From: Enorma burkinafasonensis
GTDB lineage: Bacteria; Actinomycetota; Coriobacteriia; Coriobacteriales; Coriobacteriaceae
Reading direction: 5' to 3'
NCBI RefSeq assembly: GCF_902150035.1
Contig: NZ_LR597501.1
Coordinates: 124,001 to 188,000 of the forward strand
DNA length: 64,000 bases
Made by a program: the position numbers and the translations under genes. This document shows positions 1-64,000 of the stretch, in pieces. The notes below the pieces were generated by a model. That model worked only from the letters and a program-made list of their open reading frames with translations, made no database searches and was not told where the DNA came from. How positions within the stretch are numbered: the stretch's first letter is position 1; each line of letters opens with the position of its first letter.

Positions 1-171
1 GGGGTTGGTGAGCGACGCCGACCAGATGATGAGCGTGCCGTAGGCCACGAGCCCGATCCACGCCGCGAGCACGCCCAGGTGCACCTGCTGGCGGAACGTG
101 CTCCTGGAGGAGCTCATCTTCTTGTTGACGTGCTTCAGGCTGCTCGCCTGGGCGCCCTGCTTGGCCGGCAT
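1..171 (-). CDS. rodA: RodA/FtsW-family lipid II polymerase (5' part only)
   Basis: This is the N-terminal 57 codons of a gene that runs off the left edge. The start ATG is preceded by a clear GGAGGTG ribosome site 7 bases away, and the gene begins 12 bp after the mrdA stop. A basic, Ser-rich cytoplasmic head is followed from about residue 35 by a hydrophobic helix ending in IIWSASL, the first membrane segment typical of SEDS proteins (FtsW/RodA). The position straight after the class B PBP2 gene in an mre cluster argues for RodA, the elongasome glycan polymerase that pairs with PBP2, rather than FtsW. The catalytic part is outside the window. Confidence 0.8.
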   Translation of the reverse strand, partial: MPAKQGAQASSLKHVNKKMSSSRSTFRQQVHLGVLAAWIGLVAYGTLIIWSASLTNP

Positions 172-183
172 GGATGCACCTCC

Positions 184-2259
184 CTATCTGGTCTGGTCGG
201 TCGTGGTGACGGGGACGTCGTCGGGATCGTCGTAGATGACGCCGAGGACGTGGCGGATCGCGTACATGGCCGTCGAGGCGCCGAAGCCGCCCTCCTCGAG
301 GAGGCAGGCGATGACGTACTTGGGGTCGTCGGCGGGCGCGTAGACGATGAACCACGCGTAGGGGTCCTCGTTGTTGCGCTCGCCCGTGCCCGACTTGCCC
401 TCGACGAGCACGGAGAGGTTGTTGAAGTGCGCGGCGCACGAGGGGCTCTCCTCGTAGATGACGCCGCGCAGGCCCGCCTTCACGAGCGCGAGGTCGTCCT
501 CGGAGTTGATGGACGCGGTCAGCCGCTCCTTCGTGCCCGTCTCGTTGTAGAGGTAGGCGTCTCCGCTCCCGTCGCGCGCGACGGCGGAGAGCAGGATATG
601 GGGCGTCTGCTCGAGGCCGCCCATGGCGATGCCTGCGTAGGCCGTCGCCATCTGGAGCGGCGTGACCAGGATGTCGCCCTGGCCGATGACGATGTTCGTC
701 ATGTCACCGGGATTCCAGGCGCGATCCTGCTCGGAGTAGTCGGAGAAGTGCTCGTCCTTCCACGCGGCGTCGGGCACGCGGCCCGCGGCCTCGGCGGGAA
801 GGTCCACGCCGGTCTTGGAGCCCAGGCCCCAGCGGCGGAACATCTCCTGCAGGCCCTCGGGGTGGTCCTTGTCGTAGAAGAAGTCCTTGCCCATGTCGTA
901 GAAGACCGGGTCGCACGACCAGGTGATGCCGCCCTGCAGGTTCAGGGTGCCGTGGCCGGAGTGGTTCCAGCACCACTTGCCGTACTCCTCGCCGTTGCCC
1001 GTCCACCAGCCGGTGCAGGTGGTGGTGCGCGTCGCAGGGTAGATGCCGTACTCGAGCCCGGCGAAGGCCGAGAAGGGCTTGATGGTCGAGGCCGACATGT
1101 ACTGGCCGCTCACCGCGCGGTTGAGCAGCGGGTTTCCGCTCTCCTCGCTGTTGAGCTCGGCCCATACGTCCGACGAGACGCCGCCCACGAAGACCGAGGG
1201 GTCGAAGGTGGGCGCGCTCGCGAGGCCCAAGATCTCGCCGTTGGTGCAGTCGAGGCACAGGCACGCGCCGTTGCGCGCCTCGCCGTAGCCCGCCTGCTGC
1301 GAGATGTTGATGGCGTAGGCGAGCCCCTCCTCGCAGGCGCGCTGGATGGTCAGGTCGAGCGTGAGCTTGATGTCGGTGCCCGCGCGCGGCGGGACCTCCC
1401 CCACCTGGCCGGTGACGTTGCCCACCGAGTCGACCGTGACGGTCTGCTCGCCGCGGATGCCCTGCAGGAGGTTCTCGTACTGGCTCTCGACGCCGGCCTG
1501 GCCCACGATGTCGCCGGACTGGTACTCGATGGCGCTCGCCGTGTCCTCGCCCGCGTCGATGCGCTCCTGCTGGGCCTGGAGCTGCTCTTGGGTCACGGTG
1601 CCGGTGTAGCCGAGCACGTGGCAGGCGAGCGAGCCGTACGGGTACTCGCGCTCCGTGCGGTCCTCGATGTAGACGCCCGGGAACTCGCCAGCGTGCTCCT
1701 GGATGTAGGCGACGGTCGAGCGGCGCACGTCGGTGGCGATGGTGTGGCGCGCCTGGGCGCCCTCAGTGTTGTCCTGGATGTTGCGCATGACCGCGATGTA
1801 GGGCATGCCGAGCACGTTCGCGAGGTGCCGCACGAGCACGGTGTCCTCGCGCAGGTCGCGGTAGGCGGTCACCGCGAGCGAGGCGCGGTTGCGCACGAGC
1901 TCCACGCCGTTGCGGTCGAGGATGCGCCCGCGCGGGGCGGCCGTGGTGACGGTCCTGGTCTGGTTCTTGACGGCGAGCTCGTCGTAGTGGTCCGAGCTCA
2001 CCATCTGCATGCTCCAGAGCTTGACCGCAAGCGTCGCGAACATCGCGGCGACGCCGGCGGTGAGCAGGGTGAAGCGGCCCTTGTAGGCGAGGCCCTGGGT
2101 GTTGCCCTCGCCCTCGGCGGCGCGCGGGCGCGTGCCGTTCTTGGTGTCGAACGTGAAGCGGCCCGAATAGCTCCTCATGAAGATGAGGGAGCCCACGATG
2201 GCCGCGACGAGGACCAGACCGGCTATGACGACGAGGAGCTGCGCACTCACCGACGCCAC
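184..2259 (-). CDS. mrdA: Penicillin-binding protein 2 (elongation-specific transpeptidase)
   Basis: This class B PBP cross-links peptidoglycan during sidewall elongation, acting outside the membrane as partner of RodA and MreC. It is 691 aa, slightly longer than usual, because it carries two N-terminal hydrophobic helices (about residues 5-27 and 62-82) where most PBP2 proteins have one. The PBP dimerisation domain follows (PRGRILDRNG near 110). The transpeptidase motifs are S391-T-I-K394, an SCD motif near 447 (equivalent to SxN/SSD) and K622-S-G-T. The start is a GTG three bases after the mreD stop; an in-frame GTG three codons on is also possible. It is translationally linked to mreD upstream and rodA downstream. 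Confidence 0.93.
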   Translation of the reverse strand: MASVSAQLLVVIAGLVLVAAIVGSLIFMRSYSGRFTFDTKNGTRPRAAEGEGNTQGLAYKGRFTLLTAGVAAMFATLAVKLWSMQMVSSDHYDELAVKNQTRTVTTAAPRGRILDRNGVELVRNRASLAVTAYRDLREDTVLVRHLANVLGMPYIAVMRNIQDNTEGAQARHTIATDVRRSTVAYIQEHAGEFPGVYIEDRTEREYPYGSLACHVLGYTGTVTQEQLQAQQERIDAGEDTASAIEYQSGDIVGQAGVESQYENLLQGIRGEQTVTVDSVGNVTGQVGEVPPRAGTDIKLTLDLTIQRACEEGLAYAINISQQAGYGEARNGACLCLDCTNGEILGLASAPTFDPSVFVGGVSSDVWAELNSEESGNPLLNRAVSGQYMSASTIKPFSAFAGLEYGIYPATRTTTCTGWWTGNGEEYGKWCWNHSGHGTLNLQGGITWSCDPVFYDMGKDFFYDKDHPEGLQEMFRRWGLGSKTGVDLPAEAAGRVPDAAWKDEHFSDYSEQDRAWNPGDMTNIVIGQGDILVTPLQMATAYAGIAMGGLEQTPHILLSAVARDGSGDAYLYNETGTKERLTASINSEDDLALVKAGLRGVIYEESPSCAAHFNNLSVLVEGKSGTGERNNEDPYAWFIVYAPADDPKYVIACLLEEGGFGASTAMYAIRHVLGVIYDDPDDVPVTTTDQTR

Positions 2260-2262
2260 CCC

Positions 2263-2835
2263 CTACCTGAGTCCCCTACCCCGGCCACGCGAGGCAGACT
2301 TGAAGCGGGTGCCGCGGCCGCGGGCGGAGAAACTCGCCCGCGCGGGCCCCATGAAGATCGAGAGCATGAGGAAGGGCACCGAGGCCAGCGTAGAGAGGAC
2401 CGCGGTCATGAGACCGTGGCCGCCGAGCGAGAGCAGGATGTCGCGCTCCGTGCCCAGAAGGAGGAGCGCGATGCCGTTCACGAGGCACACCGCGAGCGCG
2501 AAGACGCCCATGAAGCGCATCGAGGTCGACGAGAGGCCGCTCGTGCCGGCGCTCGCCAGCTGGACGAGCGCGAACGAGCCGACGGTCAGGATGAGCGTCA
2601 TGAGCCCCACGGGCACGGGCGAGGTGAGGTCGTAGAGAAGCCCCGCCCCGAAGCCGACGAAGACCGCCTGGTCGGGCTTGCCCATGAGGGCCACCGAGCC
2701 GGCGAGCGCGATCATGAAGTTGAAGCGGCCGCCCAGAATCGAGATCTGGGGGGCTATGGCCACCTGCAGCACGCAGGCGGCGATGATGAGGATGGCGAGC
2801 GTGCGCTGGCCATGTGCGCTGTCGCGGAAGTCCAT
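2263..2835 (-). CDS. mreD: Rod shape-determining protein MreD
   Basis: MreD is a small integral membrane protein of the elongasome that links MreC to the membrane machinery. The protein is about 190 aa with five to six hydrophobic segments and contains the family signature GLLYDLTSPVPVG around residue 70. The C-terminal tail is rich in Arg and Gly. Two in-frame ATGs exist. The first (2841) abuts the mreC stop, only 3 bases from the GGAG at the end of mreC. The second (2835) has that GGAG at 9 bases and was preferred. It sits between mreC and mrdA in a gap-free operon. Confidence 0.9.
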   Translation of the reverse strand: MDFRDSAHGQRTLAILIIAACVLQVAIAPQISILGGRFNFMIALAGSVALMGKPDQAVFVGFGAGLLYDLTSPVPVGLMTLILTVGSFALVQLASAGTSGLSSTSMRFMGVFALAVCLVNGIALLLLGTERDILLSLGGHGLMTAVLSTLASVPFLMLSIFMGPARASFSARGRGTRFKSASRGRGRGLR

Positions 2836-2841
2836 GGCCAT

Positions 2842-3879
2842 CTACTCCACGCTCCCCGCCTCGGCGATGGTGCCGGCGTCCTCGTCCGTCCCGTCGCCCG
2901 AGCCGCCCTCGGCGTCATCGGTATCCTGCGTGTCCTCGTCGGTCGAGGTGTCGCGGCCGGTCCCCTGGGGGTTGGCGTTGGCCTCGGCGACCTCCTCGTC
3001 GGTCGCCGCCTGCTCGCTCGTGAGCGAGGTGATGACGAGGACCTCCTCGTTGTTCTCGGTGCCGGACGACGCGGGCGCGACGACGATCGTGTAGTAGGTC
3101 GCGTTGTCGGCGCGCGTGACCGACGAGACGGTACCGAGCGGGATGCCCTTGGGGTAGACCCCGCCGATACCGGAGGTGACGATGATGTCGCCCTCCTTGA
3201 CGTCGGAGTCGACGGTCACGTACTCGAGCCTGAGCGTCCCGTCGGGCTGGCCCTGGAGGATGCCCTGCGCGCGGGTCGCCTGGACCATGGCCGACACGCC
3301 CGAGTTCTCGTCGGTGATGAGGCGCACCGTGGCGGTGTTGGTCGAGACCTCGATGATCTGGCCGATCACGCCGGACGAGTTGCAGACGGGCATGTTGATG
3401 GCGAGCCCGTCGGCCGACCCCTTGTCGATCTGGACCGTGCGCGACCAGGCGTCACCGGACTCGCCGATGATGCGCGCCGCGGTGGACTGCAGGTTGTAGG
3501 TCGACTGGAGCCCGAGAAGCTGCTCCAGGCGGGTCGCCGTCTCCTCGGCCTCGGAAAGCTCGGCCACGCGGGCCGTGAGCTCCTCGTTCTCGGCACGGAG
3601 CTCCTCCAAGGTCTCCTGCGAGGCGGTGAGGTTGCCCATGACGTTGCCGAGCGCGTTGAAGGGCGAGGCCACGGCAGATCCCGCCATGCGCACGGGGCTC
3701 GTCACCGTGGTGACGAAGCCGCGGACGCCGTGGATGAAACCGGTGTCGCCCTCCCTCAGGTAGAAGGTGAGCACCAGAAGCGACACGATCGTGAGGATCA
3801 CGAACGGGCGCATCCCCGTCTGGGGCCTGTTGTTGTTGAGCGAGGACGAGAACCCTTGCGAGCGAGGCACGGAGCGCAC
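2842..3879 (-). CDS. mreC: Rod shape-determining protein MreC
   Basis: MreC is a bitopic membrane protein whose extracytoplasmic domain scaffolds PBP2, RodA and MreD. The sequence shows one membrane helix (about residues 25-42). An Ala/Glu/Leu-rich coiled coil (about 85-125) comes next, then the beta-rich MreC domain (about 125-285). The last 60 residues are a very acidic Asp/Glu/Thr tail that the family core lacks. It starts with GTG; a second in-frame GTG at codon 4 has better spacing from AGAGAGG. The gap from the mreB stop is 6 bp. Confidence 0.92.
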   Translation of the reverse strand: MRSVPRSQGFSSSLNNNRPQTGMRPFVILTIVSLLVLTFYLREGDTGFIHGVRGFVTTVTSPVRMAGSAVASPFNALGNVMGNLTASQETLEELRAENEELTARVAELSEAEETATRLEQLLGLQSTYNLQSTAARIIGESGDAWSRTVQIDKGSADGLAINMPVCNSSGVIGQIIEVSTNTATVRLITDENSGVSAMVQATRAQGILQGQPDGTLRLEYVTVDSDVKEGDIIVTSGIGGVYPKGIPLGTVSSVTRADNATYYTIVVAPASSGTENNEEVLVITSLTSEQAATDEEVAEANANPQGTGRDTSTDEDTQDTDDAEGGSGDGTDEDAGTIAEAGSVE

Positions 3880-3885
3880 CCTCTC

Positions 3886-4929
3886 TTAGGCGTTGCTCTG
3901 GACGAACCCGCCGTCGAACGCGTTCGCCTCGAGCACGCGGGCGCACCCGTTGACCACGTTGTCGAGGGCGGTGGGGCTCACGTTGACCGAAACACCCGTC
4001 TCCTCGCGCAGAAGCACGTCCAGCCCGCGCAGCAGCGCGCCGCCGCCCGTGAGCAGGATGCCGTAGTACATGAGGTCCGAGGCCAGGTCGGGCGGGGTCG
4101 CGTCGAGCGCGTCCTTGACGGCCTTGGTCATCTCGTCGAGCGGCTTCTGGAGGGCGCGGCGGATCTCCTCGCTCTCGATGCGCACGGTCTTGGGCAGGCC
4201 CGTGATGACGTCGCGGCCGTTCACCTCGACGTCGAGCTCGTCCTTGAGCGGCACGGCGGAGCCGACCTTGATCTTGATGTCCTCGGCCGTGCGCTCGCCG
4301 ATCGCCAGGTTGTAGGCGTCGCGCACGTGCGAGAGGATGGACTGGTCGAACTCGTCGCCCGCGACGCGGATGGACTGCGAGACGACGATGCCGCCCATGG
4401 CGATGACGGCGACCTCGGTGGTGCCGCCGCCGATGTCGATGACCATCGAGCCCGTGGGCTCCTCGACGGGCAGGTCGGCGCCGATCGCGGCCGCCATGGG
4501 CTCCTCGATGAGGTAGGCCTGGCGGGCGCCGGCGGACATGGTGGCCTCGAAGACGGCGCGCTTCTCGACCGACGTCACGCCCGACGGCACGCAGACCACG
4601 ACGCGCGGGCGCGGCGTCCAGGGATAGCGCTTGTCGGATGCCTTGTCGATGAAGTAGCGAAGCATCGCCTCGGTGACGTCGAAGTCGGCGATGACGCCGT
4701 CCTTCAACGGGCGGACGGCGACGATGTTGCCGGGCGTGCGGCCGAGCATGCGCTTGGCCTCGATGCCCACGGCGAGGATGCGGTCGTCGTTCTTGTCGAT
4801 GGCGACGACGGAGGGCTCGCGGATGACGATGCCCTTCCCGCGCACGGAGACCAGCGTGTTGGCGGTGCCCAGGTCGATGGCGAGGTCACCGGCGTACTGG
4901 CCGAACAGCATGTCCATCAAAGAAAACAA
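3886..4929 (-). CDS. mreB: Cell-shape actin homologue MreB
   Basis: MreB is an ATP-binding actin-like protein that forms membrane-associated filaments guiding lateral wall synthesis. At 347 aa it matches the family length. It has the phosphate-1 motif IDLGTANT near residue 18, phosphate-2 DIGGGTTEVAV near 165 and the adenosine motif LTGGGALLRG near 290. Translation probably starts at a TTG: GGAG lies 5 bases upstream of it, whereas the next in-frame ATG (4917) is 17 bases from that GGAG. It is the first gene of the mreBCD-mrdA-rodA run. The 107-bp space upstream could hold its promoter, but no convincing -35/-10 pair was found. Confidence 0.96.
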   Translation of the reverse strand: MFSLMDMLFGQYAGDLAIDLGTANTLVSVRGKGIVIREPSVVAIDKNDDRILAVGIEAKRMLGRTPGNIVAVRPLKDGVIADFDVTEAMLRYFIDKASDKRYPWTPRPRVVVCVPSGVTSVEKRAVFEATMSAGARQAYLIEEPMAAAIGADLPVEEPTGSMVIDIGGGTTEVAVIAMGGIVVSQSIRVAGDEFDQSILSHVRDAYNLAIGERTAEDIKIKVGSAVPLKDELDVEVNGRDVITGLPKTVRIESEEIRRALQKPLDEMTKAVKDALDATPPDLASDLMYYGILLTGGGALLRGLDVLLREETGVSVNVSPTALDNVVNGCARVLEANAFDGGFVQSNA

Positions 4930-5036
4930 GGTTGCTCCAGAAAGGTCGTTGGTGGCGTCGATACGCTAGCAAGCTAGTGTAGAGCACCGCGCCGGGCGCG
5001 TGCGGGCGCGCCGCGGCTCTGTGCAAATTACACACG

Positions 5037-6428
5037 CTACTCGACGGGTGCCTCCTCGGTCGCGGGCTCTTCCGCGGTGTCGGTCGAGGCGGCGTCCTGC
5101 TCGGTCGCCTGGGCCTCGTCGGCGGCGGCATCGCCGGCGTCGTCGGCCTCGTCGGAGGACGCCTCGAACTGCATCTCGATCGAGGCGACGGCCCAGCCGA
5201 CGTGGTTCGCGTTGCGCACGAAGGTAACCTCGTAGGTGGGCTGGCCGCCACGCGGCAGCTCGACGGTCACGAGCGCCGTGGACTCGGTCATCGACTGGTC
5301 CATGTTGGTGATCGTGGGCGTCGCGTCCTCGGGGATCGAGGCAACGATCTGCGAGCGGGCGCTGTCGGAGAGGCCGGGCGCCAGGTACTGGTCGGTGTCG
5401 CCGCCGTCGGTGACCGCGTCGAAGAGCCCCGTCAGGGCGTCCTGCTGCGAGGGGAAGCCGAAGCCGCGCGTGTAGGCGAAGGCGAGGCCGCCTGCCGCCG
5501 CGATGAGCAGGATCAGGATGACGAGGAACACCTTGAGCCCGGTGTGGCGGTGCTTGCGGCGGATCTTCATGTTCTGGCGGTCCTGCTGGATCATCTCGGA
5601 CTCGGTGAGCGTGAAGAAGCCGGTGTCGGAGGGGTCGGGCATGAACTGGCCGGACTTGCCGAGCGGGTCGAGCGGGTCGAGGCCGCCGACCTCCTGGCCG
5701 CCGACGGGCGCCATGGCGTTTTTGGCCGATGCGGCGTCGAGCGCGTCCTGCGAGACGGCCTGGGCGTCGAGCTGCTCGGGCGTGAGCTGGTAGATGCCGT
5801 CGGCCGTGGCGAGGCGGAACGCCTCGGCGGCCTCCGTGTGCCGGCCGCAGGCGCTGTAGGCGCAGCCGAGCCCGGCGTTGAGCGAGCGCGTGTCGTCGCG
5901 CGGGCCCGCGAAGTCGAGCGCGGTGCGGTAGGACTCGACGGCGTCGGCCGGACGGCCGAGCTTGACGAAGCAGGCGCCGAGCTGGCCCAGGGCAGATGCG
6001 GGCGCGGGGTTGGCGCCGTCGATGGCCGCCTGACGGAAGGCCGTGCCGGCCTCAGCGACGCGGTCCTCGGCGAGCAGCGCGCGCCCAAGGCCCAGGTAGG
6101 CCTTGTAGGGCGTGGAGTAGGAGTTGTCCTGCGTCGCCTCGGTGAAGCAGGCGATGGCGCCGGCGTTGTCGCCGAGCGCGCTCAGGGCCTTGCCGCGGTT
6201 GGTGAGCAGCGCGCCGCGCTTGCCGTAGGCGGTGTCGAGCAGGGCCTGCGCGTAGGCGTCGGCCGCCTCGTGCACGAGACCGAGCCTCATGAGCGCGTTG
6301 CCGCGCAGGTGGTCGACCTCGCCCGAGACCTCGGACTCGCCCTTGCACGCCGTGAAGAACTGGACGGCGCCGGAATAGTCGCCCGCGCGATATGCAGCGC
6401 GCGCCTGCTCAAGAAGCTGTGAGTTCAC
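5037..6428 (-). CDS. TPR-repeat single-pass membrane protein
   Basis: Function is unknown. The first 230 or so residues are tetratricopeptide repeats (AxxAYRAGDY, then repeated G-A-Y-A spacing at about 34 residues), a protein-interaction scaffold expected in the cytoplasm. A basic stretch KIRRKHRHTG precedes one membrane helix (about 300-321). About 140 residues outside the membrane end in an acidic Glu/Ala/Asp/Thr tail. It starts at GTG with GGGAG 6 bases upstream and begins two bases after the cyclophilin stop, so the two are probably co-transcribed. Its position upstream of mreB suggests, but does not show, a cell-envelope role. Confidence 0.75.
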   Translation of the reverse strand: MNSQLLEQARAAYRAGDYSGAVQFFTACKGESEVSGEVDHLRGNALMRLGLVHEAADAYAQALLDTAYGKRGALLTNRGKALSALGDNAGAIACFTEATQDNSYSTPYKAYLGLGRALLAEDRVAEAGTAFRQAAIDGANPAPASALGQLGACFVKLGRPADAVESYRTALDFAGPRDDTRSLNAGLGCAYSACGRHTEAAEAFRLATADGIYQLTPEQLDAQAVSQDALDAASAKNAMAPVGGQEVGGLDPLDPLGKSGQFMPDPSDTGFFTLTESEMIQQDRQNMKIRRKHRHTGLKVFLVILILLIAAAGGLAFAYTRGFGFPSQQDALTGLFDAVTDGGDTDQYLAPGLSDSARSQIVASIPEDATPTITNMDQSMTESTALVTVELPRGGQPTYEVTFVRNANHVGWAVASIEMQFEASSDEADDAGDAAADEAQATEQDAASTDTAEEPATEEAPVE

Positions 6429-6430
6429 GG

Positions 6431-6994
6431 TTACTCCCCCGCTCGCGTAGCGTCATGGATGATCTCGACGTGCTCGATCGCGTCGCCGGCGCGCAGCGCG
6501 CCGATGACGTCGAGCCCCTCGACCGTGGTGCCGAAGACGGTGTACCCCGCATCGAGGTTGTGCTGGGGCCCCAGGCAGAAGTAGAACTGGGAGCCCGCGG
6601 AATCCGGGTCCTGGGAGCGCGCCATCGCGAGCGCGCCGTCCACATGGCTGTTGCGCGGGTTCGTGGCGAACTCCGCCTTGATGCGCCAGCCGGGGCCGCC
6701 CGTGCCGGGCATGCCGTCCGGGCCTGGCTTGCCGGCCGCGACGTCCTCCCCGCTCATGTCGCGGGTGTTGGGGTCGCCGCCCTGGATGACGAAGCCGGGG
6801 ACGTAGCGGTGGAACTTGAGGCCGTCATAGAAGCCCATGGTGGCCAGCTCGCAGAAATTGCCCACGTGGATGGGGGCGCCGTCGCCGTCGAGCGCGACGC
6901 GGACGGTGCCCTTCGAGGTCTCGATGACGGCGACCTCGTCGCCGCGGACGTCGTACTCGGGGGTATGGAGCTCGGGCCTGGCGAATCCGAACAT
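6431..6994 (-). CDS. Cyclophilin-type peptidyl-prolyl cis-trans isomerase
   Basis: This 187-aa protein has the cyclophilin fold and should accelerate proline isomerisation in folding proteins. Family landmarks are visible: FHRYVPGFVIQGGDP (catalytic Arg and the substrate-binding FxxxxxQGGD), MARSQDPDSAGSQFYF and the closing FGTTVEGLDVI. There is no signal peptide, so it is probably cytoplasmic. The chosen ATG has AAGGA 5 bases upstream; an in-frame start 16 codons earlier lacks a ribosome site and would add residues foreign to the family. It heads a probable two-gene unit with the TPR gene. Confidence 0.9.
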   Translation of the reverse strand: MFGFARPELHTPEYDVRGDEVAVIETSKGTVRVALDGDGAPIHVGNFCELATMGFYDGLKFHRYVPGFVIQGGDPNTRDMSGEDVAAGKPGPDGMPGTGGPGWRIKAEFATNPRNSHVDGALAMARSQDPDSAGSQFYFCLGPQHNLDAGYTVFGTTVEGLDVIGALRAGDAIEHVEIIHDATRAGE

Positions 6995-7032
6995 GCTGAT
7001 CCTTCCCACGGCAGATACCTTCAATCCATCCA

Positions 7033-7062
7033 ATTCTAGCAATAACCGGGGGCGTTCACGAA
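7033..7062 (-). promoter_or_regulatory. Putative promoter of the cyclophilin-TPR unit
   Basis: On the minus strand TTCGTG and TAGAAT are separated by 18 bp, about 38 bases before the cyclophilin start. The -10 is good and the -35 is weak. Confidence 0.4.
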
Positions 7063-7108
7063 TTCGGCATGTAGATGGGCCAATTCAAGGAGGGCTTGAG
7101 GGCGGGCG

Positions 7109-8233
7109 CTACGAGCGCTCCGCAGGGCGCCACTCCGTCACGTGGTCGTAGTAGCTCTCGAGCGCGCTCGATCCCGCCTCACGCATGGGCGCGAGGATCT
7201 CGTCCTGGTGCTGGCCCATGTGCTCGCCGTCGGGGTAGCCGAGCGACACGTCCCACGACGCGCAGATGGCGTCGATGCGCTCGTACATCCACTGCGCGAG
7301 CTGGCGTACGTTCGCGCGGTCGGTCTCGTAGGCAGAGCCCTCCGTGAGCTGCATCTCGTCGAGCTCGTCGATGATCTGCTGCAGCTCGTCGCGGACCTCG
7401 TAGGCACCGCGCGAGGCGTCCTGGCGCTTCTGCAGGCTCGAGGCCATGTACCAGCCGTTGAAGGAGTCGATCGCGTCGCCGAAGGCGTCGCCGTCGTTGA
7501 TGGCGACCACGCGCTCGTAGAGCTCGGTGAGCTCGGCGAGGGCCGCCTCGTCGGAAAGCGTGCGGTCCTCGAGGGTCTGCGGGGCGTCCTCGGCGTCCTC
7601 CACGGCATCGGTGCCGTCATCGGCGGCCTCGGCGCCCTCCCCCATCCCCTCGCGGCTCGGGAAGGACTCGCGGGCGGAGGTGCGCACGCTCTCGTAGATG
7701 CCCGGCATGACGCCGAGCGGGTCGAGGTAGACGAAGGCCACGGCCCCGCACACGAGCGCGATGGCGGCAAGCGCCACGAGCGCGCCGCGCGGCACGAGCC
7801 TGCGCGGGTGGTAGGGGTCCCCGCCGTCCTTGCGGCCGCCGCGGCGAGCGCCGTCCTTCGAGCGGCGCTCGACCTCGTCGCGGTCGAGCACGTTGGTCGC
7901 CGACGGGTCGAGCGACTCCGAGAGGACGTCCTGCACCGATGAGGAGCGCGCGAAGCGGCTCCCCCGGTCGCCCTCGAGCATGGCGTCGGTCAGCTTGGGG
8001 AAGCTCGCCGTCTTGCCCGCGGCGAGATCCGAGGCCGCCGCCTCGGTCGAGAGGATGCCGGGGGCGGGCCTGCCGCACTTGGGGCAGGTGCGGTCGCTCG
8101 GCGCGAGCCGCGCCCCGCACCCCTCGCAGAACACGAAGCTCTTGCGCGCGGGCGCGGAGGCGACGTAGGCATGGCAGTGGGGGCAGACCGACGCGTCGTC
8201 ATCGATGTGCTTGAGGCACTGGGGGCAGATCAC
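7109..8233 (-). CDS. Zinc-ribbon membrane protein of unknown function
   Basis: The N-terminus holds two zinc-ribbon units: CPQC...CPHC (residues 3-20) and CEGC...CPKC (about 36-53). A 90-residue low-complexity linker leads to one membrane helix (about 153-172). The C-terminal 200 residues are predicted outside and rich in acidic and helical segments, with no recognised enzyme motif. Proteins of this layout (cytosolic zinc ribbon, one helix, external domain) are common in Gram-positive genomes and mostly uncharacterised. It lies 18 bp after acnA on the same strand and may be co-transcribed with it. Confidence 0.75.
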   Translation of the reverse strand: MICPQCLKHIDDDASVCPHCHAYVASAPARKSFVFCEGCGARLAPSDRTCPKCGRPAPGILSTEAAASDLAAGKTASFPKLTDAMLEGDRGSRFARSSSVQDVLSESLDPSATNVLDRDEVERRSKDGARRGGRKDGGDPYHPRRLVPRGALVALAAIALVCGAVAFVYLDPLGVMPGIYESVRTSARESFPSREGMGEGAEAADDGTDAVEDAEDAPQTLEDRTLSDEAALAELTELYERVVAINDGDAFGDAIDSFNGWYMASSLQKRQDASRGAYEVRDELQQIIDELDEMQLTEGSAYETDRANVRQLAQWMYERIDAICASWDVSLGYPDGEHMGQHQDEILAPMREAGSSALESYYDHVTEWRPAERS

Positions 8234-8251
8234 AGGGGGCCTTTCTGGTCG

Positions 8252-10921
8252 CTAGGATGCGTGCCCGCGGATGAGCCCGTCGAGCACATACGGTAGGATA
8301 CCACCGCTCGCCATGTACGCGGCCTCGGCCGGGGTGTCCACGCGCGCGATCGCATCGAAGCGGGTCTCGGTGCCGTCGGGCGCGGTCGCGCAGACGCCCA
8401 CGCGCCGCGATGCGGGCAAGCCGGCCGCCCAGTCGATGGGCTCGATCGAGAAGGTCTCGAGCCCCGTGAGGCCGAGCGAGGCGGCCGTGACGCCCTCCTC
8501 GAGCTCCAGGGGCAAGATCCCCATGCCCACGAGGTTGGAGCGGTGGATGCGCTCGAAGCTCTCGGCGATGACCGCGCGCACGCCGAGGAGCGCCGGGCCT
8601 TTCGCCGCCCAGTCGCGCGACGAGCCCGACCCGTACATCTTGCCGGCGATGACCAGAAGCGGGATGCCGGCAGCGCGGGCCGACTCCGCCGCGTCGAAGA
8701 CCGTCACCGTCTCGCCGCTCACCGGGTCGCGGGTCCAGGCGCCGCTCCGGCCGCTCGCGAGCCGGTTCTCGAGGCGCACGTTCGCGAAGGTTCCGCGCAT
8801 CATGACCTCGTGGTTGCCGCGCCGCGAACCGTAGCTGTTGAACGCGCCCTCCTCGACGCCGTGCTCCTCAAGGTAGCGCGCCGCGGGAGATGCGGGCGCG
8901 ATCCGGCCCGCCGGCGAGATGTGGTCGGTCGTCACGAAGTCGCCGAGGTAGACGAGGCAGCGCGCCCCCTCGATGCCCGCACCCGGGTGGGCGATGTCGG
9001 CATCGTCGACGAACGGCGGGCGTCGCACGTACGTGGAGGCGGCGTCCCACGGGAAGGTCGATGCGGGCGCGCGGTCGCCGAGAAGGCGCCAGCTCGCGTC
9101 GCCCTCGAAGAGGCCGTGCGCGGCCCTATCGTAGAGCGCGCGGTCGGCAAAGCGCTCAACGAGCGCGGCGACCTCGTCGTCTGCCGGCAGCAGATCGGCG
9201 AGCATGACGGGGCCCCGTGCGCCCTGGCAGACCGGCTCGTGCTGAAGATCGACATCGACGGTGCCCGCAAGCGCGTAGGCCACGACGAGCGCCGGCGCGC
9301 ACAGATAGTTCTGGGCGACCTCGGGCGCGATCCTGCCCTCGAAGTTGCGGTTGCCCGAGAGCACGCTCGCGAGCTCGAGCTCCCCTGCGCGCTCGGCGAG
9401 CTCGGGCGCGATGGGGCCCGAGTTGCCGATGCAGCTCATGCAGCCCCAGCCGCAGACCGAGAAGCCGAGGCGCGCGAGCGGCTCGATGAGGCCGGCGCGG
9501 GCGAGCAGGTCAGTCGTGGCATGCGAGCCGGGCGCGAACACGCGCTTCACCCAGGGCCTGGGCTCGCAGCCGAGCTCGACGGCACGGCGCGCGACGAGGC
9601 CCGCGGCGATCATCATGGCGGGGTCGGTCGCCGTGGTGCAGCTCGTGATCGCGGCGATGGCGACGGCGCCGTGGCGCACGCACTCGGCGCCCGCGGCGAA
9701 GTCGACCTCGACGCCCGAGCCGGGCTCGCGACCGTGGTCGCGAAGCACCGAGCGGAACCGCTCCCTCAGGCCGGGCACCGCGACGCGGTCGTGCGGGCGC
9801 GAGGGCCCGGCGAGCGAGGGCTCGACGGCCGAGAGGTCGAGCTCGAGCACGCGCGCGAAGACCGGCTCCGGGGCGTCTGCCGTGAAGCCCTGGGCTTCAA
9901 GGTAGACGCGGGCGAGCTCGAGCGTGCCCGGCTCGCGCCCGAAGGTGGCGAGCTGCGCAAGCGTGGCCTCGTCGGGCGGGAAGTAGGTCACGGTCGCGCC
10001 GTACTCGGGCGTCATGTTCGCGATCGTGGCGCGCTGCGTGGGCGTGAGCTCCGAGACGCCGGGCCCGAAGCACTCGACGAGCGAGCCCACCACGCGCTCC
10101 GCGCGCAGCAACTCCGCGAAGGCGAGGGCGACGTCCATGGCACTCACACCCGGGCGGAGCAACCCCGTGAGGCGCATGCCCACGACCTCGGGGATCCTGA
10201 TGGCGCAGGGCTGGCCGAGCGCGGCGGGCTCGGCCTCGATGCCGCCCACGCCCCAGCCGAGGACGCCCACGCCGTTGGCGGTCGTGGTGTGGGAGTCCGT
10301 GCCGACGAGGGTGTCGAAGAAGGCGAAGGGCTCGCCGTCGTCGACGGCCGTGCGCACCACGGTGCAGAAGCGCTCTATGTTGAGCTGGTGGCAGATGCCT
10401 TTGCCGGGCGGGACGATCTCGACGTTATCGAAGCTCTTGGCGCTCCAGGAGAGGAACGAGAAGCGCTCGGCGTTGCGCTCGGCCTCGATGCGGGCGTTCT
10501 CGGCGGCGGCGTTCGCGCAGGAGGCGACGTCGGCGGTGACCGAGTGGTCCACGACGAGCGTGCAGGGGATCCGCGGGTTCACGAGGGCGGGGTCGGCACC
10601 GCGCGCGAGGGCGGCGTCGCGCATGGCGGCGAAGTCGACGAAGACCGGCACGCCGGTGAAATCCTGGAAGAGCACGCGCGCGGGCATGAACTCGATCTCG
10701 TCGCCCGCCGTGCCCGCGAGTCCGGAGCGCACGATGCGCTCGGCGACCTCGCGGCCCGCCTCGGCGGAGGGGGCGTGGCGCACCGCGTTCTCGAGGAGGA
10801 CCTTCAAGGTCAGGGGCAGCCGCTCGGTGCCCAGGATGTCGGGGATGCTGACGTAGCGGTACGTGGCGCCGTCCACCGTGAGCTCGCGCTCGGCGAAACG
10901 GACCTGCTGTGCTGGTGCCAT
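8252..10921 (-). CDS. acnA: Aconitate hydratase
   Basis: This 889-aa enzyme of the AcnA/IRP1 class interconverts citrate and isocitrate using a [4Fe-4S] cluster. The three cluster cysteines are present as C428 (in SCTTATDP), C494 and C497 (in CMSC), with the same 66- and 3-residue spacings as Escherichia coli AcnA. The C-terminal swivel domain shows YGSGSSRDWAAKG. The start ATG follows AGGAG by 4 bases, and this AGGAG overlaps the stop codon of the P-type ATPase gene upstream, so translation of the two is probably coupled. No other TCA-cycle gene is in the window. Confidence 0.96.
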   Translation of the reverse strand: MAPAQQVRFAERELTVDGATYRYVSIPDILGTERLPLTLKVLLENAVRHAPSAEAGREVAERIVRSGLAGTAGDEIEFMPARVLFQDFTGVPVFVDFAAMRDAALARGADPALVNPRIPCTLVVDHSVTADVASCANAAAENARIEAERNAERFSFLSWSAKSFDNVEIVPPGKGICHQLNIERFCTVVRTAVDDGEPFAFFDTLVGTDSHTTTANGVGVLGWGVGGIEAEPAALGQPCAIRIPEVVGMRLTGLLRPGVSAMDVALAFAELLRAERVVGSLVECFGPGVSELTPTQRATIANMTPEYGATVTYFPPDEATLAQLATFGREPGTLELARVYLEAQGFTADAPEPVFARVLELDLSAVEPSLAGPSRPHDRVAVPGLRERFRSVLRDHGREPGSGVEVDFAAGAECVRHGAVAIAAITSCTTATDPAMMIAAGLVARRAVELGCEPRPWVKRVFAPGSHATTDLLARAGLIEPLARLGFSVCGWGCMSCIGNSGPIAPELAERAGELELASVLSGNRNFEGRIAPEVAQNYLCAPALVVAYALAGTVDVDLQHEPVCQGARGPVMLADLLPADDEVAALVERFADRALYDRAAHGLFEGDASWRLLGDRAPASTFPWDAASTYVRRPPFVDDADIAHPGAGIEGARCLVYLGDFVTTDHISPAGRIAPASPAARYLEEHGVEEGAFNSYGSRRGNHEVMMRGTFANVRLENRLASGRSGAWTRDPVSGETVTVFDAAESARAAGIPLLVIAGKMYGSGSSRDWAAKGPALLGVRAVIAESFERIHRSNLVGMGILPLELEEGVTAASLGLTGLETFSIEPIDWAAGLPASRRVGVCATAPDGTETRFDAIARVDTPAEAAYMASGGILPYVLDGLIRGHAS

Positions 10922-10928
10922 GGGGCTC

Positions 10929-13832
10929 CTATCTCGCGTGGGGGTCGTCCTCCCCCTGCATCTTAGTGCGCCGCCGTCCCGGCATGCGCACCCTGATCCC
11001 GGTTGTCGATTTCGTTACAGAACGAACCGACGTGGACCCCGACCGTCCAGCAGCAGTCGATTGAGCGGAAGAATTCGTTTTCGAGGAGGCGCGGGCCGCT
11101 CCCCCATCCGGCGACCCGGTGCCCCGGGGCGCGGGCGCCGCCTGGGAAGCGGGCGCGCCGGCGCGCGCGTTCGGAGCCTGGGCCTCCTGGTCAAGAGCCT
11201 GCGCGCCGACGTCATGGGCGTCGCGCTCGCGGCGGCGCGCCATGCGCTCCCTGACCGAGTCGACCATGCGGCGCGCGGACGAGCCGGTCGACGAGACGCG
11301 GCCCCGGGAGCCCTTGCGGCCGAGCGACACGCGCACGCCGCGGCCGAAGCCCGTGGCGAGGCGCGCCGTGCGCGGGGCCCGGGAATCCATGAGGGTGGCC
11401 ACGCGGAAGAACAGGGCGCAGCAGGCGACCGAGATGACGACCATGAGGGCGGCGAGCCCCAAGCCCATGGGCGCGATCGAGAAGAACGCCGGGAAGCCCA
11501 TAATCCCTGTGGCGAGGCCCGCCACGATCGAGGCGAAGAGCACCGTGCGCACGGTGGTGAACGGCTGCGAGATGCGCCAGATGAGGCAGCACCCCACGCC
11601 CGCCGTCGAGACGAGACACATGGTCGAGAGCGTGGCGACGTCGAAGGCGAACAGCGACCCCGCGAGCATGCACAGGCAGGCGCCCACGATGACCGAAAGC
11701 GACGCGGGCAGCGCGCGCTTCACCACGTTCACGAGGAAGCTCCCCTCCACGCGGGCTCGGTTCGTCTCGAGGCCGAGCACGAACCCGGGGTAACCGATGC
11801 AGAAGAAGTTGATGAGGGTCATCTGGATGGGCTGGAAGGGATAGGGCGGAAACGCGATGCATATGGCGGCGAGTCCCATCGAGAAGAGGGTCTTCGTGAG
11901 GAAGAGCGCGGCGGAGCGCTGGAGGTTGTTGATAGACCGGCGGCCCTCGGCGACCACGGCGGGCATGCTCGCGAAGTCGTTGTCGACGAGCACGAGCTCG
12001 GCGACGTTGCGCGCGGCGTCGGAGCCGGCCGCCATGGCGACCGAGCAGTCGGCCTCCTTCAGGGCCAGCACATCGTTCACGCCGTCGCCGGTCATGGCGA
12101 CCGTGTGCCCGCGGCGCTTGAGCGCCTGCACGAGCTCGCGCTTCTGCTGAGGGGTCACGCGGCCGAACACGTGGTAGCGGTCGACCGCCGCATCGAGCTT
12201 CGCCGGGGTGTCGAGGGTGGTCGCGTCGACGTAGCTGTCGGAGCCGGGCACGCCCACGACGCGCGCGATCGAGGAGACCGTGCGCGGGTCGTCGCCCGAG
12301 ATGACGTTCAGGGTCACACCCTGCTCGGTGAAGTAGGCGATGGTCTGCGCGGCAGAGGAGCGGATCTCGTCACGGATGGTCACGAAGCCGAGCGGACGGG
12401 CCCGACCCATGAGGTCGCCCTCCTCCGTGAAGCCGTCGACCTCGGCTACCACGAGCACGCGGCAGGTGCTCGCGAGCTCCGCCACGGTGTTCTCGACCTC
12501 GGCGAACGCCTCGTCGTCGAGCACGAACTGGGCCGCGCCCATCACGAACGAGCCCTCCGCGAAGGAGGCGCCGCTCCACTTCTTTGCCGAGGAGAACGGC
12601 ACCACGCGCACCGGCTCGCTTGCGGGCACGGGGTTCTTCTCGAAGTGGTCGAGAAGCGCCTTGCAGGTCTCGTTCGCGTCGGCCGACGTCGCGCGGGCGA
12701 TGTTGGCGAGCGCGAAGTCGGCGACGGAGACCGTCTCGGGGATGCCGGCGGGCACCCGCGCGCCCTCGACGGGCAGCGGGTAGGTGCCCTCGACCTCCAT
12801 GCGTCCCGAGGTGATGGTGCCGGTCTTGTCCAGGCAGAGCACGTCCACGCGGGCGAGCGTCTCGATGCAGTAGAGCTGCTGGGCGAGGACGTTTCTGCGC
12901 GCGAGGCGGGCGGTCGAGATCGCGAGCACCGACGAGGTGAGCAGCACGAGCCCCTGCGGGATCATGCCGAGCAGCGCACCCGTGACCGAGAGGATCTCCG
13001 AGGAGGGCACGCGGCCCGCCGCGAGCTCGGAGAAAAACCACGAGCCCAGGCCGTCGCCGGGGCTCCCCGCGAGCGCGTAGGTCTCCTGGAGGCTCGAGAT
13101 GAACAGCGCGATGCCCAAAGGCAGCATGATGACGCTCGCGAACCTCACGATGAGGTTCAGCGTGTTCATGATCTCCGAGTTCACCTTCTTGACGTACTTC
13201 GCCTCGTTGTTGATCTTGGCGACGTAGTTCTCGGCGCCGACGTGCACCACGCGGGCGTACACCAGGCCCGAATCGAGGAAGCTGCCGCTCATGAGCATGG
13301 AACCGGGCTCCTTGCGGATAAGGTTGCTCTCTCCGGTGAGCAGGCTCTCGTTCACCTGCGCCTCGCCGGAGACCACGACCGAGTCGGCGGGGATCTGGTC
13401 GCCGCGCCCGAGCTTGATGAGGTCGTCGGCCACGATCTCCTCGAGCTCGACATCGACTTCGGCCCCGTCGCGGATCGCCACGGCCTTCTTCGTGACGAGC
13501 AGCGTGAGCTTGTCGACCATGCGCTTTGAGCGCAGGGACTGGACGATGCCGATACCGGTGTTGAGCACGACGATCGCGAGGAACGTCAGGTTCTTGAAGG
13601 AGCCGGCGATGATGACGAGGATCGCGAGCACGAGGTTGATGAGGTTGAAGAGCGTGAGCAGGTTCTCTAGCACGAGCTGCTTGACCGATTTGGTCTTGAG
13701 CTCCATGTTGACGTTGACGCGGCCCTGGGCGATGCGCTCCTGGACCTCGGCGTTCGTGAGGCCGCGCACCTCGTCGGGCGCCGGCGCGGACGCGTGCGTC
13801 TCCTGCATGGGTCTATCGGGCTCCCCCGCCAT
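10929..13832 (-). CDS. CtpE-like cation-transporting P-type ATPase
   Basis: A 967-aa membrane pump with the P-type core: actuator motif LTGES (about 175), phosphorylation site D335-K-T-G-T, and hinge GDGVNDVLALKEAD (about 590). Six to ten membrane helices flank these. The layout and the sequence around MIPQGLVLLTSSVLA resemble mycobacterial CtpE, a calcium-uptake pump, and related streptococcal pumps; the fourth-helix motif is PQGL where classical P2 pumps have PEGL. About 150 residues after the last helix form a basic, Ala/Ser/Arg-rich tail with no recognisable domain. The start ATG has GAGGAGG just upstream. Calcium as substrate is inference from family resemblance. Confidence 0.88.
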   Translation of the reverse strand: MAGEPDRPMQETHASAPAPDEVRGLTNAEVQERIAQGRVNVNMELKTKSVKQLVLENLLTLFNLINLVLAILVIIAGSFKNLTFLAIVVLNTGIGIVQSLRSKRMVDKLTLLVTKKAVAIRDGAEVDVELEEIVADDLIKLGRGDQIPADSVVVSGEAQVNESLLTGESNLIRKEPGSMLMSGSFLDSGLVYARVVHVGAENYVAKINNEAKYVKKVNSEIMNTLNLIVRFASVIMLPLGIALFISSLQETYALAGSPGDGLGSWFFSELAAGRVPSSEILSVTGALLGMIPQGLVLLTSSVLAISTARLARRNVLAQQLYCIETLARVDVLCLDKTGTITSGRMEVEGTYPLPVEGARVPAGIPETVSVADFALANIARATSADANETCKALLDHFEKNPVPASEPVRVVPFSSAKKWSGASFAEGSFVMGAAQFVLDDEAFAEVENTVAELASTCRVLVVAEVDGFTEEGDLMGRARPLGFVTIRDEIRSSAAQTIAYFTEQGVTLNVISGDDPRTVSSIARVVGVPGSDSYVDATTLDTPAKLDAAVDRYHVFGRVTPQQKRELVQALKRRGHTVAMTGDGVNDVLALKEADCSVAMAAGSDAARNVAELVLVDNDFASMPAVVAEGRRSINNLQRSAALFLTKTLFSMGLAAICIAFPPYPFQPIQMTLINFFCIGYPGFVLGLETNRARVEGSFLVNVVKRALPASLSVIVGACLCMLAGSLFAFDVATLSTMCLVSTAGVGCCLIWRISQPFTTVRTVLFASIVAGLATGIMGFPAFFSIAPMGLGLAALMVVISVACCALFFRVATLMDSRAPRTARLATGFGRGVRVSLGRKGSRGRVSSTGSSARRMVDSVRERMARRRERDAHDVGAQALDQEAQAPNARAGAPASQAAPAPRGTGSPDGGAARASSKTNSSAQSTAAGRSGSTSVRSVTKSTTGIRVRMPGRRRTKMQGEDDPHAR

Positions 13833-14008
13833 CTATCCTCCTCGATGTGTAGGCAACGTCGAATAGCTTACCCGCAATCCCCGCGACGGATGCCCGCGCC
13901 GCGATATTCGCCCCGCGAACGCGGAACCAACACGAGCGCCCCGCCCTCGCGGGGCCGCCACCTTCCCGCACCATCGGATGGGGCGCCACGAGCTCCCGGC
14001 CGCCGCCG

Positions 14009-14036
14009 TTGCACCGCGCGGGCGTTTGGGTATAAT
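14009..14036 (+). promoter_or_regulatory. tRNA-Arg promoter
   Basis: TTGCAC and TATAAT are separated by 16 bp and end 13 bases before the tRNA, placing a start site a few bases ahead of the mature 5' end. It is the closest match to a vegetative promoter in the window. Confidence 0.8.
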
Positions 14037-14049
14037 GGCTGTCATCCGC

Positions 14050-14126
14050 GTCCCATTAGCTCAGTGGATTAGAGCGTCTGCCTCCGGAGCAGAAGGTCAC
14101 AGGTTCGAATCCTGCATGGGACACCA
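14050..14126 (+). tRNA. tRNA-Arg (anticodon CCG)
   Basis: The cloverleaf folds cleanly. The acceptor GTCCCAT pairs with ATGGGAC. The D arm is GCTC/GAGC, and the anticodon stem TCTGC/GCAGA encloses loop CTCCGGA (anticodon CCG, reading CGG). The T arm has loop TTCGAAT; its outermost 49-65 pair is A-C rather than Watson-Crick. The CCA end is encoded. It has its own promoter and terminator and is flanked downstream by an AT-rich repeat region. Confidence 0.97.
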
Positions 14127-14136
14127 GCTTATGGCA

Positions 14137-14168
14137 CCCGGGCCGTCCAAGCGGTCCGGGTTTTTCTT
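14137..14168 (+). terminator. Rho-independent terminator of tRNA-Arg
   Basis: A 9-bp stem (CCCGGGCCG with CGGTCCGGG, including one G-T pair) with a 6-base loop is followed by TTTTTCTT. Confidence 0.92.
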
Positions 14169-14315
14169 AAACGTCCCGTGACGTTCGCCCCTCCCGCATC
14201 CGCACACCCTGCCTGGAGCCCGAGCTACCCGGATGTCTCCCCGGCGGATCATAGGCGGTGGCCGCGGCGTTCCCGATCAGGACGCATCGGAACATCGTCC
14301 TGGGATGCCGTATGC

Positions 14316-14582
14316 TATCGTACGTTTTCTTCATTTCTCGAGTGCCCTCGTAAGAATAATGCAGACTTTTATAGAATTCTGCATTATTCTTACGACTGCC
14401 TTCACGTTCTGCATTCTTTGTACGATACATTTTCTTGTTTTGCATATTCTGTACGATAGTATTTTCTGGTTTGCATTTTTCTTACGAAGAAGAACTTCAT
14501 TTTGCAGAAATAGTTCGATAGATAATTTCTATATTGCATTCTTCTTACGATAGTAAACCTATTCGGAAGAAGCCGTACGATA
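14316..14582. repeat. Helically phased array of nine degenerate 18-bp elements
   Basis: In an otherwise gene-free, AT-rich stretch the core TGCATTCTTCTTACGATA recurs in degenerate form. Seven forward copies begin at about 14380, 14410, 14441, 14472, 14503, 14535 and 14565, and two inverted copies lie at 14316-14333 and 14346-14363. Spacings are 30-32 bp, close to three helical turns, so all cores face the same side of the DNA. The most conserved parts are TGCAT and TACGATA; the 12-13 bp between cores is A/T-rich and variable. The repeats are too divergent, and the spacers too short and similar, for CRISPR. No gene is supported here on either strand. Function is unknown; it looks like a cooperative protein-binding array. 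Confidence 0.85.
14348..14395. repeat. Perfect 18-bp inverted repeat within the array
   Basis: TCGTAAGAATAATGCAGA (14348-14365) is repeated in perfect inverse at 14378-14395 across a 12-bp AT-rich spacer. It is the point where the array's copies change orientation from inverted to direct. There is no T-run, so it does not look like a terminator. Confidence 0.9.
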
Positions 14583-14793
14583 ACGCCTCGTATTGCGTCT
14601 GTGGACGCCCTCGATCCACGCGCGTCGGCAACGGAAAGCTGGCCGAAACGACGACCCAGACGATACGTTCCGGCGCAGTTGTTTCGATGCGGTTCCGTAA
14701 GCCCGTTCCTGCCGGGCGTTACCCCCAAGTACGCTAAACTTCTGCCTATCTGAACGCATCGCTGATGAAACCGGCATGGCCGCAGGAGGGCAC
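14583..14793 (+). promoter_or_regulatory. Leader and probable promoter region of the aromatic operon
   Basis: This is the only space between the repeat array and aroF, so the operon's promoter should lie here or inside the array. A possible -10, TAAACT (14735-14740), lies 54 bases before the aroF start, without a convincing -35. No terminator-antiterminator pair or leader peptide was found. Confidence 0.3.
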
Positions 14794-15825
14794 ATGATCG
14801 CGATACTCAAGAAGAGCGCCGACGAGCGCGCCGTAAACCAGCTCGTCGGCTGGATCGAGGGCAAGGGCCTGCAGGCCCACGTGAGCCACGGAGAGAACGA
14901 GCTCATCATCGGCCTGGTGGGCGACACCACCAAGATCGACCCCTTCCTCCTCGAGAGCATGGACATCGTCGAGCGGGTCCAGCGCGTCTCGGAGCCCTTC
15001 AAGAAGGCGAACCGCAAGTTCCACCCTGCCGACTCGGTCGTGGACTGCGGGAACGGCGTGCTTCTGGGCGGCGGCCACTTCCAGGTGATCGCCGGGCCCT
15101 GTTCCGTCGAGGGCGATAACCTCATCCGCATCGCGCGACGCGTGCATGAGGCCGGCGCGACGATGCTGCGCGGCGGCGCGTACAAGCCGCGCACGAGCCC
15201 GTACGCCTACCAGGGCATGGGCCCTGCCGGCCTCGACCTGCTCTGCGAGGCCCGCGCCGAGCTGGGCATGCCCATCGTGACCGAGATCATGGACGCGCGC
15301 GACGTGCCCGTCTTCCTCGACAAGAAAATCGACGTCATGCAGATCGGCGCCCGCAACGCCCAGAACTTCACCCTGCTCAAGGAGGTCGGCAAGACCCAGA
15401 CCCCCGTGCTGCTCAAGCGCGGCATGTCCGGCACCATCGACGAGCTCCTCATGGCCGCCGAGTACATCATGAGCGAGGGCAACGACAACGTGATCCTCTG
15501 CGAGCGCGGCATCCGAACCTTCGAGACGCGCACCAGGAACACCTTCGACCTCAACGCCGTGCCGGTGCTGCACTACCTCTCGCACCTGCCCGTCGTCGCG
15601 GACCCCAGCCATGCGACGGGCTATACCCGCTACGTCGCGCCGATGGCGCTCGCGGCGACCGCGGCCGGCGCCGACGGCCTCGAGATCGAGGTCCACGACG
15701 ACCCCAGCCGCGCCTGGTCCGACGGCGCGCAGGCGCTCACGCCCGACATGTTCGACGACCTCATGCGGCGCATCGCGCTCATCCGCGACGCGATCCGCCC
15801 CGCCGCTAGCGAGGCCGGGCGATGA
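14794..15825 (+). CDS. aroF: 3-deoxy-7-phosphoheptulonate synthase (DAHP synthase, type I beta)
   Basis: The enzyme condenses phosphoenolpyruvate with erythrose 4-phosphate, the entry step of aromatic biosynthesis. A ferredoxin-like regulatory domain (about residues 1-70), as in Thermotoga DAHP synthase, precedes the TIM barrel. Active-site motifs seen are AGPCSVEG (metal-binding Cys), YKPRTSPYAYQG, KRGMSGTIDE, ERGIRTFE and DPSHATG. The ATG at 14794 has GGAGGG 3-4 bases upstream; an in-frame ATG six codons earlier lacks one. The N-terminal domain suggests feedback by tyrosine or phenylalanine (inference). It opens the operon and overlaps tyrA by ATGA. Confidence 0.96.
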   Translation: MIAILKKSADERAVNQLVGWIEGKGLQAHVSHGENELIIGLVGDTTKIDPFLLESMDIVERVQRVSEPFKKANRKFHPADSVVDCGNGVLLGGGHFQVIAGPCSVEGDNLIRIARRVHEAGATMLRGGAYKPRTSPYAYQGMGPAGLDLLCEARAELGMPIVTEIMDARDVPVFLDKKIDVMQIGARNAQNFTLLKEVGKTQTPVLLKRGMSGTIDELLMAAEYIMSEGNDNVILCERGIRTFETRTRNTFDLNAVPVLHYLSHLPVVADPSHATGYTRYVAPMALAATAAGADGLEIEVHDDPSRAWSDGAQALTPDMFDDLMRRIALIRDAIRPAASEAGR

Positions 15826-16718
15826 GCGCGGACGGGCGTCGACTGCGCGTCGGCATCGTCGGCCTCGGGCTCATCGGCGGCAGCTTCGCGCGCGCCTACC
15901 GTGCGGCGGGCGCCGAGGTCCTCGCCTGCGATGTCGACCGCGACATCCTCGAGGCCGCCCGCGTGGACACCATCGCAGGCGAGCTCGATGCGGATAGCCT
16001 GGGGACGGTCGACCTCGTAGTCCTCGCGGCCTACCCGCACGCCTGCCTCGAATGGCTCGAGGCGCATGCCGAGGCGCTCGGCGCCGCATCCGACCCCGAG
16101 CGCGGGACGGGACCGCTCGTCATCGACACCGCCGGCGTCAAGTCGGCCGTCTGCGAACGCGCCTTCGAGCTCGCGCGCACCCATGGCTTCGCCTTCGTGG
16201 GCGCGCATCCCATGGCGGGCACCGAGAACTCCGGCTTCGCATACGCGCGGGCCGACCTCTTCCGGGGCGCGCCGATGGTGCTGGTCCCGCCCGAGGTGGA
16301 CGACCTCGAGCGGCTCATGCTGCTCGACCGCGCCCACACGCTGCTCGCGCCCATCGGCTTCGGCTCCTTCAGCGTCACGACGCCCGGGGAGCACGACCGC
16401 ACCATCGCCTTCACGAGCCAGCTCGCGCACGTGGTATCGAACGCCTACGTGAAGAGCCCCACCGCCCAGGGACACCACGGCTTTTCCGCCGGCAGCTACC
16501 GCGACCTCACGCGGGTGGCGCACCTCAACCCCACCATGTGGGCGGAGCTCATGTGCGAGAACGCCGAGAACCTCAGCCGCGAGCTCACCTGGCTCATCGA
16601 TGCGCTCGACGCCTACCGCGCGGCGCTCGACGCCGGCGACCCCGAGCGGCTGCGCATGCTCCTCGCCGAGGGCGACCGCATCAAGCGCTCGCTCGACGAC
16701 GGCGACGTGCGCGCGTAG
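15822..16718 (+). CDS. tyrA: Prephenate dehydrogenase
   Basis: A 298-aa NAD(P)-dependent enzyme that oxidatively decarboxylates prephenate (or arogenate) on the tyrosine branch. The Rossmann motif GIVGLGLIGGS lies at residue 10-20 and the family motif GAHPMAGTENSGF near 128. The conserved helical dimerisation half contains the HHGFSAGSYRDLTRVA stretch. There is no C-terminal ACT domain, so end-product feedback probably acts elsewhere. Start and stop overlap with aroF by 4 bp; a 38-bp gap follows before aroB. Confidence 0.93.
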   Translation: MSADGRRLRVGIVGLGLIGGSFARAYRAAGAEVLACDVDRDILEAARVDTIAGELDADSLGTVDLVVLAAYPHACLEWLEAHAEALGAASDPERGTGPLVIDTAGVKSAVCERAFELARTHGFAFVGAHPMAGTENSGFAYARADLFRGAPMVLVPPEVDDLERLMLLDRAHTLLAPIGFGSFSVTTPGEHDRTIAFTSQLAHVVSNAYVKSPTAQGHHGFSAGSYRDLTRVAHLNPTMWAELMCENAENLSRELTWLIDALDAYRAALDAGDPERLRMLLAEGDRIKRSLDDGDVRA

Positions 16719-16756
16719 GCGCCCCGTCTGGCAGAACCGACCCCAAGGAACGACCC

Positions 16757-17860
16757 ATGCACACCATCGACATCCCCGCATCGACCCCCTACCAGGTGCA
16801 TATCGGCACCATGCTCCTCGAGGCGTCCGGCGAGATCGTGCGCGACGCCTGCGGTGGCGGCCGCGCCGTGATCGTCACCGATTCCAACGTGGGGCCGCTC
16901 TACGCCCCCATCGTGAAGCAGAGCCTCGACCGTGCGGGCTACGAGGCCTCCACGTTCACCTTCCCCGCCGGCGAGTGCAGCAAGCGCGCGCCCACGCTCG
17001 TCGACATCCTCGAGTTCATGGCATCCCGTGAGCTCGGCCGCGACGACGTCGTCGTCGCGCTCGGCGGCGGGGTCGTAGGCGACGTCGCCGGGTTCGCCGC
17101 GGCGTGCTACATGCGCGGGTGCCGCCTCGCCCAGATCCCCACGAGCCTGCTCGCGATGGTCGACTCCTCCGTGGGCGGCAAGACCGCCATCGACCTCGAG
17201 GCGGGCAAGAACCTGGCCGGTGCCTTCTGGCAACCGCGCGTTGTCATCGCCGACGTGGGGTGCCTGGGCACCCTCGAGCCCGAGCAGCTCGCCGACGGCT
17301 GCGGCGAGGTCATCAAGCACGGCGTCATCGCCGACGCCGCCCTCTTCGAGCAGCTCGAGCAGACGCCGCTCACGACCGAGCTCCTCCATGAGAACCTCGG
17401 GCTCGTCGCGGCCATCATCGCGCGCAACGTCGAGATCAAGCGCGACGTGGTCGCCGCCGACGAGCGTGAGGCGCACACCCGCAAGCTCCTGAACTTCGGC
17501 CACAGCGCCGGCCACGCCATCGAGGCGCTCGAGGAGTTCCGCCAGGGCCACGGCACCTGCGTGGCCCAGGGCATGGTGCTCATCGCGCGCGCCGCCGTGG
17601 CGCGGGGCACCTGCACCGCCGACGTGCCCAGGCGCATCGAGGCGCTCGCGCGCCGCCACGGCCTCGACACCGCCTGCCGCTGGGACGCCGACGCGATCTT
17701 CACCGAGGCGCTCCACGACAAGAAGCGCGCCGGGAACGCCATCGATGTCGTCATGCCCCACGCGATCGGCTCCTGCGCGATCGAGCGGATGGGCCTCGAG
17801 GACTTCCACGCGCTCGTGGCGCTCGGCGTTGCCGAGAACGCGGAGGTGAGCGCCTCGTGA
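16757..17860 (+). CDS. aroB: 3-dehydroquinate synthase
   Basis: This 367-aa NAD- and metal-dependent enzyme cyclises DAHP to 3-dehydroquinate, step 2 of the shikimate route. Landmarks are the NAD-binding ALGGGVVGDVAGFAA, the catalytic Lys motif DSSVGGKTAIDL, the metal ligand Glu in GCGEVIKHG and the metal ligand His in NFGHSAGHAIE. All are intact, in contrast to the second AroB-like protein at 29630-30733. The ATG has AAGGAA 6-7 bases upstream; longer in-frame reading upstream overlaps tyrA and is not coding. Its stop overlaps the aroA start. Confidence 0.97.
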   Translation: MHTIDIPASTPYQVHIGTMLLEASGEIVRDACGGGRAVIVTDSNVGPLYAPIVKQSLDRAGYEASTFTFPAGECSKRAPTLVDILEFMASRELGRDDVVVALGGGVVGDVAGFAAACYMRGCRLAQIPTSLLAMVDSSVGGKTAIDLEAGKNLAGAFWQPRVVIADVGCLGTLEPEQLADGCGEVIKHGVIADAALFEQLEQTPLTTELLHENLGLVAAIIARNVEIKRDVVAADEREAHTRKLLNFGHSAGHAIEALEEFRQGHGTCVAQGMVLIARAAVARGTCTADVPRRIEALARRHGLDTACRWDADAIFTEALHDKKRAGNAIDVVMPHAIGSCAIERMGLEDFHALVALGVAENAEVSAS

Positions 17861-19164
17861 TCGCGCGCATCGAGCCCAAGACCCTCTCCGGCGAGGTGCA
17901 TGCCATCGCCTCGAAGTCCATGGCACACCGCCTCGTGATCGCGGCGGCCCTCGCCAACGGCCCCACCGAGGTGCTCTGCAACACCACCTGCGACGACATC
18001 GACGCCACGCTCGATTGCCTCGAGACGCTCGGGGCACGCATCGAGCGGCGGCCGGGCGTCTTCGAGATCCACCCCATCCCGCAGAGCCGTGAGCACGGCA
18101 TCCTGCGCGCGCTCGCGGGCCGCACGCTCGACTGCCGCGAGTCGGGCTCGACGCTTCGCTTCATGCTCCCCGTCGCGTGCGCCCTGCGCGCCGACGCGAC
18201 CTTCACGGGGGCGCCGCGCCTCGGCGAGCGCCCGCTCACGCCCCTCACCGGCGAGCTCATGGCTGCCGGCTGCGACATCGCGACCGCGGGCGGCTTCCCC
18301 CTGACCGCACGGGGCCGCATGCGCGCCGGCACCTTCGTGCTGCCCGGCAACGTGAGCTCCCAGTACGTCTCGGGGCTGCTGCTCGCACTGCCGCTTCTGG
18401 GCCAGGAGAGCACGGTCGAGGTGCGCGGTACGCTCGAGAGCAAGCCCTATGTCGACCTCACGCTCGAGGCCCTCGCCGCGTTCGGCGTGCGCGTCCGCGT
18501 GGAGAGCGACCCCGAGGCCGGCCTCACGCGCTACCTGCTCCACGGAGACTCCTACCGCACGCCCGGGCGCATCCAGGTCGAGGGCGACTGGTCCAACGCC
18601 GCCTTCTGGTTCTGCGCGGCGGCCATCGGCAGGCGCCCCATCACGGTGCGCGGGCTCTCGCTCGCTTCGGTGCAGGGCGACCGCACCGTGCTCGCGGCGC
18701 TCTCGCGCTTCGGCGCGCGCGTGAACCGAGCCACCGCCGCGGCGACCGTGCGCCCCGACAAGCTGCGCGGCTTCACCCTGAGCGCCCAGGACGTGCCCGA
18801 CCTGGTGCCCGTCCTCTCGGCCGTCGCCGCCTGCTGCGAGGGCACGACCACGATCCGCGACTGCGCGCGCCTGCGCCTGAAGGAGTCCGACCGCCTGGCC
18901 ACCACCGCCGCCACGCTCAACGCCCTCGGCGCCCGCGTGCGCGTGGTGGGAGACGACCTCGTCATCGAGGGCGTCCCCGAGCTCACGGGCGGCACGGTGG
19001 ACGCCTGCCGCGACCACCGCATCGCCATGACCGCCGCCGTGGCCGCCGTGCGCGCGACGGGCCCGGTCGAGATCCGTGGGGCCGAGGCCGTGGCCAAGTC
19101 TTATCCGACGTTCTTCGACGACTACAGCGCCCTCGGCGGCATCGTCGAGATTGAGGAGGGGTAG
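17857..19164 (+). CDS. aroA: 3-phosphoshikimate 1-carboxyvinyltransferase (EPSP synthase)
   Basis: Transfers the enolpyruvyl group of PEP to shikimate 3-phosphate (step 6). At 435 aa it has the expected two-domain length. Seen are the N-terminal KSMAHR substrate motif, GNVSSQYVSGLLLA, GDWSNAAFWF, LRLKESDR and the C-terminal DHRIAMTAAVAA. The start is a GTG overlapping the aroB stop (GTGA) with GGAGG about 10 bases upstream, so translation is coupled. The stop TAG is immediately followed by the aroC ATG. Confidence 0.96.
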   Translation: MIARIEPKTLSGEVHAIASKSMAHRLVIAAALANGPTEVLCNTTCDDIDATLDCLETLGARIERRPGVFEIHPIPQSREHGILRALAGRTLDCRESGSTLRFMLPVACALRADATFTGAPRLGERPLTPLTGELMAAGCDIATAGGFPLTARGRMRAGTFVLPGNVSSQYVSGLLLALPLLGQESTVEVRGTLESKPYVDLTLEALAAFGVRVRVESDPEAGLTRYLLHGDSYRTPGRIQVEGDWSNAAFWFCAAAIGRRPITVRGLSLASVQGDRTVLAALSRFGARVNRATAAATVRPDKLRGFTLSAQDVPDLVPVLSAVAACCEGTTTIRDCARLRLKESDRLATTAATLNALGARVRVVGDDLVIEGVPELTGGTVDACRDHRIAMTAAVAAVRATGPVEIRGAEAVAKSYPTFFDDYSALGGIVEIEEG

Positions 19165-20289
19165 ATGTCCTCGACCTTCGGAGAGCGTGTGCGCGTGTCG
19201 ATCTTCGGCGAGTCGCACGGCGCGGGCATCGGCTGCACCATCGACGGCATGCCGGCGGGCATCCCCGTCGACCTCGAGGGGCTGCAGCGCTTCCTCGACC
19301 GCCGCGCGCCGGGCAGGGGCGACACCTCCACCAAGCGCCGCGAGGCCGATGCCCCGACCTTCTTTTCGGGCATCCGCGACGGCCGCACCACGGGCGCGCC
19401 CATCGGGGCCGTCATCGCCAACACCGACACGCGCTCGGGCGACTACGAGGGCCTGCGCCGGGTCCCGCGCCCGGGGCACGCCGACTATCCGGCTCGCGTC
19501 AAGTACGGCAACTGGCACGACGTCGCCGGAGGCGGGCACTTCTCGGGCAGGATCACCGCACCGGTCTGCATCGCGGGCGGCATCGCCAAGCAGGCGCTCG
19601 CGACCCAGGGCATCGAGGTCGCGGCCCATATCGCGACGCTCGGGCCGGAGGGCATCGCCGACGAGCCCTTGGACGCGCTCGCGCTCGACGAGGCGCAGCT
19701 CGCCGCCCTGCGCACGCATGCGTTCCCCTGCATCTCGACAGATGCCGCGAGCAGGATGGAGGCCGCGATCCTCGCCGCCCGCGATGGGCTCGACAGCATC
19801 GGCGGCGTCATCGAGTGCGTCGCCTACGGCGTGCCGGCAGGCGTCGGCGACCCGATGTTCGACGGCATCGAGAACCGCATCGCCCGGCTCGCCTTCGGGA
19901 TCCCCGCCGTCAAGGGCGTCGAGTTCGGCTCGGGGTTCGCGGCAGCCTACCTCAACGGCAGCGAGAACAACGATCCCTTCGCGCTGGACGGAGGGCGCGT
20001 GGTGTGCACGACCAATAACGCCGGCGGCATCCTCGGCGGAATCTCCTGCGGCATGCCGATCGTCTGGCAGATGGCCGTGAAGCCCACGCCCTCGATCGGC
20101 CGGCAGCAGCACTCGGTCGACCTCGACCGCATGGAGGAGACCGAGCTCACCGTGAAGGGGCGGCACGACCCGTGCATCGTCCCGCGCGCGGTGCCCATCG
20201 CCGAGGCGGTCTGCGCGCTCGCCCTGCTCGACCTCATGGTCGAGGACGGCTCCTTCGCGCGGCCTGAGCCCCGCGGGCGCGCCTGCTGA
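19165..20289 (+). CDS. aroC: Chorismate synthase
   Basis: Uses reduced FMN to eliminate phosphate from EPSP and form chorismate, the branch point of aromatic metabolism. The 374-aa sequence begins with the GERVRVSIFGESHGAGIG signature and carries the other family blocks: RPGHADYPARVKYG, SARIT-like SGRITAPV, and the C-terminal NNAGGILGGISCG and KPTPSIGRQQ. GAGGAGGGG lies just upstream of the ATG, which abuts the aroA stop. Confidence 0.97.
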   Translation: MSSTFGERVRVSIFGESHGAGIGCTIDGMPAGIPVDLEGLQRFLDRRAPGRGDTSTKRREADAPTFFSGIRDGRTTGAPIGAVIANTDTRSGDYEGLRRVPRPGHADYPARVKYGNWHDVAGGGHFSGRITAPVCIAGGIAKQALATQGIEVAAHIATLGPEGIADEPLDALALDEAQLAALRTHAFPCISTDAASRMEAAILAARDGLDSIGGVIECVAYGVPAGVGDPMFDGIENRIARLAFGIPAVKGVEFGSGFAAAYLNGSENNDPFALDGGRVVCTTNNAGGILGGISCGMPIVWQMAVKPTPSIGRQQHSVDLDRMEETELTVKGRHDPCIVPRAVPIAEAVCALALLDLMVEDGSFARPEPRGRAC

Positions 20290-20327
20290 CGCGCACGCCT
20301 ACCCTTTCGACCGATACGGGAGCAGCC

Positions 20328-21473
20328 ATGGAACTCACCGATATACGCCGACGCCTGGACGAGATCGACACCGAGCTCATCGGGCTTTTCCAGGAGCGCA
20401 TGGAGCTCGCCGGCGACGTCGCCCGCGCCAAGGCGGGAACGGGCAAGGCGGTCTTCGACCCCGCCCGCGAGCGCGAGAAGCTGGCGTGGGCGGCTCGCAC
20501 CGTGCCGAGCGAGCTGAGCGGCCAGGCGGTCACGCTCTTCTCGCTGCTCATGAGCATGAACAAGGCCGCGCAGCAGCGTGCGCTCCGCCGCGGGGACGAG
20601 TCCTCGCCCGCGCATGCCGCCTTCCGGGCGCTCATGCCCTACGACCGGCCCTTCCCCGCGCGGGCAGAGGTCGCCTGCCAGGGTGTCGAGGGCGCCTACA
20701 GCCAGATCGCCGCCTGCCGCCTCTTCAAGCTCCCCACGATCAGCTTCCAGCCGACCTTCGAGGACGTCTTCCGCGCGGTGCGCGACGGCTCGTGCGCCTA
20801 CGGCGTGCTGCCCATCGAGAACTCGACCGCGGGCTCGGTGAACGCCGTCTACGACCTCATAGCCAAGTACCGCTTCTCGATCGTGCGCAGCCTGCGCCTC
20901 AAGATCGACCACAACCTGCTCGCGAACCCCGGCGCCGAGCTCGGGGACATCACATGCGTCTACTCGCATGAGCAGGCCATCGCGCAGTGCTCGGGCTACC
21001 TCGCGCGTCTCGGCTGCCGCGTGCACGTGTGCGAGAACACCGCGCAGGCGGCATCGCAGGTCGCCTCGTCGGGACGCACGGACGTAGCCGCGCTCTCGTC
21101 GCGCGACTGCGCCGCGCTCTACGGCCTTACCGTGCTCGACGAGGACGTGCAGGACTCCGACAACAACTACACGCGCTTCGTCGTGATCTCGGCTGAGCCG
21201 CAGGTCTTCCCGGGGGCGACCCGCACCTCGCTCATGCTCACGGTCTCGCACGAGCCGGGCTCGCTCTACCGGGTGCTCGAGCGCATCTACGCGCTCGACA
21301 TCAACCTCGTGAAGCTCGAGAGCCGCCCCATCCCCGGCAGGGACTTCGAGTTCATGTTCTACTTCGATCTTGACTGCCCGTTCGGCTCGCCTGCCCTCGG
21401 CGACCTGCTCGACGGCATCGACGACGTCTGCGAGCAGTGCACCTACCTCGGCAGCTACCAGGAGCTGGTCTAG
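20328..21473 (+). CDS. pheA: Bifunctional chorismate mutase / prephenate dehydratase
   Basis: A P-protein that converts chorismate to prephenate and then to phenylpyruvate. Residues 1-90 are an AroQ-type chorismate mutase helix bundle (IRRRLDEIDTELIGLFQERM). Residues about 110-285 are the dehydratase, with GVEGAYSQ, LPIENSTAGSV and NNYTRFVVIS. A C-terminal ACT domain (about 295-370) carries ESRPIPG, the phenylalanine-binding motif, so feedback by phenylalanine is expected. The 38-bp gap from aroC contains GGGAG ahead of the ATG. Confidence 0.96.
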   Translation: MELTDIRRRLDEIDTELIGLFQERMELAGDVARAKAGTGKAVFDPAREREKLAWAARTVPSELSGQAVTLFSLLMSMNKAAQQRALRRGDESSPAHAAFRALMPYDRPFPARAEVACQGVEGAYSQIAACRLFKLPTISFQPTFEDVFRAVRDGSCAYGVLPIENSTAGSVNAVYDLIAKYRFSIVRSLRLKIDHNLLANPGAELGDITCVYSHEQAIAQCSGYLARLGCRVHVCENTAQAASQVASSGRTDVAALSSRDCAALYGLTVLDEDVQDSDNNYTRFVVISAEPQVFPGATRTSLMLTVSHEPGSLYRVLERIYALDINLVKLESRPIPGRDFEFMFYFDLDCPFGSPALGDLLDGIDDVCEQCTYLGSYQELV

Positions 21474-22772
21474 ATGGGCGCCGCTGTTCCCGGAGCGGGC
21501 GGGCGCGCGGAGGCGCGCTTCGGCCTCATCGGGCGCACGCTCGGCCACAGCTACTCACCTGCCATCTACCGCGAGCTCCTCGGCTTCCCCTACGACCTCT
21601 TCGAGCTCGAGCCCGATGAGCTCGGCCCCTTCGTGCGCGAGGGCTCGTGGGCCGGCGCGAACGTGACCGTGCCGTACAAGCGCGCGGTCATGCCCTACCT
21701 CGACGAGCTGACGCCCACGGCGCGGCGCCTGGGCAACGTGAACACCGTCCTCAGGCGCGCCGACGGGACGCTCCTGGGCGACAACACCGATTTCGCCGGC
21801 TTCCGGGCGCTCGTCGCCTCGCTCGGCGTCGATGTCGCGGGGAAGCGCACGCTCGTGCTCGGCGGCAGCGGCGGGGCGGGCACCACCTGCCGCGCCGTCC
21901 TCGCCGAGCTCGGAGCCGAGGTTGTCCCGGTCGGCAGGACCGGTGAGGTCACCTATGCCGACCTTCCCCGCTACGCCGACGCCGCGCTCGTGGTGAACGC
22001 GACGCCCGTCGGCATGTACCCCGCCTGCCCAGCCGCACCCTGCTCTCTCGAGACGCTCCCCGCGCTCGAGGGCGTGATCGACCTTATCTACAACCCGGCG
22101 CGCACCGCCCTCGTCATGGAGGCGGAGCGCCTAGGCATCCCCGCAGCCGACGGGCTGCTCATGCTCGTCGCCCAGGCGGCCGAGGCGGTCCGCGTCTTCA
22201 CCGGCGAGGCGGTTTGCTTCGAGCGCGTGCGGGACGTGACCTGCCGCCTCGCGCGCTCGATGCGCAACGTCGTCCTCATCGGCATGCCGGGGGCCGGGAA
22301 GACCCGGGTGGGCCGTGCGCTCGCCGGGCTCTGCGGCCGCGAGCACGTCGATATCGACGTCGAGCTCGAGCGCGAGCTCGGGTGCAGCTGCGCCACGTTC
22401 ATCACCGAGCGCGGCGAGGGGGCCTTCCGCGAGGCGGAGACGCGGGTGCTCGGAGAGGTGGCCAAGCGCAGCGCGCTTGTCATCTCCTGCGGCGGCGGCG
22501 TGGTCACGCGCGCGGAGAACTATCCCCTGCTGCACCAGAACGGCACCATCGTCATGCTCGACCGGCCGCTCGGCGAGCTCTCGAGCAAGGGGCGGCCCAT
22601 CTCGGAGCGCGACGGCGTCGCGTCGCTCGCCGCTGCGCGCATGCCCCTCTACCGGGAATGGGCCGACCTGACCGTGCGCTCGCGCGCGAGCGCCGAGCTC
22701 ACGGCCGAGGCGGCATGCGAGGCGCTCGGCTTTATGGGCGACCGCGCGGGCGGCGCCGACCGGAAAGGCTGA
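21474..22772 (+). CDS. aroE-aroK: Fused shikimate dehydrogenase - shikimate kinase
   Basis: One 432-aa chain carries steps 4 and 5. Residues about 15-255 are AroE: shikimate-binding SYSP, catalytic Lys in NVTVPYKR, GDNTDFAGF, NADP-binding LGGSGGAGTT and NATPVGMYP. Residues about 263-425 are AroK: P-loop GMPGAGKT (270-277), DVE replacing the usual DTD, and CGGGVV. M263 opens the kinase but has no ribosome site, so a separate kinase product is unlikely. The ATG abuts the pheA stop. A second, free-standing shikimate kinase lies at 30730-31275. Confidence 0.94.
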   Translation: MGAAVPGAGGRAEARFGLIGRTLGHSYSPAIYRELLGFPYDLFELEPDELGPFVREGSWAGANVTVPYKRAVMPYLDELTPTARRLGNVNTVLRRADGTLLGDNTDFAGFRALVASLGVDVAGKRTLVLGGSGGAGTTCRAVLAELGAEVVPVGRTGEVTYADLPRYADAALVVNATPVGMYPACPAAPCSLETLPALEGVIDLIYNPARTALVMEAERLGIPAADGLLMLVAQAAEAVRVFTGEAVCFERVRDVTCRLARSMRNVVLIGMPGAGKTRVGRALAGLCGREHVDIDVELERELGCSCATFITERGEGAFREAETRVLGEVAKRSALVISCGGGVVTRAENYPLLHQNGTIVMLDRPLGELSSKGRPISERDGVASLAAARMPLYREWADLTVRSRASAELTAEAACEALGFMGDRAGGADRKG

Positions 22773-22775
22773 ACC

Positions 22776-23231
22776 ATGAAGGCACTCGTCATCAACGGAC
22801 CCAACCTCAACATGCTCGGCATCCGCGAGCCCAAGATCTACGGGACCGGCACCTACGCCGACCTCGAGCGCATCTGCCGGGATGCGGGCAAGGCACTCGG
22901 CTTCGAGAGCGTCGAGGTGTTCCAGTCGAACCACGAGGGCGCGATCGTCGACAGGATCCAAGGGGCCCTGGGCGCGGTGGACGGCATCGTCATCAACCCG
23001 GCGGCCTACACGCACACGAGCGTCGCCATCCTCGACGCCCTCAAGGCCGTCGCCATCCCCGCGGTGGAGATCCATATCTCGGACGTCGACGGGCGCGAGG
23101 CGTTCCGCCAGGTGTCCTATGCGGGGATGGCCTGCTTCGCGCGGGTGTGCGGCGAGGGGCTCCCGGGGTACGCGACCGCGCTCGGCATCCTCGCCGAGCA
23201 CCTGCGCGCCGGCGGCGCCGAGCGGGCCTGA
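22776..23231 (+). CDS. aroQ: Type II 3-dehydroquinate dehydratase
   Basis: A 151-aa dodecameric-family enzyme that dehydrates 3-dehydroquinate to 3-dehydroshikimate (step 3). Family motifs present are INGPNLNMLGIREPKIYG with the catalytic Tyr, FQSNHEGAIVD, INPAAYTHTSVAI, and EIHISD with the catalytic His. It starts three bases after the aroE-aroK stop, behind AAAGG. It closes the operon and converges with recN across 32 bp. Confidence 0.96.
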   Translation: MKALVINGPNLNMLGIREPKIYGTGTYADLERICRDAGKALGFESVEVFQSNHEGAIVDRIQGALGAVDGIVINPAAYTHTSVAILDALKAVAIPAVEIHISDVDGREAFRQVSYAGMACFARVCGEGLPGYATALGILAEHLRAGGAERA

Positions 23232-23263
23232 TCACAGGTAGCGGCGCGGCAGGCACCCCGCGA

Positions 23264-24895
23264 TCAGGCGCGGCCCGCCTCCTTGAGCAACTCGCGCGCA
23301 TGGGCGAGCGACGCCTCCGACGCATCGCCCGAGAGCATGCGGGCGACCTCGCGCACGCGCTCTTCGCCCTCCACGGCGCGAAGCTCGGTCTCGGGCACGT
23401 CGGCGTCGAGCTTGCGCACGACGTAGTGCCGCTCGGCCATGACCGCGACCTGGGCCACGTGCGTGACCACGATCACCTGGTGCGTGCGGGCGAGGTCGGC
23501 GAGCACGGCAGCGAGCGAGCGGGCAACCGCGCCCCCGACGCCGGCGTCGACCTCGTCGAAGACGAGCGTGTCGACCCCGTCGGCGTCGCCGAGCACCACC
23601 TTGCAGGCGAGCATGACGCGCGAGAGCTCGCCACCCGAGGCGATGCGCCTGAGGGGTCTGGGCGTGAGGCCGGCGCCGCTGCGGTAGAGCAGCTCGCAGG
23701 CGGCCGGGCCGTCCTCGCCCCAGCGCTCGCGCGGGAGCGGCCGCGCATCCCAGATGAGCTCCGCGCGGCCCATCTCGAGCCGCGCCATCTGCTTGCCGAC
23801 CTCGCGGCAGAAGCGCGGGGCGGCCTCGTTGCGCCGCTTCGTGAGGGTGCGCGCGCACGTCTGGAGCTCGCGCTCGGCCTCATCGAGCTCGGCGCGGGCG
23901 CGGCGCACGCGGGTCTCGCCGTCGTCGACGAGCGAGAGCAGCTCGAGCGCCTCGTCCCGCTTGGCGAGCACGTCCGCCATACGCGGGCCGAAGCGCCTGA
24001 TAAGGCCTTTGAGGGCGGTGTAGCGCTCCTGCAGGCGCGTGAGCTCCGCCGGGTCGAAATCGATGCCGTCGCGGTAGCGGATGAGGTCGCTCACCGCGTC
24101 CTCGACCGTGATGGCCGCGCCGGCAAGGGTGTCCGCGGCCTCGCTGAGCTTGGCATCGACCGTGCCCATGCGGGCGAGGCCGGCGATGGCGGCGTTCAGG
24201 CCGTCGAGCGCCCCGCCCTCGCCGGAGAGCGCCTCGACCGCCTCGTGCGCGGTGCCCGCGAGCGCCTCGGCGTGCTCGGCGCGCGGAAGCGTCTCCTCGA
24301 GCTCCTCGAGCTCACCGGGCTTGGGGTCGACCTCGTCGATGACCTCGCAGGTGAAGCGGGCGTCCTCGAGGCGCGCCCCCTGAGTCGAGGCCGCGCGCTC
24401 GACGCGGTCGAGCTCAGCGGCGGCGGAACGCGCCCGCGCGAGCGCCTCCCGATAGTCCGCGAGCGCCGTCGCAACCGGGGACCCCGCCCAGGCGTCGACC
24501 ATCTCGACATGGGATGACGCGTCGAGCAGGCGCTGGTGCTCATGCTGGCCGCACAGGTCCACGTGCGGCCCCACGAGCGCGGCGAGCTCGCGCACGCTCG
24601 ATATCGAGCCGTCCACGCGCACGCGGCTCCGCCCGTCGGCGCCCACGCGGCGCTCCACGCAGACGCCCTCGGTGTCGTGCGCGTCCCTGAAGAAGCGGCC
24701 CGTCACGAGGGCGGCATCGGCCCCTTCGCGGACCTGCGACGCGTCGGCGCGCTCACCGACGAGCAGCTTGAAGGCCGAGAGCAGGGCCGTCTTGCCGGCA
24801 CCGGTCTCGCCGGTGAGCACCGTGAGGCCGCTTGCCGGCGCGAACGACGCGGCATGGATGAGCGCCAGGTCGCACACCTCGATCTCATCGACCAT
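23264..24895 (-). CDS. recN: DNA repair protein RecN
   Basis: RecN is an SMC-like ATPase recruited to DNA double-strand breaks. The 543-aa sequence has Walker A GETGAGKTALL (about 29-40), and the QHEHQRLLD stretch near 117. A long Glu/Ala/Arg-rich coiled coil occupies about 150-370. The C-terminal ABC signature is ASGGELSR, with Walker B LVFDEVDAGVGG and the VTHVAQVA block. Its first 11 bp overlap the end of nadK, so the two are translationally coupled. It is the last gene of a long minus-strand run that begins at alaS. Confidence 0.96.
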   Translation of the reverse strand: MVDEIEVCDLALIHAASFAPASGLTVLTGETGAGKTALLSAFKLLVGERADASQVREGADAALVTGRFFRDAHDTEGVCVERRVGADGRSRVRVDGSISSVRELAALVGPHVDLCGQHEHQRLLDASSHVEMVDAWAGSPVATALADYREALARARSAAAELDRVERAASTQGARLEDARFTCEVIDEVDPKPGELEELEETLPRAEHAEALAGTAHEAVEALSGEGGALDGLNAAIAGLARMGTVDAKLSEAADTLAGAAITVEDAVSDLIRYRDGIDFDPAELTRLQERYTALKGLIRRFGPRMADVLAKRDEALELLSLVDDGETRVRRARAELDEAERELQTCARTLTKRRNEAAPRFCREVGKQMARLEMGRAELIWDARPLPRERWGEDGPAACELLYRSGAGLTPRPLRRIASGGELSRVMLACKVVLGDADGVDTLVFDEVDAGVGGAVARSLAAVLADLARTHQVIVVTHVAQVAVMAERHYVVRKLDADVPETELRAVEGEERVREVARMLSGDASEASLAHARELLKEAGRA

Positions 24896-25745
24896 GATGC
24901 ACCCCGTAGAACACGCGCGACACCGAGTTGTAGAAGCTCTCGGGGCCGTAGTCGAGCAGCAGGATGTCGCCGGGGCCGCGGCGCACGACGACCCGGTCGA
25001 CGGTGGTCTCCTGCGTGATGAACTGGCCGTCGACGGCGATCGCGGGGACCGACGGGCGGTCGCGCGACATGGCGATCTCGACCACGTCGGCCGGCGAGGT
25101 GAGGAAGGCGCGCGCCTGGATGGTGTGCGGCGCGATGGGCACGCAGACCATGCCGGTGTAGTCGGGGCTCACGATGGGGCCGCCGGCGGAGAGCGCGTAG
25201 CCCGTGGAGCCCGTGGCGGTGGAGACCACGACGCCGTCGCCGCGCAGGCGGTCGATATGGTGGCCCGAGACGGTGATGTCGAACTCGACCATATCGGAGA
25301 GCGGGCCACGCGTGAGGGCGAGGTCGTTCAAGGCGAAGGTGTTCACGGTCTCGGGACCGTCGCTCGCGTCCTCGCCGATGACGTCGACGTCCAGGGTGGC
25401 GCGGCGGCTCACGTGGAGCTCGCCGGCGAGCGCGTCGCTCACGACGCCGAGGACGTCGCGCTCCGTGGGGCTCGCCGCGGTGAGGAAGCCCACGTGCCCG
25501 TAGGAAAGGCCGAGCACGGGGATCTCACGGTAGCCGACGATGCGCGCCGCGCGCAGGAGCGTGCCGTCGCCGCCGAGCGAGATCACGAGGTCGCTTCCCT
25601 CGATATCGGGCTTGCTCGCGATCTTCGAGCGCTGGTCCTGCGCCCATGCGACATCATAGCCCTGGCGGCTGAGCCACAGCTCGAGCTTGAGGCCGCTCTC
25701 GACCGCCTCGGTCTTGTAGTAGTTGGGTACCAGGAACACCTTCAT
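24885..25745 (-). CDS. nadK: NAD kinase
   Basis: Phosphorylates NAD to NADP. The protein is 286 aa with the diagnostic GGDGTLLRAAR motif near residue 60 and the family block TATGSTGYALSAGGPI near 150. The nucleotide-binding beta-sandwich domain follows. The start ATG overlaps the tlyA stop (ATGA) and the C-terminal codons overlap the recN start by 11 bp. The tlyA-nadK-recN order is widely conserved in Gram-positive bacteria. Confidence 0.95.
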   Translation of the reverse strand: MKVFLVPNYYKTEAVESGLKLELWLSRQGYDVAWAQDQRSKIASKPDIEGSDLVISLGGDGTLLRAARIVGYREIPVLGLSYGHVGFLTAASPTERDVLGVVSDALAGELHVSRRATLDVDVIGEDASDGPETVNTFALNDLALTRGPLSDMVEFDITVSGHHIDRLRGDGVVVSTATGSTGYALSAGGPIVSPDYTGMVCVPIAPHTIQARAFLTSPADVVEIAMSRDRPSVPAIAVDGQFITQETTVDRVVVRRGPGDILLLDYGPESFYNSVSRVFYGVHHGR

Positions 25746-26548
25746 GCGCCCACGACTCCTTCGACTTGGGAGAGGACCGCGCGGGCCGCCTCGTCGGGGA
25801 GCCGGCCATCCTCTAGCATACCCATCCGCGCGATGAGGAAGAACTCGATGTTGCCCTTGGCGCCCGTGATCGGCGAGGTCGAGACGCCGAAGGGCGCAAG
25901 GCCGTGACCGGCGAGCACGCGCACCGCCCGCTCGAGGACCGCGCGGCGCACCGAAGGGTCGCGGACCACGCCGCCCTCCCCCACCTCGTCGGCGGCGGCC
26001 TCGAACTGCGGCTTCACGAGCGTGAGGAAGACCCCGCCCGGTGCGAGCAGCTCGCAGACCGCATCGATGATGTGCGCGATGCCCGTGAACGACACGTCGC
26101 AGACCGCGAGGTCGAACATGGAAGCATAGCCCAACCCCGGCACGTCCAGCACGTTCGTGCGCTCGAGAAGCTCGACTCTGGGGTCGTTCCGCAGCGACCA
26201 GGCGAACTGGGCGCGGCCCACATCGACCGCGACGACGCGGCGCGCCCCGCGCTTGAGCAAGCAGTCGGTGAAGCCGCCCGTGGAGCACCCGATGTCGATG
26301 CAGGTGAGGTCCGCGGGGTCGAACGCGAAGGCGTCGAGCGCGCCGGCGAGCTTGAGCCCGCCGCGCCCCACGAAGGGGAGCCTCCCCTTCACGTGGATCT
26401 CGATGCCGGGCTCGACGCGCATGCCGGGCGAGGAGAGCCGCTCGCCGCGGGCGGAGACCTCGCCCGCCATCAACATGCGCAGGGCATCCGCGCGGTCGGC
26501 GCAGATGCCCTGTGCGATCATCTCGTCATCCAAGCGAACGCGCTTCAC
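25742..26548 (-). CDS. tlyA: TlyA-family rRNA 2'-O-methyltransferase (S4 + FtsJ domains)
   Basis: TlyA-type proteins 2'-O-methylate rRNA (in mycobacteria, 16S and 23S positions at the subunit interface, affecting capreomycin sensitivity). The 268-aa protein has an N-terminal S4 RNA-binding domain (about 1-60). An FtsJ-like methyltransferase follows, with SAM motif IDIGCSTGGFTDCLL near 85 and the catalytic-tetrad surroundings GRGGLKLAGAL, VCDVSF, LVKPQFEA and KGNIEFF. It starts at GTG with GGAGG 7 bases upstream. The exact target here is inferred. Confidence 0.9.
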   Translation of the reverse strand: MKRVRLDDEMIAQGICADRADALRMLMAGEVSARGERLSSPGMRVEPGIEIHVKGRLPFVGRGGLKLAGALDAFAFDPADLTCIDIGCSTGGFTDCLLKRGARRVVAVDVGRAQFAWSLRNDPRVELLERTNVLDVPGLGYASMFDLAVCDVSFTGIAHIIDAVCELLAPGGVFLTLVKPQFEAAADEVGEGGVVRDPSVRRAVLERAVRVLAGHGLAPFGVSTSPITGAKGNIEFFLIARMGMLEDGRLPDEAARAVLSQVEGVVGA

Positions 26549-26562
26549 GGGACCGCCTCCGC

Positions 26563-26853
26563 CTATTCGGTATCCTCTGGCGCGGGCCCGGCCTCGGGCT
26601 CCCCGGCGGTAGCCCCTTCGGTGGCGCCCTCGCCTTCAGCGGCGTCGGCCTCGACGGCCTCGGCCAGCTGCTCGGCCTCCTCGGGGCTCAGATCGAAGCT
26701 GTCGACGAGCTCGACGGCGCGGGAGCCGAGCGCGATGCCCTCGTCCAGAAGGTCGAGGCTCCGTTCGAGCGAGGTGTCCTTGGCGCGCACGGACGCCACG
26801 ATCTCGTCGAGGCGCTCGGTGATGTCGGCGAAGCTGTTGAGCGTGTCCGCCAT
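26563..26853 (-). CDS. xseB: Exodeoxyribonuclease VII small subunit
   Basis: A 96-aa protein whose first 55 residues match the XseB helical hairpin: F-ADITERLDEIV, LERSLDLLDEGIALG. The rest is an acidic Ala/Glu/Gly tail beyond the usual family length. XseB normally works with the large subunit XseA to degrade single-stranded DNA, and xseA is usually its direct neighbour. Here nusB and tlyA flank xseB tightly (2 and 14 bp) and no xseA is in the window, so the partner must lie elsewhere or be missing. Confidence 0.78.
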   Translation of the reverse strand: MADTLNSFADITERLDEIVASVRAKDTSLERSLDLLDEGIALGSRAVELVDSFDLSPEEAEQLAEAVEADAAEGEGATEGATAGEPEAGPAPEDTE

Positions 26854-26855
26854 CG

Positions 26856-27332
26856 CTAGCGTCCCTCCTCGGCGGGAGTGCCGTCCGCATCCGCCTCGGT
26901 GGAGGCGCTAAAGAGGCGGTCGCCCTCGCGCGCCACGCGGCCGAGCACGCCGTTCACGAAGCTCGCGGACTCGTCGGTACCGTAGGCCTTGGCGAGCTCG
27001 ACGGCCTCATTGATCACGACGGCGTCGTCGAGCCGGTCCTCGGCGAAGCGGAGCTCGAAGACGGCGACGCGCAGCAGGTTGCGGTCGGCGCCCGGCATGC
27101 GGGAGAGCGCCCAGTTGTCGGATGCGCGCTGCAGCGCGCGGTCGATGATGGTGAGGTTGGCGGCGCAGCCACGCGCGATCTCGACCGCGTACGGGTCGAG
27201 CGGGCCCTTGGAGATGAGGTAGTCCCCCGCGAGGACCTCATCGACGGTCCTGCGGGTGATCTCGGCCTGGAAGAGCAGCTGCAGCGCCTGGCTGCGCGCG
27301 AGCGTGCGGCCTCGTTCGACTTTAAGGCTCAC
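26856..27332 (-). CDS. nusB: Transcription antitermination factor NusB
   Basis: NusB binds boxA RNA with NusE (S10) and supports antitermination of rRNA operons. The 158-aa all-helical sequence has the family landmarks ARSQALQLLFQAEI, DRNLLRVAVFELRF and INEAVELAKAYGTDESASFVNGVLGRVA. A 20-residue acidic tail follows the domain. It starts at GTG with AAGGAG 6 bases upstream; this AAGGAG overlaps the end of the Asp23 gene. Confidence 0.94.
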   Translation of the reverse strand: MSLKVERGRTLARSQALQLLFQAEITRRTVDEVLAGDYLISKGPLDPYAVEIARGCAANLTIIDRALQRASDNWALSRMPGADRNLLRVAVFELRFAEDRLDDAVVINEAVELAKAYGTDESASFVNGVLGRVAREGDRLFSASTEADADGTPAEEGR

Positions 27333-27335
27333 GCG

Positions 27336-27707
27336 CTACTCCTTGGGGAACACGAGGCCGTCGATGCAGACGTCGACACGCGCGACCTCGACGCCGACCT
27401 GGGCGTCGATGCCGTGGACGACCGCCTCGCGCACCACGTCGGCGAGCTTCTTGAAGGGGTACCCGAAGAAGACCACCAGGTGCACGGTGATGGCGAGCTT
27501 GTCGTCCTCGACCGCGGCCTCGACGGCGGGAGCGGAGGAGACGGTGCGCGTGGAGAACATCGACACCAGGTTGGCCGCGAGGTCCTTCACGCCGACCGAC
27601 GCGACGCCCTCGATCTCCTCGACGGAGCGCGTGACCACGGTGGCGAGCACCTCGGGCGCGATGCCCATACCGGAAATGTAGATCTCCTGAGACATGAGGT
27701 CCCTCAT
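27336..27707 (-). CDS. Asp23/Gls24 family envelope stress-related protein
   Basis: A 123-aa protein of the Asp23 family (alkaline-shock/Gls24). In staphylococci the family is abundant at the membrane; in many Gram-positives it sits, as here, between efp and nusB. Seen are the opening YISGMGIAPEVLATVV, GVASVGVKDLA and the closing VARVDVCIDGLVFP. There is no membrane segment. Two ATGs four codons apart both have a purine-rich site 5 bases upstream, so the start is uncertain (27707 or 27695). The cellular role is not established. Confidence 0.85.
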   Translation of the reverse strand: MRDLMSQEIYISGMGIAPEVLATVVTRSVEEIEGVASVGVKDLAANLVSMFSTRTVSSAPAVEAAVEDDKLAITVHLVVFFGYPFKKLADVVREAVVHGIDAQVGVEVARVDVCIDGLVFPKE

Positions 27708-27726
27708 TTCTTCCCCTCGGGGATTG

Positions 27727-28290
27727 CTAGACGCGGGAAACGAACTTGCCGTCGCGCGTGTCGATCTTGATGGTCTCGCCCTCGTTCAGGTACATGGGGA
27801 CCTGGACCACGGCGCCGGTCTCGATCGTGGCGGGCTTGGTGGAACCCTGGACCGTGTCGCCCTTGAAGCCGGGGTCGGTCTGGGTGATGGTGACCTCGAT
27901 GAACATCGGCGGGTTCACGCCCATGAGCTCGTCGTCGGCGTAGAGGAGCTGGCAGACGTCGTTCTCCTTGAGCCACTTGGCGTTGTCGCCGATGAAGTCC
28001 TCGGAGACGGGGACCTGCTCGTAGGTCTCGTTGTCCATGAAGATGTAGTCAGTGCCGTCGTGGTAGAGGTACTGCATCTCGCGGGTGCTCAGCATGACGC
28101 TCTCGAACTTGGTGCCGGCGTTGCAGGTGTTCTCGACCACGCGGCCGCTCTTGATGTCCTTCGTCTTGTAGCGGACGAACGCGCCGCCCTTGCCGGGCTT
28201 GACGTGCTGGAACTCGACGATGGTGACGACCTTGTCCTTGATGCGCAGGCCGATGCCGTTCTTGAAATCAGCGGTGGTGATGGTTGCCAT
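27727..28290 (-). CDS. efp: Elongation factor P
   Basis: EF-P binds the ribosomal E site and relieves stalling at consecutive prolines. The protein is 187 aa with the three beta-barrel domains. The tip loop is KPGKGGAF with Lys34 at the position modified in other bacteria; no modification enzyme gene is in the window. The C-terminal domain ends ETIKIDTRDGKFVSRV, close to the consensus. The ATG at 28290 gives the family start MATITTADFKNG. A good -10 hexamer lies about 65 bases upstream. Confidence 0.97.
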   Translation of the reverse strand: MATITTADFKNGIGLRIKDKVVTIVEFQHVKPGKGGAFVRYKTKDIKSGRVVENTCNAGTKFESVMLSTREMQYLYHDGTDYIFMDNETYEQVPVSEDFIGDNAKWLKENDVCQLLYADDELMGVNPPMFIEVTITQTDPGFKGDTVQGSTKPATIETGAVVQVPMYLNEGETIKIDTRDGKFVSRV

Positions 28291-28353
28291 ATGCTGCCTT
28301 TCCGAATCCGTCGCGGCGGCGTCGCCGCAAAGCGTCGTTGCATGAACGCTCAG

Positions 28354-28359
28354 ATTATA
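28354..28359 (-). promoter_or_regulatory. -10 element of a probable efp promoter
   Basis: TATAAT on the minus strand lies 64 bases before the efp start, in the 134-bp gap after pepP. The matching -35 region is not recognisable. Confidence 0.45.
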
Positions 28360-28391
28360 CTCTTTCCCGCGAGCTGCCGCGATACGCTGCG

Positions 28392-28420
28392 AAATAAACA
28401 CGGCGCGCCCGGGTGCGCGC
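28392..28420 (-). terminator. Possible terminator after pepP
   Basis: Immediately after the pepP stop a GCGCGC/GCGCGC stem with a 6-base loop is followed by CGTGTTTATTT on the minus strand. The T-run is interrupted, so termination may be partial. Confidence 0.4.
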
Positions 28421-28424
28421 GGCG

Positions 28425-29564
28425 CTAGCAGGCGATGACCTGGAGCTCGTGCGGGCTTCGGGTGAAGGGCACAAAGCCTTCCTCGGTGATGAGGCCGAAG
28501 TCCTCCAGGCGCACACCGAACTCGCCGGGCAGGTAGATGCCCGGCTCGATGGTGATGACCGCGCCCGCCTCGACCGTGTTGCCCGAGCGTCCGAAGACCG
28601 GCAGCTCGTGGATGTCGATGCCCACGCCGTGGCCGAGGCCGTGGCCGTAGTACGCCCCGTAGCCCGCCTCCGCGATGAGCCTGCGCGAGAGCTCGTGGAC
28701 CTCCCGCCCGTCGACGCCGGCATGCGCCGCCTTCGCGCACTCCTCGTGGGTGCGCCGCACGATGTCGTAGACCTCGCGCTGCCGCGCCGTCGGCTCGCCC
28801 ACGCACACGGTGCGGGTCATGTCCGACTTGTAGTCGCGGTACCCCGCGCCGTAGTCCATGAGGACGAAGTCGCCGCGCTCGATGACACGGTCGCCCGCGA
28901 TGGCGTGCGGGTTCGCGGCGTTGGGGCCCGAGGCCACGATCGAGGAGAACGCGAGGCTGTCGGCACCCTGGCTGAACATGTAGTTCTCGAGCTCGAACTT
29001 GACCTGCCGCTCGGTGAGGCCGGGCTCGATGTAGGCGAGCATGTGCTCGAAGGCGGCGTCGGTGATCGCCTGCGCACAGCGCATGAGCTCGACCTCCTCG
29101 GCGTCCTTGACGGCCCGCATGGCCCGCAGGTCCCCGTGCATGAGCGGGATGGCGAACGCGACGGCGCCATCCTCGAGCGCGCGCACGAGCGCGCGGTGGA
29201 AGGCGAGGTCGCAGGTGTCCTCGAGGGCGATAGCGCGGGCGCGGACGGCCGCTGCGCGCTCGGCGACCCAGCACGGGGCCCGGACGCCCTCCTCGTCGAC
29301 CGTCCACGGGGTCTCCGCCGGGAGGTGCTCGGTGAACGAGTTGAAGTAGCGAGAATCGGTGTGGAGCAGCGCCTCGTCGGCGGTGATGAAGGCGGCGTGC
29401 GGGAGCTCGCCTGTGAAATCGAACACGCCCTCCGCCCCGGTGAGCCAACGCAGGTTCGCCTCGTCGCGGATGACAACGGCATCGTAGCCGCGCTCGTCCA
29501 TGAGGGCGCGCACGCGCTCGATGCGGGCGATGGTTCCGTTTGCCGAATTAACCGAAGCAGCCAT
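28425..29564 (-). CDS. pepP: M24-family Xaa-Pro aminopeptidase
   Basis: A 379-aa cytoplasmic metallopeptidase that removes N-terminal residues ahead of proline. The N-terminal creatinase-like domain (about 1-130) precedes the pita-bread catalytic domain. Metal-ligand motifs are visible: LMDYGAGYRDYKSDMTRT (two Asp), YYGHGLGHGVGIDIHE (His), TIEPGIY (Glu) and GVRLEDFGLIT (Glu). The ATG follows GGAAGGAA by 6 bases. Its association with efp, which also deals with proline-rich proteins, is conserved in many Gram-positive bacteria. Confidence 0.92.
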   Translation of the reverse strand: MAASVNSANGTIARIERVRALMDERGYDAVVIRDEANLRWLTGAEGVFDFTGELPHAAFITADEALLHTDSRYFNSFTEHLPAETPWTVDEEGVRAPCWVAERAAAVRARAIALEDTCDLAFHRALVRALEDGAVAFAIPLMHGDLRAMRAVKDAEEVELMRCAQAITDAAFEHMLAYIEPGLTERQVKFELENYMFSQGADSLAFSSIVASGPNAANPHAIAGDRVIERGDFVLMDYGAGYRDYKSDMTRTVCVGEPTARQREVYDIVRRTHEECAKAAHAGVDGREVHELSRRLIAEAGYGAYYGHGLGHGVGIDIHELPVFGRSGNTVEAGAVITIEPGIYLPGEFGVRLEDFGLITEEGFVPFTRSPHELQVIAC

Positions 29565-29629
29565 GGCAGATTCCTTCCCTTGGGCCTTGCGGTGCTTGAA
29601 GCCCGCCTGCGTTCCGGCGGGCGGCGCGA

Positions 29630-30733
29630 TCACTCGGCGAGGAGCTCCGCGCGCGAGGCGCAATAGGCCTCGGCGTGCCGCACGAGCAGCTCGTCGTCGA
29701 CCGCAGCGAGGCGGATCGAGCCCACCTGGCGCGGCAGGGCGAGCATGGTGCGGTTGGAGCGCCGTGCCTGCTCGGCGCGGATCGCCTCGACGAGGCGGCC
29801 CGCATCGAGCTCGAAGCCCAGGTCCTCGATGCCGAGGTCCCAGAGCAGGTCGTCCTCGGCGAAGACCACCTCGGGGTCGAGCCGGCACGCGTCGACGGCG
29901 AGGCGCGCCTCGAAGCGCATGCCCTCGGCGAGCAGCGCATAGTCGGGCACGTCCCGCCCGAGGCACGCGCGGAGCGCGGAGGCGGTCACGGTGCCGTAGG
30001 CGAGGGCGCGCCGCGCCGCGGGGTTCGCTGCCTTCACGATGTTGCGGCGGGCGATCATGGTCGAGACGAGCAGGTCGGTCAGGGCGTCGGCGTCGTCGGC
30101 GACGAGCTCGGCGGCGCGCTCGGTGAGCGCCTCCCAGAAGCGCTTATCGTCCGAGAGCGCCGCCCCCACCATGCGGACGTAGCCCGCGCGGCGCAGGTCC
30201 GTATCCATCCCCGGCAGGAACGAGAGGTCGCAGACGACCATCGAGGGCTGGGGCGGCAGCGACACCATGCCGGCGAGCGCGCCGTCCCCGAGCGGGGCCA
30301 TCTCGGTGGCAAGGGTCGCCATGCCGTCGAAGCCGGTGGGCACCAGGGCGCAGGCGCAGCCGCCGCACCAGATCTTGGCGCAGAACGCGGCGAGCGAGCA
30401 GAGCGCGGTGTCGCCGAGGGCGAGCACGAGGTCGTCCTCGGTGATGCCGGAGGCGCCGAGCCCCTCGAGCAGGCGCTCGGCGCAGGCGAGCGCGCGGGCG
30501 TCCCCGCCTGCGGCGAAGCTGACCCGCTCGACGGAGAAGCCCGCGTCGATGAGGCCGCGCTCGGCCTTCTGGAGCACGTCCGCGGAAAGATCGTCGCGCA
30601 CGACGACGAGGGCGCGCCTAGGCTTGCCCACGACGCCCCCCACGAGCGAGGAAAGCTCGTCGAGGGCGCCCGCGCCGATGCGGACGTCGACCGACCGCTG
30701 GTTGATGGTGAGCAGCTGACGTTTGATCGTCAT
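29630..30733 (-). CDS. Catalytically degenerate AroB-like protein
   Basis: At 367 aa it has the same length as the intact AroB at 16757-17860 and aligns with it throughout, but the key motifs are lost. The NAD motif LGGGVVGDVAGF reads LGDTALCSLAAF. The catalytic-Lys motif DSSVGGK reads DGMATLA. The metal-ligand GEVIKHG reads GYVRMVG, and the His motif NFGHSAGHA reads AYGTVTASA. Dehydroquinate synthase activity is therefore very unlikely. The frame is open and codon usage looks normal, so it is not an obvious pseudogene. Its ATG overlaps the stop of the second shikimate kinase (ATGA), resembling an aroK-aroB pair. A binding or regulatory role is possible but unproven. Confidence 0.75.
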   Translation of the reverse strand: MTIKRQLLTINQRSVDVRIGAGALDELSSLVGGVVGKPRRALVVVRDDLSADVLQKAERGLIDAGFSVERVSFAAGGDARALACAERLLEGLGASGITEDDLVLALGDTALCSLAAFCAKIWCGGCACALVPTGFDGMATLATEMAPLGDGALAGMVSLPPQPSMVVCDLSFLPGMDTDLRRAGYVRMVGAALSDDKRFWEALTERAAELVADDADALTDLLVSTMIARRNIVKAANPAARRALAYGTVTASALRACLGRDVPDYALLAEGMRFEARLAVDACRLDPEVVFAEDDLLWDLGIEDLGFELDAGRLVEAIRAEQARRSNRTMLALPRQVGSIRLAAVDDELLVRHAEAYCASRAELLAE

Positions 30734-31275
30734 AGAAGACCACGCTCCAATAGCATGTCCGCGCAGATGTAGGAAACGTCCTTGAACGAGCGGCCCCTGA
30801 TGTCGACCGTCATGTCGGCGGCGTCGAGGTAGAGCGGCCTGCGGTGCTCGTAGAGGCGCGCCGCATGCGCCGGCGACTTGAAGTCGGGGCGCGCGGCGAG
30901 CGAGCGGATCTGCCGCAGCGAGTCGTCGAGGTCGCCGTCGAGGAAGACGCAGTAGCCCATGCGGTGCATGAGCTCGATGTTGCCGGGGGTCTCCACGATG
31001 CCGCCGCCGCAGGAGACCAGAAGACTCCGCTCGGAGGCGAGCGACGAGAGCGCGGCGGTCTCGAGCTCGCGGAAGCGCCCCTCCCCTTCCTTGCGGAAGA
31101 TCGCCTTGATCGAGGTGCCCGCGCGGCGCTCGACGAGGCGGTCGGTATCGACGTAGCGGCGGTTGAACATGCGGCCGAGGTTGCGGGCGAGGGTCGACTT
31201 GCCCGCGCCCAGAAACCCGATGAAGAAGATATGGTCGCACCCGCGCTTCCCGGTGCCAGCCGCCCGCGCCTCCAC
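30730..31275 (-). CDS. aroK2: Second shikimate kinase-like protein
   Basis: A 181-aa P-loop kinase of the shikimate kinase family. It has Walker A GFLGAGKST (about 20-28), the substrate Asp pair in DTDRLVE, and CGGGIVETPGN. The lid region RPLL is replaced by RPDF, and the C-terminus is shorter in conserved positions. It may phosphorylate shikimate or a related substrate, but the window already has a kinase domain fused to AroE. The start is a GTG with GGAG 6 bases upstream, three bases after the yqeG stop. It is translationally coupled to the AroB-like gene downstream. Confidence 0.75.
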   Translation of the reverse strand: MEARAAGTGKRGCDHIFFIGFLGAGKSTLARNLGRMFNRRYVDTDRLVERRAGTSIKAIFRKEGEGRFRELETAALSSLASERSLLVSCGGGIVETPGNIELMHRMGYCVFLDGDLDDSLRQIRSLAARPDFKSPAHAARLYEHRRPLYLDAADMTVDIRGRSFKDVSYICADMLLERGLL

Positions 31276-31278
31276 GGG

Positions 31279-31776
31279 CTACTCCTCGCAGGTGAGGTTG
31301 CGCAGCGCCCGGCGCTCGAAGATGCGGAAGATCTGCGTGTACCACAGATCGACCGTCGTCTGGGGCTTCACGAGGATGGTGTCGATGCCGGCGAGCGTAC
31401 CCGCCCAGACATCGGTGTAGAGCTGGTCGCCGACCATCACGGTCTCCTCGCGCGAGACGCCGAGGCGCTTCAGGGCCGCGAAGAGCGCGAAGGGCGCCGG
31501 CTTCATCGCGAAGCCGATGGCCTCGAGCCCGAGCTCGCCGGCAGAGCGCATGACCTGGTCGTGGTGCCAGTTGTTCGACACCATGCAGAGCCTCATGCCG
31601 AGCTCGCGCGCGCGGTCGAGCCAGCGGGCCACCTCGTCGGGGGCCGTGGTGCGGTCGCGCGGCACGAGCGTGTTGTCGCGGTCGAGCAGGATCGCGCGCT
31701 TCCCCTGTGCGTAGAGCTCGTCGAGGTCGATCCGCTCGACCGAGGCGACGTAGCGTTTGGGCGAGAAGACGCTCAT
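31279..31776 (-). CDS. yqeG: YqeG-family HAD phosphatase
   Basis: A 165-aa HAD-superfamily subclass IIIA protein. The nucleophile motif is LLDRDNTLVPRD (normally DLDNT), followed by motif II VSNNWHH and motif III KPAPFALFAAL with GDQLYTDVWAG. The family includes plant and yeast phosphatidylglycerophosphate phosphatases, so a lipid or nucleotide phosphatase role is possible; the bacterial substrate is not settled. Its ATG overlaps the mltG stop (ATGA). Confidence 0.85.
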   Translation of the reverse strand: MSVFSPKRYVASVERIDLDELYAQGKRAILLDRDNTLVPRDRTTAPDEVARWLDRARELGMRLCMVSNNWHHDQVMRSAGELGLEAIGFAMKPAPFALFAALKRLGVSREETVMVGDQLYTDVWAGTLAGIDTILVKPQTTVDLWYTQIFRIFERRALRNLTCEE

Positions 31777-33092
31777 GAGCGGGAGTCCACGTACTCTTGG
31801 CGGTTCACCAGGAACTCGTCGTAGGTCTCGCTGAAGCGGTGCGTGCCGTCGTTGTCGGGGGAGAGCACGTAGTAGAGGTAGTCGGTGTCCGCGGGCGAGA
31901 CCGCCGCCTCGATGGACGAGACGCTCGGCGAGCAGATGGGCCCGGGCGTGAGGCCGGTGTTCTTGTAGATGTTGTACGGCGAGTCGATCTCGAGGTCGTC
32001 GTAGGTGACGGTACCCGAGCCTCCGCCGCGCGCGTAGACGATCGCCGCGTCGATCTGGAGCGGCATGCCGGCGTCGAGGCGGTTGTAGATGACGCTCGCG
32101 ACCTGCGGGCGCTCGTCGGCGACCGCGGTCTCGCGCTCGACGAGCGAGGCGAGCGAGACGAGCTCCTGCAGGGTGAGACCGTTGGCCCCATCGCCCAGGT
32201 TGAGGTCGGCGGTCTCGGTCTCGAACTGGTCGAGCATCACGCGGATGACCTCGTCTGCCGTGGGCTCGGAGAGGAAGGTGTAGGTCTTGGGGTAGAGGAA
32301 GCCCTCGAGCGAGTCGTTGTAGGCGCCCTCCAGGAAGGGGTAGTCCTCGGCGTAGTTGGAGGCCTTGGCCTGCGCCAGGAAGTCGGCGGCGGGGATGCCG
32401 AGCGTCTCCTCGACGCGAGCGGCCGTCTGGTCGACGGTGAGGCCCTCCTGGATGGTGAGGTCGATGCCCTCGACGTTGGGGCCGGAGATGAGCTGGCGCA
32501 CCACGTCGAGCGGGTCCATGCCCGTGGTGAGGATGTAGTCACCGGGCTTGAGCTGCGTGTCGGCATGGAGCTCGCGGACCGCGGCGTAGTACTGCTGCGG
32601 GTCCTCGATGACGTGGTTCTGCGAGAGGATCGAGGCGATCTGGTCGCCCGAGGCGCCCTCGGGGATGTTGATCTGCACCTCGAGGCCGGCCTCGACGGCG
32701 GGCTCGTCGCTGCCCGCGAACGCGCCGGAGACGGCGGGTATCACCACGAAGATGACCCCCGCGAAGACGGCGAGGACGACGGCGATGGCGATGATGAGCG
32801 GGATGATGGGCTGCTTCTGCTTGCCCTGCTGGGTGCTCTTGCGGGTGTAGGCCGCCTGCACGCCGGCGCGGTGCGTCCCTCCCTGCGCGCTCCGCGCATG
32901 CGAGGGGGCGGCGGCATGGGCGCGATGGGCTGCGGGACGCTGCGCGGTCGAGCCGTAGGAGGACGGGGTGTAAGTCCTCGCCTGCCCGGAGGTGCCGTTT
33001 CGCGCGAAGCGCTTCCCGGCGGGACGCGGGGTCGCGCTTCCGCCGTGCGCACCCGCCGTGCGCCTGGGTGTGTTGCCGTCTTGGTACGCCAC
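31773..33092 (-). CDS. mltG: Endolytic murein transglycosylase MltG
   Basis: MltG cleaves nascent glycan strands and releases peptidoglycan from the synthase. The 439-aa protein has a long basic, low-complexity cytoplasmic head (about 1-90) and one membrane helix (about 95-118). The YceG domain lies outside. The catalytic Glu is E319 in ASLVERET, and LEGFLYPKTY and NTGLTPGPICSPS are also typical. The start is GTG with AAGGGG 4 bases upstream. A possible promoter (TTTAAG, 18 bp, TACACT) lies in the 105-bp gap after ruvX. Confidence 0.93.
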   Translation of the reverse strand: MAYQDGNTPRRTAGAHGGSATPRPAGKRFARNGTSGQARTYTPSSYGSTAQRPAAHRAHAAAPSHARSAQGGTHRAGVQAAYTRKSTQQGKQKQPIIPLIIAIAVVLAVFAGVIFVVIPAVSGAFAGSDEPAVEAGLEVQINIPEGASGDQIASILSQNHVIEDPQQYYAAVRELHADTQLKPGDYILTTGMDPLDVVRQLISGPNVEGIDLTIQEGLTVDQTAARVEETLGIPAADFLAQAKASNYAEDYPFLEGAYNDSLEGFLYPKTYTFLSEPTADEVIRVMLDQFETETADLNLGDGANGLTLQELVSLASLVERETAVADERPQVASVIYNRLDAGMPLQIDAAIVYARGGGSGTVTYDDLEIDSPYNIYKNTGLTPGPICSPSVSSIEAAVSPADTDYLYYVLSPDNDGTHRFSETYDEFLVNRQEYVDSRS

Positions 33093-33197
33093 AGGGCCCC
33101 TTTCGATACGCGCGGACCGAACTCGCGCGTGTTGAGTCGTGGTGAATATATCGGCTAGTAGTGTACCGCAGACTTAAGAGCGGCTTAAACTTTCCAT

Positions 33198-33632
33198 CTA
33201 ACCTTGAAGCCCTGCCTCCGCGTCGCGGCGGGCGTCGAGCCAGGCCTGCAGGAAGAGGCTCGCGGCGACCATGTCCACCCGTCCGCGCATCTGGCGCTCC
33301 GAGAGGCCCTGCGCGCGCAGGATCCGCTTCGCCTCCGCCGAGGACAGCCGCTCGTCGACGAACTCGACGGGAAGCCCGCACGCTTCCGCCACCTCGGCCG
33401 CGACGGCGCGCACGCGCTCGGCCTGCTGCCCGTCCTCGCCGGCGAGCGTCTTGGGCAGCCCGCAGACGAGGACGTCGGGCTCGTGGTCCTCGAGCACGTA
33501 GCGGAAGCTTCGCGCCATGCCGGTGACCTCGGAGGCCGGCAGGACCTTCACGGGCATGGCGAGCCGCCCCGAGCTGTCCGAGGCGGCTATCCCGATACGG
33601 GTCTCGCCGATGTCGAGCGCGAGCGCTACCAC
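33198..33632 (-). CDS. ruvX: RuvX/YqgF-family nuclease
   Basis: A 144-aa RNase H-fold protein of the YqgF family, implicated in Holliday-junction resolution and in 16S rRNA 5' maturation. Catalytic acidic residues are visible in ALDIGETRIGIAASD, in DERLSSAEA and near the C-terminal GRVDMVAASL. The conserved VCGLPKTLAG is also present. It begins 11 bp after the alaS stop, a common pairing (alaS-ruvX-mltG) in Gram-positive bacteria. Confidence 0.9.
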   Translation of the reverse strand: MVALALDIGETRIGIAASDSSGRLAMPVKVLPASEVTGMARSFRYVLEDHEPDVLVCGLPKTLAGEDGQQAERVRAVAAEVAEACGLPVEFVDERLSSAEAKRILRAQGLSERQMRGRVDMVAASLFLQAWLDARRDAEAGLQG

Positions 33633-33643
33633 GCGCGGGGCCT

Positions 33644-36292
33644 TTAAGCGTCGAGCGCCGCGCGCGCGGCCTCGAGCGCGGCGGGGATGCCGCTCGCGTC
33701 CTTGCCGCCGGCCTGCGCCATCTGCGGACGGCCGCCACCGCCGCCGCCCACGAGCGGGGCGATCTTCTTGATGATGTCGCCGGCCTTGAAGCCCGCGGCG
33801 ACCGCCTCGTCGGTGGCGCCGGCGAGGAGCGCCGGCTGGCCCTTCGAGGTCACGGTCGCGAGCACGCAGGCGACCGGTCCCGCGACCTTCTGGCGCACGG
33901 TGTCCCAGACGTTCCGCAGGTCAGCGGCCTCGAGGCCCTCGAGCTTCGCGATCACGAGCTTGTAGGCGCCGCGGTCCTCGGCGGCGTCGATGGCGTGCCC
34001 GATGGCATCGGACGACCCGCCCGTGAGCGCGGCCTTGAGCTTCTGCTCCGTGGCGTGCATGCTCTCCTGGAGGGCGCAGACGCGCTGCGGCACCTCGTCG
34101 ACGCGGCACTTGAGCTCAAGAGCCGTCTGCTCGAGGAGGGCGAGGCGCTCGTTCAGGTACGCGAGCGCGCCCGTGGAGGTGACGGCCTCGATGCGGCGGA
34201 TGTTGGCGCCGGTGGAGGACTCGGAGACGATCTTCATGAGGCCGAGCTCGGAGGTGTTGCGGGCGTGCGTGCCGCCGCAGAGCTCGCTCGAAACATCGCC
34301 GCAGGACACCACGCGCACCTCGTCACCGTACTTCTCGGTGAACAGCGCCATCGCGCCCGACGCCTTGGCCTCCTCGATGCCTATGATCTTGGTGGAGACG
34401 GGCAAATCGGCGAAGATCCAGCCGTTCACGACCTGCTCGACCTCGGCGATCTCGGCGGCGGACATCGGCGAGAAGTGCGTGAAGTCGAAGCGCAGGCGCT
34501 CGTCGTCGACATAGGAGCCCTCCTGCGCCACGTGGGTGCCGAGCACACGGCGCAGCGCCGCATGGAGCAGGTGGGTCGCCGTGTGGTTGCGGCGGATGCG
34601 CTCGCGGCGCGCGGCGTCGACCGAGGCGAGCACCTCGTCGCCGACGGATACCGCGCCCGCCTCGACGGTGCCCGCGTGCGCGGCGATGACCTTCTCCTGC
34701 CAGGTGGTGTCGGCCACCGCGAAGGATAGGCCCGCCTCGGAGGTGATGGCGCCCGTGTCGCCGCACTGGCCGCCGCGCTCGCCGTAGAACGGCGTGCGGT
34801 CGAGCACGATCTCGACGCGCTCCCCCGCCTCGGCGGACTCGACGGAGCGCCCGTCGCGCACGATGGCGACGACGCGCGCGGTGAGCTCGGTCGCGTCGTA
34901 GCCGGCAAACCCGGTCGGCTCGAGCGTATCGGAGAGCGCGAGCCACACCGTGTCGAACTTCGACCACGCGACGTCCTTCACCTGGGCGCGGGCGCGCTCG
35001 CGCTGCTCGGCCATGGCGACCTCGAATCCGTCCGTGTCGACCGTGAAGCCGCGGCTCTCGGCGATCTCGACCGTGAGGTCGATGGGGAACCCGAAGGTGT
35101 CGTGGAGCGTGAAGGCGCGGCGTCCGTCGAGCACGCCGCCCTCATCGAGCTCGGCGAGGGCATCGTCGAGGTAGGCGGTGCCGTTCTCGATCGTCGCCGA
35201 GAAGCGCTGCTCCTCGCTCTCGAGGAACTTGAGGACGAGCGCGCGGCGCTCGACGAGCTCGGAGTAGTGCCCGCCCATGATGTCGATGACGGCCTCGGCG
35301 TAGCGGCACATGAACGGCTCGCGGATGCCCAGCAGGTGCCCGTGCATGATGGCGCGGCGGATGAGGCGGCGCAGCACGTAGCCGCGGCCCTCGTTGCCCG
35401 GGCGGATGCCGTCGGCGAGCATGAAGGTCACCGCGCGGGCGTGGTCGGCGAGGATGCGCAGGCTGCGGCTCGCGCCCTCGTAGACGCCCGGGACGTACTC
35501 GGCGCCCGAGATCTCCTCGCCGAGCGCGATGAGCCCGCGCAGGATGTCGGTCTCGTAGTTCGAGCGCGCGCCCTGCATGATGGCGGCGATGCGCTCGAGG
35601 CCCATGCCGGTATCGAGGTTGCGGTGCGGCAGCTCCGGCATGGAGCCGTCCTCCTGGCGGTCGTACTGCGTGAACACGAGGTTCCAGAACTCCAGGTAGC
35701 GGTCGCAGTCGCAGCCGGGCGCGCAGTCCGCACTCCCGCAGCCGAACTCCTCGCCCTGGTCGTAGTAGATCTCGGAGCACGGTCCGCAGGGACCGGTCGG
35801 GCCGGCGGCCCAGAAGTTGTCGTCCTCGCCGAGGCGCGAGATGTGCCCCGGCAGCGCGCCCAGATCCTCCCAGATCTTGAAGCACTCGTCGTCATCCGTG
35901 AACACGGTGAAGTAGAGGCGCTCCATGGGCAGGTGCAGGACGTCGGTGATGTACTCGAGCGAGAGCCTGCAGGCCTCGGCCTTGGGGATGCCGCCGAAGG
36001 AGAAGTCGCCGAGCATCTCGAAGAACGAGAGGTGGCGGCCATCGGAGCCGATGACGTCGATGTCGTTGGTGCGCACGCACTTCTGGCAGGACGCCGCACC
36101 GACCTCCTTCATGGTCTTCTTGCCGAGGTAGTACTGCTTGAACTGGTTCATGCCCGCGTTCGCGAGCAGAAGCGACGGGTCGTCGGGGATGAGCGACGAC
36201 GAGGGGAACACCTTGCAGCCGCGCTCCTCGAAAAACGAGAGGAACGTCGAGCGGATCTCGGCGGTGGTCATGGACGGAAACTCTGCTGCCAT
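33644..36292 (-). CDS. alaS: Alanyl-tRNA synthetase
   Basis: Charges tRNA-Ala and edits mischarged Ser and Gly. The 882-aa chain has the class II catalytic core (FFEERGCKVFPSSSLIP at the start). The editing domain with HTATHLLHAALR and CGGTHARNTSELG supplies the zinc ligands, and the C-terminal C-Ala domain ends in GGGGGGRPQMAQAGG. GGGAG lies 8 bases before the ATG. A -10 TATACT sits about 50 bases upstream. The leader is too short for a T-box, unlike that of ileS. Confidence 0.97.
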   Translation of the reverse strand: MAAEFPSMTTAEIRSTFLSFFEERGCKVFPSSSLIPDDPSLLLANAGMNQFKQYYLGKKTMKEVGAASCQKCVRTNDIDVIGSDGRHLSFFEMLGDFSFGGIPKAEACRLSLEYITDVLHLPMERLYFTVFTDDDECFKIWEDLGALPGHISRLGEDDNFWAAGPTGPCGPCSEIYYDQGEEFGCGSADCAPGCDCDRYLEFWNLVFTQYDRQEDGSMPELPHRNLDTGMGLERIAAIMQGARSNYETDILRGLIALGEEISGAEYVPGVYEGASRSLRILADHARAVTFMLADGIRPGNEGRGYVLRRLIRRAIMHGHLLGIREPFMCRYAEAVIDIMGGHYSELVERRALVLKFLESEEQRFSATIENGTAYLDDALAELDEGGVLDGRRAFTLHDTFGFPIDLTVEIAESRGFTVDTDGFEVAMAEQRERARAQVKDVAWSKFDTVWLALSDTLEPTGFAGYDATELTARVVAIVRDGRSVESAEAGERVEIVLDRTPFYGERGGQCGDTGAITSEAGLSFAVADTTWQEKVIAAHAGTVEAGAVSVGDEVLASVDAARRERIRRNHTATHLLHAALRRVLGTHVAQEGSYVDDERLRFDFTHFSPMSAAEIAEVEQVVNGWIFADLPVSTKIIGIEEAKASGAMALFTEKYGDEVRVVSCGDVSSELCGGTHARNTSELGLMKIVSESSTGANIRRIEAVTSTGALAYLNERLALLEQTALELKCRVDEVPQRVCALQESMHATEQKLKAALTGGSSDAIGHAIDAAEDRGAYKLVIAKLEGLEAADLRNVWDTVRQKVAGPVACVLATVTSKGQPALLAGATDEAVAAGFKAGDIIKKIAPLVGGGGGGRPQMAQAGGKDASGIPAALEAARAALDA

Positions 36293-36341
36293 TGCGCAAT
36301 CTCCCTAGGGTAGGTGCATCGTGAATGCTGAAAACGTCATA

Positions 36342-36347
36342 AGTATA
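36342..36347 (-). promoter_or_regulatory. -10 element of the probable alaS promoter
   Basis: TATACT on the minus strand lies 49 bases before the alaS start, within the 122-bp gap after the AI-2E transporter gene. No clear -35 is seen. Confidence 0.4.
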
Positions 36348-36414
36348 GCCAAACCGCGCGGGTCGTGGGCGCCTTGTTCACACACCGCGGGGCGGCACGC
36401 GGCGCTAGGCGGCC

Positions 36415-37785
36415 CTAGCGCCCGTCATCGTCGTCGCGGCCCGCATCGCGCCCCACCTTGAAGTCGGCGGGCAGGTGGATGAAGTTGAGCTTGCTCCAGG
36501 GGTTGTCGAGCTCGGGCTTGGGCAGCGCCGAGCCGCTCGGGGCCACGTCCTCGTCGATGAGCTCGGAGTCGGTGACGAAGCTGTCCTCGCCGAGCGCGTC
36601 GAACGCGGGTACCGGGCGGTCGCGCTCGTCGCGAAACGGCGTCCCCTTGAAGATGGCGCCGTCGTACGAGACGATGGCGCGCCCCGTGTTCTTCTCGAAG
36701 TAGAAGATGAAGAGGCCCTTCAGCGCCGCACACAACGGGATCGCGATGACCATGCCGAGCGCGCCGAGCAGCGCCGAGCCCACGACGAGCGCGGCGAGGC
36801 TCATGGCGGGGTGGATCTGCACCGTCGACTGCATGACCTTGGGCGAGATCACGTTGTCCGTGACGTTCTGCGCGACCATGCAGATGATGAGGGTCCACAG
36901 CGCCAGCACGGGATCGTAGAAGAGCGCGAGCAGCGTCGCCGCGAAGGCCGAGATCCACGGGCCGAGCACGGGGATGAGGTGCAGAAGGCCGGTGAGCACG
37001 CCCATGAGCGACGCGTACGGGTGGCCGGCGATCGCGAGCGCCACGCCGGCGAGCACGCCGTTCACGATCGAGGTGATCACCATGCTGCGCATGTAGCCGC
37101 CCACGGAGCGCGAGAGGATGGCCACCATGAAACGGTAGCTCGTCTCGTGCTCGCCGCCCACGATGGCGCCGATCTCGCGGTGGATGCGCGGGTAGTCGAG
37201 GGCGAGCCAGTACGCGAGCACAAGGCCCAAAAACACGATGAAGAGCTGGGCCGCGAACGCCGAGACGACCGGCACCACGCCCCTGCCCACGTCGCCTGCG
37301 ATCTGGGTGATGTAGCCGGACGCCATGTCGGCGAGCGAGGTCAGGGCGGCGTCGAGCTGGCTCGCCCACGTGGACTCGGAGAGCGCCTCGAAGTCGCGGG
37401 AGAGCTGCACGACCCACTCGCCGAGACCGCGCAGCTGCTGGGGCAGACGCGCGAGGACCTCGAGCAGCTGGTCGACGATCACGGGGCCGATCACCATGAT
37501 GAGGCACGTGAGCACCGCGACCACCACCACGAGGCCGATGAGCGCGCCCACGCCGCGCGGGACGCTCCGGCGCTCGAGGGCGTTCACGATCGGGGACTCG
37601 ACGAAGGCGATGAGCGAGCCCACCGCGAGGAACTCGATCACGGGCGCGAGCACGCCGAGCACGTCGAGAAGGGCCGCGCCGATGACGATCGCGCCGACCA
37701 CGGTCCAAACGCGCAGCGCAAGGAGGCGCGCGCCGGGGATCTTCGCCTCGACGGCCCTCATGCGGGAGGAGTTCTCTTCGGTCAT
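36415..37785 (-). CDS. AI-2E family (TerC/UPF0118-like) membrane transporter
   Basis: A 456-aa integral membrane protein with about eight hydrophobic helices and the family motif HLIPVLGPWISAFAATLLAL, followed by NVTDNVISPKVMQSTVQIHP. Members include TqsA and sodium/proton antiporters; the substrate cannot be read from sequence. About 90 C-terminal residues are cytoplasmic, polar and acidic. The ATG overlaps the stop of the sigma factor gene (ATGA), so it is the last member of the stress module operon. Confidence 0.85.
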   Translation of the reverse strand: MTEENSSRMRAVEAKIPGARLLALRVWTVVGAIVIGAALLDVLGVLAPVIEFLAVGSLIAFVESPIVNALERRSVPRGVGALIGLVVVVAVLTCLIMVIGPVIVDQLLEVLARLPQQLRGLGEWVVQLSRDFEALSESTWASQLDAALTSLADMASGYITQIAGDVGRGVVPVVSAFAAQLFIVFLGLVLAYWLALDYPRIHREIGAIVGGEHETSYRFMVAILSRSVGGYMRSMVITSIVNGVLAGVALAIAGHPYASLMGVLTGLLHLIPVLGPWISAFAATLLALFYDPVLALWTLIICMVAQNVTDNVISPKVMQSTVQIHPAMSLAALVVGSALLGALGMVIAIPLCAALKGLFIFYFEKNTGRAIVSYDGAIFKGTPFRDERDRPVPAFDALGEDSFVTDSELIDEDVAPSGSALPKPELDNPWSKLNFIHLPADFKVGRDAGRDDDDGR

Positions 37786-38582
37786 GATCTGCCCATGACT
37801 CCTTCCGGGTCGATCTTGTCCTGGATCTTCTTGAGCGTGCGCCTGAGGAGGCGCGACACCTGGACCTGCGAGATGCCGAGCTTCTCCGCGATCTCGATCT
37901 GGGTCATGCCCTTCAGGAAGCGCAGCTCGATGACCTCGCGTTCGCGCGGCGAGAAGCCCTCGAGCGCCTCCTCGATGATGAGGCGGTCGTCGGTGAGCGC
38001 GAGCTCGCTGTCCTCGGTCGCGTAGCGGTCGATGATCGAGGGCGCGTCGTCGTTCTCGGAGCTGCCCGTGCCCTCGAGGGGCACCGAGCTGTAGGCCGAG
38101 GACGACTCCATCGCCTCGAGCACCTCGTCCACGCTCGCGTCGAGGTAGTCGGCGATCTCGTCGATCGTGGGCGAGCGCTGGAGCTGGGTGGTGAGCGTGT
38201 CGGTCGCCTGGTTGACCTTGGCGGAGAGCTCCTGCAGGCGCCTGGGCACGCGCACGCTCCACCCCTTGTCGCGGAAATGGCGCTTGATCTCGCCCAAGAT
38301 GGTGGGCGTGGCGTACGTGGTGAACTCGAGCCCGCGCTCGGGGTCGAAGCGGTCGATCGCCTTGAGCAGGCCGAGGTAGCCCACCTGGATCAGGTCGTCG
38401 AGCGGCTCGCCGCGGTTCTTGAACTTGTTGGCGAGGAACCGGACCAGGTTGAGATGCGACATGACGAGCTGCTCGCGGGCATCCATGTCGCCGTGCTCCT
38501 TGTAGCGGCGAAACAGCTCGTGCGTCTTCTGCTTGTCCCAGGCCGACCTACTTGACGTGGTCTTCTCCGCCATATCAGACAT
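37782..38582 (-). CDS. SigB/SigF-type alternative sigma factor
   Basis: A 266-aa sigma-70 family factor of the SigB/SigF/SigG group. Region 2 reads DLIQVGYLGLLKAIDRFDPERGLEFTTYATPTI in pieces, then RHFRDKGWSVRVPRRLQEL (typical of this group), region 3 and a region 4 helix-turn-helix MTQIEIAEKLGISQVQVSRLL. It probably directs a general-stress or envelope-stress regulon. Two ATGs (38582 and 38573) are possible; the first overlaps the anti-sigma gene by 8 bp. Its linkage to an anti-sigma-like gene supports control by partner switching or direct sequestration. Confidence 0.92.
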   Translation of the reverse strand: MSDMAEKTTSSRSAWDKQKTHELFRRYKEHGDMDAREQLVMSHLNLVRFLANKFKNRGEPLDDLIQVGYLGLLKAIDRFDPERGLEFTTYATPTILGEIKRHFRDKGWSVRVPRRLQELSAKVNQATDTLTTQLQRSPTIDEIADYLDASVDEVLEAMESSSAYSSVPLEGTGSSENDDAPSIIDRYATEDSELALTDDRLIIEEALEGFSPREREVIELRFLKGMTQIEIAEKLGISQVQVSRLLRRTLKKIQDKIDPEGVMGRS

Positions 38583-38955
38583 CCGCCTTGAGCTCGAGAT
38601 GGAGCCGCGCCGGCGAGGCCGTCTTCTCGTAGGCGTCGCAGACGGCCCCCAGGATGAGGTCCGCGTAGGCGGCAGGGCCCTCGGCCTCCCCCTCGGGGAG
38701 CGGGCCCGCCCCGAGCTCGACGTCGATGGCGACGTGCGCGGGATCGACCTCGAAGCGGAAGGTCACCTGGTCGGTGGCGGCGCCGCAAGCGTAGATGAAG
38801 GCCTCCTCGGCCGCCATGCGGATATCCTCGATGCGGTCGACCGACATCGAGGAGAGCGCGGCGACGTTGGCCGCGATCATGCGGACGAGGCGGGCGAGCC
38901 TGGGGTCGGGTGCGACGGCGAGCTCGATCGCCTCGATCGGGGTCTCGTTACTCAT
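38575..38955 (-). CDS. RsbW-like anti-sigma protein with degenerate ATPase site
   Basis: A 126-aa protein located, sized and patterned like RsbW/SpoIIAB anti-sigma kinases (HATPase fold): LARLVRMIAANVAALSSM, then RIEDIRMAAEEAFIYACG. In active kinases the N-box ends in Asn (E-A-x-x-N); here that position is Tyr, and no DxGxG motif follows. ATP binding and kinase activity are therefore doubtful, although it may still bind sigma. It overlaps the upstream gene by 8 bp and the sigma gene by 8 bp, so the three are co-translated. No anti-anti-sigma gene is in the window. Confidence 0.72.
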   Translation of the reverse strand: MSNETPIEAIELAVAPDPRLARLVRMIAANVAALSSMSVDRIEDIRMAAEEAFIYACGAATDQVTFRFEVDPAHVAIDVELGAGPLPEGEAEGPAAYADLILGAVCDAYEKTASPARLHLELKADV

Positions 38956-39526
38956 GGGCGTCCTCCCCCTCTGCGGCCTCGGTGCCCGCGGGCGCGGCGC
39001 CGTAGGTGTAGTAGCGCGTAGGCCGGGCGGGCTCATCCGCCGCGGCCTCGGCAGCGGGCGCCTCGGCGGAGGCGTCCGCGCGCGGGGCCTCGCCGGCATG
39101 CAGGGCGCGCTCGGCGTCCGCGGCGGGAGCCTTGATCTTGCCGAGGATGCGCTGGACGGCACCGGACGCGCTGTCGGCGACGCCGGCGACCGCCTCCTGC
39201 GCGGTGGCGACCGAGCCGGTCACCTGCGCGACGTCGCGCACGACGGCCTCAACCTCGACGAGGTTCGCCGAGAGCGCGTCGACGGCGACGTTGGCGGACT
39301 TGAGCAGGGGCTCGACCTGCGAGAGCGCGGGCGTGAGCTCGTCGATGGCGCCGTCGAGCTTCGCGACGACGGGGCGGGTCTCGGCAAGCGTCTCGTTGAG
39401 CTCGCCGACCGCGCGATCGACCTCGCCGACGGTGGCGCGGGCGCGGCGGATGGTGAGCGCCAGCTCCGCCACGGCCCAGATGCCCGCGACGACGAGGACG
39501 ATGAGCAGGATCTGAAGGGGCTCCAT
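38948..39526 (-). CDS. DUF948 (YtxG-like) membrane-anchored coiled-coil protein
   Basis: A 192-aa protein with an N-terminal membrane helix (about 5-23) followed by a heptad-rich amphipathic region (about 30-125), as in DUF948 general-stress proteins such as Bacillus YtxG. The last 65 residues are Ala/Glu/Pro-rich low complexity. The ATG at 39526 has GGAGGT 3 bases upstream; an in-frame ATG seven codons earlier has none. First gene of the stress module. Function unknown. Confidence 0.78.
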   Translation of the reverse strand: MEPLQILLIVLVVAGIWAVAELALTIRRARATVGEVDRAVGELNETLAETRPVVAKLDGAIDELTPALSQVEPLLKSANVAVDALSANLVEVEAVVRDVAQVTGSVATAQEAVAGVADSASGAVQRILGKIKAPAADAERALHAGEAPRADASAEAPAAEAAADEPARPTRYYTYGAAPAGTEAAEGEDAHE

Positions 39527-39559
39527 GGGACCTCCTCTGTTGGACATACAGACTGTTTG

Positions 39560-39565
39560 ATTCTA
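39560..39565 (-). promoter_or_regulatory. -10 element ahead of the stress module
   Basis: TAGAAT on the minus strand, within GGGGTAGAAT, lies 34 bases before the DUF948 start. The G-rich flank recalls SigB/SigF -10 elements (GGGTA), which would fit autoregulation, but no GTTT-type -35 is present. Confidence 0.35.
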
Positions 39566-39632
39566 CCCCAAGCGGGGCACCCGGTTGCGGGGCCGCCGCA
39601 TCCGGCCGACGTTCTAGAGCGTCTCCACGTAG

Positions 39633-40970
39633 CTAGGCGCGGTGCTGCCCCCGCTCGAAGCGGAACTGCTCCCATCCCCTGCCGGAGCTCTGCCAGAAGG
39701 CGCCCGGCTCGAGCCCCTCGGGAAGGTAGCGCTGGTCGACCCAGCCCTCGGGGTAGTCGTGCGGGTAGCGGTACGCGCCGTACTCGTCCGACCCGGGGCG
39801 GTGCCGGTCGCGCAGATGGCTCGGCACCTCGCGCTGGCCCGAGGTGCGCACGTCCGCCAGCGCGGCGTCGATCGAGGCCTCGCAGGCGTTCGACTTGGGC
39901 GCGAGCGCGTTGTAGATGGCCGCCTGCGCGAGGTTGATGCGGCACTCGGGGTAGCCGATCACCTCGGCCGCCTTGAAGGCCGCCTCCGCCACGAGCAGCG
40001 CCTGGGGGTCGGCGTTGCCGATGTCCTCCGAGGCGGCGATCATGATGCGGCGGGCGATGAACTTGGGGTCCTCGCCGGCGTCGATCATGCGCGCGAGCCA
40101 GTACACCGCGGCATCCGGGTCGCTCCCGCGCATCGACTTGATGAAGGCCGAGATGATGTCGTAGTGCATGTCGCCCGACTTGTCGTAGGACAGGCCGCGG
40201 CGGGGGTTCGCCATCTGCACGTCGTCGAGCGATATGGGCGTGGGCTCCCCCTCCGCGGGCGCGGGCGTCCCGTCGGTATCGGGGCGGGTGACGGCGATCT
40301 CGCTCGCGAGCTCGAGCGTCGTGAGCGCGGCGCGCGCGTCCCCGGCGGCGAGCGTGCAGATGGAGCGCACCACCTCGTCGTCGGCCGAGAAGGCGCCGCC
40401 AAGCCCCTGGGGCGACGCGAGCGCGCGGCGCACCACGACCGCGATGTCCTCGTCGGTGAGGTAGCCGAGCTCCACCACGCGCGAGCGCGACAGCAGCGCG
40501 GAGTTGACCTCGAAATAGGGGTTCTCGGTCGTGGCGCCCACGAGCACCACCGTGCGCGTCTCGACGGCATGGAGCAGGGCGTCCTGCTGCGAGCGCGAGA
40601 AGCGGTGGATCTCGTCGATGAACAGTATCGTCCGCTTGTCGAAGGCCATGAGGCGGCGCTCGGCTGCCTCGATCTCGCGGCGCAGGTCCTTCACGGTGCC
40701 GGTGACGGCGGAGACCTCGACGAACTCGCTTCTGGTGTGCGCGGCGATGATGTGGGCGAGCGTGGTCTTGCCCGTGCCCGCGGGCCCGTAGAGGATCACG
40801 CTCGACAGCACGTCGTGCTCGATGGCCGAGCGGAGCCAGGAGCCCGGCCCCACGGCATTCTCCTGCCCCACGTACTCATCGAGCGAGCTCGGCCTCATCC
40901 GGACGGCGAGCGGCGCGTGCGCGAGCTTGCGGTCGGATTCCACCTGCGTGAACAGCGTCTCCATCGTCAT
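39633..40970 (-). CDS. rarA: RarA/MgsA-family replication-associated recombination ATPase
   Basis: A 445-aa clamp-loader-like AAA+ ATPase acting at stalled forks. It has Walker A GPAGTGKTT (about 62-70), Walker B ILFIDEIHRF, sensor motif GATTENPYFE and the family C-terminal tetramerisation block with YPHDYPEGWVDQRYLPEGL. The first ATG has AGGA only one base away; the third codon, also ATG, has it at 7 bases and may be the real start. It starts 3 bases after the dgt stop, so the pair is co-transcribed. Confidence 0.94.
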   Translation of the reverse strand: MTMETLFTQVESDRKLAHAPLAVRMRPSSLDEYVGQENAVGPGSWLRSAIEHDVLSSVILYGPAGTGKTTLAHIIAAHTRSEFVEVSAVTGTVKDLRREIEAAERRLMAFDKRTILFIDEIHRFSRSQQDALLHAVETRTVVLVGATTENPYFEVNSALLSRSRVVELGYLTDEDIAVVVRRALASPQGLGGAFSADDEVVRSICTLAAGDARAALTTLELASEIAVTRPDTDGTPAPAEGEPTPISLDDVQMANPRRGLSYDKSGDMHYDIISAFIKSMRGSDPDAAVYWLARMIDAGEDPKFIARRIMIAASEDIGNADPQALLVAEAAFKAAEVIGYPECRINLAQAAIYNALAPKSNACEASIDAALADVRTSGQREVPSHLRDRHRPGSDEYGAYRYPHDYPEGWVDQRYLPEGLEPGAFWQSSGRGWEQFRFERGQHRA

Positions 40971-40973
40971 GTC

Positions 40974-42239
40974 CTAACGCTCGACCTCCCCCGATATGTA
41001 GGTGCGCGCAGGGAAGCTGATCTCGGGGAACAGCTTGGTCGCGAGCTCCGTGAAGTAGCCGTCCGTCATGCTCGCGATGTAGTCGACGACCGTCTGGTCG
41101 AGGTCGTCCTTCCACCGGTACCTGCGCCCGTAGTGCGCGAGGTGCTCCTGCACGCGGGCGATATGGTGCCTGAAGATGAAGCTCGACTCGTCACGGGCCT
41201 TGAGGTCGCCCAGGCAGTGCTCGTACATGAGGCCGAACGCGCGGGCGAGCTCCTCGGCGCGCTCCCCCTCGATGCCGCTCGAACGGTAGATCTTGGCGTA
41301 GTTCTCGGCCTTGGCGCGCTTGATCTCGGAAAAGAGCTCGTCGCTCATCTCGATGCGGTCCTTGCCGTAGCTGTGCTCGATGATATCGGCCGAGGCGTGC
41401 GTCAGGATCCAGGAGTTGTACGCGCCGCCCAGCCCGTCCTCGAAGGCATCGCCCGTGAGCAGGCCGGCGGCGATGGCGTCCTGGCGGTCGCGCCCCACGT
41501 AGGCGATGATGTCGGAGATGCGCACCACGCAGCCCTCGAGCGTCATCGGGCGGAGGTGCCCGATGGCGAGGTCGCCGGTGGCGCAGCAGGCCTCGACGGT
41601 GCGGTCGAGCTCGTCGAAGGTGCGAAGGCCCGAGAGCTCGAAGACGCGCTGCTCGTACTCGCCGTTGTGCGTGAGGCAGCCGTCGAGCGTCTGGAGCGTG
41701 AGGTTGCGACCGTAGAGCGTGTCGAGCACGCGCACCGAGTGGACGTTGTGGAAGAACCAGCGGCCCGTCCGCGCGTGGAACACCTCGTTCAGGCAGCGCT
41801 CGCCGGCGTGCCCGAAGGGCGTGTGCCCCAGGTCGTGCCCGAGGCCGATCGCCTCGATGAGGTCGCAGTTGAGCCCGAGCGCGTAGCCGATGTCGCGGGC
41901 GATGCGGGCGACGAGCTGGACGTGCAGGCCGCGCCGCGAGAGATCGTCGTTGGCGCGGAAGCTGAACACCTGCGTCTTGCCCGCGTAGCGGTTGTAGGCG
42001 GGTGTGTGGATGATCTTCTCGACGTCGCGCACGTAGGCGGGGCGCCAGATGCTCGCGACGTCGCCGGGCCGGTCCTCGCGCCGGAGCGCGTCGCGGTCGT
42101 CCGCGCGGTACGGGTTCACCCATCCGCGCGCCCGGTCGTCCCGCATGCGCTCGATGAGCTCGGGCGAGAGTACCTCGGGAATCGAATCCATGCGCGCCCG
42201 AACCTGGGCGCGGTCGAGCGTGTCTGTGCTGTCCGGCAT
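40974..42239 (-). CDS. dgt: Deoxyguanosinetriphosphate triphosphohydrolase-like protein
   Basis: A 421-aa HD-domain dNTPase expected to hydrolyse dGTP or other dNTPs to nucleoside and triphosphate. The metal-binding HD motif is GLGHDLGHTPFGHAGE near residue 125. The upstream R/K block NRYAGKTQVFSF and the downstream EGCVVRISDIIAYVGRD Asp complete the site. The ATG at 42239 was chosen because the sequence ahead reads through a repeat-rich AT region with no family similarity. That region (42240-42636) is its control region. Confidence 0.9.
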   Translation of the reverse strand: MPDSTDTLDRAQVRARMDSIPEVLSPELIERMRDDRARGWVNPYRADDRDALRREDRPGDVASIWRPAYVRDVEKIIHTPAYNRYAGKTQVFSFRANDDLSRRGLHVQLVARIARDIGYALGLNCDLIEAIGLGHDLGHTPFGHAGERCLNEVFHARTGRWFFHNVHSVRVLDTLYGRNLTLQTLDGCLTHNGEYEQRVFELSGLRTFDELDRTVEACCATGDLAIGHLRPMTLEGCVVRISDIIAYVGRDRQDAIAAGLLTGDAFEDGLGGAYNSWILTHASADIIEHSYGKDRIEMSDELFSEIKRAKAENYAKIYRSSGIEGERAEELARAFGLMYEHCLGDLKARDESSFIFRHHIARVQEHLAHYGRRYRWKDDLDQTVVDYIASMTDGYFTELATKLFPEISFPARTYISGEVER

Positions 42240-42300
42240 TGCATACCGCCTTTCCTCCCCTCCATCATCGCATACCGCGCCGACATCGGCGGCCCGAAGG

Positions 42301-42534
42301 GCCATTCGGTGGAGTTTTCGGCCCGATGCGACGCCTGCATGCAACTCGACGTTCATTTGAAGGGCGAGTTGCGCGCAAGCTGCCATTCGATATTCAAATG
42401 AAGTGCGAATGGCGCGAAAAGCCATTCGCAAGGAAATTGAACAAACCAGCGGCGAGGCACACGTTGACCGTACCTCATCTACCTGGTGATTTAATAAATA
42501 TAGTTTGATGAAGACCATTCGATAGAAAAATGAA
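42301..42534. repeat. Degenerate direct repeats spaced about 40 bp, upstream of dgt
   Basis: A unit close to GCCATTCGATAnnnAAATGAA recurs starting at about 42301 (5' half only), 42341 (GCAACTCG variant), 42382, 42421 and 42514. The first four are spaced 39-41 bp. The stretch 42240-42636 contains no gene and is AT-rich, especially 42420-42560, unlike its GC-rich surroundings. An 11-bp inverted pair (TCGACGTTCAT at 42346 and ATGAACGTCGA at 42530) links two of the units. The position, between the prepilin-peptidase gene end and the dgt start, suggests operator sites for dgt-rarA transcription. The binding protein is unknown. Confidence 0.7.
42404..42430. repeat. 10-bp perfect hairpin between dgt-upstream repeats
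   Basis: TGCGAATGGC and GCCATTCGCA pair perfectly around a 7-base loop. The right arm is the start of the 42421 repeat unit. No T-run follows in either direction, so an operator is more likely than a terminator. Confidence 0.75.
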
Positions 42535-42636
42535 CGTCGAAATCCACACACTTTTCAATCGGATGTCATCCGGGAACCACCGACGCGCCATCCGTGAGGG
42601 AACCTGCCCGCCCGTCGCGCGCTCGTCCCCCATGCG

Positions 42637-43104
42637 CTAGCAGAACGCGCGCAGCGCAACCTCCGCCGCGATGAAGGCGCCGAAAAAGAACGGCAGAAGC
42701 GGCAGGCTCGGCTTGCGCAGGGCGAGCGCCGAGGCGGCGAGCAGCGCGAGCGCGCCGATGAACCCGGCGAGCGCCGAGGCGGGGTCCAGCAGCATCGCCG
42801 TCCCGAGCACCTTGACGTCCCCCATGCCCAGCCCGATCGAGCCGCGCAGGCGCCGCCACGCGACCTCGAGCACAACGAGCAGGCCGCAGACCGCGAGGGT
42901 GCAGGCTATGACCGGCACCCACGACGCGGGCTCCCGCGAGAGGGCAAGGTGCGCCGCGGCGACGGCGAGCATGGCGGCGACGAGCGAGTTCGGAGCCCGG
43001 CGCTCGCGCGCGTCGATCGCCGCGGCCGCGAACAGCAGGACGTGGTAGCAGACAAAGCAGCAGCCGGCGGCCGCCCCAGCGATATCGGCTCCCCAGCCCG
43101 GCAT
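42637..43104 (-). CDS. A24-family prepilin peptidase-like membrane protease
   Basis: A 155-aa membrane protein with about five helices and both catalytic aspartates of type IV prepilin peptidases: AAAIDARERRAPN (Asp31) and GMGDVKVLG (near 95). It lacks the N-terminal methyltransferase domain of full-length PilD, matching the short archaeal/Gram-positive form. No pilin or secretion ATPase gene is in the window, so its substrate is unknown. It begins 8 bp after the ATP-grasp gene and may be co-transcribed with it. Confidence 0.82.
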   Translation of the reverse strand: MPGWGADIAGAAAGCCFVCYHVLLFAAAAIDARERRAPNSLVAAMLAVAAAHLALSREPASWVPVIACTLAVCGLLVVLEVAWRRLRGSIGLGMGDVKVLGTAMLLDPASALAGFIGALALLAASALALRKPSLPLLPFFFGAFIAAEVALRAFC

Positions 43105-43112
43105 CGGCTGCC

Positions 43113-44504
43113 CTACTCGACGACGAGGCAGCCCATGTTCAGGCGGCCCGTGAACTCGCCTATGACCGACGAGCGCCCGCAGCGCGTGAACACGCCGGCG
43201 AACCGCCCGTTGAAGAGGTAGAGCCCCTCCATGTTCATGTACGGCACCGGCTCACACGCGCCGGCGGCAGCCCCGCCCTCGAAGTTGGGCGAGGCGTACG
43301 GCACCACGTACTCCTGGACCGTACCGCCGGTGGCGGCCATCTCCTCGAGCACGCCGCGCCACGTGCCCTCGTCGCAGTCGCGGCCCGCGCGCACGCCGAC
43401 GCTGTTGTAGCCGTCGCGGGGCTTCGCGATCCAGCGCTCGCGGTCGCTGAACCGCGCGAGGTCGCTCGAGGCGTCGAGCAGGTAAGTCGCGGGCACGTGC
43501 GCGCGCACGAAGGCGAGCTCGTCCTCGTCGAGCAGCTCTGAGGCGAGCGGCCCATGGAGGAAGGCGAACACGGTCTTCGTCGCGCAGGGCCAGGTACGGA
43601 AGCCGCCCACGATGGGGACGCGCCCCTCGGCGGCGCACGCCATGAGGGCGTCGGCCCCCGGGCAGGGCTTTTCGAGCATCTCGGAGATGACGACGCGGCG
43701 CCAGACGCAGTCGATGGGTCCGGTCGCGTCTGCCAGCACGCCGTCGGCATACCTGAGGTCGCGGATGTCGCTGAACGAGAGCTCGGCCCCGCGCGCGGCG
43801 AGGACCGGACGGAACGCCTCGATCTCCTCGGCGACGATGCTCTCGGCATAGTCCACGGCGACGACGCGCGGGCGCTCGGCGACACCGCCCGCCTCGCGAT
43901 AGCACGCGAGCACCGCGTCGGCACAGGAGCCCAGGATGTCGAAGGTGGAGACGCGGTGGCGTCCCGCGAAGCGCGCGCCCGCCTCAGTCGCCAGGTTCGC
44001 GCGGGTGGCGCCCTCCGTCACGAGCATGCCCGAGGAGCCGTCGGTGTTGAGCTCGCAGAACTTGAACGAGCCGGTCTCCTCGTCGAGGAAGATGTCCACG
44101 CGCGCGATGGGGATCTCGGTCGCGAAGGCGTTCGGCATCGTCGCGAGCCGCTCGATGGCGGGGTCGAGCGCGAAGGCGGCGCGGACGCGCGCATCGGCGA
44201 CGAACGCGCGCGTGACCTTGTCCATGATGCGGCCCATGGTCTCGGCGATCCAGGCGAGGTAGGCGATATCGCGGCCGGAGAACACCTTGGGCACGAACGC
44301 CCACTGGATGGGACCGCCGTGATAGAGGGCGCCGGCGTCGACGAGCACGGCGTCCGCCCGGGAACGCGAGGCGGCGTCGCCATCGAGCGCGCGGGCGTAC
44401 TCGAGGTACTCGTCCTCGAGCGCGACCGCGTCGAGCGGGAACGCGCCCGCGCGCACGGGCGCCACGGGAAGCGCGACGCGTGCGCGGTGGTTAAGTTCGG
44501 CCAT
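43113..44504 (-). CDS. Circularly permuted ATP-grasp protein (glutathionylspermidine synthase-like)
   Basis: A 463-aa soluble protein resembling the circularly permuted ATP-grasp/glutathionylspermidine synthase fold. The ligand motif FKFCELNTDGSSGML lies near 150 (Glu and Asn for Mg-ATP). WIAKPRDGYNSVGVRAG near 350 should hold the ATP-binding Lys, and the glycine-rich loop and closing NMEGLYLFNGRFAGVF follow. Such enzymes form amide bonds between a carboxylate and an amine. The substrate is unknown; no spermidine or glutathione genes lie nearby. AAGGAG precedes the ATG by 5 bases. It lies between a glycosyltransferase gene and the A24 protease gene. Confidence 0.75.
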   Translation of the reverse strand: MAELNHRARVALPVAPVRAGAFPLDAVALEDEYLEYARALDGDAASRSRADAVLVDAGALYHGGPIQWAFVPKVFSGRDIAYLAWIAETMGRIMDKVTRAFVADARVRAAFALDPAIERLATMPNAFATEIPIARVDIFLDEETGSFKFCELNTDGSSGMLVTEGATRANLATEAGARFAGRHRVSTFDILGSCADAVLACYREAGGVAERPRVVAVDYAESIVAEEIEAFRPVLAARGAELSFSDIRDLRYADGVLADATGPIDCVWRRVVISEMLEKPCPGADALMACAAEGRVPIVGGFRTWPCATKTVFAFLHGPLASELLDEDELAFVRAHVPATYLLDASSDLARFSDRERWIAKPRDGYNSVGVRAGRDCDEGTWRGVLEEMAATGGTVQEYVVPYASPNFEGGAAAGACEPVPYMNMEGLYLFNGRFAGVFTRCGRSSVIGEFTGRLNMGCLVVE

Positions 44505-44555
44505 GGGAACTCCTTCCAGCCGGGTCCGCGCACGGGCGGGCGCGCCGGCGACAGA

Positions 44556-45869
44556 TCAGGACGACGGCTCGCCCACGACCTCGTCAAGCGTCAGCGACAG
44601 GCTGTGCGGCGTGGGGACCCAGTCGACCTTGAGGAACAGCGCCGCGACGATGAGCGGGATGTAGGTGAACATGAACAGCGGGAACGTGAAGATGTTGAGC
44701 ACCACGCGCCAGCGCTTGCCGCAATGGATATGGCGGCGCTCGAGGACGGTCGTGAAGAGCCCCATCCAGAAATAGGTCTGGTAGAGCGCCACGAACGTCA
44801 TGATGATGGACTGGAGGCAGGTCTCGATCTCGGTGTCGGTGGCGAGGAACCCGTGGCTCAACAGACCGACGATGAGGAAGGTGCCGTTGGCGAGGATCGA
44901 GATGAGCGTGATGAGGTTGCCCGGGGCCACCGTCATGAACATGTCGTAGGCCGAAAAGCGCCTGAAGCGCACCATGGACTTGACCAGATGGGCACCGTAT
45001 GTGAAGAAAACCTGGTAGAAGCCCTTGGTCCAGCGCATGCGCTGCTTCCATGAGGCCTTGAAGGCGACCGGCTGCTCGTCGAAGAACTCCGCGGGGGCAT
45101 AGGCGATCCTGACGCCGTGGATGGCGCAGAACGTCGAGAACTGGATGTCCTCGGTAAGCGTGTGGAACTGCCAGCCGCGCATGGCCTCGATGATCTTCGC
45201 CGACACGAGGTAGCCCGAGCCCGAGACCGCGCAGGAGGTGCCGCAGATCATGCGGGCGTTGTTGAGGAAGCGCGCCTCGCGCAGGTAGGCCGTCGCATAG
45301 GCGGCCGACACCCAGGAGCTGCCGAAGTTCTTCGAGTTGCGGTAGCCGGTCACCGCCATGTAGCCCTGGTCGAACGCCTCGTTCATGATGGTCGTGTAGT
45401 CGGGGCTCACGAGGTTGTCGGCGTCGAAGATGAAGAACCCCTCGTGCACGCCCGGGTACTCGCTGAGGATGCGCGCGAACCCAAAGTCCATGACCCAGCT
45501 CTTGCCCTTGCGGGCGAGGTCGTGGCGCTCGTAGACGATGGCGCCCGCCTCGCGCGCGACCTCGGCCGTGCGGTCGGTGCACGAGTCGGCCACGACGAAG
45601 ACGTCGATGAGCTCCTGGGGGTAGTCCTGCGCCTTGATGGAGCGCACGAGGTTGGCGATGACCTGCTCCTCGTTGTGGGCGGCGATGAAGAACGCGTAGT
45701 GGTGGTTGCGCGCCGCCTTGGGGTAGCGCACCTCGCCGCGGAGCGCACCGATGACGAAGAACACGGCCTGGTAGAAGAAGAACACGGTGAAGAAGCCCAC
45801 GACCAGCATGTTGAACTTGACGATGGGCGTGGCCTCGAGAAACGCTATGACGAAATCCGGCACGGGCAC
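44556..45869 (-). CDS. Membrane-bound family 2 glycosyltransferase
   Basis: A 437-aa processive-type GT2 enzyme. An N-terminal helix (about 17-42) is followed by the GT-A domain with FIAAHNEE, the sugar-nucleotide Asp motif FDADN, the catalytic TED in HTLTEDIQFS and the acceptor motif QRMRW. Four or so C-terminal helices follow, as in cellulose/hyaluronan synthase-like proteins. It should extend a surface polysaccharide or glycolipid; the sugar is unknown. It starts at GTG behind GGGAGGG. The next gene begins 51 bp on, so the two probably form a unit. Confidence 0.87.
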   Translation of the reverse strand: MPVPDFVIAFLEATPIVKFNMLVVGFFTVFFFYQAVFFVIGALRGEVRYPKAARNHHYAFFIAAHNEEQVIANLVRSIKAQDYPQELIDVFVVADSCTDRTAEVAREAGAIVYERHDLARKGKSWVMDFGFARILSEYPGVHEGFFIFDADNLVSPDYTTIMNEAFDQGYMAVTGYRNSKNFGSSWVSAAYATAYLREARFLNNARMICGTSCAVSGSGYLVSAKIIEAMRGWQFHTLTEDIQFSTFCAIHGVRIAYAPAEFFDEQPVAFKASWKQRMRWTKGFYQVFFTYGAHLVKSMVRFRRFSAYDMFMTVAPGNLITLISILANGTFLIVGLLSHGFLATDTEIETCLQSIIMTFVALYQTYFWMGLFTTVLERRHIHCGKRWRVVLNIFTFPLFMFTYIPLIVAALFLKVDWVPTPHSLSLTLDEVVGEPSS

Positions 45870-45983
45870 CCTCCCGGGGATGTACTTATCACGCGACCAA
45901 GTTTAGACCACCCGCCCGCCCGGGGCCCCTGTCCGCATGGGGGCGCGTGCCGTTTCCCAAGAATGCACACGCCCTCAGGAGCG

Positions 45984-47012
45984 CTAGAGGAGCTGCGGCA
46001 CGATCTCGTCGCCCGCCGCCGTGCGGCCGAGCGAGAGCTCCTCGATGTCATCGAGCACCGCCGCGAGGTCCCACGGCAGGGTGTCGCGGCACTCCACGGT
46101 CTCCCCCGTCACGGGATGGGTGAAGCGCACGCGCCAGGAGTGTAGGAACTGCCGCGTGAGGCCGCGGTCGGCGCGCTCGGCGCCCTTGCCTTTGCCGTAG
46201 AGCGGGTCGCCCACGAGCGGATGGTTGATGTGGCGCATGTGCACGCGGATCTGGTGCGTGCGCCCGGTGTAGAGATGGCATTCGACGAGGGTGTAGCCGT
46301 CGTCGCCCCTCCCCGCCTCGAAACGCTCGAGCACCCGGAACGTGGTGATGGCCTGCCGCGCGAAGGGGTCGTCGGTCACGGCCATCTTGACGCGGTCGCG
46401 CGTGGAGCGGGCGATGCCGGTGTCGATCGTCCCCTCGTCGTGCGCGATGTAGCCGTGGACGAGCGCGATGTAGCGGCGGTCGAGCGTGCGCAGGCGGATG
46501 AGGTCCTGGAGCGCGCGCTGCGTGTCGTCGTCCTTCGCGGCGAGCATGAGCCCCGAGGTGTCCCGGTCGAGGCGGTGCACGATGCCCGGGCGGTCCTCGC
46601 CCTGGAGGGTCCCCAGGTGGTCGGCGCCGCAGTGGTAGACGAGCGCGTTGGCGAGCGTGCCCCGGTCATGGCCCTGCGCGGGATGGCAGACGAGCCCGCG
46701 CTGCTTGGAGAGGACGATCAGGTAATCGTCCTCGTAGCGGATATCGAGCGGGATGTTCTCGCCCTCGACGACGCCGGGCTCCGCCGTCTCGGGAAGCTCG
46801 ACGGAGATGCGGTCGCCCGCGGCGACGGCGTACTTCTTGGAGAGGCAGGTCTCGCCGTTCACCGCGACCGCGCCCCGGTCGATGAGGTGCGCGCAGGCCG
46901 AGCGCGACGGACAGGTGTCCTGCGCCCCGAGGTAGGCGTCGAGGCGCGCGCCCGCCTGGGAGGCGTCGACGAGGAGATGGATGTCACCGGCCACAGGCGT
47001 CACCGCCCGCAC
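45984..47012 (-). CDS. rluD: RluA/RluD-family 23S rRNA pseudouridine synthase
   Basis: A 342-aa protein with an N-terminal S4 RNA-binding domain (about 15-80) and a pseudouridine synthase domain with catalytic Asp149 in HRLDRDTSGLM. The family block GRTHQIRVHMRHINHPLVGDPLYG is also present. It probably modifies the helix 69 region of 23S rRNA, but RluA-family paralogues cannot be told apart here. The GTG start overlaps the lspA end by 29 bp; GTG codons at positions 4 and 7 are alternatives. The lspA-rluD pairing is common in Gram-positive bacteria. Confidence 0.9.
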   Translation of the reverse strand: MRAVTPVAGDIHLLVDASQAGARLDAYLGAQDTCPSRSACAHLIDRGAVAVNGETCLSKKYAVAAGDRISVELPETAEPGVVEGENIPLDIRYEDDYLIVLSKQRGLVCHPAQGHDRGTLANALVYHCGADHLGTLQGEDRPGIVHRLDRDTSGLMLAAKDDDTQRALQDLIRLRTLDRRYIALVHGYIAHDEGTIDTGIARSTRDRVKMAVTDDPFARQAITTFRVLERFEAGRGDDGYTLVECHLYTGRTHQIRVHMRHINHPLVGDPLYGKGKGAERADRGLTRQFLHSWRVRFTHPVTGETVECRDTLPWDLAAVLDDIEELSLGRTAAGDEIVPQLL

Positions 47013-47529
47013 CCGAGCGCGCCGCGGCGTTCGCCGGCGAGAGCACGGCGAAGCCGATAAGCGCGATGACGACGCCCACGGTGATGCCGATGTCGGCGAT
47101 GTTGAAGCTCGGGAAGTCGAAGAACCTGAAGGTGATGAAGTCGGTCACGAAGCCCTGGGCGACGCGGTCGATGGCGTTGCCCACGGCACCGCCCGCGATC
47201 ATGGCGAGGCCCACGACCTCGAGGCGCGACACGAGCGGTGCGCGGGCCAGGTAGACCGCCGAGCCCACGACCATCACGACCGCGAGCGCGACGAACACCC
47301 AGCCGAACCCGTCGCCGAGCCCGAAGGCGGCGCCGCGGTTCTCGACGTACGTGAGGCCGATGACGCCCCGGATGAGCTCCACGGGGAAGGCGCCCGCCGC
47401 CTCGGCGGCACGGACCTCGACCTTGACCAGTTGGTCCGCCGCGACGAACGCGACGGCAATCGGCAAGAGCACCGCGAACCGCCAAGCGATGCTCGGCTGC
47501 GGCGCCTTCGTAGGCTCTGTTCCGGGCAC
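46984..47529 (-). CDS. lspA: Lipoprotein signal peptidase
   Basis: Signal peptidase II, which cleaves prolipoprotein signal peptides after lipidation. The 181-aa protein has four membrane helices and both catalytic aspartates, in GGAVGNAIDRVAQGFVTDF and SFNIADIGI. The substrate-site motif YVENRGAAFGLGDG is also seen. It starts with GTG with GGAGGG just upstream and overlaps rluD. A strong hairpin separates it from ileS. Confidence 0.95.
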   Translation of the reverse strand: MPGTEPTKAPQPSIAWRFAVLLPIAVAFVAADQLVKVEVRAAEAAGAFPVELIRGVIGLTYVENRGAAFGLGDGFGWVFVALAVVMVVGSAVYLARAPLVSRLEVVGLAMIAGGAVGNAIDRVAQGFVTDFITFRFFDFPSFNIADIGITVGVVIALIGFAVLSPANAAARSGAGGDACGR

Positions 47530-47555
47530 GCGCCCTCCCTTCGGTACCTTGAGTC

Positions 47556-47607
47556 AAAGACGGGCGCGCACCGCGACGCGGCGGCACGCGCCCTGGGGAT
47601 CCGTCTT
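47556..47607 (-). terminator. Hairpin terminator between ileS and lspA
   Basis: On the minus strand AAAGAC/GTCTTT, GGGCGCG/CGCGCCC and CCGC/GCGG pair in sequence, giving about 17 bp of stem with an asymmetric internal loop directly after the ileS stop. It ends in TTT inside the stem rather than a free T-run, so strength is uncertain. It can also act on the other strand. Confidence 0.55.
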
Positions 47608-50433
47608 TTACGCCTCGAGCGCCTCGGCGCAGCGGTCGCACAGGTGCTCGTGCGCGCCGTGGGCACCGGTGCTCTCGCGGTAGTTCCAGCAGCGGTCGCA
47701 GCGCTCGCCGCGAGCCGCCTCGACGGTGGCGGTGAACTCGGCGCCCTCCGCGAGCTCGACCTCGGAGACGATGAAGAACTCGGCGAGGTCGCAGGCGGCA
47801 TCGCCCGTGAGCAGGGCATAGGCCTCCGCCGGCGCGGTCGCCGTCACGCGGACCTCCTGGCTCTTGGTGAAGGCGCCCGCGCCTCGGGCCTCCTCGATGG
47901 CCTTCGTCACCACGCCGCGCAGCTCGAGCGCGGCCTCGAGGACGGGCGCGTAGGCGCTGGCCTCCTCGACGGTGATGGGCGCGCGGTACCAGTCGAGCAG
48001 CGCCGCGAAGCGCTGGCCGTCGCGCACGCCCTCGGGCGCGAACGCCATGACCTCGTCGGTGGTGTAGGAAAGGATCGGCTGCAGGTCGCGCAGGAGCATC
48101 GAGAGCAGCTCGGCGAGGACCGTCTGGGCGCTGCGGCGCGCGAGCGAGCCCACCTTCTCGCAGTAGAGGCGGTCCTTCAGCGCGTCGAGGTAGACGTTGG
48201 AGAGCTCGGTCACCACGAAGTCGTAGAGCGCGCGGTAGGCGCGGTTGAACTCGTAGCCGGCATAGGCCTCATCGACCTCGGCCTGCACCTGCGTGAGGCG
48301 CGCCACCATGAGCTTGTCGAGCGGCAGCAGGTCGGCGAACGCCACGTGGTCGCGCTCGGCGTCGTACTGGCCCTCGAGCTCGCCCAGAAGGAAGCGGAAA
48401 GTGTTGCGGAAGCGGCGGTACGCGTCCGAGGTGCGCGCGAGGATCTCGTGGTCGATCGCGACGTCCGAGGAGGTGTCGACGGAGGCCACCCACAGGCGAA
48501 TGATGTCGGCGCCCATCTCGTCGCAGACCTTGTTGGGGTCGATCACGTTGCCGAGCGACTTGGACATCTTGCGGCCCTGGCCGTCGAGCGTGAAGCCCTG
48601 GCTGACGACCGCCTTGTAGGGCGCGATGCCGTTGGCGCCCACGCTCGTGAGCAGCGAGCTCTGGAACCAGCCGCGGTGCTGGTCGGAGCCCTCGAGGTAG
48701 ACGTCGGCCGGGTAGTGCAACTCGGGGCGCTTCTCGCAGACGGCCTTCCAGGAGACGCCGGAGTCCCACCACACGTCGAGGATGTCGCGGTCGGCCTTGA
48801 GGTGGTGCCCGCCGCACGCAGGGCACACGCAGGCGTCGCCGAGGTAGTCCTCGGGCGCGTCGGTGAACCAGGCGTCGGAGCCCTTCTCCTTGAAGAGCGC
48901 GATGACCGCGTCGAGCGTGGCGTCGTTCATGACCTTCTCGCCGCAGTCGGCGCAGGTGTAGCTCGGGATCGGCACGCCCCAGTTGCGCTGGCGCGAGATG
49001 CACCAGTCGGGACGGCCCTCGACCATGGCGCCGATGCGGTTGGCGGCGTGCTCGGGGTACCAGGTGACGTGGTTGCGCACCTGGTCGAGCGCCTGCTCGC
49101 GCAGGCCGGTCTCGTCCATCGACACGAACCACTGGTCGGTGGCGCGGAAGATGGTCGGACGCTTGCAGCGCCAGCAGTGCGGGTAGCTGTGGGTGATCTT
49201 CTTCTCGGCGAGCAGCGTCCCGCGCTCATCGAGCCAGGCGATGATCTTCGGGTTCGCCTCGTCGGTGTCCAGACCAGAGAACGGGCCGCCGGTGCCCAGG
49301 CCCTCGCCCACGTAGAAGCGGCCGTCGTCGTCGACGGGCATGACGATGGGCAGGTCGCAGCGCATGCCGGTGTAGTAGTCGTCGACGCCGTGGCCAGGGG
49401 CGGTGTGGACGCAGCCCGTACCGTCCTCGAGCGTGACGTAGTCGGCGGTCACGACCTTGCCGACGACATCGGCGAAGATCGGCTGGCGGTACGTGAGGCC
49501 CACGAGCTCGGCGCCCGTCGCCTCCCAGGGCTCGGCATTCCCGGCCGGGACGTGCAGGCGCGCGTCCTCGATGCCAGCGACCTCGTGGAAGACCTTCTCC
49601 CAGAGCGCCTTGGCCATGATGCCCAGACGTCCACCGGCCTCGACGGCGACATAGGCCGCCTCGGGGCTCAGCGCGACGCCGCTGTTGGCGGGCAGGGTCC
49701 AGGGCGTGGTGGTCCAGATCACGACGTCGACCGGCATGCCGGAGGCGGTGAGCGCCGCCGGCGCGTCGATGAGCTCGAAGCGGACGTAGACCGAGGGGCT
49801 CGTCTCGTCGGCGTACTCGATCTCGGCCTCGGCGAGGGCGGTGTGGCAGTGCTTGCACCAGTGGACCGGCTTGCGGCCGCGGTAGATCATGCCCTTGTCG
49901 AACATCGCCTTGAAGACCTCGATGTCGGCGGCGTCATGCTCGTGGTAGAGCGTGAGGTAGGGGTTGTCCCAGTCGCCAAGGACGCCCAGGCGGCGGAAGC
50001 CGGCCTTCTGGAGCTCGATGTTCTCGACGGCGAAGCGGTTGCAGAGCTCGCGGATCTTGTCGGTCGGCGTGGCGTTGAACTTCGCGGTGCCGAGCGCCTC
50101 CTCGACCTTGTGCTCGATGGGCTGGCCGTGGCAGTCCCAGCCGGGGACGTAGACGACCTCCTTGCCCTGCAAGGTCTGGTAGCGGTTGATCATGTCCTTC
50201 GCGATCTTGTTCATCGCGTGGCCGATGTGGATGGGGCCGTTCGCGTACGGGGGGCCGTCGTGGAGCACGAACTTCTCGTGTCCCTCGTTCTTCTTCAGGG
50301 TCTGCTCGTAGACGCGGTTCTCGTTCCACATCTCCAGGCGCTTGGGCTCGGATTTCGAGAGCCCGGCGCGCATGGGGAACCCGGTCTTGGGCAGATTCAT
50401 GGTCTCCTGGTACTTGCTCTTCTCCTTCGCCAC
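47608..50433 (-). CDS. ileS: Isoleucyl-tRNA synthetase
   Basis: A 941-aa class I synthetase that charges tRNA-Ile and edits valine. It has the signature H69-I-G-H72, K622-M-S-K-S, the CP1 editing domain with TTTPWTLPAN, and zinc-finger cysteines near the C-terminus (CDRCWNY...CDRC). The start is GTG with GGGGAGGG 6 bases upstream; longer in-frame reading runs back into the leader. Expression is controlled by the T-box riboswitch directly upstream. Confidence 0.97.
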   Translation of the reverse strand: MAKEKSKYQETMNLPKTGFPMRAGLSKSEPKRLEMWNENRVYEQTLKKNEGHEKFVLHDGPPYANGPIHIGHAMNKIAKDMINRYQTLQGKEVVYVPGWDCHGQPIEHKVEEALGTAKFNATPTDKIRELCNRFAVENIELQKAGFRRLGVLGDWDNPYLTLYHEHDAADIEVFKAMFDKGMIYRGRKPVHWCKHCHTALAEAEIEYADETSPSVYVRFELIDAPAALTASGMPVDVVIWTTTPWTLPANSGVALSPEAAYVAVEAGGRLGIMAKALWEKVFHEVAGIEDARLHVPAGNAEPWEATGAELVGLTYRQPIFADVVGKVVTADYVTLEDGTGCVHTAPGHGVDDYYTGMRCDLPIVMPVDDDGRFYVGEGLGTGGPFSGLDTDEANPKIIAWLDERGTLLAEKKITHSYPHCWRCKRPTIFRATDQWFVSMDETGLREQALDQVRNHVTWYPEHAANRIGAMVEGRPDWCISRQRNWGVPIPSYTCADCGEKVMNDATLDAVIALFKEKGSDAWFTDAPEDYLGDACVCPACGGHHLKADRDILDVWWDSGVSWKAVCEKRPELHYPADVYLEGSDQHRGWFQSSLLTSVGANGIAPYKAVVSQGFTLDGQGRKMSKSLGNVIDPNKVCDEMGADIIRLWVASVDTSSDVAIDHEILARTSDAYRRFRNTFRFLLGELEGQYDAERDHVAFADLLPLDKLMVARLTQVQAEVDEAYAGYEFNRAYRALYDFVVTELSNVYLDALKDRLYCEKVGSLARRSAQTVLAELLSMLLRDLQPILSYTTDEVMAFAPEGVRDGQRFAALLDWYRAPITVEEASAYAPVLEAALELRGVVTKAIEEARGAGAFTKSQEVRVTATAPAEAYALLTGDAACDLAEFFIVSEVELAEGAEFTATVEAARGERCDRCWNYRESTGAHGAHEHLCDRCAEALEA

Positions 50434-50497
50434 GGGATGCCCTCCCCTTTCCTCGTGCGCGGGGATGGGGCGCATCCCCGCGGTCTGTGGGCGCATG

Positions 50498-50534
50498 AAA
50501 AAAGCGCCCGTCCCTCAAGCTGGGACGAAGCGCT
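50498..50534 (-). terminator. T-box terminator hairpin upstream of ileS
   Basis: The minus-strand stem AGCGCTTCGTCCC with GGGACGGGCGCT (one bulged C, two G-T pairs) and loop AGCTTGA is followed by TTTTTT. It ends 64 bases before the ileS start codon. Confidence 0.88.
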
Positions 50535-50849
50535 CCTGAAGCCGCGGGCGCAAGCCGTGCCCGGCCCGCCCGCGGAAAGCTCTCCGCTTGAAACCACCCA
50601 GCTTAGGCACCTGCGTGCCCGTACTCGGCCGACCACATGACGGCGGTCGTCCCGGCGACGTCTACTGGGGCGGCTCGGCTAAGGAGGGCACGTGCACCTC
50701 CCCGCAGGGCGCCCGTTCGGGCCGCGGCTCCGGGGTGATATTCGGTCGCTCGCGCCCGCGGACCTCGCAGCGCAGGCGGCACCAGCCGCCGTGCGGTCCG
50801 CTCTCTCGGGAGCGTGGTGGACGCCTACTCGTCCCCTTCACAGCCATTG
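50498..50849 (-). promoter_or_regulatory. T-box riboswitch (isoleucine) of ileS
   Basis: The leader RNA of ileS senses uncharged tRNA-Ile. Evidence read on the minus strand: a stem I region opening with GACGAGTAGG; a specifier candidate ATC (50739-50737) in GAATATCACC; the T-box core GCTGGGTGGTTTCAAGCGG (50602-50584) with bulge TGGTTTC whose TGG can pair with the tRNA CCA end; and an antiterminator helix AAGCTGGG/CCCAGCTT. The 3' strand of that helix overlaps the 5' arm of the downstream terminator, so the two are mutually exclusive. The core is a variant of the consensus GGGTGGTACCGCG. Control is by transcription termination, rather than the translational T-boxes reported for many actinobacterial ileS genes. 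Confidence 0.85.
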
Positions 50850-50855
50850 CGCCGT

Positions 50856-50861
50856 ATTGTA
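50856..50861 (-). promoter_or_regulatory. -10 element of the ileS T-box transcript
   Basis: TACAAT on the minus strand lies just ahead of the T-box stem I. The -35 is poorly conserved. Confidence 0.5.
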
Positions 50862-50920
50862 GCACGCCGGGAGCCCATCGAGACCGAGCATGCAAAGTCC
50901 ACGAACCGCTGCGGCCCTGC

Positions 50921-51802
50921 CTACTCCCTGCAGAGATGGATGGCGAAGCCGGCGACCTGCTCGTTGAAGTAGACGAGTTTGGTCGACCCGTCCGGATAGA
51001 GCGCGCGGGAGTCCTCGTTCAAGGTGAGCCCGCGCCCGGTGAAGTAGGCCTCCGCGGCGGGGAGGTCGCTCACCGCGAGCCCGATATGGCCCTTCTCACC
51101 GCGGCCGCAGCCCTTCATGACCTCGATCAGGGTGTCGTTGAAGATGGATATGGGCGTGTCGTTGCACGGCAGGCCGAACAGCGCCTCGAAAAGGCCGGCG
51201 ATGCGCTCGGCGTCCCCTTCGTCCGCCGCGTTGATGCCGATATGCGCGATATGCATGTCGAAAAGCTCGACCGGGTTGTCGTTTGCCTCCATCGGGGCTC
51301 CCTTCCTGTACGGGTCTTCCGGCGCCCCGCTTGAGGCGCCCGCACCTTCAGTATACGCGGCGACCCCGTGCGCGAGCGCCCGGTCGAGGTCACCTGGTAC
51401 GCAGACCGGGATTCCCTGTTCTGCGAGAAAGGCGGCGAACACCCCGTCGCCCGCGACCAGGCGCCCCGAGAACGTGCCGTCATAGATCGAGCCTATGCCG
51501 CACGAGGGGCTCCGCGGCTGCAGGACCGCGAGGTCGCACGGCCCGTCCTCGAGCACGCGCGCGAGCTCGGCGCGGGCGCCCGCGCGAAACGCCGCGTCCA
51601 CGCTCGCCCCGAACTCGTCCACGACCACACCGTCGCGGATCTCGGAGCGCGGCCGCGGGACCGGCAGCCCGCCCGCGACCTCGGGGCAGACGGGCACCAC
51701 CTCGTGGCCCGCGAGCGCCTCGACGAGGCGCTCGTCGAGGTTGCTCCCGCCGTTGTACTTGCACATCCTGCCCAGAAGGCAGGCACTCACCGCGATGCGC
51801 AT
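50921..51802 (-). CDS. DUF523 protein fused in frame to a VOC-family domain
   Basis: A 293-aa open frame joins two unrelated domains. Residues 1-150 are DUF523, with the Cys motifs SACLLGRMCKYNGGSN and QPRSPSCGIGSIYDGTFSG. Residues 171-293 are a vicinal-oxygen-chelate (glyoxalase-like) domain, IAHIGINAADEGDAERIAGLF to FNEQVAGFAIHL. M171 (51292) is preceded by GGAAGGGAG at 5 bases, an excellent ribosome site, so the VOC part may also be made alone as a 123-aa protein. The DUF523 start ATG has GGGGG 5 bases upstream. No stop separates the domains. DUF523 function is unknown; the VOC substrate cannot be inferred. Confidence 0.78.
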   Translation of the reverse strand: MRIAVSACLLGRMCKYNGGSNLDERLVEALAGHEVVPVCPEVAGGLPVPRPRSEIRDGVVVDEFGASVDAAFRAGARAELARVLEDGPCDLAVLQPRSPSCGIGSIYDGTFSGRLVAGDGVFAAFLAEQGIPVCVPGDLDRALAHGVAAYTEGAGASSGAPEDPYRKGAPMEANDNPVELFDMHIAHIGINAADEGDAERIAGLFEALFGLPCNDTPISIFNDTLIEVMKGCGRGEKGHIGLAVSDLPAAEAYFTGRGLTLNEDSRALYPDGSTKLVYFNEQVAGFAIHLCRE

Positions 51803-51855
51803 GCGCACCCCCTTAACAATCGGTTTCCCACCATGGTACGGCACGGCGCGGGGAC

Positions 51856-51861
51856 TACAAT
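51856..51861 (+). promoter_or_regulatory. -10 element of the glycerol dehydrogenase-family gene
   Basis: TACAAT lies 36 bases before the start codon in the 95-bp divergent gap. No clear -35 is seen. Confidence 0.45.
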
Positions 51862-51897
51862 GGTTCGGGATGCAACCTTCAACGAAAGCGAGGCCAC

Positions 51898-52980
51898 ATG
51901 CGCACCATCCAGATGAGCGACTACACCGTGGGCGAGGACGCCTTCGACGCCATCCCCGAGACGCTCGAGAGCTACGGCGCGACCAAGGTCGTGCTCGTGG
52001 GCGGCGAGCGCGCGCTCGCGGCTGCCGCCCCCGGCATCGAGCGGGCGCTCGAGGGCACCGGCGTCACGGTCACCGGCACGATCGTCTACGGCAAGGACGC
52101 CACGCGCACCAACGTGAACCGCCTGCTCGAGACCCCGGCGTTCCGCGAGGCGGACGTCGCCTTCGGCATCGGCGGCGGCAAGGCGATCGACACCGTGAAG
52201 ACCGCCGCGGCCGAGCTCAAGAAGACGGTGTTCTCGGTCCCCACGATCTGCTCCAACTGCTCCGCGGCGACCGCCATCGCCGTCATCTACCACGACGACG
52301 GCTCGCTCGAGGGCTACGCCTACCCGCCCTGCCCCGCGCACATCTTCATCGACCCCAAGATCATCGCCGAGGCGCCGGCCGAGTATTTCTGGGCGGGCAT
52401 CGGCGACGGCCTCTCCAAGCAGCCCGAAGTCGAGTACGCGACCTCAAAAGACGAGCTCGGCCACACCGCGGAGCTCGGCCTCGCGCTGGCGCACACCTGC
52501 ACCGAACCCCTCATGACCTGGGGCGAGCAAGGTCTCGCCGACGTGCGCGCGAACCGCGCGAGCGAGGCGGTGCGCCGAATCGCGCTCGACATCGTGGTGA
52601 ACACCGGCTACGTGTCGAACCTCACGAACCAGCCCGACTTCTACTACAACTCCACGCTCGCCCACGCGTTCTACAACGGCACGACCTCCGTGCAGCGCGA
52701 GGGGACCTACCTGCACGGCCAGGTGGTGTCGTTCGGCGTGCTCGTGATGTTCGCCTACCGCCACGACGACGCTGAGCTCGCGCGCTACGCGGCGTTCAAC
52801 AAGCGCCTCGGCCTGCCGGTGACGCTCGCCGAGATCGGCCTCTCGGAGGACGACATCGCCCAGATCGAGCAGGCGGCCGAGCTGACCAACGAGTGGAAGC
52901 AGGGCAAACCCGAGCCGGTCGACCCGGAGCGCTTCATGCAGGCGATCCGCGACGCCGACGCGTACGGCCGCGCGCTGTAG
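51898..52980 (+). CDS. Iron-containing alcohol dehydrogenase, glycerol dehydrogenase family
   Basis: A 360-aa NAD-dependent dehydrogenase related to GldA. The nucleotide motif GIGGGKAIDTVK lies near residue 91. The metal ligands appear as the Asp of GIGDGLSK (about 170), the His of LAHAFYNG (about 256) and the His of YLHGQVVSFG (about 274), matching the positions known in Bacillus stearothermophilus glycerol dehydrogenase. The substrate could be glycerol or another vicinal diol. It is a single-gene unit: its own -10 element upstream and a strong terminator 22 bp downstream. Confidence 0.87.
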   Translation: MRTIQMSDYTVGEDAFDAIPETLESYGATKVVLVGGERALAAAAPGIERALEGTGVTVTGTIVYGKDATRTNVNRLLETPAFREADVAFGIGGGKAIDTVKTAAAELKKTVFSVPTICSNCSAATAIAVIYHDDGSLEGYAYPPCPAHIFIDPKIIAEAPAEYFWAGIGDGLSKQPEVEYATSKDELGHTAELGLALAHTCTEPLMTWGEQGLADVRANRASEAVRRIALDIVVNTGYVSNLTNQPDFYYNSTLAHAFYNGTTSVQREGTYLHGQVVSFGVLVMFAYRHDDAELARYAAFNKRLGLPVTLAEIGLSEDDIAQIEQAAELTNEWKQGKPEPVDPERFMQAIRDADAYGRAL

Positions 52981-53002
52981 CGGGTAACCGCCCGAACGAG
53001 GA

Positions 53003-53039
53003 AGCGCTCGTCCCGGAGGTGCCGGGGCGAGCGCTTTTT
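53003..53039 (+). terminator. Rho-independent terminator
   Basis: A 14-bp stem, AGCGCTCGTCCCGG with CCGGGGCGAGCGCT (one T-G pair), has a 5-base loop and is followed by TTTTT. It ends the dehydrogenase transcript and lies in a convergent gap. Confidence 0.93.
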
Positions 53040-53091
53040 CGATACGTGGGAACGGGATGCCTCTTGCTGGGGCTGCTGCCTCTTGCTGGGG

Positions 53092-53622
53092 CTACTCGGC
53101 GATCTTCTGGCCGCAGGACATGCAGAAGACGTCGCCGGCGTTGACCGGGGCGCCGCAGTGCGGGCATACAGGCCCCTCGGCGGGAGCGGGGGCGGGGGCG
53201 GCAGGCTGGGCGACCGGGGCAGCCGCCGCCATAGCGGCCTGGATCTCTGCCATGGACTTGCCGCAGCCGGCGCAGAACATGTCCGTCGCGCTGATGCGGG
53301 TGTGGCAGAACGGGCACTGGATGAACGTGGCGGCCTGCGTCGCGGCCGTCGCCTGGCGGTCGATCTCGTCGAGCTGGTACTGGATGCTCGCGCGCTCCTG
53401 GTCGATCTGCGCGATGCCGTCGTAGAGCGACTCGCGGCCGGCACGGAAGGCGGGGTCGTCCTTCGTGGCCTCGTAGAGGCTCGCGCCGAGCTGCGCGGCG
53501 AGCTGCTGGCGGCGCTTCATGGCGTCATTCAGCTGGTTCTTGAGCTGGAACGAGCCGGCCGCGCGGTTCGCGCTGGCGACACCGCGGTTGAGCGAGGCTT
53601 GCATATCGTCGAGAAAGCTCAT
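53092..53622 (-). CDS. Double zinc-ribbon protein with helical N-terminus
   Basis: A 176-aa protein of unknown function. Residues 1-95 are charged and helical, probably coiled coil (QLKNQLNDAMKRRQQLAAQLG). Two C-terminal zinc ribbons follow: CPFC...CAGC (about 102-122) and CPHC...CMSC (about 152-171), separated by an Ala/Pro linker. There is no membrane segment or signal. It may be an adaptor or nucleic-acid-associated protein, but nothing in the neighbourhood decides this. It has its own promoter. Confidence 0.75.
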   Translation of the reverse strand: MSFLDDMQASLNRGVASANRAAGSFQLKNQLNDAMKRRQQLAAQLGASLYEATKDDPAFRAGRESLYDGIAQIDQERASIQYQLDEIDRQATAATQAATFIQCPFCHTRISATDMFCAGCGKSMAEIQAAMAAAAPVAQPAAPAPAPAEGPVCPHCGAPVNAGDVFCMSCGQKIAE

Positions 53623-53677
53623 GGTTCCACCTTCTAGGTCGTATGGCAGAGGTCCGGGGCGAGCCGGTCATACCGCA

Positions 53678-53705
53678 AGTGTACCACCGGCATCATGCGG
53701 AGCAA
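53678..53705 (-). promoter_or_regulatory. Putative promoter of the double zinc-ribbon gene
   Basis: TTGCTC and TACACT are separated by 16 bp on the minus strand, 55 bases before the start codon. Confidence 0.5.
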
Positions 53706-53763
53706 ACGGCACCGGTCCCGGGCGCGCGGGGCACGCGGGCGGTTCGAGACGGGCAGGTGCCGC

Positions 53764-54765
53764 CTACTGCTCCTTGATGCGCAGGTACACCGCGCGCGAG
53801 CCGGACGCGATGGCCCGCTCGTCGAACTCGTAGACGCCCATCGACTTCAAGAACGGGCTCAGCTTCTTGTAGCCGTAGTTGCGCACGTCGAAGTCGGAGA
53901 GGCGCTTGGGCAGCTCGCTTCCCACCGTGCCGAGGAAGACCCAGCCCTCCTCGTCGGAGAACTGGTCGACGATGGCGTCCACGGCAGAGCGGATGCGCTT
54001 CATGTGGCGCCGCCGCGCTGCGCGCGAGAGCTCGCTGAAGTCGGTCGGCTCCTGGGAGTCGCCCTGGGAGGGAGCCGCCTCTCCGCCGAGGTCGCCCGGC
54101 GAGCGCTTCGATCGCGCCGCGCCCTTGGCGTGCTGGGGTGCAGCCGCCTCCTGCTCGCCCGCCGCGGGAGCTGCCTTGGCCTTGCCGGCCGAGCCGCCTG
54201 CGCCTGCGGCCTTGCTCGCGCGCTTGGAGCCGCGCGGGGCCTTCTTGCCGCGCTTGTCCTCGACAGCATCCTCGGCATCGTCCGCGTCGTCCTCGCCGCT
54301 CTCCTCGACGCGGCGGGCGGCGTAGAGCAGATCGAGGTACTTGAACTGGTTGCACGCCGAGATGAACGGCTCGGGCGTCTTCTGCTCGCCCATTCCGATG
54401 ACCTGCATGCCGCTCTCGCGCAGGCGGGCGGCGAGGCGCGTGAAGTCCGAATCGGAGCTCACGATGGCGAAGCCGTCGACGTTGCCCGAGTAGAGGATGT
54501 CCATCGCGTCGATGATCATGGCCGAGTCGGTCGAGCTCTTGCCGTAGGTGTAGCTGTACTGCTGGATGGGGATGATCGAGTTCTCGAGCAGGCACCCCTT
54601 CCAGGATGCCAGCCGCTGACTCGTCCAGTCGCCGTAGATGCGCTTGTAGGTGGCGACACCCGAGTTCGAGACCTCGTCGAGGATGATCTTGATGTACTTG
54701 TCCGATACGTTGTCCGCGTCGATCAGGATCGCGAACCTCAGCTCATGTGTAGCGTCGAGTGACAT
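53764..54765 (-). CDS. NYN-domain ribonuclease-like protein with LOTUS/OST-HTH domain
   Basis: A 333-aa protein. Residues 8-150 are a NYN (PIN-like) nuclease domain with acidic residues in ILIDADNVS, SSTDSAMIIDAMD and IVSSDSDFTRLA, the expected metal site. A 90-residue Ala/Lys/Ser-rich linker follows. The C-terminal 75 residues match an OST-HTH/LOTUS fold (LGTVGSELPKRLSDFDVRNYGYKKL), which binds RNA in other proteins. The NYN-LOTUS pairing is known in bacterial proteins of unsettled role, presumably RNA processing or decay. GAGAGG lies just ahead of the ATG. Confidence 0.87.
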   Translation of the reverse strand: MSLDATHELRFAILIDADNVSDKYIKIILDEVSNSGVATYKRIYGDWTSQRLASWKGCLLENSIIPIQQYSYTYGKSSTDSAMIIDAMDILYSGNVDGFAIVSSDSDFTRLAARLRESGMQVIGMGEQKTPEPFISACNQFKYLDLLYAARRVEESGEDDADDAEDAVEDKRGKKAPRGSKRASKAAGAGGSAGKAKAAPAAGEQEAAAPQHAKGAARSKRSPGDLGGEAAPSQGDSQEPTDFSELSRAARRRHMKRIRSAVDAIVDQFSDEEGWVFLGTVGSELPKRLSDFDVRNYGYKKLSPFLKSMGVYEFDERAIASGSRAVYLRIKEQ

Positions 54766-54806
54766 AGCCGCCTCTCTGTCGTGGGTACAGAGCCATGATA
54801 TACCAA

Positions 54807-54842
54807 GAGCGAGGCGCCGCAGGAAGCCTGCACGCCTCGCTC
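54807..54842 (-). terminator. Strong hairpin after the adhesin gene
   Basis: GAGCGAGGCG and CGCCTCGCTC pair perfectly, with an inner GCAGG/CCTGC stem. On the minus strand it is followed only by TTGG, so it may be an imperfect terminator or an mRNA-stabilising stem. Confidence 0.6.
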
Positions 54843-54918
54843 AGATGTCCATGCCCGAAAAGGCCGATGCGGGGGCAGCCGCCCATCACGGAGGGGACGG
54901 GCGGCGGCTCGAAGGCCG

Positions 54919-57900
54919 CTACTCCCCCGCCCGACGGCGGCGCCTGCGCCCAAGGACGACGAGCGCGCCGCCCAGGACAAGAAGTGCCGCGGCCGCCGCC
55001 AGGGGCGCGGGGTCGCCCGTGGACGCGAGCGTCCCGTCCGGCCCGCGCGGCACGTCGTCCGCGGGCGGGACCTCGTCGGGCGCGAGCTCGTTGGTGAGCG
55101 CGAAGCCCGTCGCGGTCCGCTCGGGCTCGCCCGCGAGTCGGTAGCCCGCGGGGAGCTCCTCCTCCACCGTGTAGATGACCTCGTGGTCGTCCTCGACGAG
55201 CGGGATCCCCGCGACCACAGCCATCCAGTCGTCGGCGGTGCCGCTCACGCCGTCCGGCCCCTCGGCGCGGATCTCGACGCGGCAGACGACCCTGCCCCCA
55301 TCGGCCACAAGGCGCACCGTCACCGAGTGGGGGCGAATCCCGCGGGCGTCGCCGTCGTCGTCCCAGCGCTTCTCGAACGTGAGGTCGAAGGGCTCGAAAT
55401 CACGGGAGTTGGTGATGACGGCCGTGCCGCCCTCCCAGGTGTAGGCGGCCGTGTAGCCCTCCGCCACGTCGAGCTCGCGTACGCTGTAGGCCACGCGCGC
55501 GCCGTCGCGCATGACGGGCAGGCCGTCGAAGGAGCCGCGCCAGTCGTCAGGAGTGCCCGCAGCTCCGTCGGGGCCGGCGGCGTCCAGCTCGAGCACGGCG
55601 CCGTCCACCGGCTCGCCGTCGGCCACGAGCTGCACGCGCACGCTCGCGGGGCGCGCCCCGTCGCGGTCGGAGGCGTCGCGCCAGCGCTTCTCGACCGCAA
55701 GCGACGTGGTCGCGGAGAGGTCGGTCATGGTGACGGCCTCGACGGAGCGCCCGTCCTGAAGGACGCTGCGCGCGCGGTCTCCCGCCACGGTGAAGGCGAC
55801 GTCCTCGGCGCGGTCGTAGCCCTCGGGCGCGCTGACCTCGTGCAGCCGGTACTCCCCCGGCGCGAGCACGAATTCCTGGCGCCCGCTGGCGCTCGACGTG
55901 AACTCGACCGGGCTCCCCGCCGCGTCGCGGGCGACCGCGCCCGTCGCTTCGAGCACCTCGAGGCGCGCGCCGGAAAGACGCATGCCCGCATCGTCCACCT
56001 TCTCGAAGGCGACGGTGGTGTAGGGCTCGTTGTACGCGGTGATCACGGAGCCCGAGGGCCCCTCGAACACGTCGTCGGCCGCGAGCCCCGCGGGCAGCGC
56101 CGGCGCGACGGTGCCCTCGCCGTACAGCACGAAGTAGCGCGGCGCGGCATCGAGCACGTACCCCTCAGGGGCGGCGGTCTCGACCAGGCGGTAGAGCCTT
56201 CCGAGCTCGAGCGACTCGACCTTCACGCCCTTGGCGGTGCCGCCCTTGGTCTGGATGCCGTCGCGGACCGCGCTCCAGCCGCGCGCGGCGTCGAAGACGC
56301 TGAGCTCATAGGTCGCCCCGGCCAGGGGCTCGGCGCTCTCGTCGCGCTTCGAGAGCCAGACCATGGGCTCGCTCACGGCCTGCCCGGTCGCCTTGAGGAC
56401 GCGGACCGTCTCTGAGATGCTGCTCTCGCTCACGGGCCCGGGCCGGTGCCCCTCGAAGTAGGCCGTGTTACCCACGGTGACCATCCGGCCCGTCACGCCG
56501 AGCACCTGGGCGTTGTAGACGATCTTCACGTACATCTCGTCGGGCACCTTTATGGTCACGCGGTTCTCCGCCATGCCGGACGCGTCGATCTCGAAGTGCA
56601 CGGGGTCGCCCGTGGTGGCGTTGACCACGCTGATGGACGTCGGGTCGAGCGCGAGCGAATCTGAGCTCTCGTCGACGATCGCCACCATGTCGCCGTCGGG
56701 GTTGAGGTCGACCTTCTCCTGGTTGACCTCGACCGCGAACTGCGCGTAGGGCGCCGTGGACTCGTTGTAGGTCATCGTCTTCTTGATGGCGCTGTGGTGG
56801 ATCGTCGCGGTGGAGCTGGCCTCCTTCGCGTGGCCGTAGCGGTCGTTCAGGCTCACGTGGTTGGTGAAGGAGAAGTCGCGCGACTCCGAGCCGTAGAGGT
56901 AGTCCTCGTCGGTGATGCGCGCCTTCACGATGAAGTGGAACTCGATGTTGGAGTTGCCGTCATAGGTGTTGGACTTGCTCACCTCGTAATGGGCGAGGCC
57001 CGAGAGCCTGATGGTGACCGTCGTGGTCCCGTCCGGGTTGCGCACGGCGCCGGTCACCTGGAGCGATCCCGACCCCTGCACGCGCCATGCGCTCACGAAC
57101 TCGGTGCCGGCTGGCAGGGTGTCCGTCACGATGCACGTCCCGTCCGGCTGGCCGGTGTAGCCGTAGTAGTTCGCGCGCACCCGCCAGGAGATATACCCCT
57201 TCGAGCTGCTCTCGACCTGCTTCACGACCTCGGTCGTGTTGTTGCGCCGGCAGAAGTCGTAGTCGGTCTCCTCGGTGTCGCCCACGGTGAGGCGGGCGTC
57301 GTTGTAGTAGTCGCGCGAGCCGGTCTTGAACGCCGGGTCGACCATCTTGGCGAAGTACGAGACCTCGAGCGGGGTCCTCGAGCTCGGCGTCACGGTGGCG
57401 CCGCCCACCGTCACGGCGACCCTGCCCGTGAACGTGACGGTGAACGACGGGTACCTCCCGTCCTGCGCGTCGCCCGCCGGCTCGATCCGGTAGAGCGCGG
57501 GGTCGACGGCGACCCCGCCGATGGTGAGCTGGACGGCGGCGAGCTCAGCCGGGGTGAAGTACATGTACGTCACGCCGTTGCGGACGGTATCGGTCAGCAC
57601 GTCGCCCGCGTCGAGCTCGTTGTAGATCGAAACCTTCCACTGCGACCAATCCTCCGCCTGCCTCACGAACCGCTTGGAGAGGCGCGGGACCCGCGGGCGC
57701 TCCGACGTCGAGCTGCCCGTGGAGATGCCCCAGGGGCCGCTCACCCGGTTGCTGTAGCTCTTCGCCGGACCGACATAGGTCTCCCAATCGGTCACGCGCG
57801 AGCGGTACGTGATGGTGAAGCCGCACGTACCGAAGGCCTCGGGGATGGTGTAGCTGAAGCTCGTCGAGCCCTCGGTGAGGGCGACGGTATCCGTGCCGGC

Positions 57901-59955
57901 GCGGCTCCCGTCCTGATTGTAGAAGGTGACCGTGGCCGTCCCCGCCGGGAAGACCTGGTCGGGCCCGAGCGTGTCGGTGACCGTCGTGCCGGCGATGTTC
58001 TCCGGGGTGGCGCTCTTGCCCTGCTCGTTGCCCGTGATCGTCCACGTGATGAAGCCGTCGGAGGTGATCGAGGGCGAGTTCTTGGTAAGGTAGCGCTTCG
58101 TCAGGCCGAAGCGGGAGTAGTCGTTGCGGGCCGAGAGGTCGTTCGCGTAGAAGTCACCCGCGCGCACGCCCGAGCCGATGTAGGCGTAGTTCCAGATGTC
58201 GCTGTCGCCCACCGTGCCGGAACCGGTCTGCGACCAGTAGGAGTCGGCGACCTGGGTGTAGGCGTCGATGGTGAACACGTCGCCCGGCTCGACCGTCGGC
58301 AGGCAGGCCCGCCATTCACGGGAGGACGGGTAGGATATAGCGCCGAGCGGCACCTCCATGGTGGTGCCGTCGACCCGCTTCACGGTGACCGACGAGACGC
58401 CCGACTTCTCGAACACGCTCGCCGCGGGCGCCGAGGACAGCGTGTCGTAGATGGGCATGAAGTATTCCGTGTAGGTGTTCAGCCGCGAGGCCGTGACGGT
58501 GATCGTGAAGTGCTGCGTCTGGTGCGCGGCGTCGTAGCGGCCGTTCGACTTGGAGATGTAGACGTCGTTGCGCACGGGCATCGAGAAGTCGTCGGTCACC
58601 GCGGGCACGCCCTCCGCCGAGGCGCTCGCCGTGTTGCGGATGGTCCGCGCCTCGATGGCGTCCGTCGAGGGGGTCTGCTGCTTGGCCGCGTCGACGGCGC
58701 GCGTCATGCCCTCCCGATCGACCTTGATGGTGTAGACGATCCGCGCCACCTGCCCGGCAGGCAGGTTGCCGATGTTCCAGCCATCGAGCCTCCCCTCGTC
58801 GTCGGTGAGCGGGACGAGCCGGGATGCGATGTCCTCGCCATCGACCGTGGCGCTCACGAGCTGCATCGTCGAGAGGTCGACCTTGGTCTCGCTGTCATCG
58901 GTGAACACGTCCGTCACGTGCACGTTCTTGAGCGTATGGGTGTTGTCCTGGCCAGCCCTGACCTCCAGGGTGTAGGTGATGCGCCCGTCGGAGTTCACGT
59001 ACGCGAAGCCGCTCGAGGTCGTGCCGGTCTTCTCGATGGAGAGGTTGCGCACGATCTCGAGGCGCGAGAAGCGGGCGCCGATGGTGACGTTGCCGAAGAC
59101 CAGGTCGTAGTCGAACTGCTGGTCCGTCTGGTTCGACGTGTCGAACCCGCCCGAGAACTTGATGGACGACTCGATGATCTTGCCGCTCTTCTCCTGGAGG
59201 TACCCGTCGTCATAGGAGATGGTCAGCTTGCCGTCGGCGATCCGGTAGTCGCCCACGCCGCCGTGTTCGCCGTCCCAGTCGGAGGACGCGTCGCGCAGGC
59301 GCCCCGTGAGCGTCCCGTTGGGGCGCAGAATCGACGGGAAGGTGCAGGTGATCGTGTCGCCGGGGACGAGCGGGTACGCGCCGCGCGCCGCGGCCATGGA
59401 GCGCACGTCGATGGTCATGTCGCCCGCGTAGGTCGCGCTGCGCGCCAGGCCGTCCGGGAAGTCGGCCGTCGTGTCGACATCCTGCCCGCTCGCGAGGTCG
59501 TACTGGTGCGAGACGCCGCCGCTCTCGAGGGTGAAGCGGAAGGCCTTGATGAAGGCATCGGCATCGAAGGCGATGCCCGCGCGCACGGGGTCGGGCTCCT
59601 CGCCCTCTCCCGCCGGAGGCTCCTCGCCCTCGGCGGCAGGCGCCTCCCCGTCCGAGGCGGGCCCGGCAGGCTCGCCCTCGGGTGCGGGCGCGCCCTCGGT
59701 TACGGTTCCCTCCGGCAGGCCCGCGGTACCCTCCTCCTCGGTCGGTACCGCGGTATTGGCCGTGGTGGCGTCATCGCCGCCGTGCGGCTCCTCCGCCGCC
59801 GGATCCGCCGCGGGCTCCTCGACCGCGGCGACCGGCGCCCCCTCTCCCGCCGCATCGCCTTCCGCATAGAGCGGGCGCGCGGGAAGGGTGGATATCACCA
59901 GCACCGCCGCCAGCACGTAGACGAGCACCTTCTGCAACCATCGCATCTGGCTCAT
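54919..59955 (-). CDS. Large Cna-B/isopeptide-domain surface adhesin with LAxTG sorting signal
   Basis: A 1678-aa cell-wall protein. A signal peptide occupies residues 1-31 (cleavage probably after LYA), followed by a Pro/Glu/Ala-rich stretch to about 125. The body contains repeated fimbrial isopeptide/DUF11-like units (e.g. VTDTLPAGTEF, VTDTLGPDQVF). The C-terminal part has two SpaA-like domains (ETAAPEGY, EVSAPEGYDRAED) and two Cna-B domains, each with EKRW at the start and DDW...LP in the middle. The sorting signal is LASTGD, a hydrophobic helix and RRRRRRAGE. LAxTG is typical of class E sortases in actinobacteria; no sortase gene is in the window. AAGGAG precedes the ATG by 8 bases. Divergent to a regulator gene. 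Confidence 0.92.
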   Translation of the reverse strand: MSQMRWLQKVLVYVLAAVLVISTLPARPLYAEGDAAGEGAPVAAVEEPAADPAAEEPHGGDDATTANTAVPTEEEGTAGLPEGTVTEGAPAPEGEPAGPASDGEAPAAEGEEPPAGEGEEPDPVRAGIAFDADAFIKAFRFTLESGGVSHQYDLASGQDVDTTADFPDGLARSATYAGDMTIDVRSMAAARGAYPLVPGDTITCTFPSILRPNGTLTGRLRDASSDWDGEHGGVGDYRIADGKLTISYDDGYLQEKSGKIIESSIKFSGGFDTSNQTDQQFDYDLVFGNVTIGARFSRLEIVRNLSIEKTGTTSSGFAYVNSDGRITYTLEVRAGQDNTHTLKNVHVTDVFTDDSETKVDLSTMQLVSATVDGEDIASRLVPLTDDEGRLDGWNIGNLPAGQVARIVYTIKVDREGMTRAVDAAKQQTPSTDAIEARTIRNTASASAEGVPAVTDDFSMPVRNDVYISKSNGRYDAAHQTQHFTITVTASRLNTYTEYFMPIYDTLSSAPAASVFEKSGVSSVTVKRVDGTTMEVPLGAISYPSSREWRACLPTVEPGDVFTIDAYTQVADSYWSQTGSGTVGDSDIWNYAYIGSGVRAGDFYANDLSARNDYSRFGLTKRYLTKNSPSITSDGFITWTITGNEQGKSATPENIAGTTVTDTLGPDQVFPAGTATVTFYNQDGSRAGTDTVALTEGSTSFSYTIPEAFGTCGFTITYRSRVTDWETYVGPAKSYSNRVSGPWGISTGSSTSERPRVPRLSKRFVRQAEDWSQWKVSIYNELDAGDVLTDTVRNGVTYMYFTPAELAAVQLTIGGVAVDPALYRIEPAGDAQDGRYPSFTVTFTGRVAVTVGGATVTPSSRTPLEVSYFAKMVDPAFKTGSRDYYNDARLTVGDTEETDYDFCRRNNTTEVVKQVESSSKGYISWRVRANYYGYTGQPDGTCIVTDTLPAGTEFVSAWRVQGSGSLQVTGAVRNPDGTTTVTIRLSGLAHYEVSKSNTYDGNSNIEFHFIVKARITDEDYLYGSESRDFSFTNHVSLNDRYGHAKEASSTATIHHSAIKKTMTYNESTAPYAQFAVEVNQEKVDLNPDGDMVAIVDESSDSLALDPTSISVVNATTGDPVHFEIDASGMAENRVTIKVPDEMYVKIVYNAQVLGVTGRMVTVGNTAYFEGHRPGPVSESSISETVRVLKATGQAVSEPMVWLSKRDESAEPLAGATYELSVFDAARGWSAVRDGIQTKGGTAKGVKVESLELGRLYRLVETAAPEGYVLDAAPRYFVLYGEGTVAPALPAGLAADDVFEGPSGSVITAYNEPYTTVAFEKVDDAGMRLSGARLEVLEATGAVARDAAGSPVEFTSSASGRQEFVLAPGEYRLHEVSAPEGYDRAEDVAFTVAGDRARSVLQDGRSVEAVTMTDLSATTSLAVEKRWRDASDRDGARPASVRVQLVADGEPVDGAVLELDAAGPDGAAGTPDDWRGSFDGLPVMRDGARVAYSVRELDVAEGYTAAYTWEGGTAVITNSRDFEPFDLTFEKRWDDDGDARGIRPHSVTVRLVADGGRVVCRVEIRAEGPDGVSGTADDWMAVVAGIPLVEDDHEVIYTVEEELPAGYRLAGEPERTATGFALTNELAPDEVPPADDVPRGPDGTLASTGDPAPLAAAAALLVLGGALVVLGRRRRRRAGE

Positions 59956-60326
59956 CGCTCAAGCTCCTTACCGTTATCGTGTCGCGCCGACGCGCGATGT
60001 CTCCGTGTCGTCCGATGGTAGCCGGCCACGTGTTCCCCATCCGTTCCCTGCACCGTCCCGTAACCGGCGCCGAACTGTGGTGTTGTTTTGCTATCTGCTC
60101 GGTGTCATTTTAAGGCGCCGCCTCAAGGCGGGTATACGGGAGGCAGCCCCGTGCGCGACGGCGGCAGGTGGCGCATCCGAAACCCGCCCGCGCCGTGCCC
60201 GCAGGTCCCAGCCGGCACGGAATGGGAACGCTCTCCGCACGGCGGGAAGCTAGGCTGAAACGACGAACACCCGATGACCGGGCGCGGCGGTGGCGCTTAC
60301 CGCCGGGCCTCGATAGGCAGGTTGCC
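59956..60326. other. Divergent intergenic region between adhesin and regulator
   Basis: The 371 bp hold no gene. They should carry both promoters and the operator sites of the divergent pair. An AT-richer core near 60070-60120 includes TTTTAAGG next to GCCGCCTCAAGGCGG, a short near-palindrome, and TATACG. No convincing -35/-10 pair could be fixed for either direction. Confidence 0.5.
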
Positions 60327-61841
60327 ATGAACGACCAGATCAAGGATCCGCGCGCGCCCGAGGCGGGCTCTCCCTTCGGCGTCGTGCGCTTCCGCAAGGG
60401 GGACATGAAGGTGCTCTGGGCGAGCGAGCGCGCCTGGGAGATCATGGGGCTGGACCCCGACCGACGCGCGCTTAGGGAGCATGTCGCCGAGAACCTCGAG
60501 CGCATCGTCCCCGTCTCGCAGCACGCCGCCTTCTCCTTGCTGCTCGCCGCCGCCGAACGCGACGGGAGCATCGAGTTCGACACGGAGCTTGAGCGCACGG
60601 ACGGCGAGACGGTGGAGATCGCCTGCTGGCTCGCCGCGGAGGAGGGGCCGCTCGCCGCGCCGGTGTACCGGCTGACGATCGCCGACGTGACGCGGAAGCG
60701 GCGCCTCGCCCGCGAGCGGCGCCGCACGGACCGCGTGGGCTACCTCTCGTCCCAGTACGATGTCGTATTCCTCGTCGAGGCGACGGGGCACCGCGCGCGC
60801 TGCCTGCACTTCGAGGGAGACGAGCTTTTCGAGCGCCTGCGGGGCCTGCGCATGGAGCTCGCCGACGTCGCGGCCTACCTGGCCGACCGGCTCGCCGCTA
60901 AGGAGGACCGCGAGGCCCTCAGGGCCTTCTTGGCCACGGCAGCCGAACCGATCTCCGAGGCGGAGCAGGGGCACCGGCGGCTCGTCTTCTCCTCCCACGG
61001 GGACGACGGCTGCCGGCGCGAGGCCCTCGTCGTGGCCGCGGAATCCGGCGAGGCCTTCCTCTGCTCGCGCCCCATCGGGGAGGCGGCGGCGCCCACCGCC
61101 GCCGAGACCCTTGACTGGGAGGCCATCGTGGTCACCGAGTCGCTGCCGCACGGGGGCGAGCGCATCGTCTACCTCAACGACGCGGCGCGCTCGCTCTTCG
61201 GGGCGGGCGTCCGGGACCTCGCCGACGCGTCCCCGGAGCGCCTGCTCGCCGCGGCGTCGTTCGACCCTCAGGTGGCCGCGGAGCTCGTGCGCCAGGGCAC
61301 GGCGGATGCGGTCCGCGCGAACGGGGACGTCGCCTACCGGCTCCTGCTCGACACCACGCCCGCGACCCCCGCCGTGCGCGTCCTGCGCGCGCTCCCCCGC
61401 GCCCGCGAGGCGACGGGGCAGGCCCCGCGCGTCAGCATCAGGACCTTCGGCTACTTCGAGGTCTTCGTCGACGGGGAACCCATACCGTTCGGTAGCGGGA
61501 AGGCCAAGGAGCTCCTCGCCCTGCTCGTCGACCGACGCGGGGGCTTCGTGACCTCAGACGACGCCATCGCCGCGCTCTGGGAGCACGAGCCCGTAAGCGA
61601 GCGCAGCCGCACGCGCTACCGCAAGGCCGCCCTCCACCTCAAGAACACGCTCGCCGCCTACGGCGCCGAGGGCATCATCGAGTCGGTCCGCGGCAAGCGG
61701 CGCATCGTGCCCGAGCGGGTCCGGTGCGACCTGTTCTCCTACCTCGACCGCGAGCCGGGGTCGGAGGGGCTCTTCCGCGGCTCCTACCTCTCGAACTACA
61801 GCTGGGCGGAGGTCACGCTCTCCGAGCTCAGCTACCGCTGA
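60327..61841 (+). CDS. PAS-like sensor with C-terminal SARP/OmpR-type winged helix
   Basis: A 504-aa probable transcription regulator. Residues about 15-130 look like a PAS-type sensor (VLWASERAWEIMGLDPDRR, then a linker DVTRKRRLARERR). A second similar domain with YLNDAARSLFGAG lies near 280. The last 140 residues are a winged helix of the SARP/OmpR type: IRTFGYFEVFVDGEPIPFG, KAKELLALLVDRRGG, RSRTRYRKAALHLKNTL. A short SYLSNYSWAEVT tail, as in other SARP-like proteins, closes it. It lacks a full bacterial transcriptional activation domain. The ATG at 60327 follows a weak AGGCAGG; the upstream in-frame sequence is not conserved-looking. It probably controls the divergent adhesin (inference). 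Confidence 0.75.
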   Translation: MNDQIKDPRAPEAGSPFGVVRFRKGDMKVLWASERAWEIMGLDPDRRALREHVAENLERIVPVSQHAAFSLLLAAAERDGSIEFDTELERTDGETVEIACWLAAEEGPLAAPVYRLTIADVTRKRRLARERRRTDRVGYLSSQYDVVFLVEATGHRARCLHFEGDELFERLRGLRMELADVAAYLADRLAAKEDREALRAFLATAAEPISEAEQGHRRLVFSSHGDDGCRREALVVAAESGEAFLCSRPIGEAAAPTAAETLDWEAIVVTESLPHGGERIVYLNDAARSLFGAGVRDLADASPERLLAAASFDPQVAAELVRQGTADAVRANGDVAYRLLLDTTPATPAVRVLRALPRAREATGQAPRVSIRTFGYFEVFVDGEPIPFGSGKAKELLALLVDRRGGFVTSDDAIAALWEHEPVSERSRTRYRKAALHLKNTLAAYGAEGIIESVRGKRRIVPERVRCDLFSYLDREPGSEGLFRGSYLSNYSWAEVTLSELSYR

Positions 61842-61891
61842 GGCGCCGGCGCGGCTCGCCCGCCCTGGGCGCCAGCCGCCCCGCACGAAAG

Positions 61892-61925
61892 CGCTCCCGC
61901 ACCCCGGAGCCGGGATGCGGGAGCG
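61892..61925. terminator. Convergent hairpin between regulator and ftsH
   Basis: CGCTCCCGCA and TGCGGGAGCG pair perfectly around an inner CCCCG/CGGG stem. There is no T-run on the plus strand and only CTTTC on the minus strand. It is placed to end both convergent transcripts. Confidence 0.55.
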
Positions 61926-61958
61926 ACAGGGGCACGCTGGAGGGGCCTTCGCGCGGGC

Positions 61959-63863
61959 TTACGCCTGCGGTTTGGGCGGCATGAGCGGGTTCTCGCGCTT
62001 CAAGAGCGTCATGAACTCGTCGCCCGTGATGGTCTCCTTCTTGTAGAGGTAGCGGGCGAGCTCGTGCAGCTTGAACTTGTTCTCCTTCAGGATCTGCAGG
62101 GCGCGGGCGTGCGCGGCCTCGATATAGGTCTTCACGACCTCGTCCACGCGCTCGGCCGTGCCCGGTGCGCAGGTGAGCGAGGACTCCTGGCTGAGATAGG
62201 GGTTCTGCACCGTGCCGAGCGCCATCATGCCGAACTCCTCGGACATGCCGAAGCGCGTGATCATGTTGCGCGCGAGCTTGGTAGCCTGCTCGATGTCGTT
62301 GGCGGCGCCGGTGGTCATCTCGCCGAAGATGAGCTCCTCGGCGGCGCGGCCGCCGCAGTACACCGCGAGCTTGTCGAGCACCTCCTGCTTGGTGGTGAGG
62401 AACTTCTCGTCCTCCTCGACCTGCATGGTGTAGCCGAGGGCGCCCGAGGTGCGCGGCACGATCGTGATCTTGGTGACGGGCGCGCCCTCCTTCATGTTCG
62501 CCGCGACGATGGCATGGCCGATCTCGTGGTAGGAGACGACCTGCTTCTCGTGGTCGGAGAGCACGGTGGACTTGCGCTGCTGGCCGGCGATGACGACCTC
62601 GACCGATTCCTCGAAGTCCTCCTGCGTGGCGCGGCTGCGGCCCTGGCGCACGGCGCGCAGCGCGCCCTCGTTGATGATGTTCGAGAGGTCCGCGCCCGAG
62701 GCGCCGGGCGTGGCGCGCGCGATGGCGGAGAGGTCGATCGGCGGCTGGGTCTTCACGTCCTTGGCATGCAGCTCGAGGATGGCCTTGCGGCCCGCGAGGT
62801 CAGGCAGCTCGACGGGGATGCGCCGGTCGAAGCGGCCGGGGCGCAGGAGCGCCGGGTCGAGCGAGTCGGGGCGGTTCGTGGCGGCGAGCACCACGATGCC
62901 CTTGTGGTTGTCGAAGCCGTCCATCTCGGTGAGGAGCTGGTTCAAGGTCTGCTCGCGCTCGTCGTTGGTGGAGAGGCCCGCGTCGCGGCGCTTGCCCACG
63001 GCGTCGATCTCGTCGATGAAGACGATGCAGGGGGCCTTCTCGTTCGCCTGCTTGAACAGGTCGCGCACCTTGGCGGCGCCGCGGCCGACGAACATCTCGA
63101 CGAACTCGGAGCCCGAGATGGAGAAGAACGGCACGCCCGCCTCGCCGGCGACGGCCTTGGCGAGCAGGGTCTTACCGGTGCCCGGAGGGCCCACGAGCAG
63201 GGCGCCGCGCGGCAGGCGCGCGCCGATGGCCTCGTAGCGCTTGGGGTTCTCGAGGAAGTCGACGACCTCCTTGAGCGACTCCTTGGCCTCCTCCTGGCCG
63301 GCGACGTCCTTGAAGGTGACGCCCACGTCCTTCGACGCGACGATGCGGGCGCCGCTCTTGCCGAGGCCGCCCCCGCCCATGCCGCCGAACCCGCTGCCGA
63401 AGTTCATCGACGGGCCGTCGTCGCCCGAGGCCTTCTTCATGCGGCGGTTGATCCACCAGCCGATGAGGAAGAAGATCGCGAACGGCAGCACGAGCGTGAT
63501 GAGGTAGTAGGTCCACAGGCTCGAGTCGTTGTTGGGGATCACGACGTCGATATCGGCCCCGGACTCCCTGATGAGCTGGATCAAGGTGTCCTCGGAGCCG
63601 GGCATGACGGTCGTGCGGTAGGCGACGTTGTCGGGGTCGCCCTCGCGCGTGTAGACGGCATCGTACTCGCCGGTGGTGTAGTCGATCTTGTCGACATCGC
63701 CCTTCTCGAGGTCATCGAGGAGCGTGGTGTAGCTCACCTCGGTGATCTGCGCCTGCTGGCCCATGTTGGGGAAGAGCACGGTGTTCAGCACCAGGTACAC
63801 CATGAAGGCGATGATGATGTAGAGGATCATGTTCCGTCTACGTTTATGGTCATCCATCTCCAT
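61959..63863 (-). CDS. ftsH: ATP-dependent membrane metalloprotease FtsH
   Basis: A membrane-anchored AAA+ protease that degrades misfolded membrane and regulatory proteins. Counting from the upstream-most ATG (639 aa), there are two helices (about 17-36 and 122-140) around an external domain. Walker A GPPGTGKT (Lys236), Walker B IVFIDEID, the second region of homology RPGRFDRRI, and the zinc protease site H451-E-I-G-H455 follow. The start at 63863 (codon 6 of the longer frame) was chosen because GGAG lies 9 bases upstream and the mapped-looking promoter leaves almost no leader for the ATG at 63878. It usually follows tilS/hpt, which are not seen here. Confidence 0.96.
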
Positions 63864-63889
63864 CGGGAACAACTCCATTCCGTACGTTC

Positions 63890-63918
63890 ATAATGGTTAG
63901 AGGATACCCAGCGCACAA
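63890..63918 (-). promoter_or_regulatory. ftsH promoter
   Basis: TTGTGC and CATTAT are separated by 17 bp on the minus strand. The expected start site is near 63883, about 20 bases before the preferred ATG. Confidence 0.65.
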
Positions 63919-63960
63919 GGGGCTAATCAGACATCTTCGAGCACAGGGGAAGGAGCTCGC

Positions 63961-64000
63961 ATGGCGTTTGGAAGGCGCTCCGCCCGGCATGCGGGGGCGG
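63961..64000 (+). CDS. Start of a divergent gene (13 codons, product unknown)
   Basis: ATG with AAGGAG 5 bases upstream opens a plus-strand frame, MAFGRRSARHAGA, that runs off the right edge. The basic N-terminus gives no family. The ribosome site is the reason to call it a gene. Confidence 0.5.
   Translation, partial: MAFGRRSARHAGA

What the first reader, a model, noticed from the sequence alone, without database searches (positions are those of the whole stretch)
14316..14582. Nine-copy, helically phased 31-bp repeat array in an AT-rich island beside tRNA-Arg
Degenerate 18-bp cores (TGCAT...TACGATA) recur every 30-32 bp, two inverted then seven direct, in a stretch far more AT-rich than its surroundings and without genes. 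The spacing of about three helical turns would put every site on one DNA face, as expected for cooperative binding by an oligomerising protein (partition, origin, silencer or multi-site operator). It does not fit CRISPR, a REP element or tandem minisatellites. It lies just upstream of the complete aromatic operon, so it may control it, or it may be the remnant of a mobile element's binding region next to a tRNA. This is the best candidate here for an undescribed element.
Basis: partly seen in the sequence, partly recalled or inferred. Interest (0 to 1): 0.8.

Follow-up and report, generated by a model that had tools for sequence, protein, structure and literature searches.

The report
Phased repeat array, nuclease-linked repeat family
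The array is one of eight copies in this genome of a repeat family that also flanks a gene for a DNA-binding, nuclease-like protein; relatives including the gut bacterium Collinsella carry the same kind of gene with their own repeat sequences at tens of sites, a gene-plus-repeats arrangement that I could not find described.

Summary
In detail: nine 18-bp cores, two inverted then seven direct, 30-32 bp apart (34 across the inversion), in a 34% GC island of a 69.5% GC window. It is not local. Seven more arrays with the same core and architecture lie elsewhere in this genome, and two of them bracket an orphan gene for an AbiEi-like winged-helix protein with a conserved PD-(D/E)XK-type nuclease site.

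Homologs occur in 62 of 67 family genomes. They are flanked by repeat arrays far more often than distant DNA is (58/143 vs 5/201 windows, p=2e-20). Ortholog groups have their own cores: two groups of nine match 9/9 each and 0/70 elsewhere. The cognate sites are also scattered as solo arrays or dyads: 14-38 pattern hits (one type) and 26-68 dyads (another) per Collinsella-like genome, 35 in another family. Clean empty and filled sites show the gene as a cassette delimited by cores.

Best reading: a REPtron-like element with an unrelated enzyme, the window array being a solo copy. The gene-repeat pairing is strongly supported; binding, cleavage and nuclease-driven spread are inferred. Control of the aro operon is not supported.

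The parts
14316..14582 (.). Solo phased array: 2 inverted + 7 direct 18-bp cores (TGCA-N7-TACGATA) at 30-32 bp pitch
14316..14333 (-). core 1 (TGAAGAAAACGTACGATA)
14346..14397 (.). central dyad: inner - core (14346-14363) and inner + core (14380-14397), start distance 34; the same 34 is seen in 8 of 8 arrays of this genome
14410..14427 (+). core 4 (TGCATTCTTTGTACGATA)
14441..14458 (+). core 5 (TGCATATTCTGTACGATA)
14472..14489 (+). core 6 (TGCATTTTTCTTACGAAG)
14503..14520 (+). core 7 (TGCAGAAATAGTTCGATA)
14535..14552 (+). core 8 (TGCATTCTTCTTACGATA)
14565..14582 (+). core 9, weak first half (GGAAGAAGCCGTACGATA)
14050..14126 (+). tRNA-Arg(CCG), conserved neighbour, not part of the element
14776..15825 (+). 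DAHP synthase (aroF-like), first gene of the aromatic operon, conserved neighbour, not part of the element

Best explanation
The window array is a solo copy of a genome-wide family of cognate sites of an AbiEi-like winged-helix protein fused to a PD-(D/E)XK-type nuclease domain; in this genome the gene is C38:4911-6029. The protein most likely binds the cores through its N-terminal winged helix, a dimer seeding on the central inverted pair and further copies stacking outward every ~3 helical turns on one DNA face. The gene sits inside its own array and probably autoregulates. Arrays and gene together behave like a REPtron (REP/REPIN plus RAYT): a gene flanked by its own repeats, which also persist as a dispersed, lineage-specific, extragenic population. 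My most likely mechanism for their spread is nicking or cutting at cores followed by recombinational copying between cores. Shown: the arrays, their genome-wide and cross-genus distribution, the gene-repeat pairing, empty/filled junctions at cores, and core conservation. Inferred: binding, oligomerisation, nuclease activity, and nuclease-driven spread (which I put at about 0.45 on its own).
For: Eight arrays with identical architecture in the own genome, control pattern 0. Two of them bracket the AbiEi-like gene on C38. The own core is absent from 66 other family genomes. G007, of another genus, has an unrelated core at the same 31-bp pitch in the same tRNA-Arg/aroF gap, dispersed elsewhere and also beside its own AbiEi-like gene. 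In G055 the gene sits in that same gap with cores on both sides. Homolog flanks are enriched for repeats: 58/143 vs 5/201 windows, p=2e-20. Core type follows ortholog group: 9/9 and 9/9 against 0/70. Dispersed cognates: CGGAAA type 14-38 hits in each of 24 genomes; TGTAACA dyad 26-68 in each of the same 24; 35 palindromes in G212. Two empty/filled pairs have junctions at cores. Core positions diverge 3.2% vs 21% at the variable core positions and 15.7% in spacers. Spacer units are shared between loci of the own genome, 25 pairs vs 0.12 expected. Conserved E..D..ExDG..K; nuclease-domain fold nearest to R2 endonuclease, TnsA and I-Bth0305I. AbiEi proteins bind inverted repeats and autoregulate (PMC7319586).
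Against: No binding or cleavage data. Foldseek E-values are weak (best 5e-3) and Pfam has no match. 13 of 24 genomes with CGGAAA arrays lack the listed 333-aa gene yet keep the arrays, so another protein may maintain them. No target-site duplications. Only 39 of 72 homolog loci pass the repeat threshold. Spacer sharing could reflect a second conserved motif (CCASTGG) rather than copying. Selection on cores fits a host function as well as a selfish one. The direction of the empty/filled events is not polarised; deletion between flanking cores would look the same.
Confidence: 0.68

Rival explanations
1. Arrays are host-serving sites (nucleoid organisation, insulation or a regulon) for an AbiEi-like regulator, with little or no mobility; the nuclease domain has another role.
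For: Strict phasing; core positions conserved against spacers between orthologous solo arrays; some arrays sit at orthologous positions in two species.
Against: Cores change completely between species and ortholog groups; gene cassette present or absent at arrays; mirrored subfamilies of 35 near-identical palindromes in G212; copy number differs widely.
Confidence: 0.2
2. The arrays belong to another, conserved host protein, and AbiEi-like genes merely insert into them.
For: 13 of 24 Collinsella-like genomes keep CGGAAA arrays without the 333-aa gene.
Against: AbiEi ortholog groups have their own cores (9/9 and 9/9, 0/70 elsewhere); the pairing recurs in several genera and in a second family. 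Genomes without the gene carry fewer sites on average (20.1 vs 31.2), though the gene's own flanks explain most of that.
Confidence: 0.12
3. A homing-endonuclease system: the gene homes into solo arrays, which are its targets.
For: Gene lies inside its own array; empty/filled pairs with core repeats at both ends; nuclease domain nearest to R2, TnsA and I-Bth0305I folds.
Against: One gene copy against 8-68 solo sites per genome; targets are intergenic repeats rather than a conserved host gene; selection on solo cores is not expected for homing targets.
Confidence: 0.1
4. A local multi-site operator for the aro operon or the tRNA gene.
For: The array lies just upstream of aroF.
Against: The same arrays lie beside unrelated genes elsewhere; relatives keep aroF without this array.
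Confidence: 0.03

Closest known systems
REPtron: REP/REPIN elements with RAYT (TnpA-REP), PMC2817692, PMC3116915, PMC8266576
   Same: Gene flanked by its own repeats in inverted orientation; the same repeats dispersed outside genes; lineage-specific and apparently coevolving; alternating-orientation BIME-like arrays; persistent intragenomic population
   Different: Enzyme is an AbiEi-like winged helix plus PD-(D/E)XK-type domain, not a Y1 HUH transposase; most cores are not hairpins and carry no GTAG/CGTC tag; helically phased 31-bp arrays of up to ~15 cores
AbiE type IV toxin-antitoxin, antitoxin AbiEi / Rv2827c (PMC7319586, PMC3985639)
   Same: AbiEi-like N-terminal domain; inverted-repeat sites upstream of its own gene; cooperative binding known for AbiEi
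   Different: No AbiEii toxin gene beside it at the loci examined; extra C-terminal nuclease-like domain; sites amplified into arrays and dispersed
PD-(D/E)XK nucleases of mobile elements (TnsA, R2 endonuclease, I-Bth0305I)
   Same: Predicted fold of the C-terminal domain and its conserved acidic/lysine pattern
   Different: Weak similarity (best E 5e-3); combined with an AbiEi-like domain; cognate of repeat arrays
Iteron, parS or sopC-type phased binding arrays (from general knowledge)
   Same: Phased direct repeats suited to cooperative protein loading
   Different: Many chromosomal copies with a fixed central inversion and lineage-specific cores; the associated gene has no resemblance to Rep or ParB in the Pfam scan

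Membership tests
REPtron (REP + RAYT) | associated gene encodes a Y1 HUH transposase | tested here: not met
   No Pfam match at E<=5; conserved E..D..ExDG..K and PD-(D/E)XK-like fold instead
REPtron (REP + RAYT) | repeat is a short hairpin with a GTAG or CGTC tag | tested here: not met
   Own, G007 and Collinsella-like cores are not palindromic singly; the G212 palindrome has no such tag
REPtron (REP + RAYT) | gene flanked by its own repeats in inverted orientation | tested here: met
REPtron (REP + RAYT) | same repeats dispersed outside genes and lineage-specific | tested here: met
REPtron (REP + RAYT) | gene product processes and mobilises the repeats | not testable with these tools
   Needs biochemistry
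AbiE type IV TA system | AbiEi antitoxin domain | tested here: inconclusive
   PADLOC AbiEi models E 2e-8 and 2e-11; NCBIfam far below cut-off; no Pfam
AbiE type IV TA system | adjacent AbiEii nucleotidyltransferase toxin | tested here: not met
   Neighbours are aspS in L025, and an ATPase and a dehydrogenase-like gene in L147; no second operon gene seen at those loci. The L025 contig ends ~180 bp past the upstream array
Homing endonuclease element | gene interrupts its own recognition site, with empty sites elsewhere | tested here: met
   Gene inside array; empty/filled pairs
Homing endonuclease element | site-specific endonuclease activity | not testable with these tools
   Residues conserved; fold match weak
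CRISPR array | near-identical direct repeats in one orientation with unique spacers | tested here: not met
   Degenerate cores in both orientations, spacers shared between loci
CRISPR array | cas genes nearby | not tested
   Not searched genome-wide
Known structured RNA | match to an Rfam family | tested here: not met
   Only tRNA and a raiA RNA found near arrays, none on them

The most novel reading that the evidence does not exclude
A separate kind of REPIN-like intragenomic replicator in Coriobacteriales: an AbiEi-type winged-helix protein carrying a PD-(D/E)XK nuclease domain recognises helically phased cores, lives inside its own array, and drives the spread and upkeep of dozens of lineage-specific solo arrays, convergent with but unrelated to REP/RAYT.
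Probability: 0.45. Interest if true: 0.9.

Novelty: categorically new. Interest (0 to 1): 0.82.

Why it matters
If right, this is a second, independently evolved gene-plus-dispersed-repeat system in bacteria, common in a major group of gut bacteria (Collinsella carries tens of sites of at least two types per genome). It would offer natural replicate pairs of protein and core for asking how DNA recognition and its sites coevolve, what keeps short repeat populations alive, and what orphan AbiEi-like proteins do. It also gives a ready test of the REPIN idea that such populations benefit the host.

Tried and rejected
An iterated weight matrix for the G007 core drifted to codon periodicity and was dropped for fixed-core counting. 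A first evolutionary script failed and its one printed row was discarded. A first flank test had controls contaminated by the arrays themselves and was redone. Viral contigs gave 0. The genome-contig scan gave 2 hits, about what chance predicts for 18 fixed bases in 257 Gb. Phages gave none; plasmids gave one, a Collinsella chromosome-size record. The PDB by sequence gave nothing. Target-site duplications: none. The hairpins in the tRNA-Arg/aroF gap of G001 and G030 did not match any AbiEi locus fetched. A tendency to convergent gene pairs, seen in the own genome, did not hold in the Collinsella-like genomes. Chance, minisatellite, CRISPR and known RNA were considered and rejected.

Full report
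OBSERVATION. The array is real and as described: nine 18-bp cores at 14316-14582, two on the minus and seven on the plus strand, 30-32 bp apart. Matches at lags 30-32 number 23 against a mean of 0.08 and a maximum of 8 in 2000 dinucleotide shuffles, and GC drops to 34%. One detail was missed: the inner inverted pair has a fixed start distance of 34 bp.

NOT LOCAL. A pattern for the core gives 19 exact hits in the 2.23-Mb genome and none for the reversed pattern. With a second pattern and a weight matrix, eight arrays emerge: C13 (the window), C16:195712, C25:56766, C25:81122, C25:134173, C31:84248, C38:4702 and C38:6043. All have minus cores on the left, plus cores on the right, a 30-32 bp pitch and the same central distance of 34. 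They lie in gaps beside unrelated genes. Many 13-bp spacers are shared between loci: 25 pairs with at least 10 of 13 identical, 0.12 expected. That suggests copying of units, or a second conserved motif (CCASTGG).

THE GENE. Two of the arrays bracket one orphan gene on contig C38, L025:4911-6029, whose upstream dyad lies about 60 bp before a plausible start codon. Its product matches PADLOC AbiEi models (E 2e-8) but no Pfam or NCBIfam family at cut-off. An alignment of 36 homologs has near-invariant E206, D240, E254, D256 and K260 in the C-terminal part, the pattern of a PD-(D/E)XK-type site. AlphaFold models are confident (pLDDT 90.7 and 90.5). Foldseek on the C-terminal domain ranks R2 retrotransposon endonuclease, TnsA and I-Bth0305I near the top, though with weak E-values (best 5e-3).

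OTHER LINEAGES, OTHER CORES, SAME PLAN. The own core is absent from 66 other family genomes. In the tRNA-Arg/aroF gap of G007, another genus, there is an array with an unrelated core (GCTTAGGTGACAAGATCGCGGGCAAC) at the same 31-bp pitch. It is dispersed elsewhere in G007 and not in relatives, apart from one hit in G058 that I take for chance, and it also stands beside a G007 AbiEi-like gene. In G055 the gene itself sits in that gap with cores on both sides. Homologs occur in 62 of 67 family genomes, mostly one to six each. In the cleaned test, 58 of 143 600-bp windows beside homologs pass a repeat threshold against 5 of 201 distant windows (p=2e-20).

TYPE-SPECIFIC PAIRING AND DISPERSAL. In genus g3 (Collinsella: a G016 contig has the length and gene position of NZ_OY725717.1, C. 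aerofaciens), one ortholog group always carries CGGAAA-N6-CCC cores alternating every 33/29 bp, another TCTnTAACA cores alternating every 34/46 bp. The scores are 9/9 and 9/9, with 0/70 at other homologs. The first type gives 14-38 hits in each of 24 genomes, the second 26-68 dyads in each of the same 24; controls are 0. In another family, G212 carries 35 copies of a sharply bounded 55-bp palindrome, two of them directly flanking its AbiEi-like gene, with the variable base mirrored on both arms in 34 of 35.

EMPTY AND FILLED SITES. G010 carries the 379-aa type gene inside dyads; G009 has a single dyad at the same place, with the junction at the end of a core and a ~20-bp core copy at both ends of the cassette. 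G012 and G010 show the same for the 333-aa type, delimited by a core pair of 55 bp. The direction (gain, or loss by recombination between cores) is open.

SELECTION. Between orthologous solo arrays of G009 and G010, fixed core positions differ at 3.2%, variable positions inside cores at 21% and spacers at 15.7% (p=8e-10 and 2e-8). Sites were chosen by core match in at least one species, which inflates the contrast somewhat. Arrays persist in 13 of 24 genomes without the listed 333-aa gene, with fewer hits (20.1 vs 31.2), a difference that the gene's own flanks largely explain.

MECHANISM. Shown: repeats, pairing, dispersal, cassette junctions, core conservation. Inferred: the protein binds the cores through its AbiEi-like domain (AbiEi and Rv2827c bind inverted repeats and autoregulate, PMC7319586); a dimer seeds on the central pair and others stack outward every three turns; and the nuclease domain helps copy cores and cassette between sites. 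The layout matches the REPtron (PMC2817692: RAYT genes flanked by REPs, coevolving, dispersed), but the defining transposase and tagged hairpin are absent, so it is not a member. Literature searches in an open-access library found no paper joining AbiEi to DUF559 or to Coriobacteriia; subscription papers were not searched.

VERDICT. The window array is a solo member of a gene-linked, lineage-specific repeat family that works like a REPtron but shares no component with it. The pairing is strong; the enzyme's role needs the bench.

Noticed in passing
L124:4279-4391, L125:2579-2649, L126:2344-2374 (own genome C22 and C25): The other AbiEi-like paralogs of this genome also have dyads beside them, with different sequences (56, 35 and 15 nt arms).
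   Followed up: partly
G000:C22:101824-101841: A single isolated core (TGCAGAAACGTTACGATG) of the window type without visible neighbours.
   Followed up: no
L060:1239-1310 (G001) and L068:2626-2705 (G030): Other inverted repeats (26 bp and ~20 bp arms) in the same tRNA-Arg/aroF gap; no match at the AbiEi loci fetched for those genomes, origin unknown.
   Followed up: partly
L144:2053-3805 (G010), L253:3573-5325 (G013): An ATPase-like gene (463 aa in G010) is flanked on both sides by CGGAAA arrays in genomes that lack the 333-aa AbiEi-like gene.
   Followed up: partly
G111, G148, G169 (f34/g54, 5.6-6.2 Mb genomes); loci L195, L196, L197, L213: 10-12 remote homologs per genome in another actinobacterial family; the four such loci fetched showed no comparable repeats.
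   Followed up: partly
L022:8139-8156, L024:8358-8374, L025:4781-4797: Several own-genome arrays have a TATATA-rich stretch exactly between the two inner cores.
   Followed up: no
L219:677-905 (G212): A raiA RNA lies near the gene-plus-palindromes unit in G212 (Rfam RF03072, 145.9 bits).
   Followed up: no
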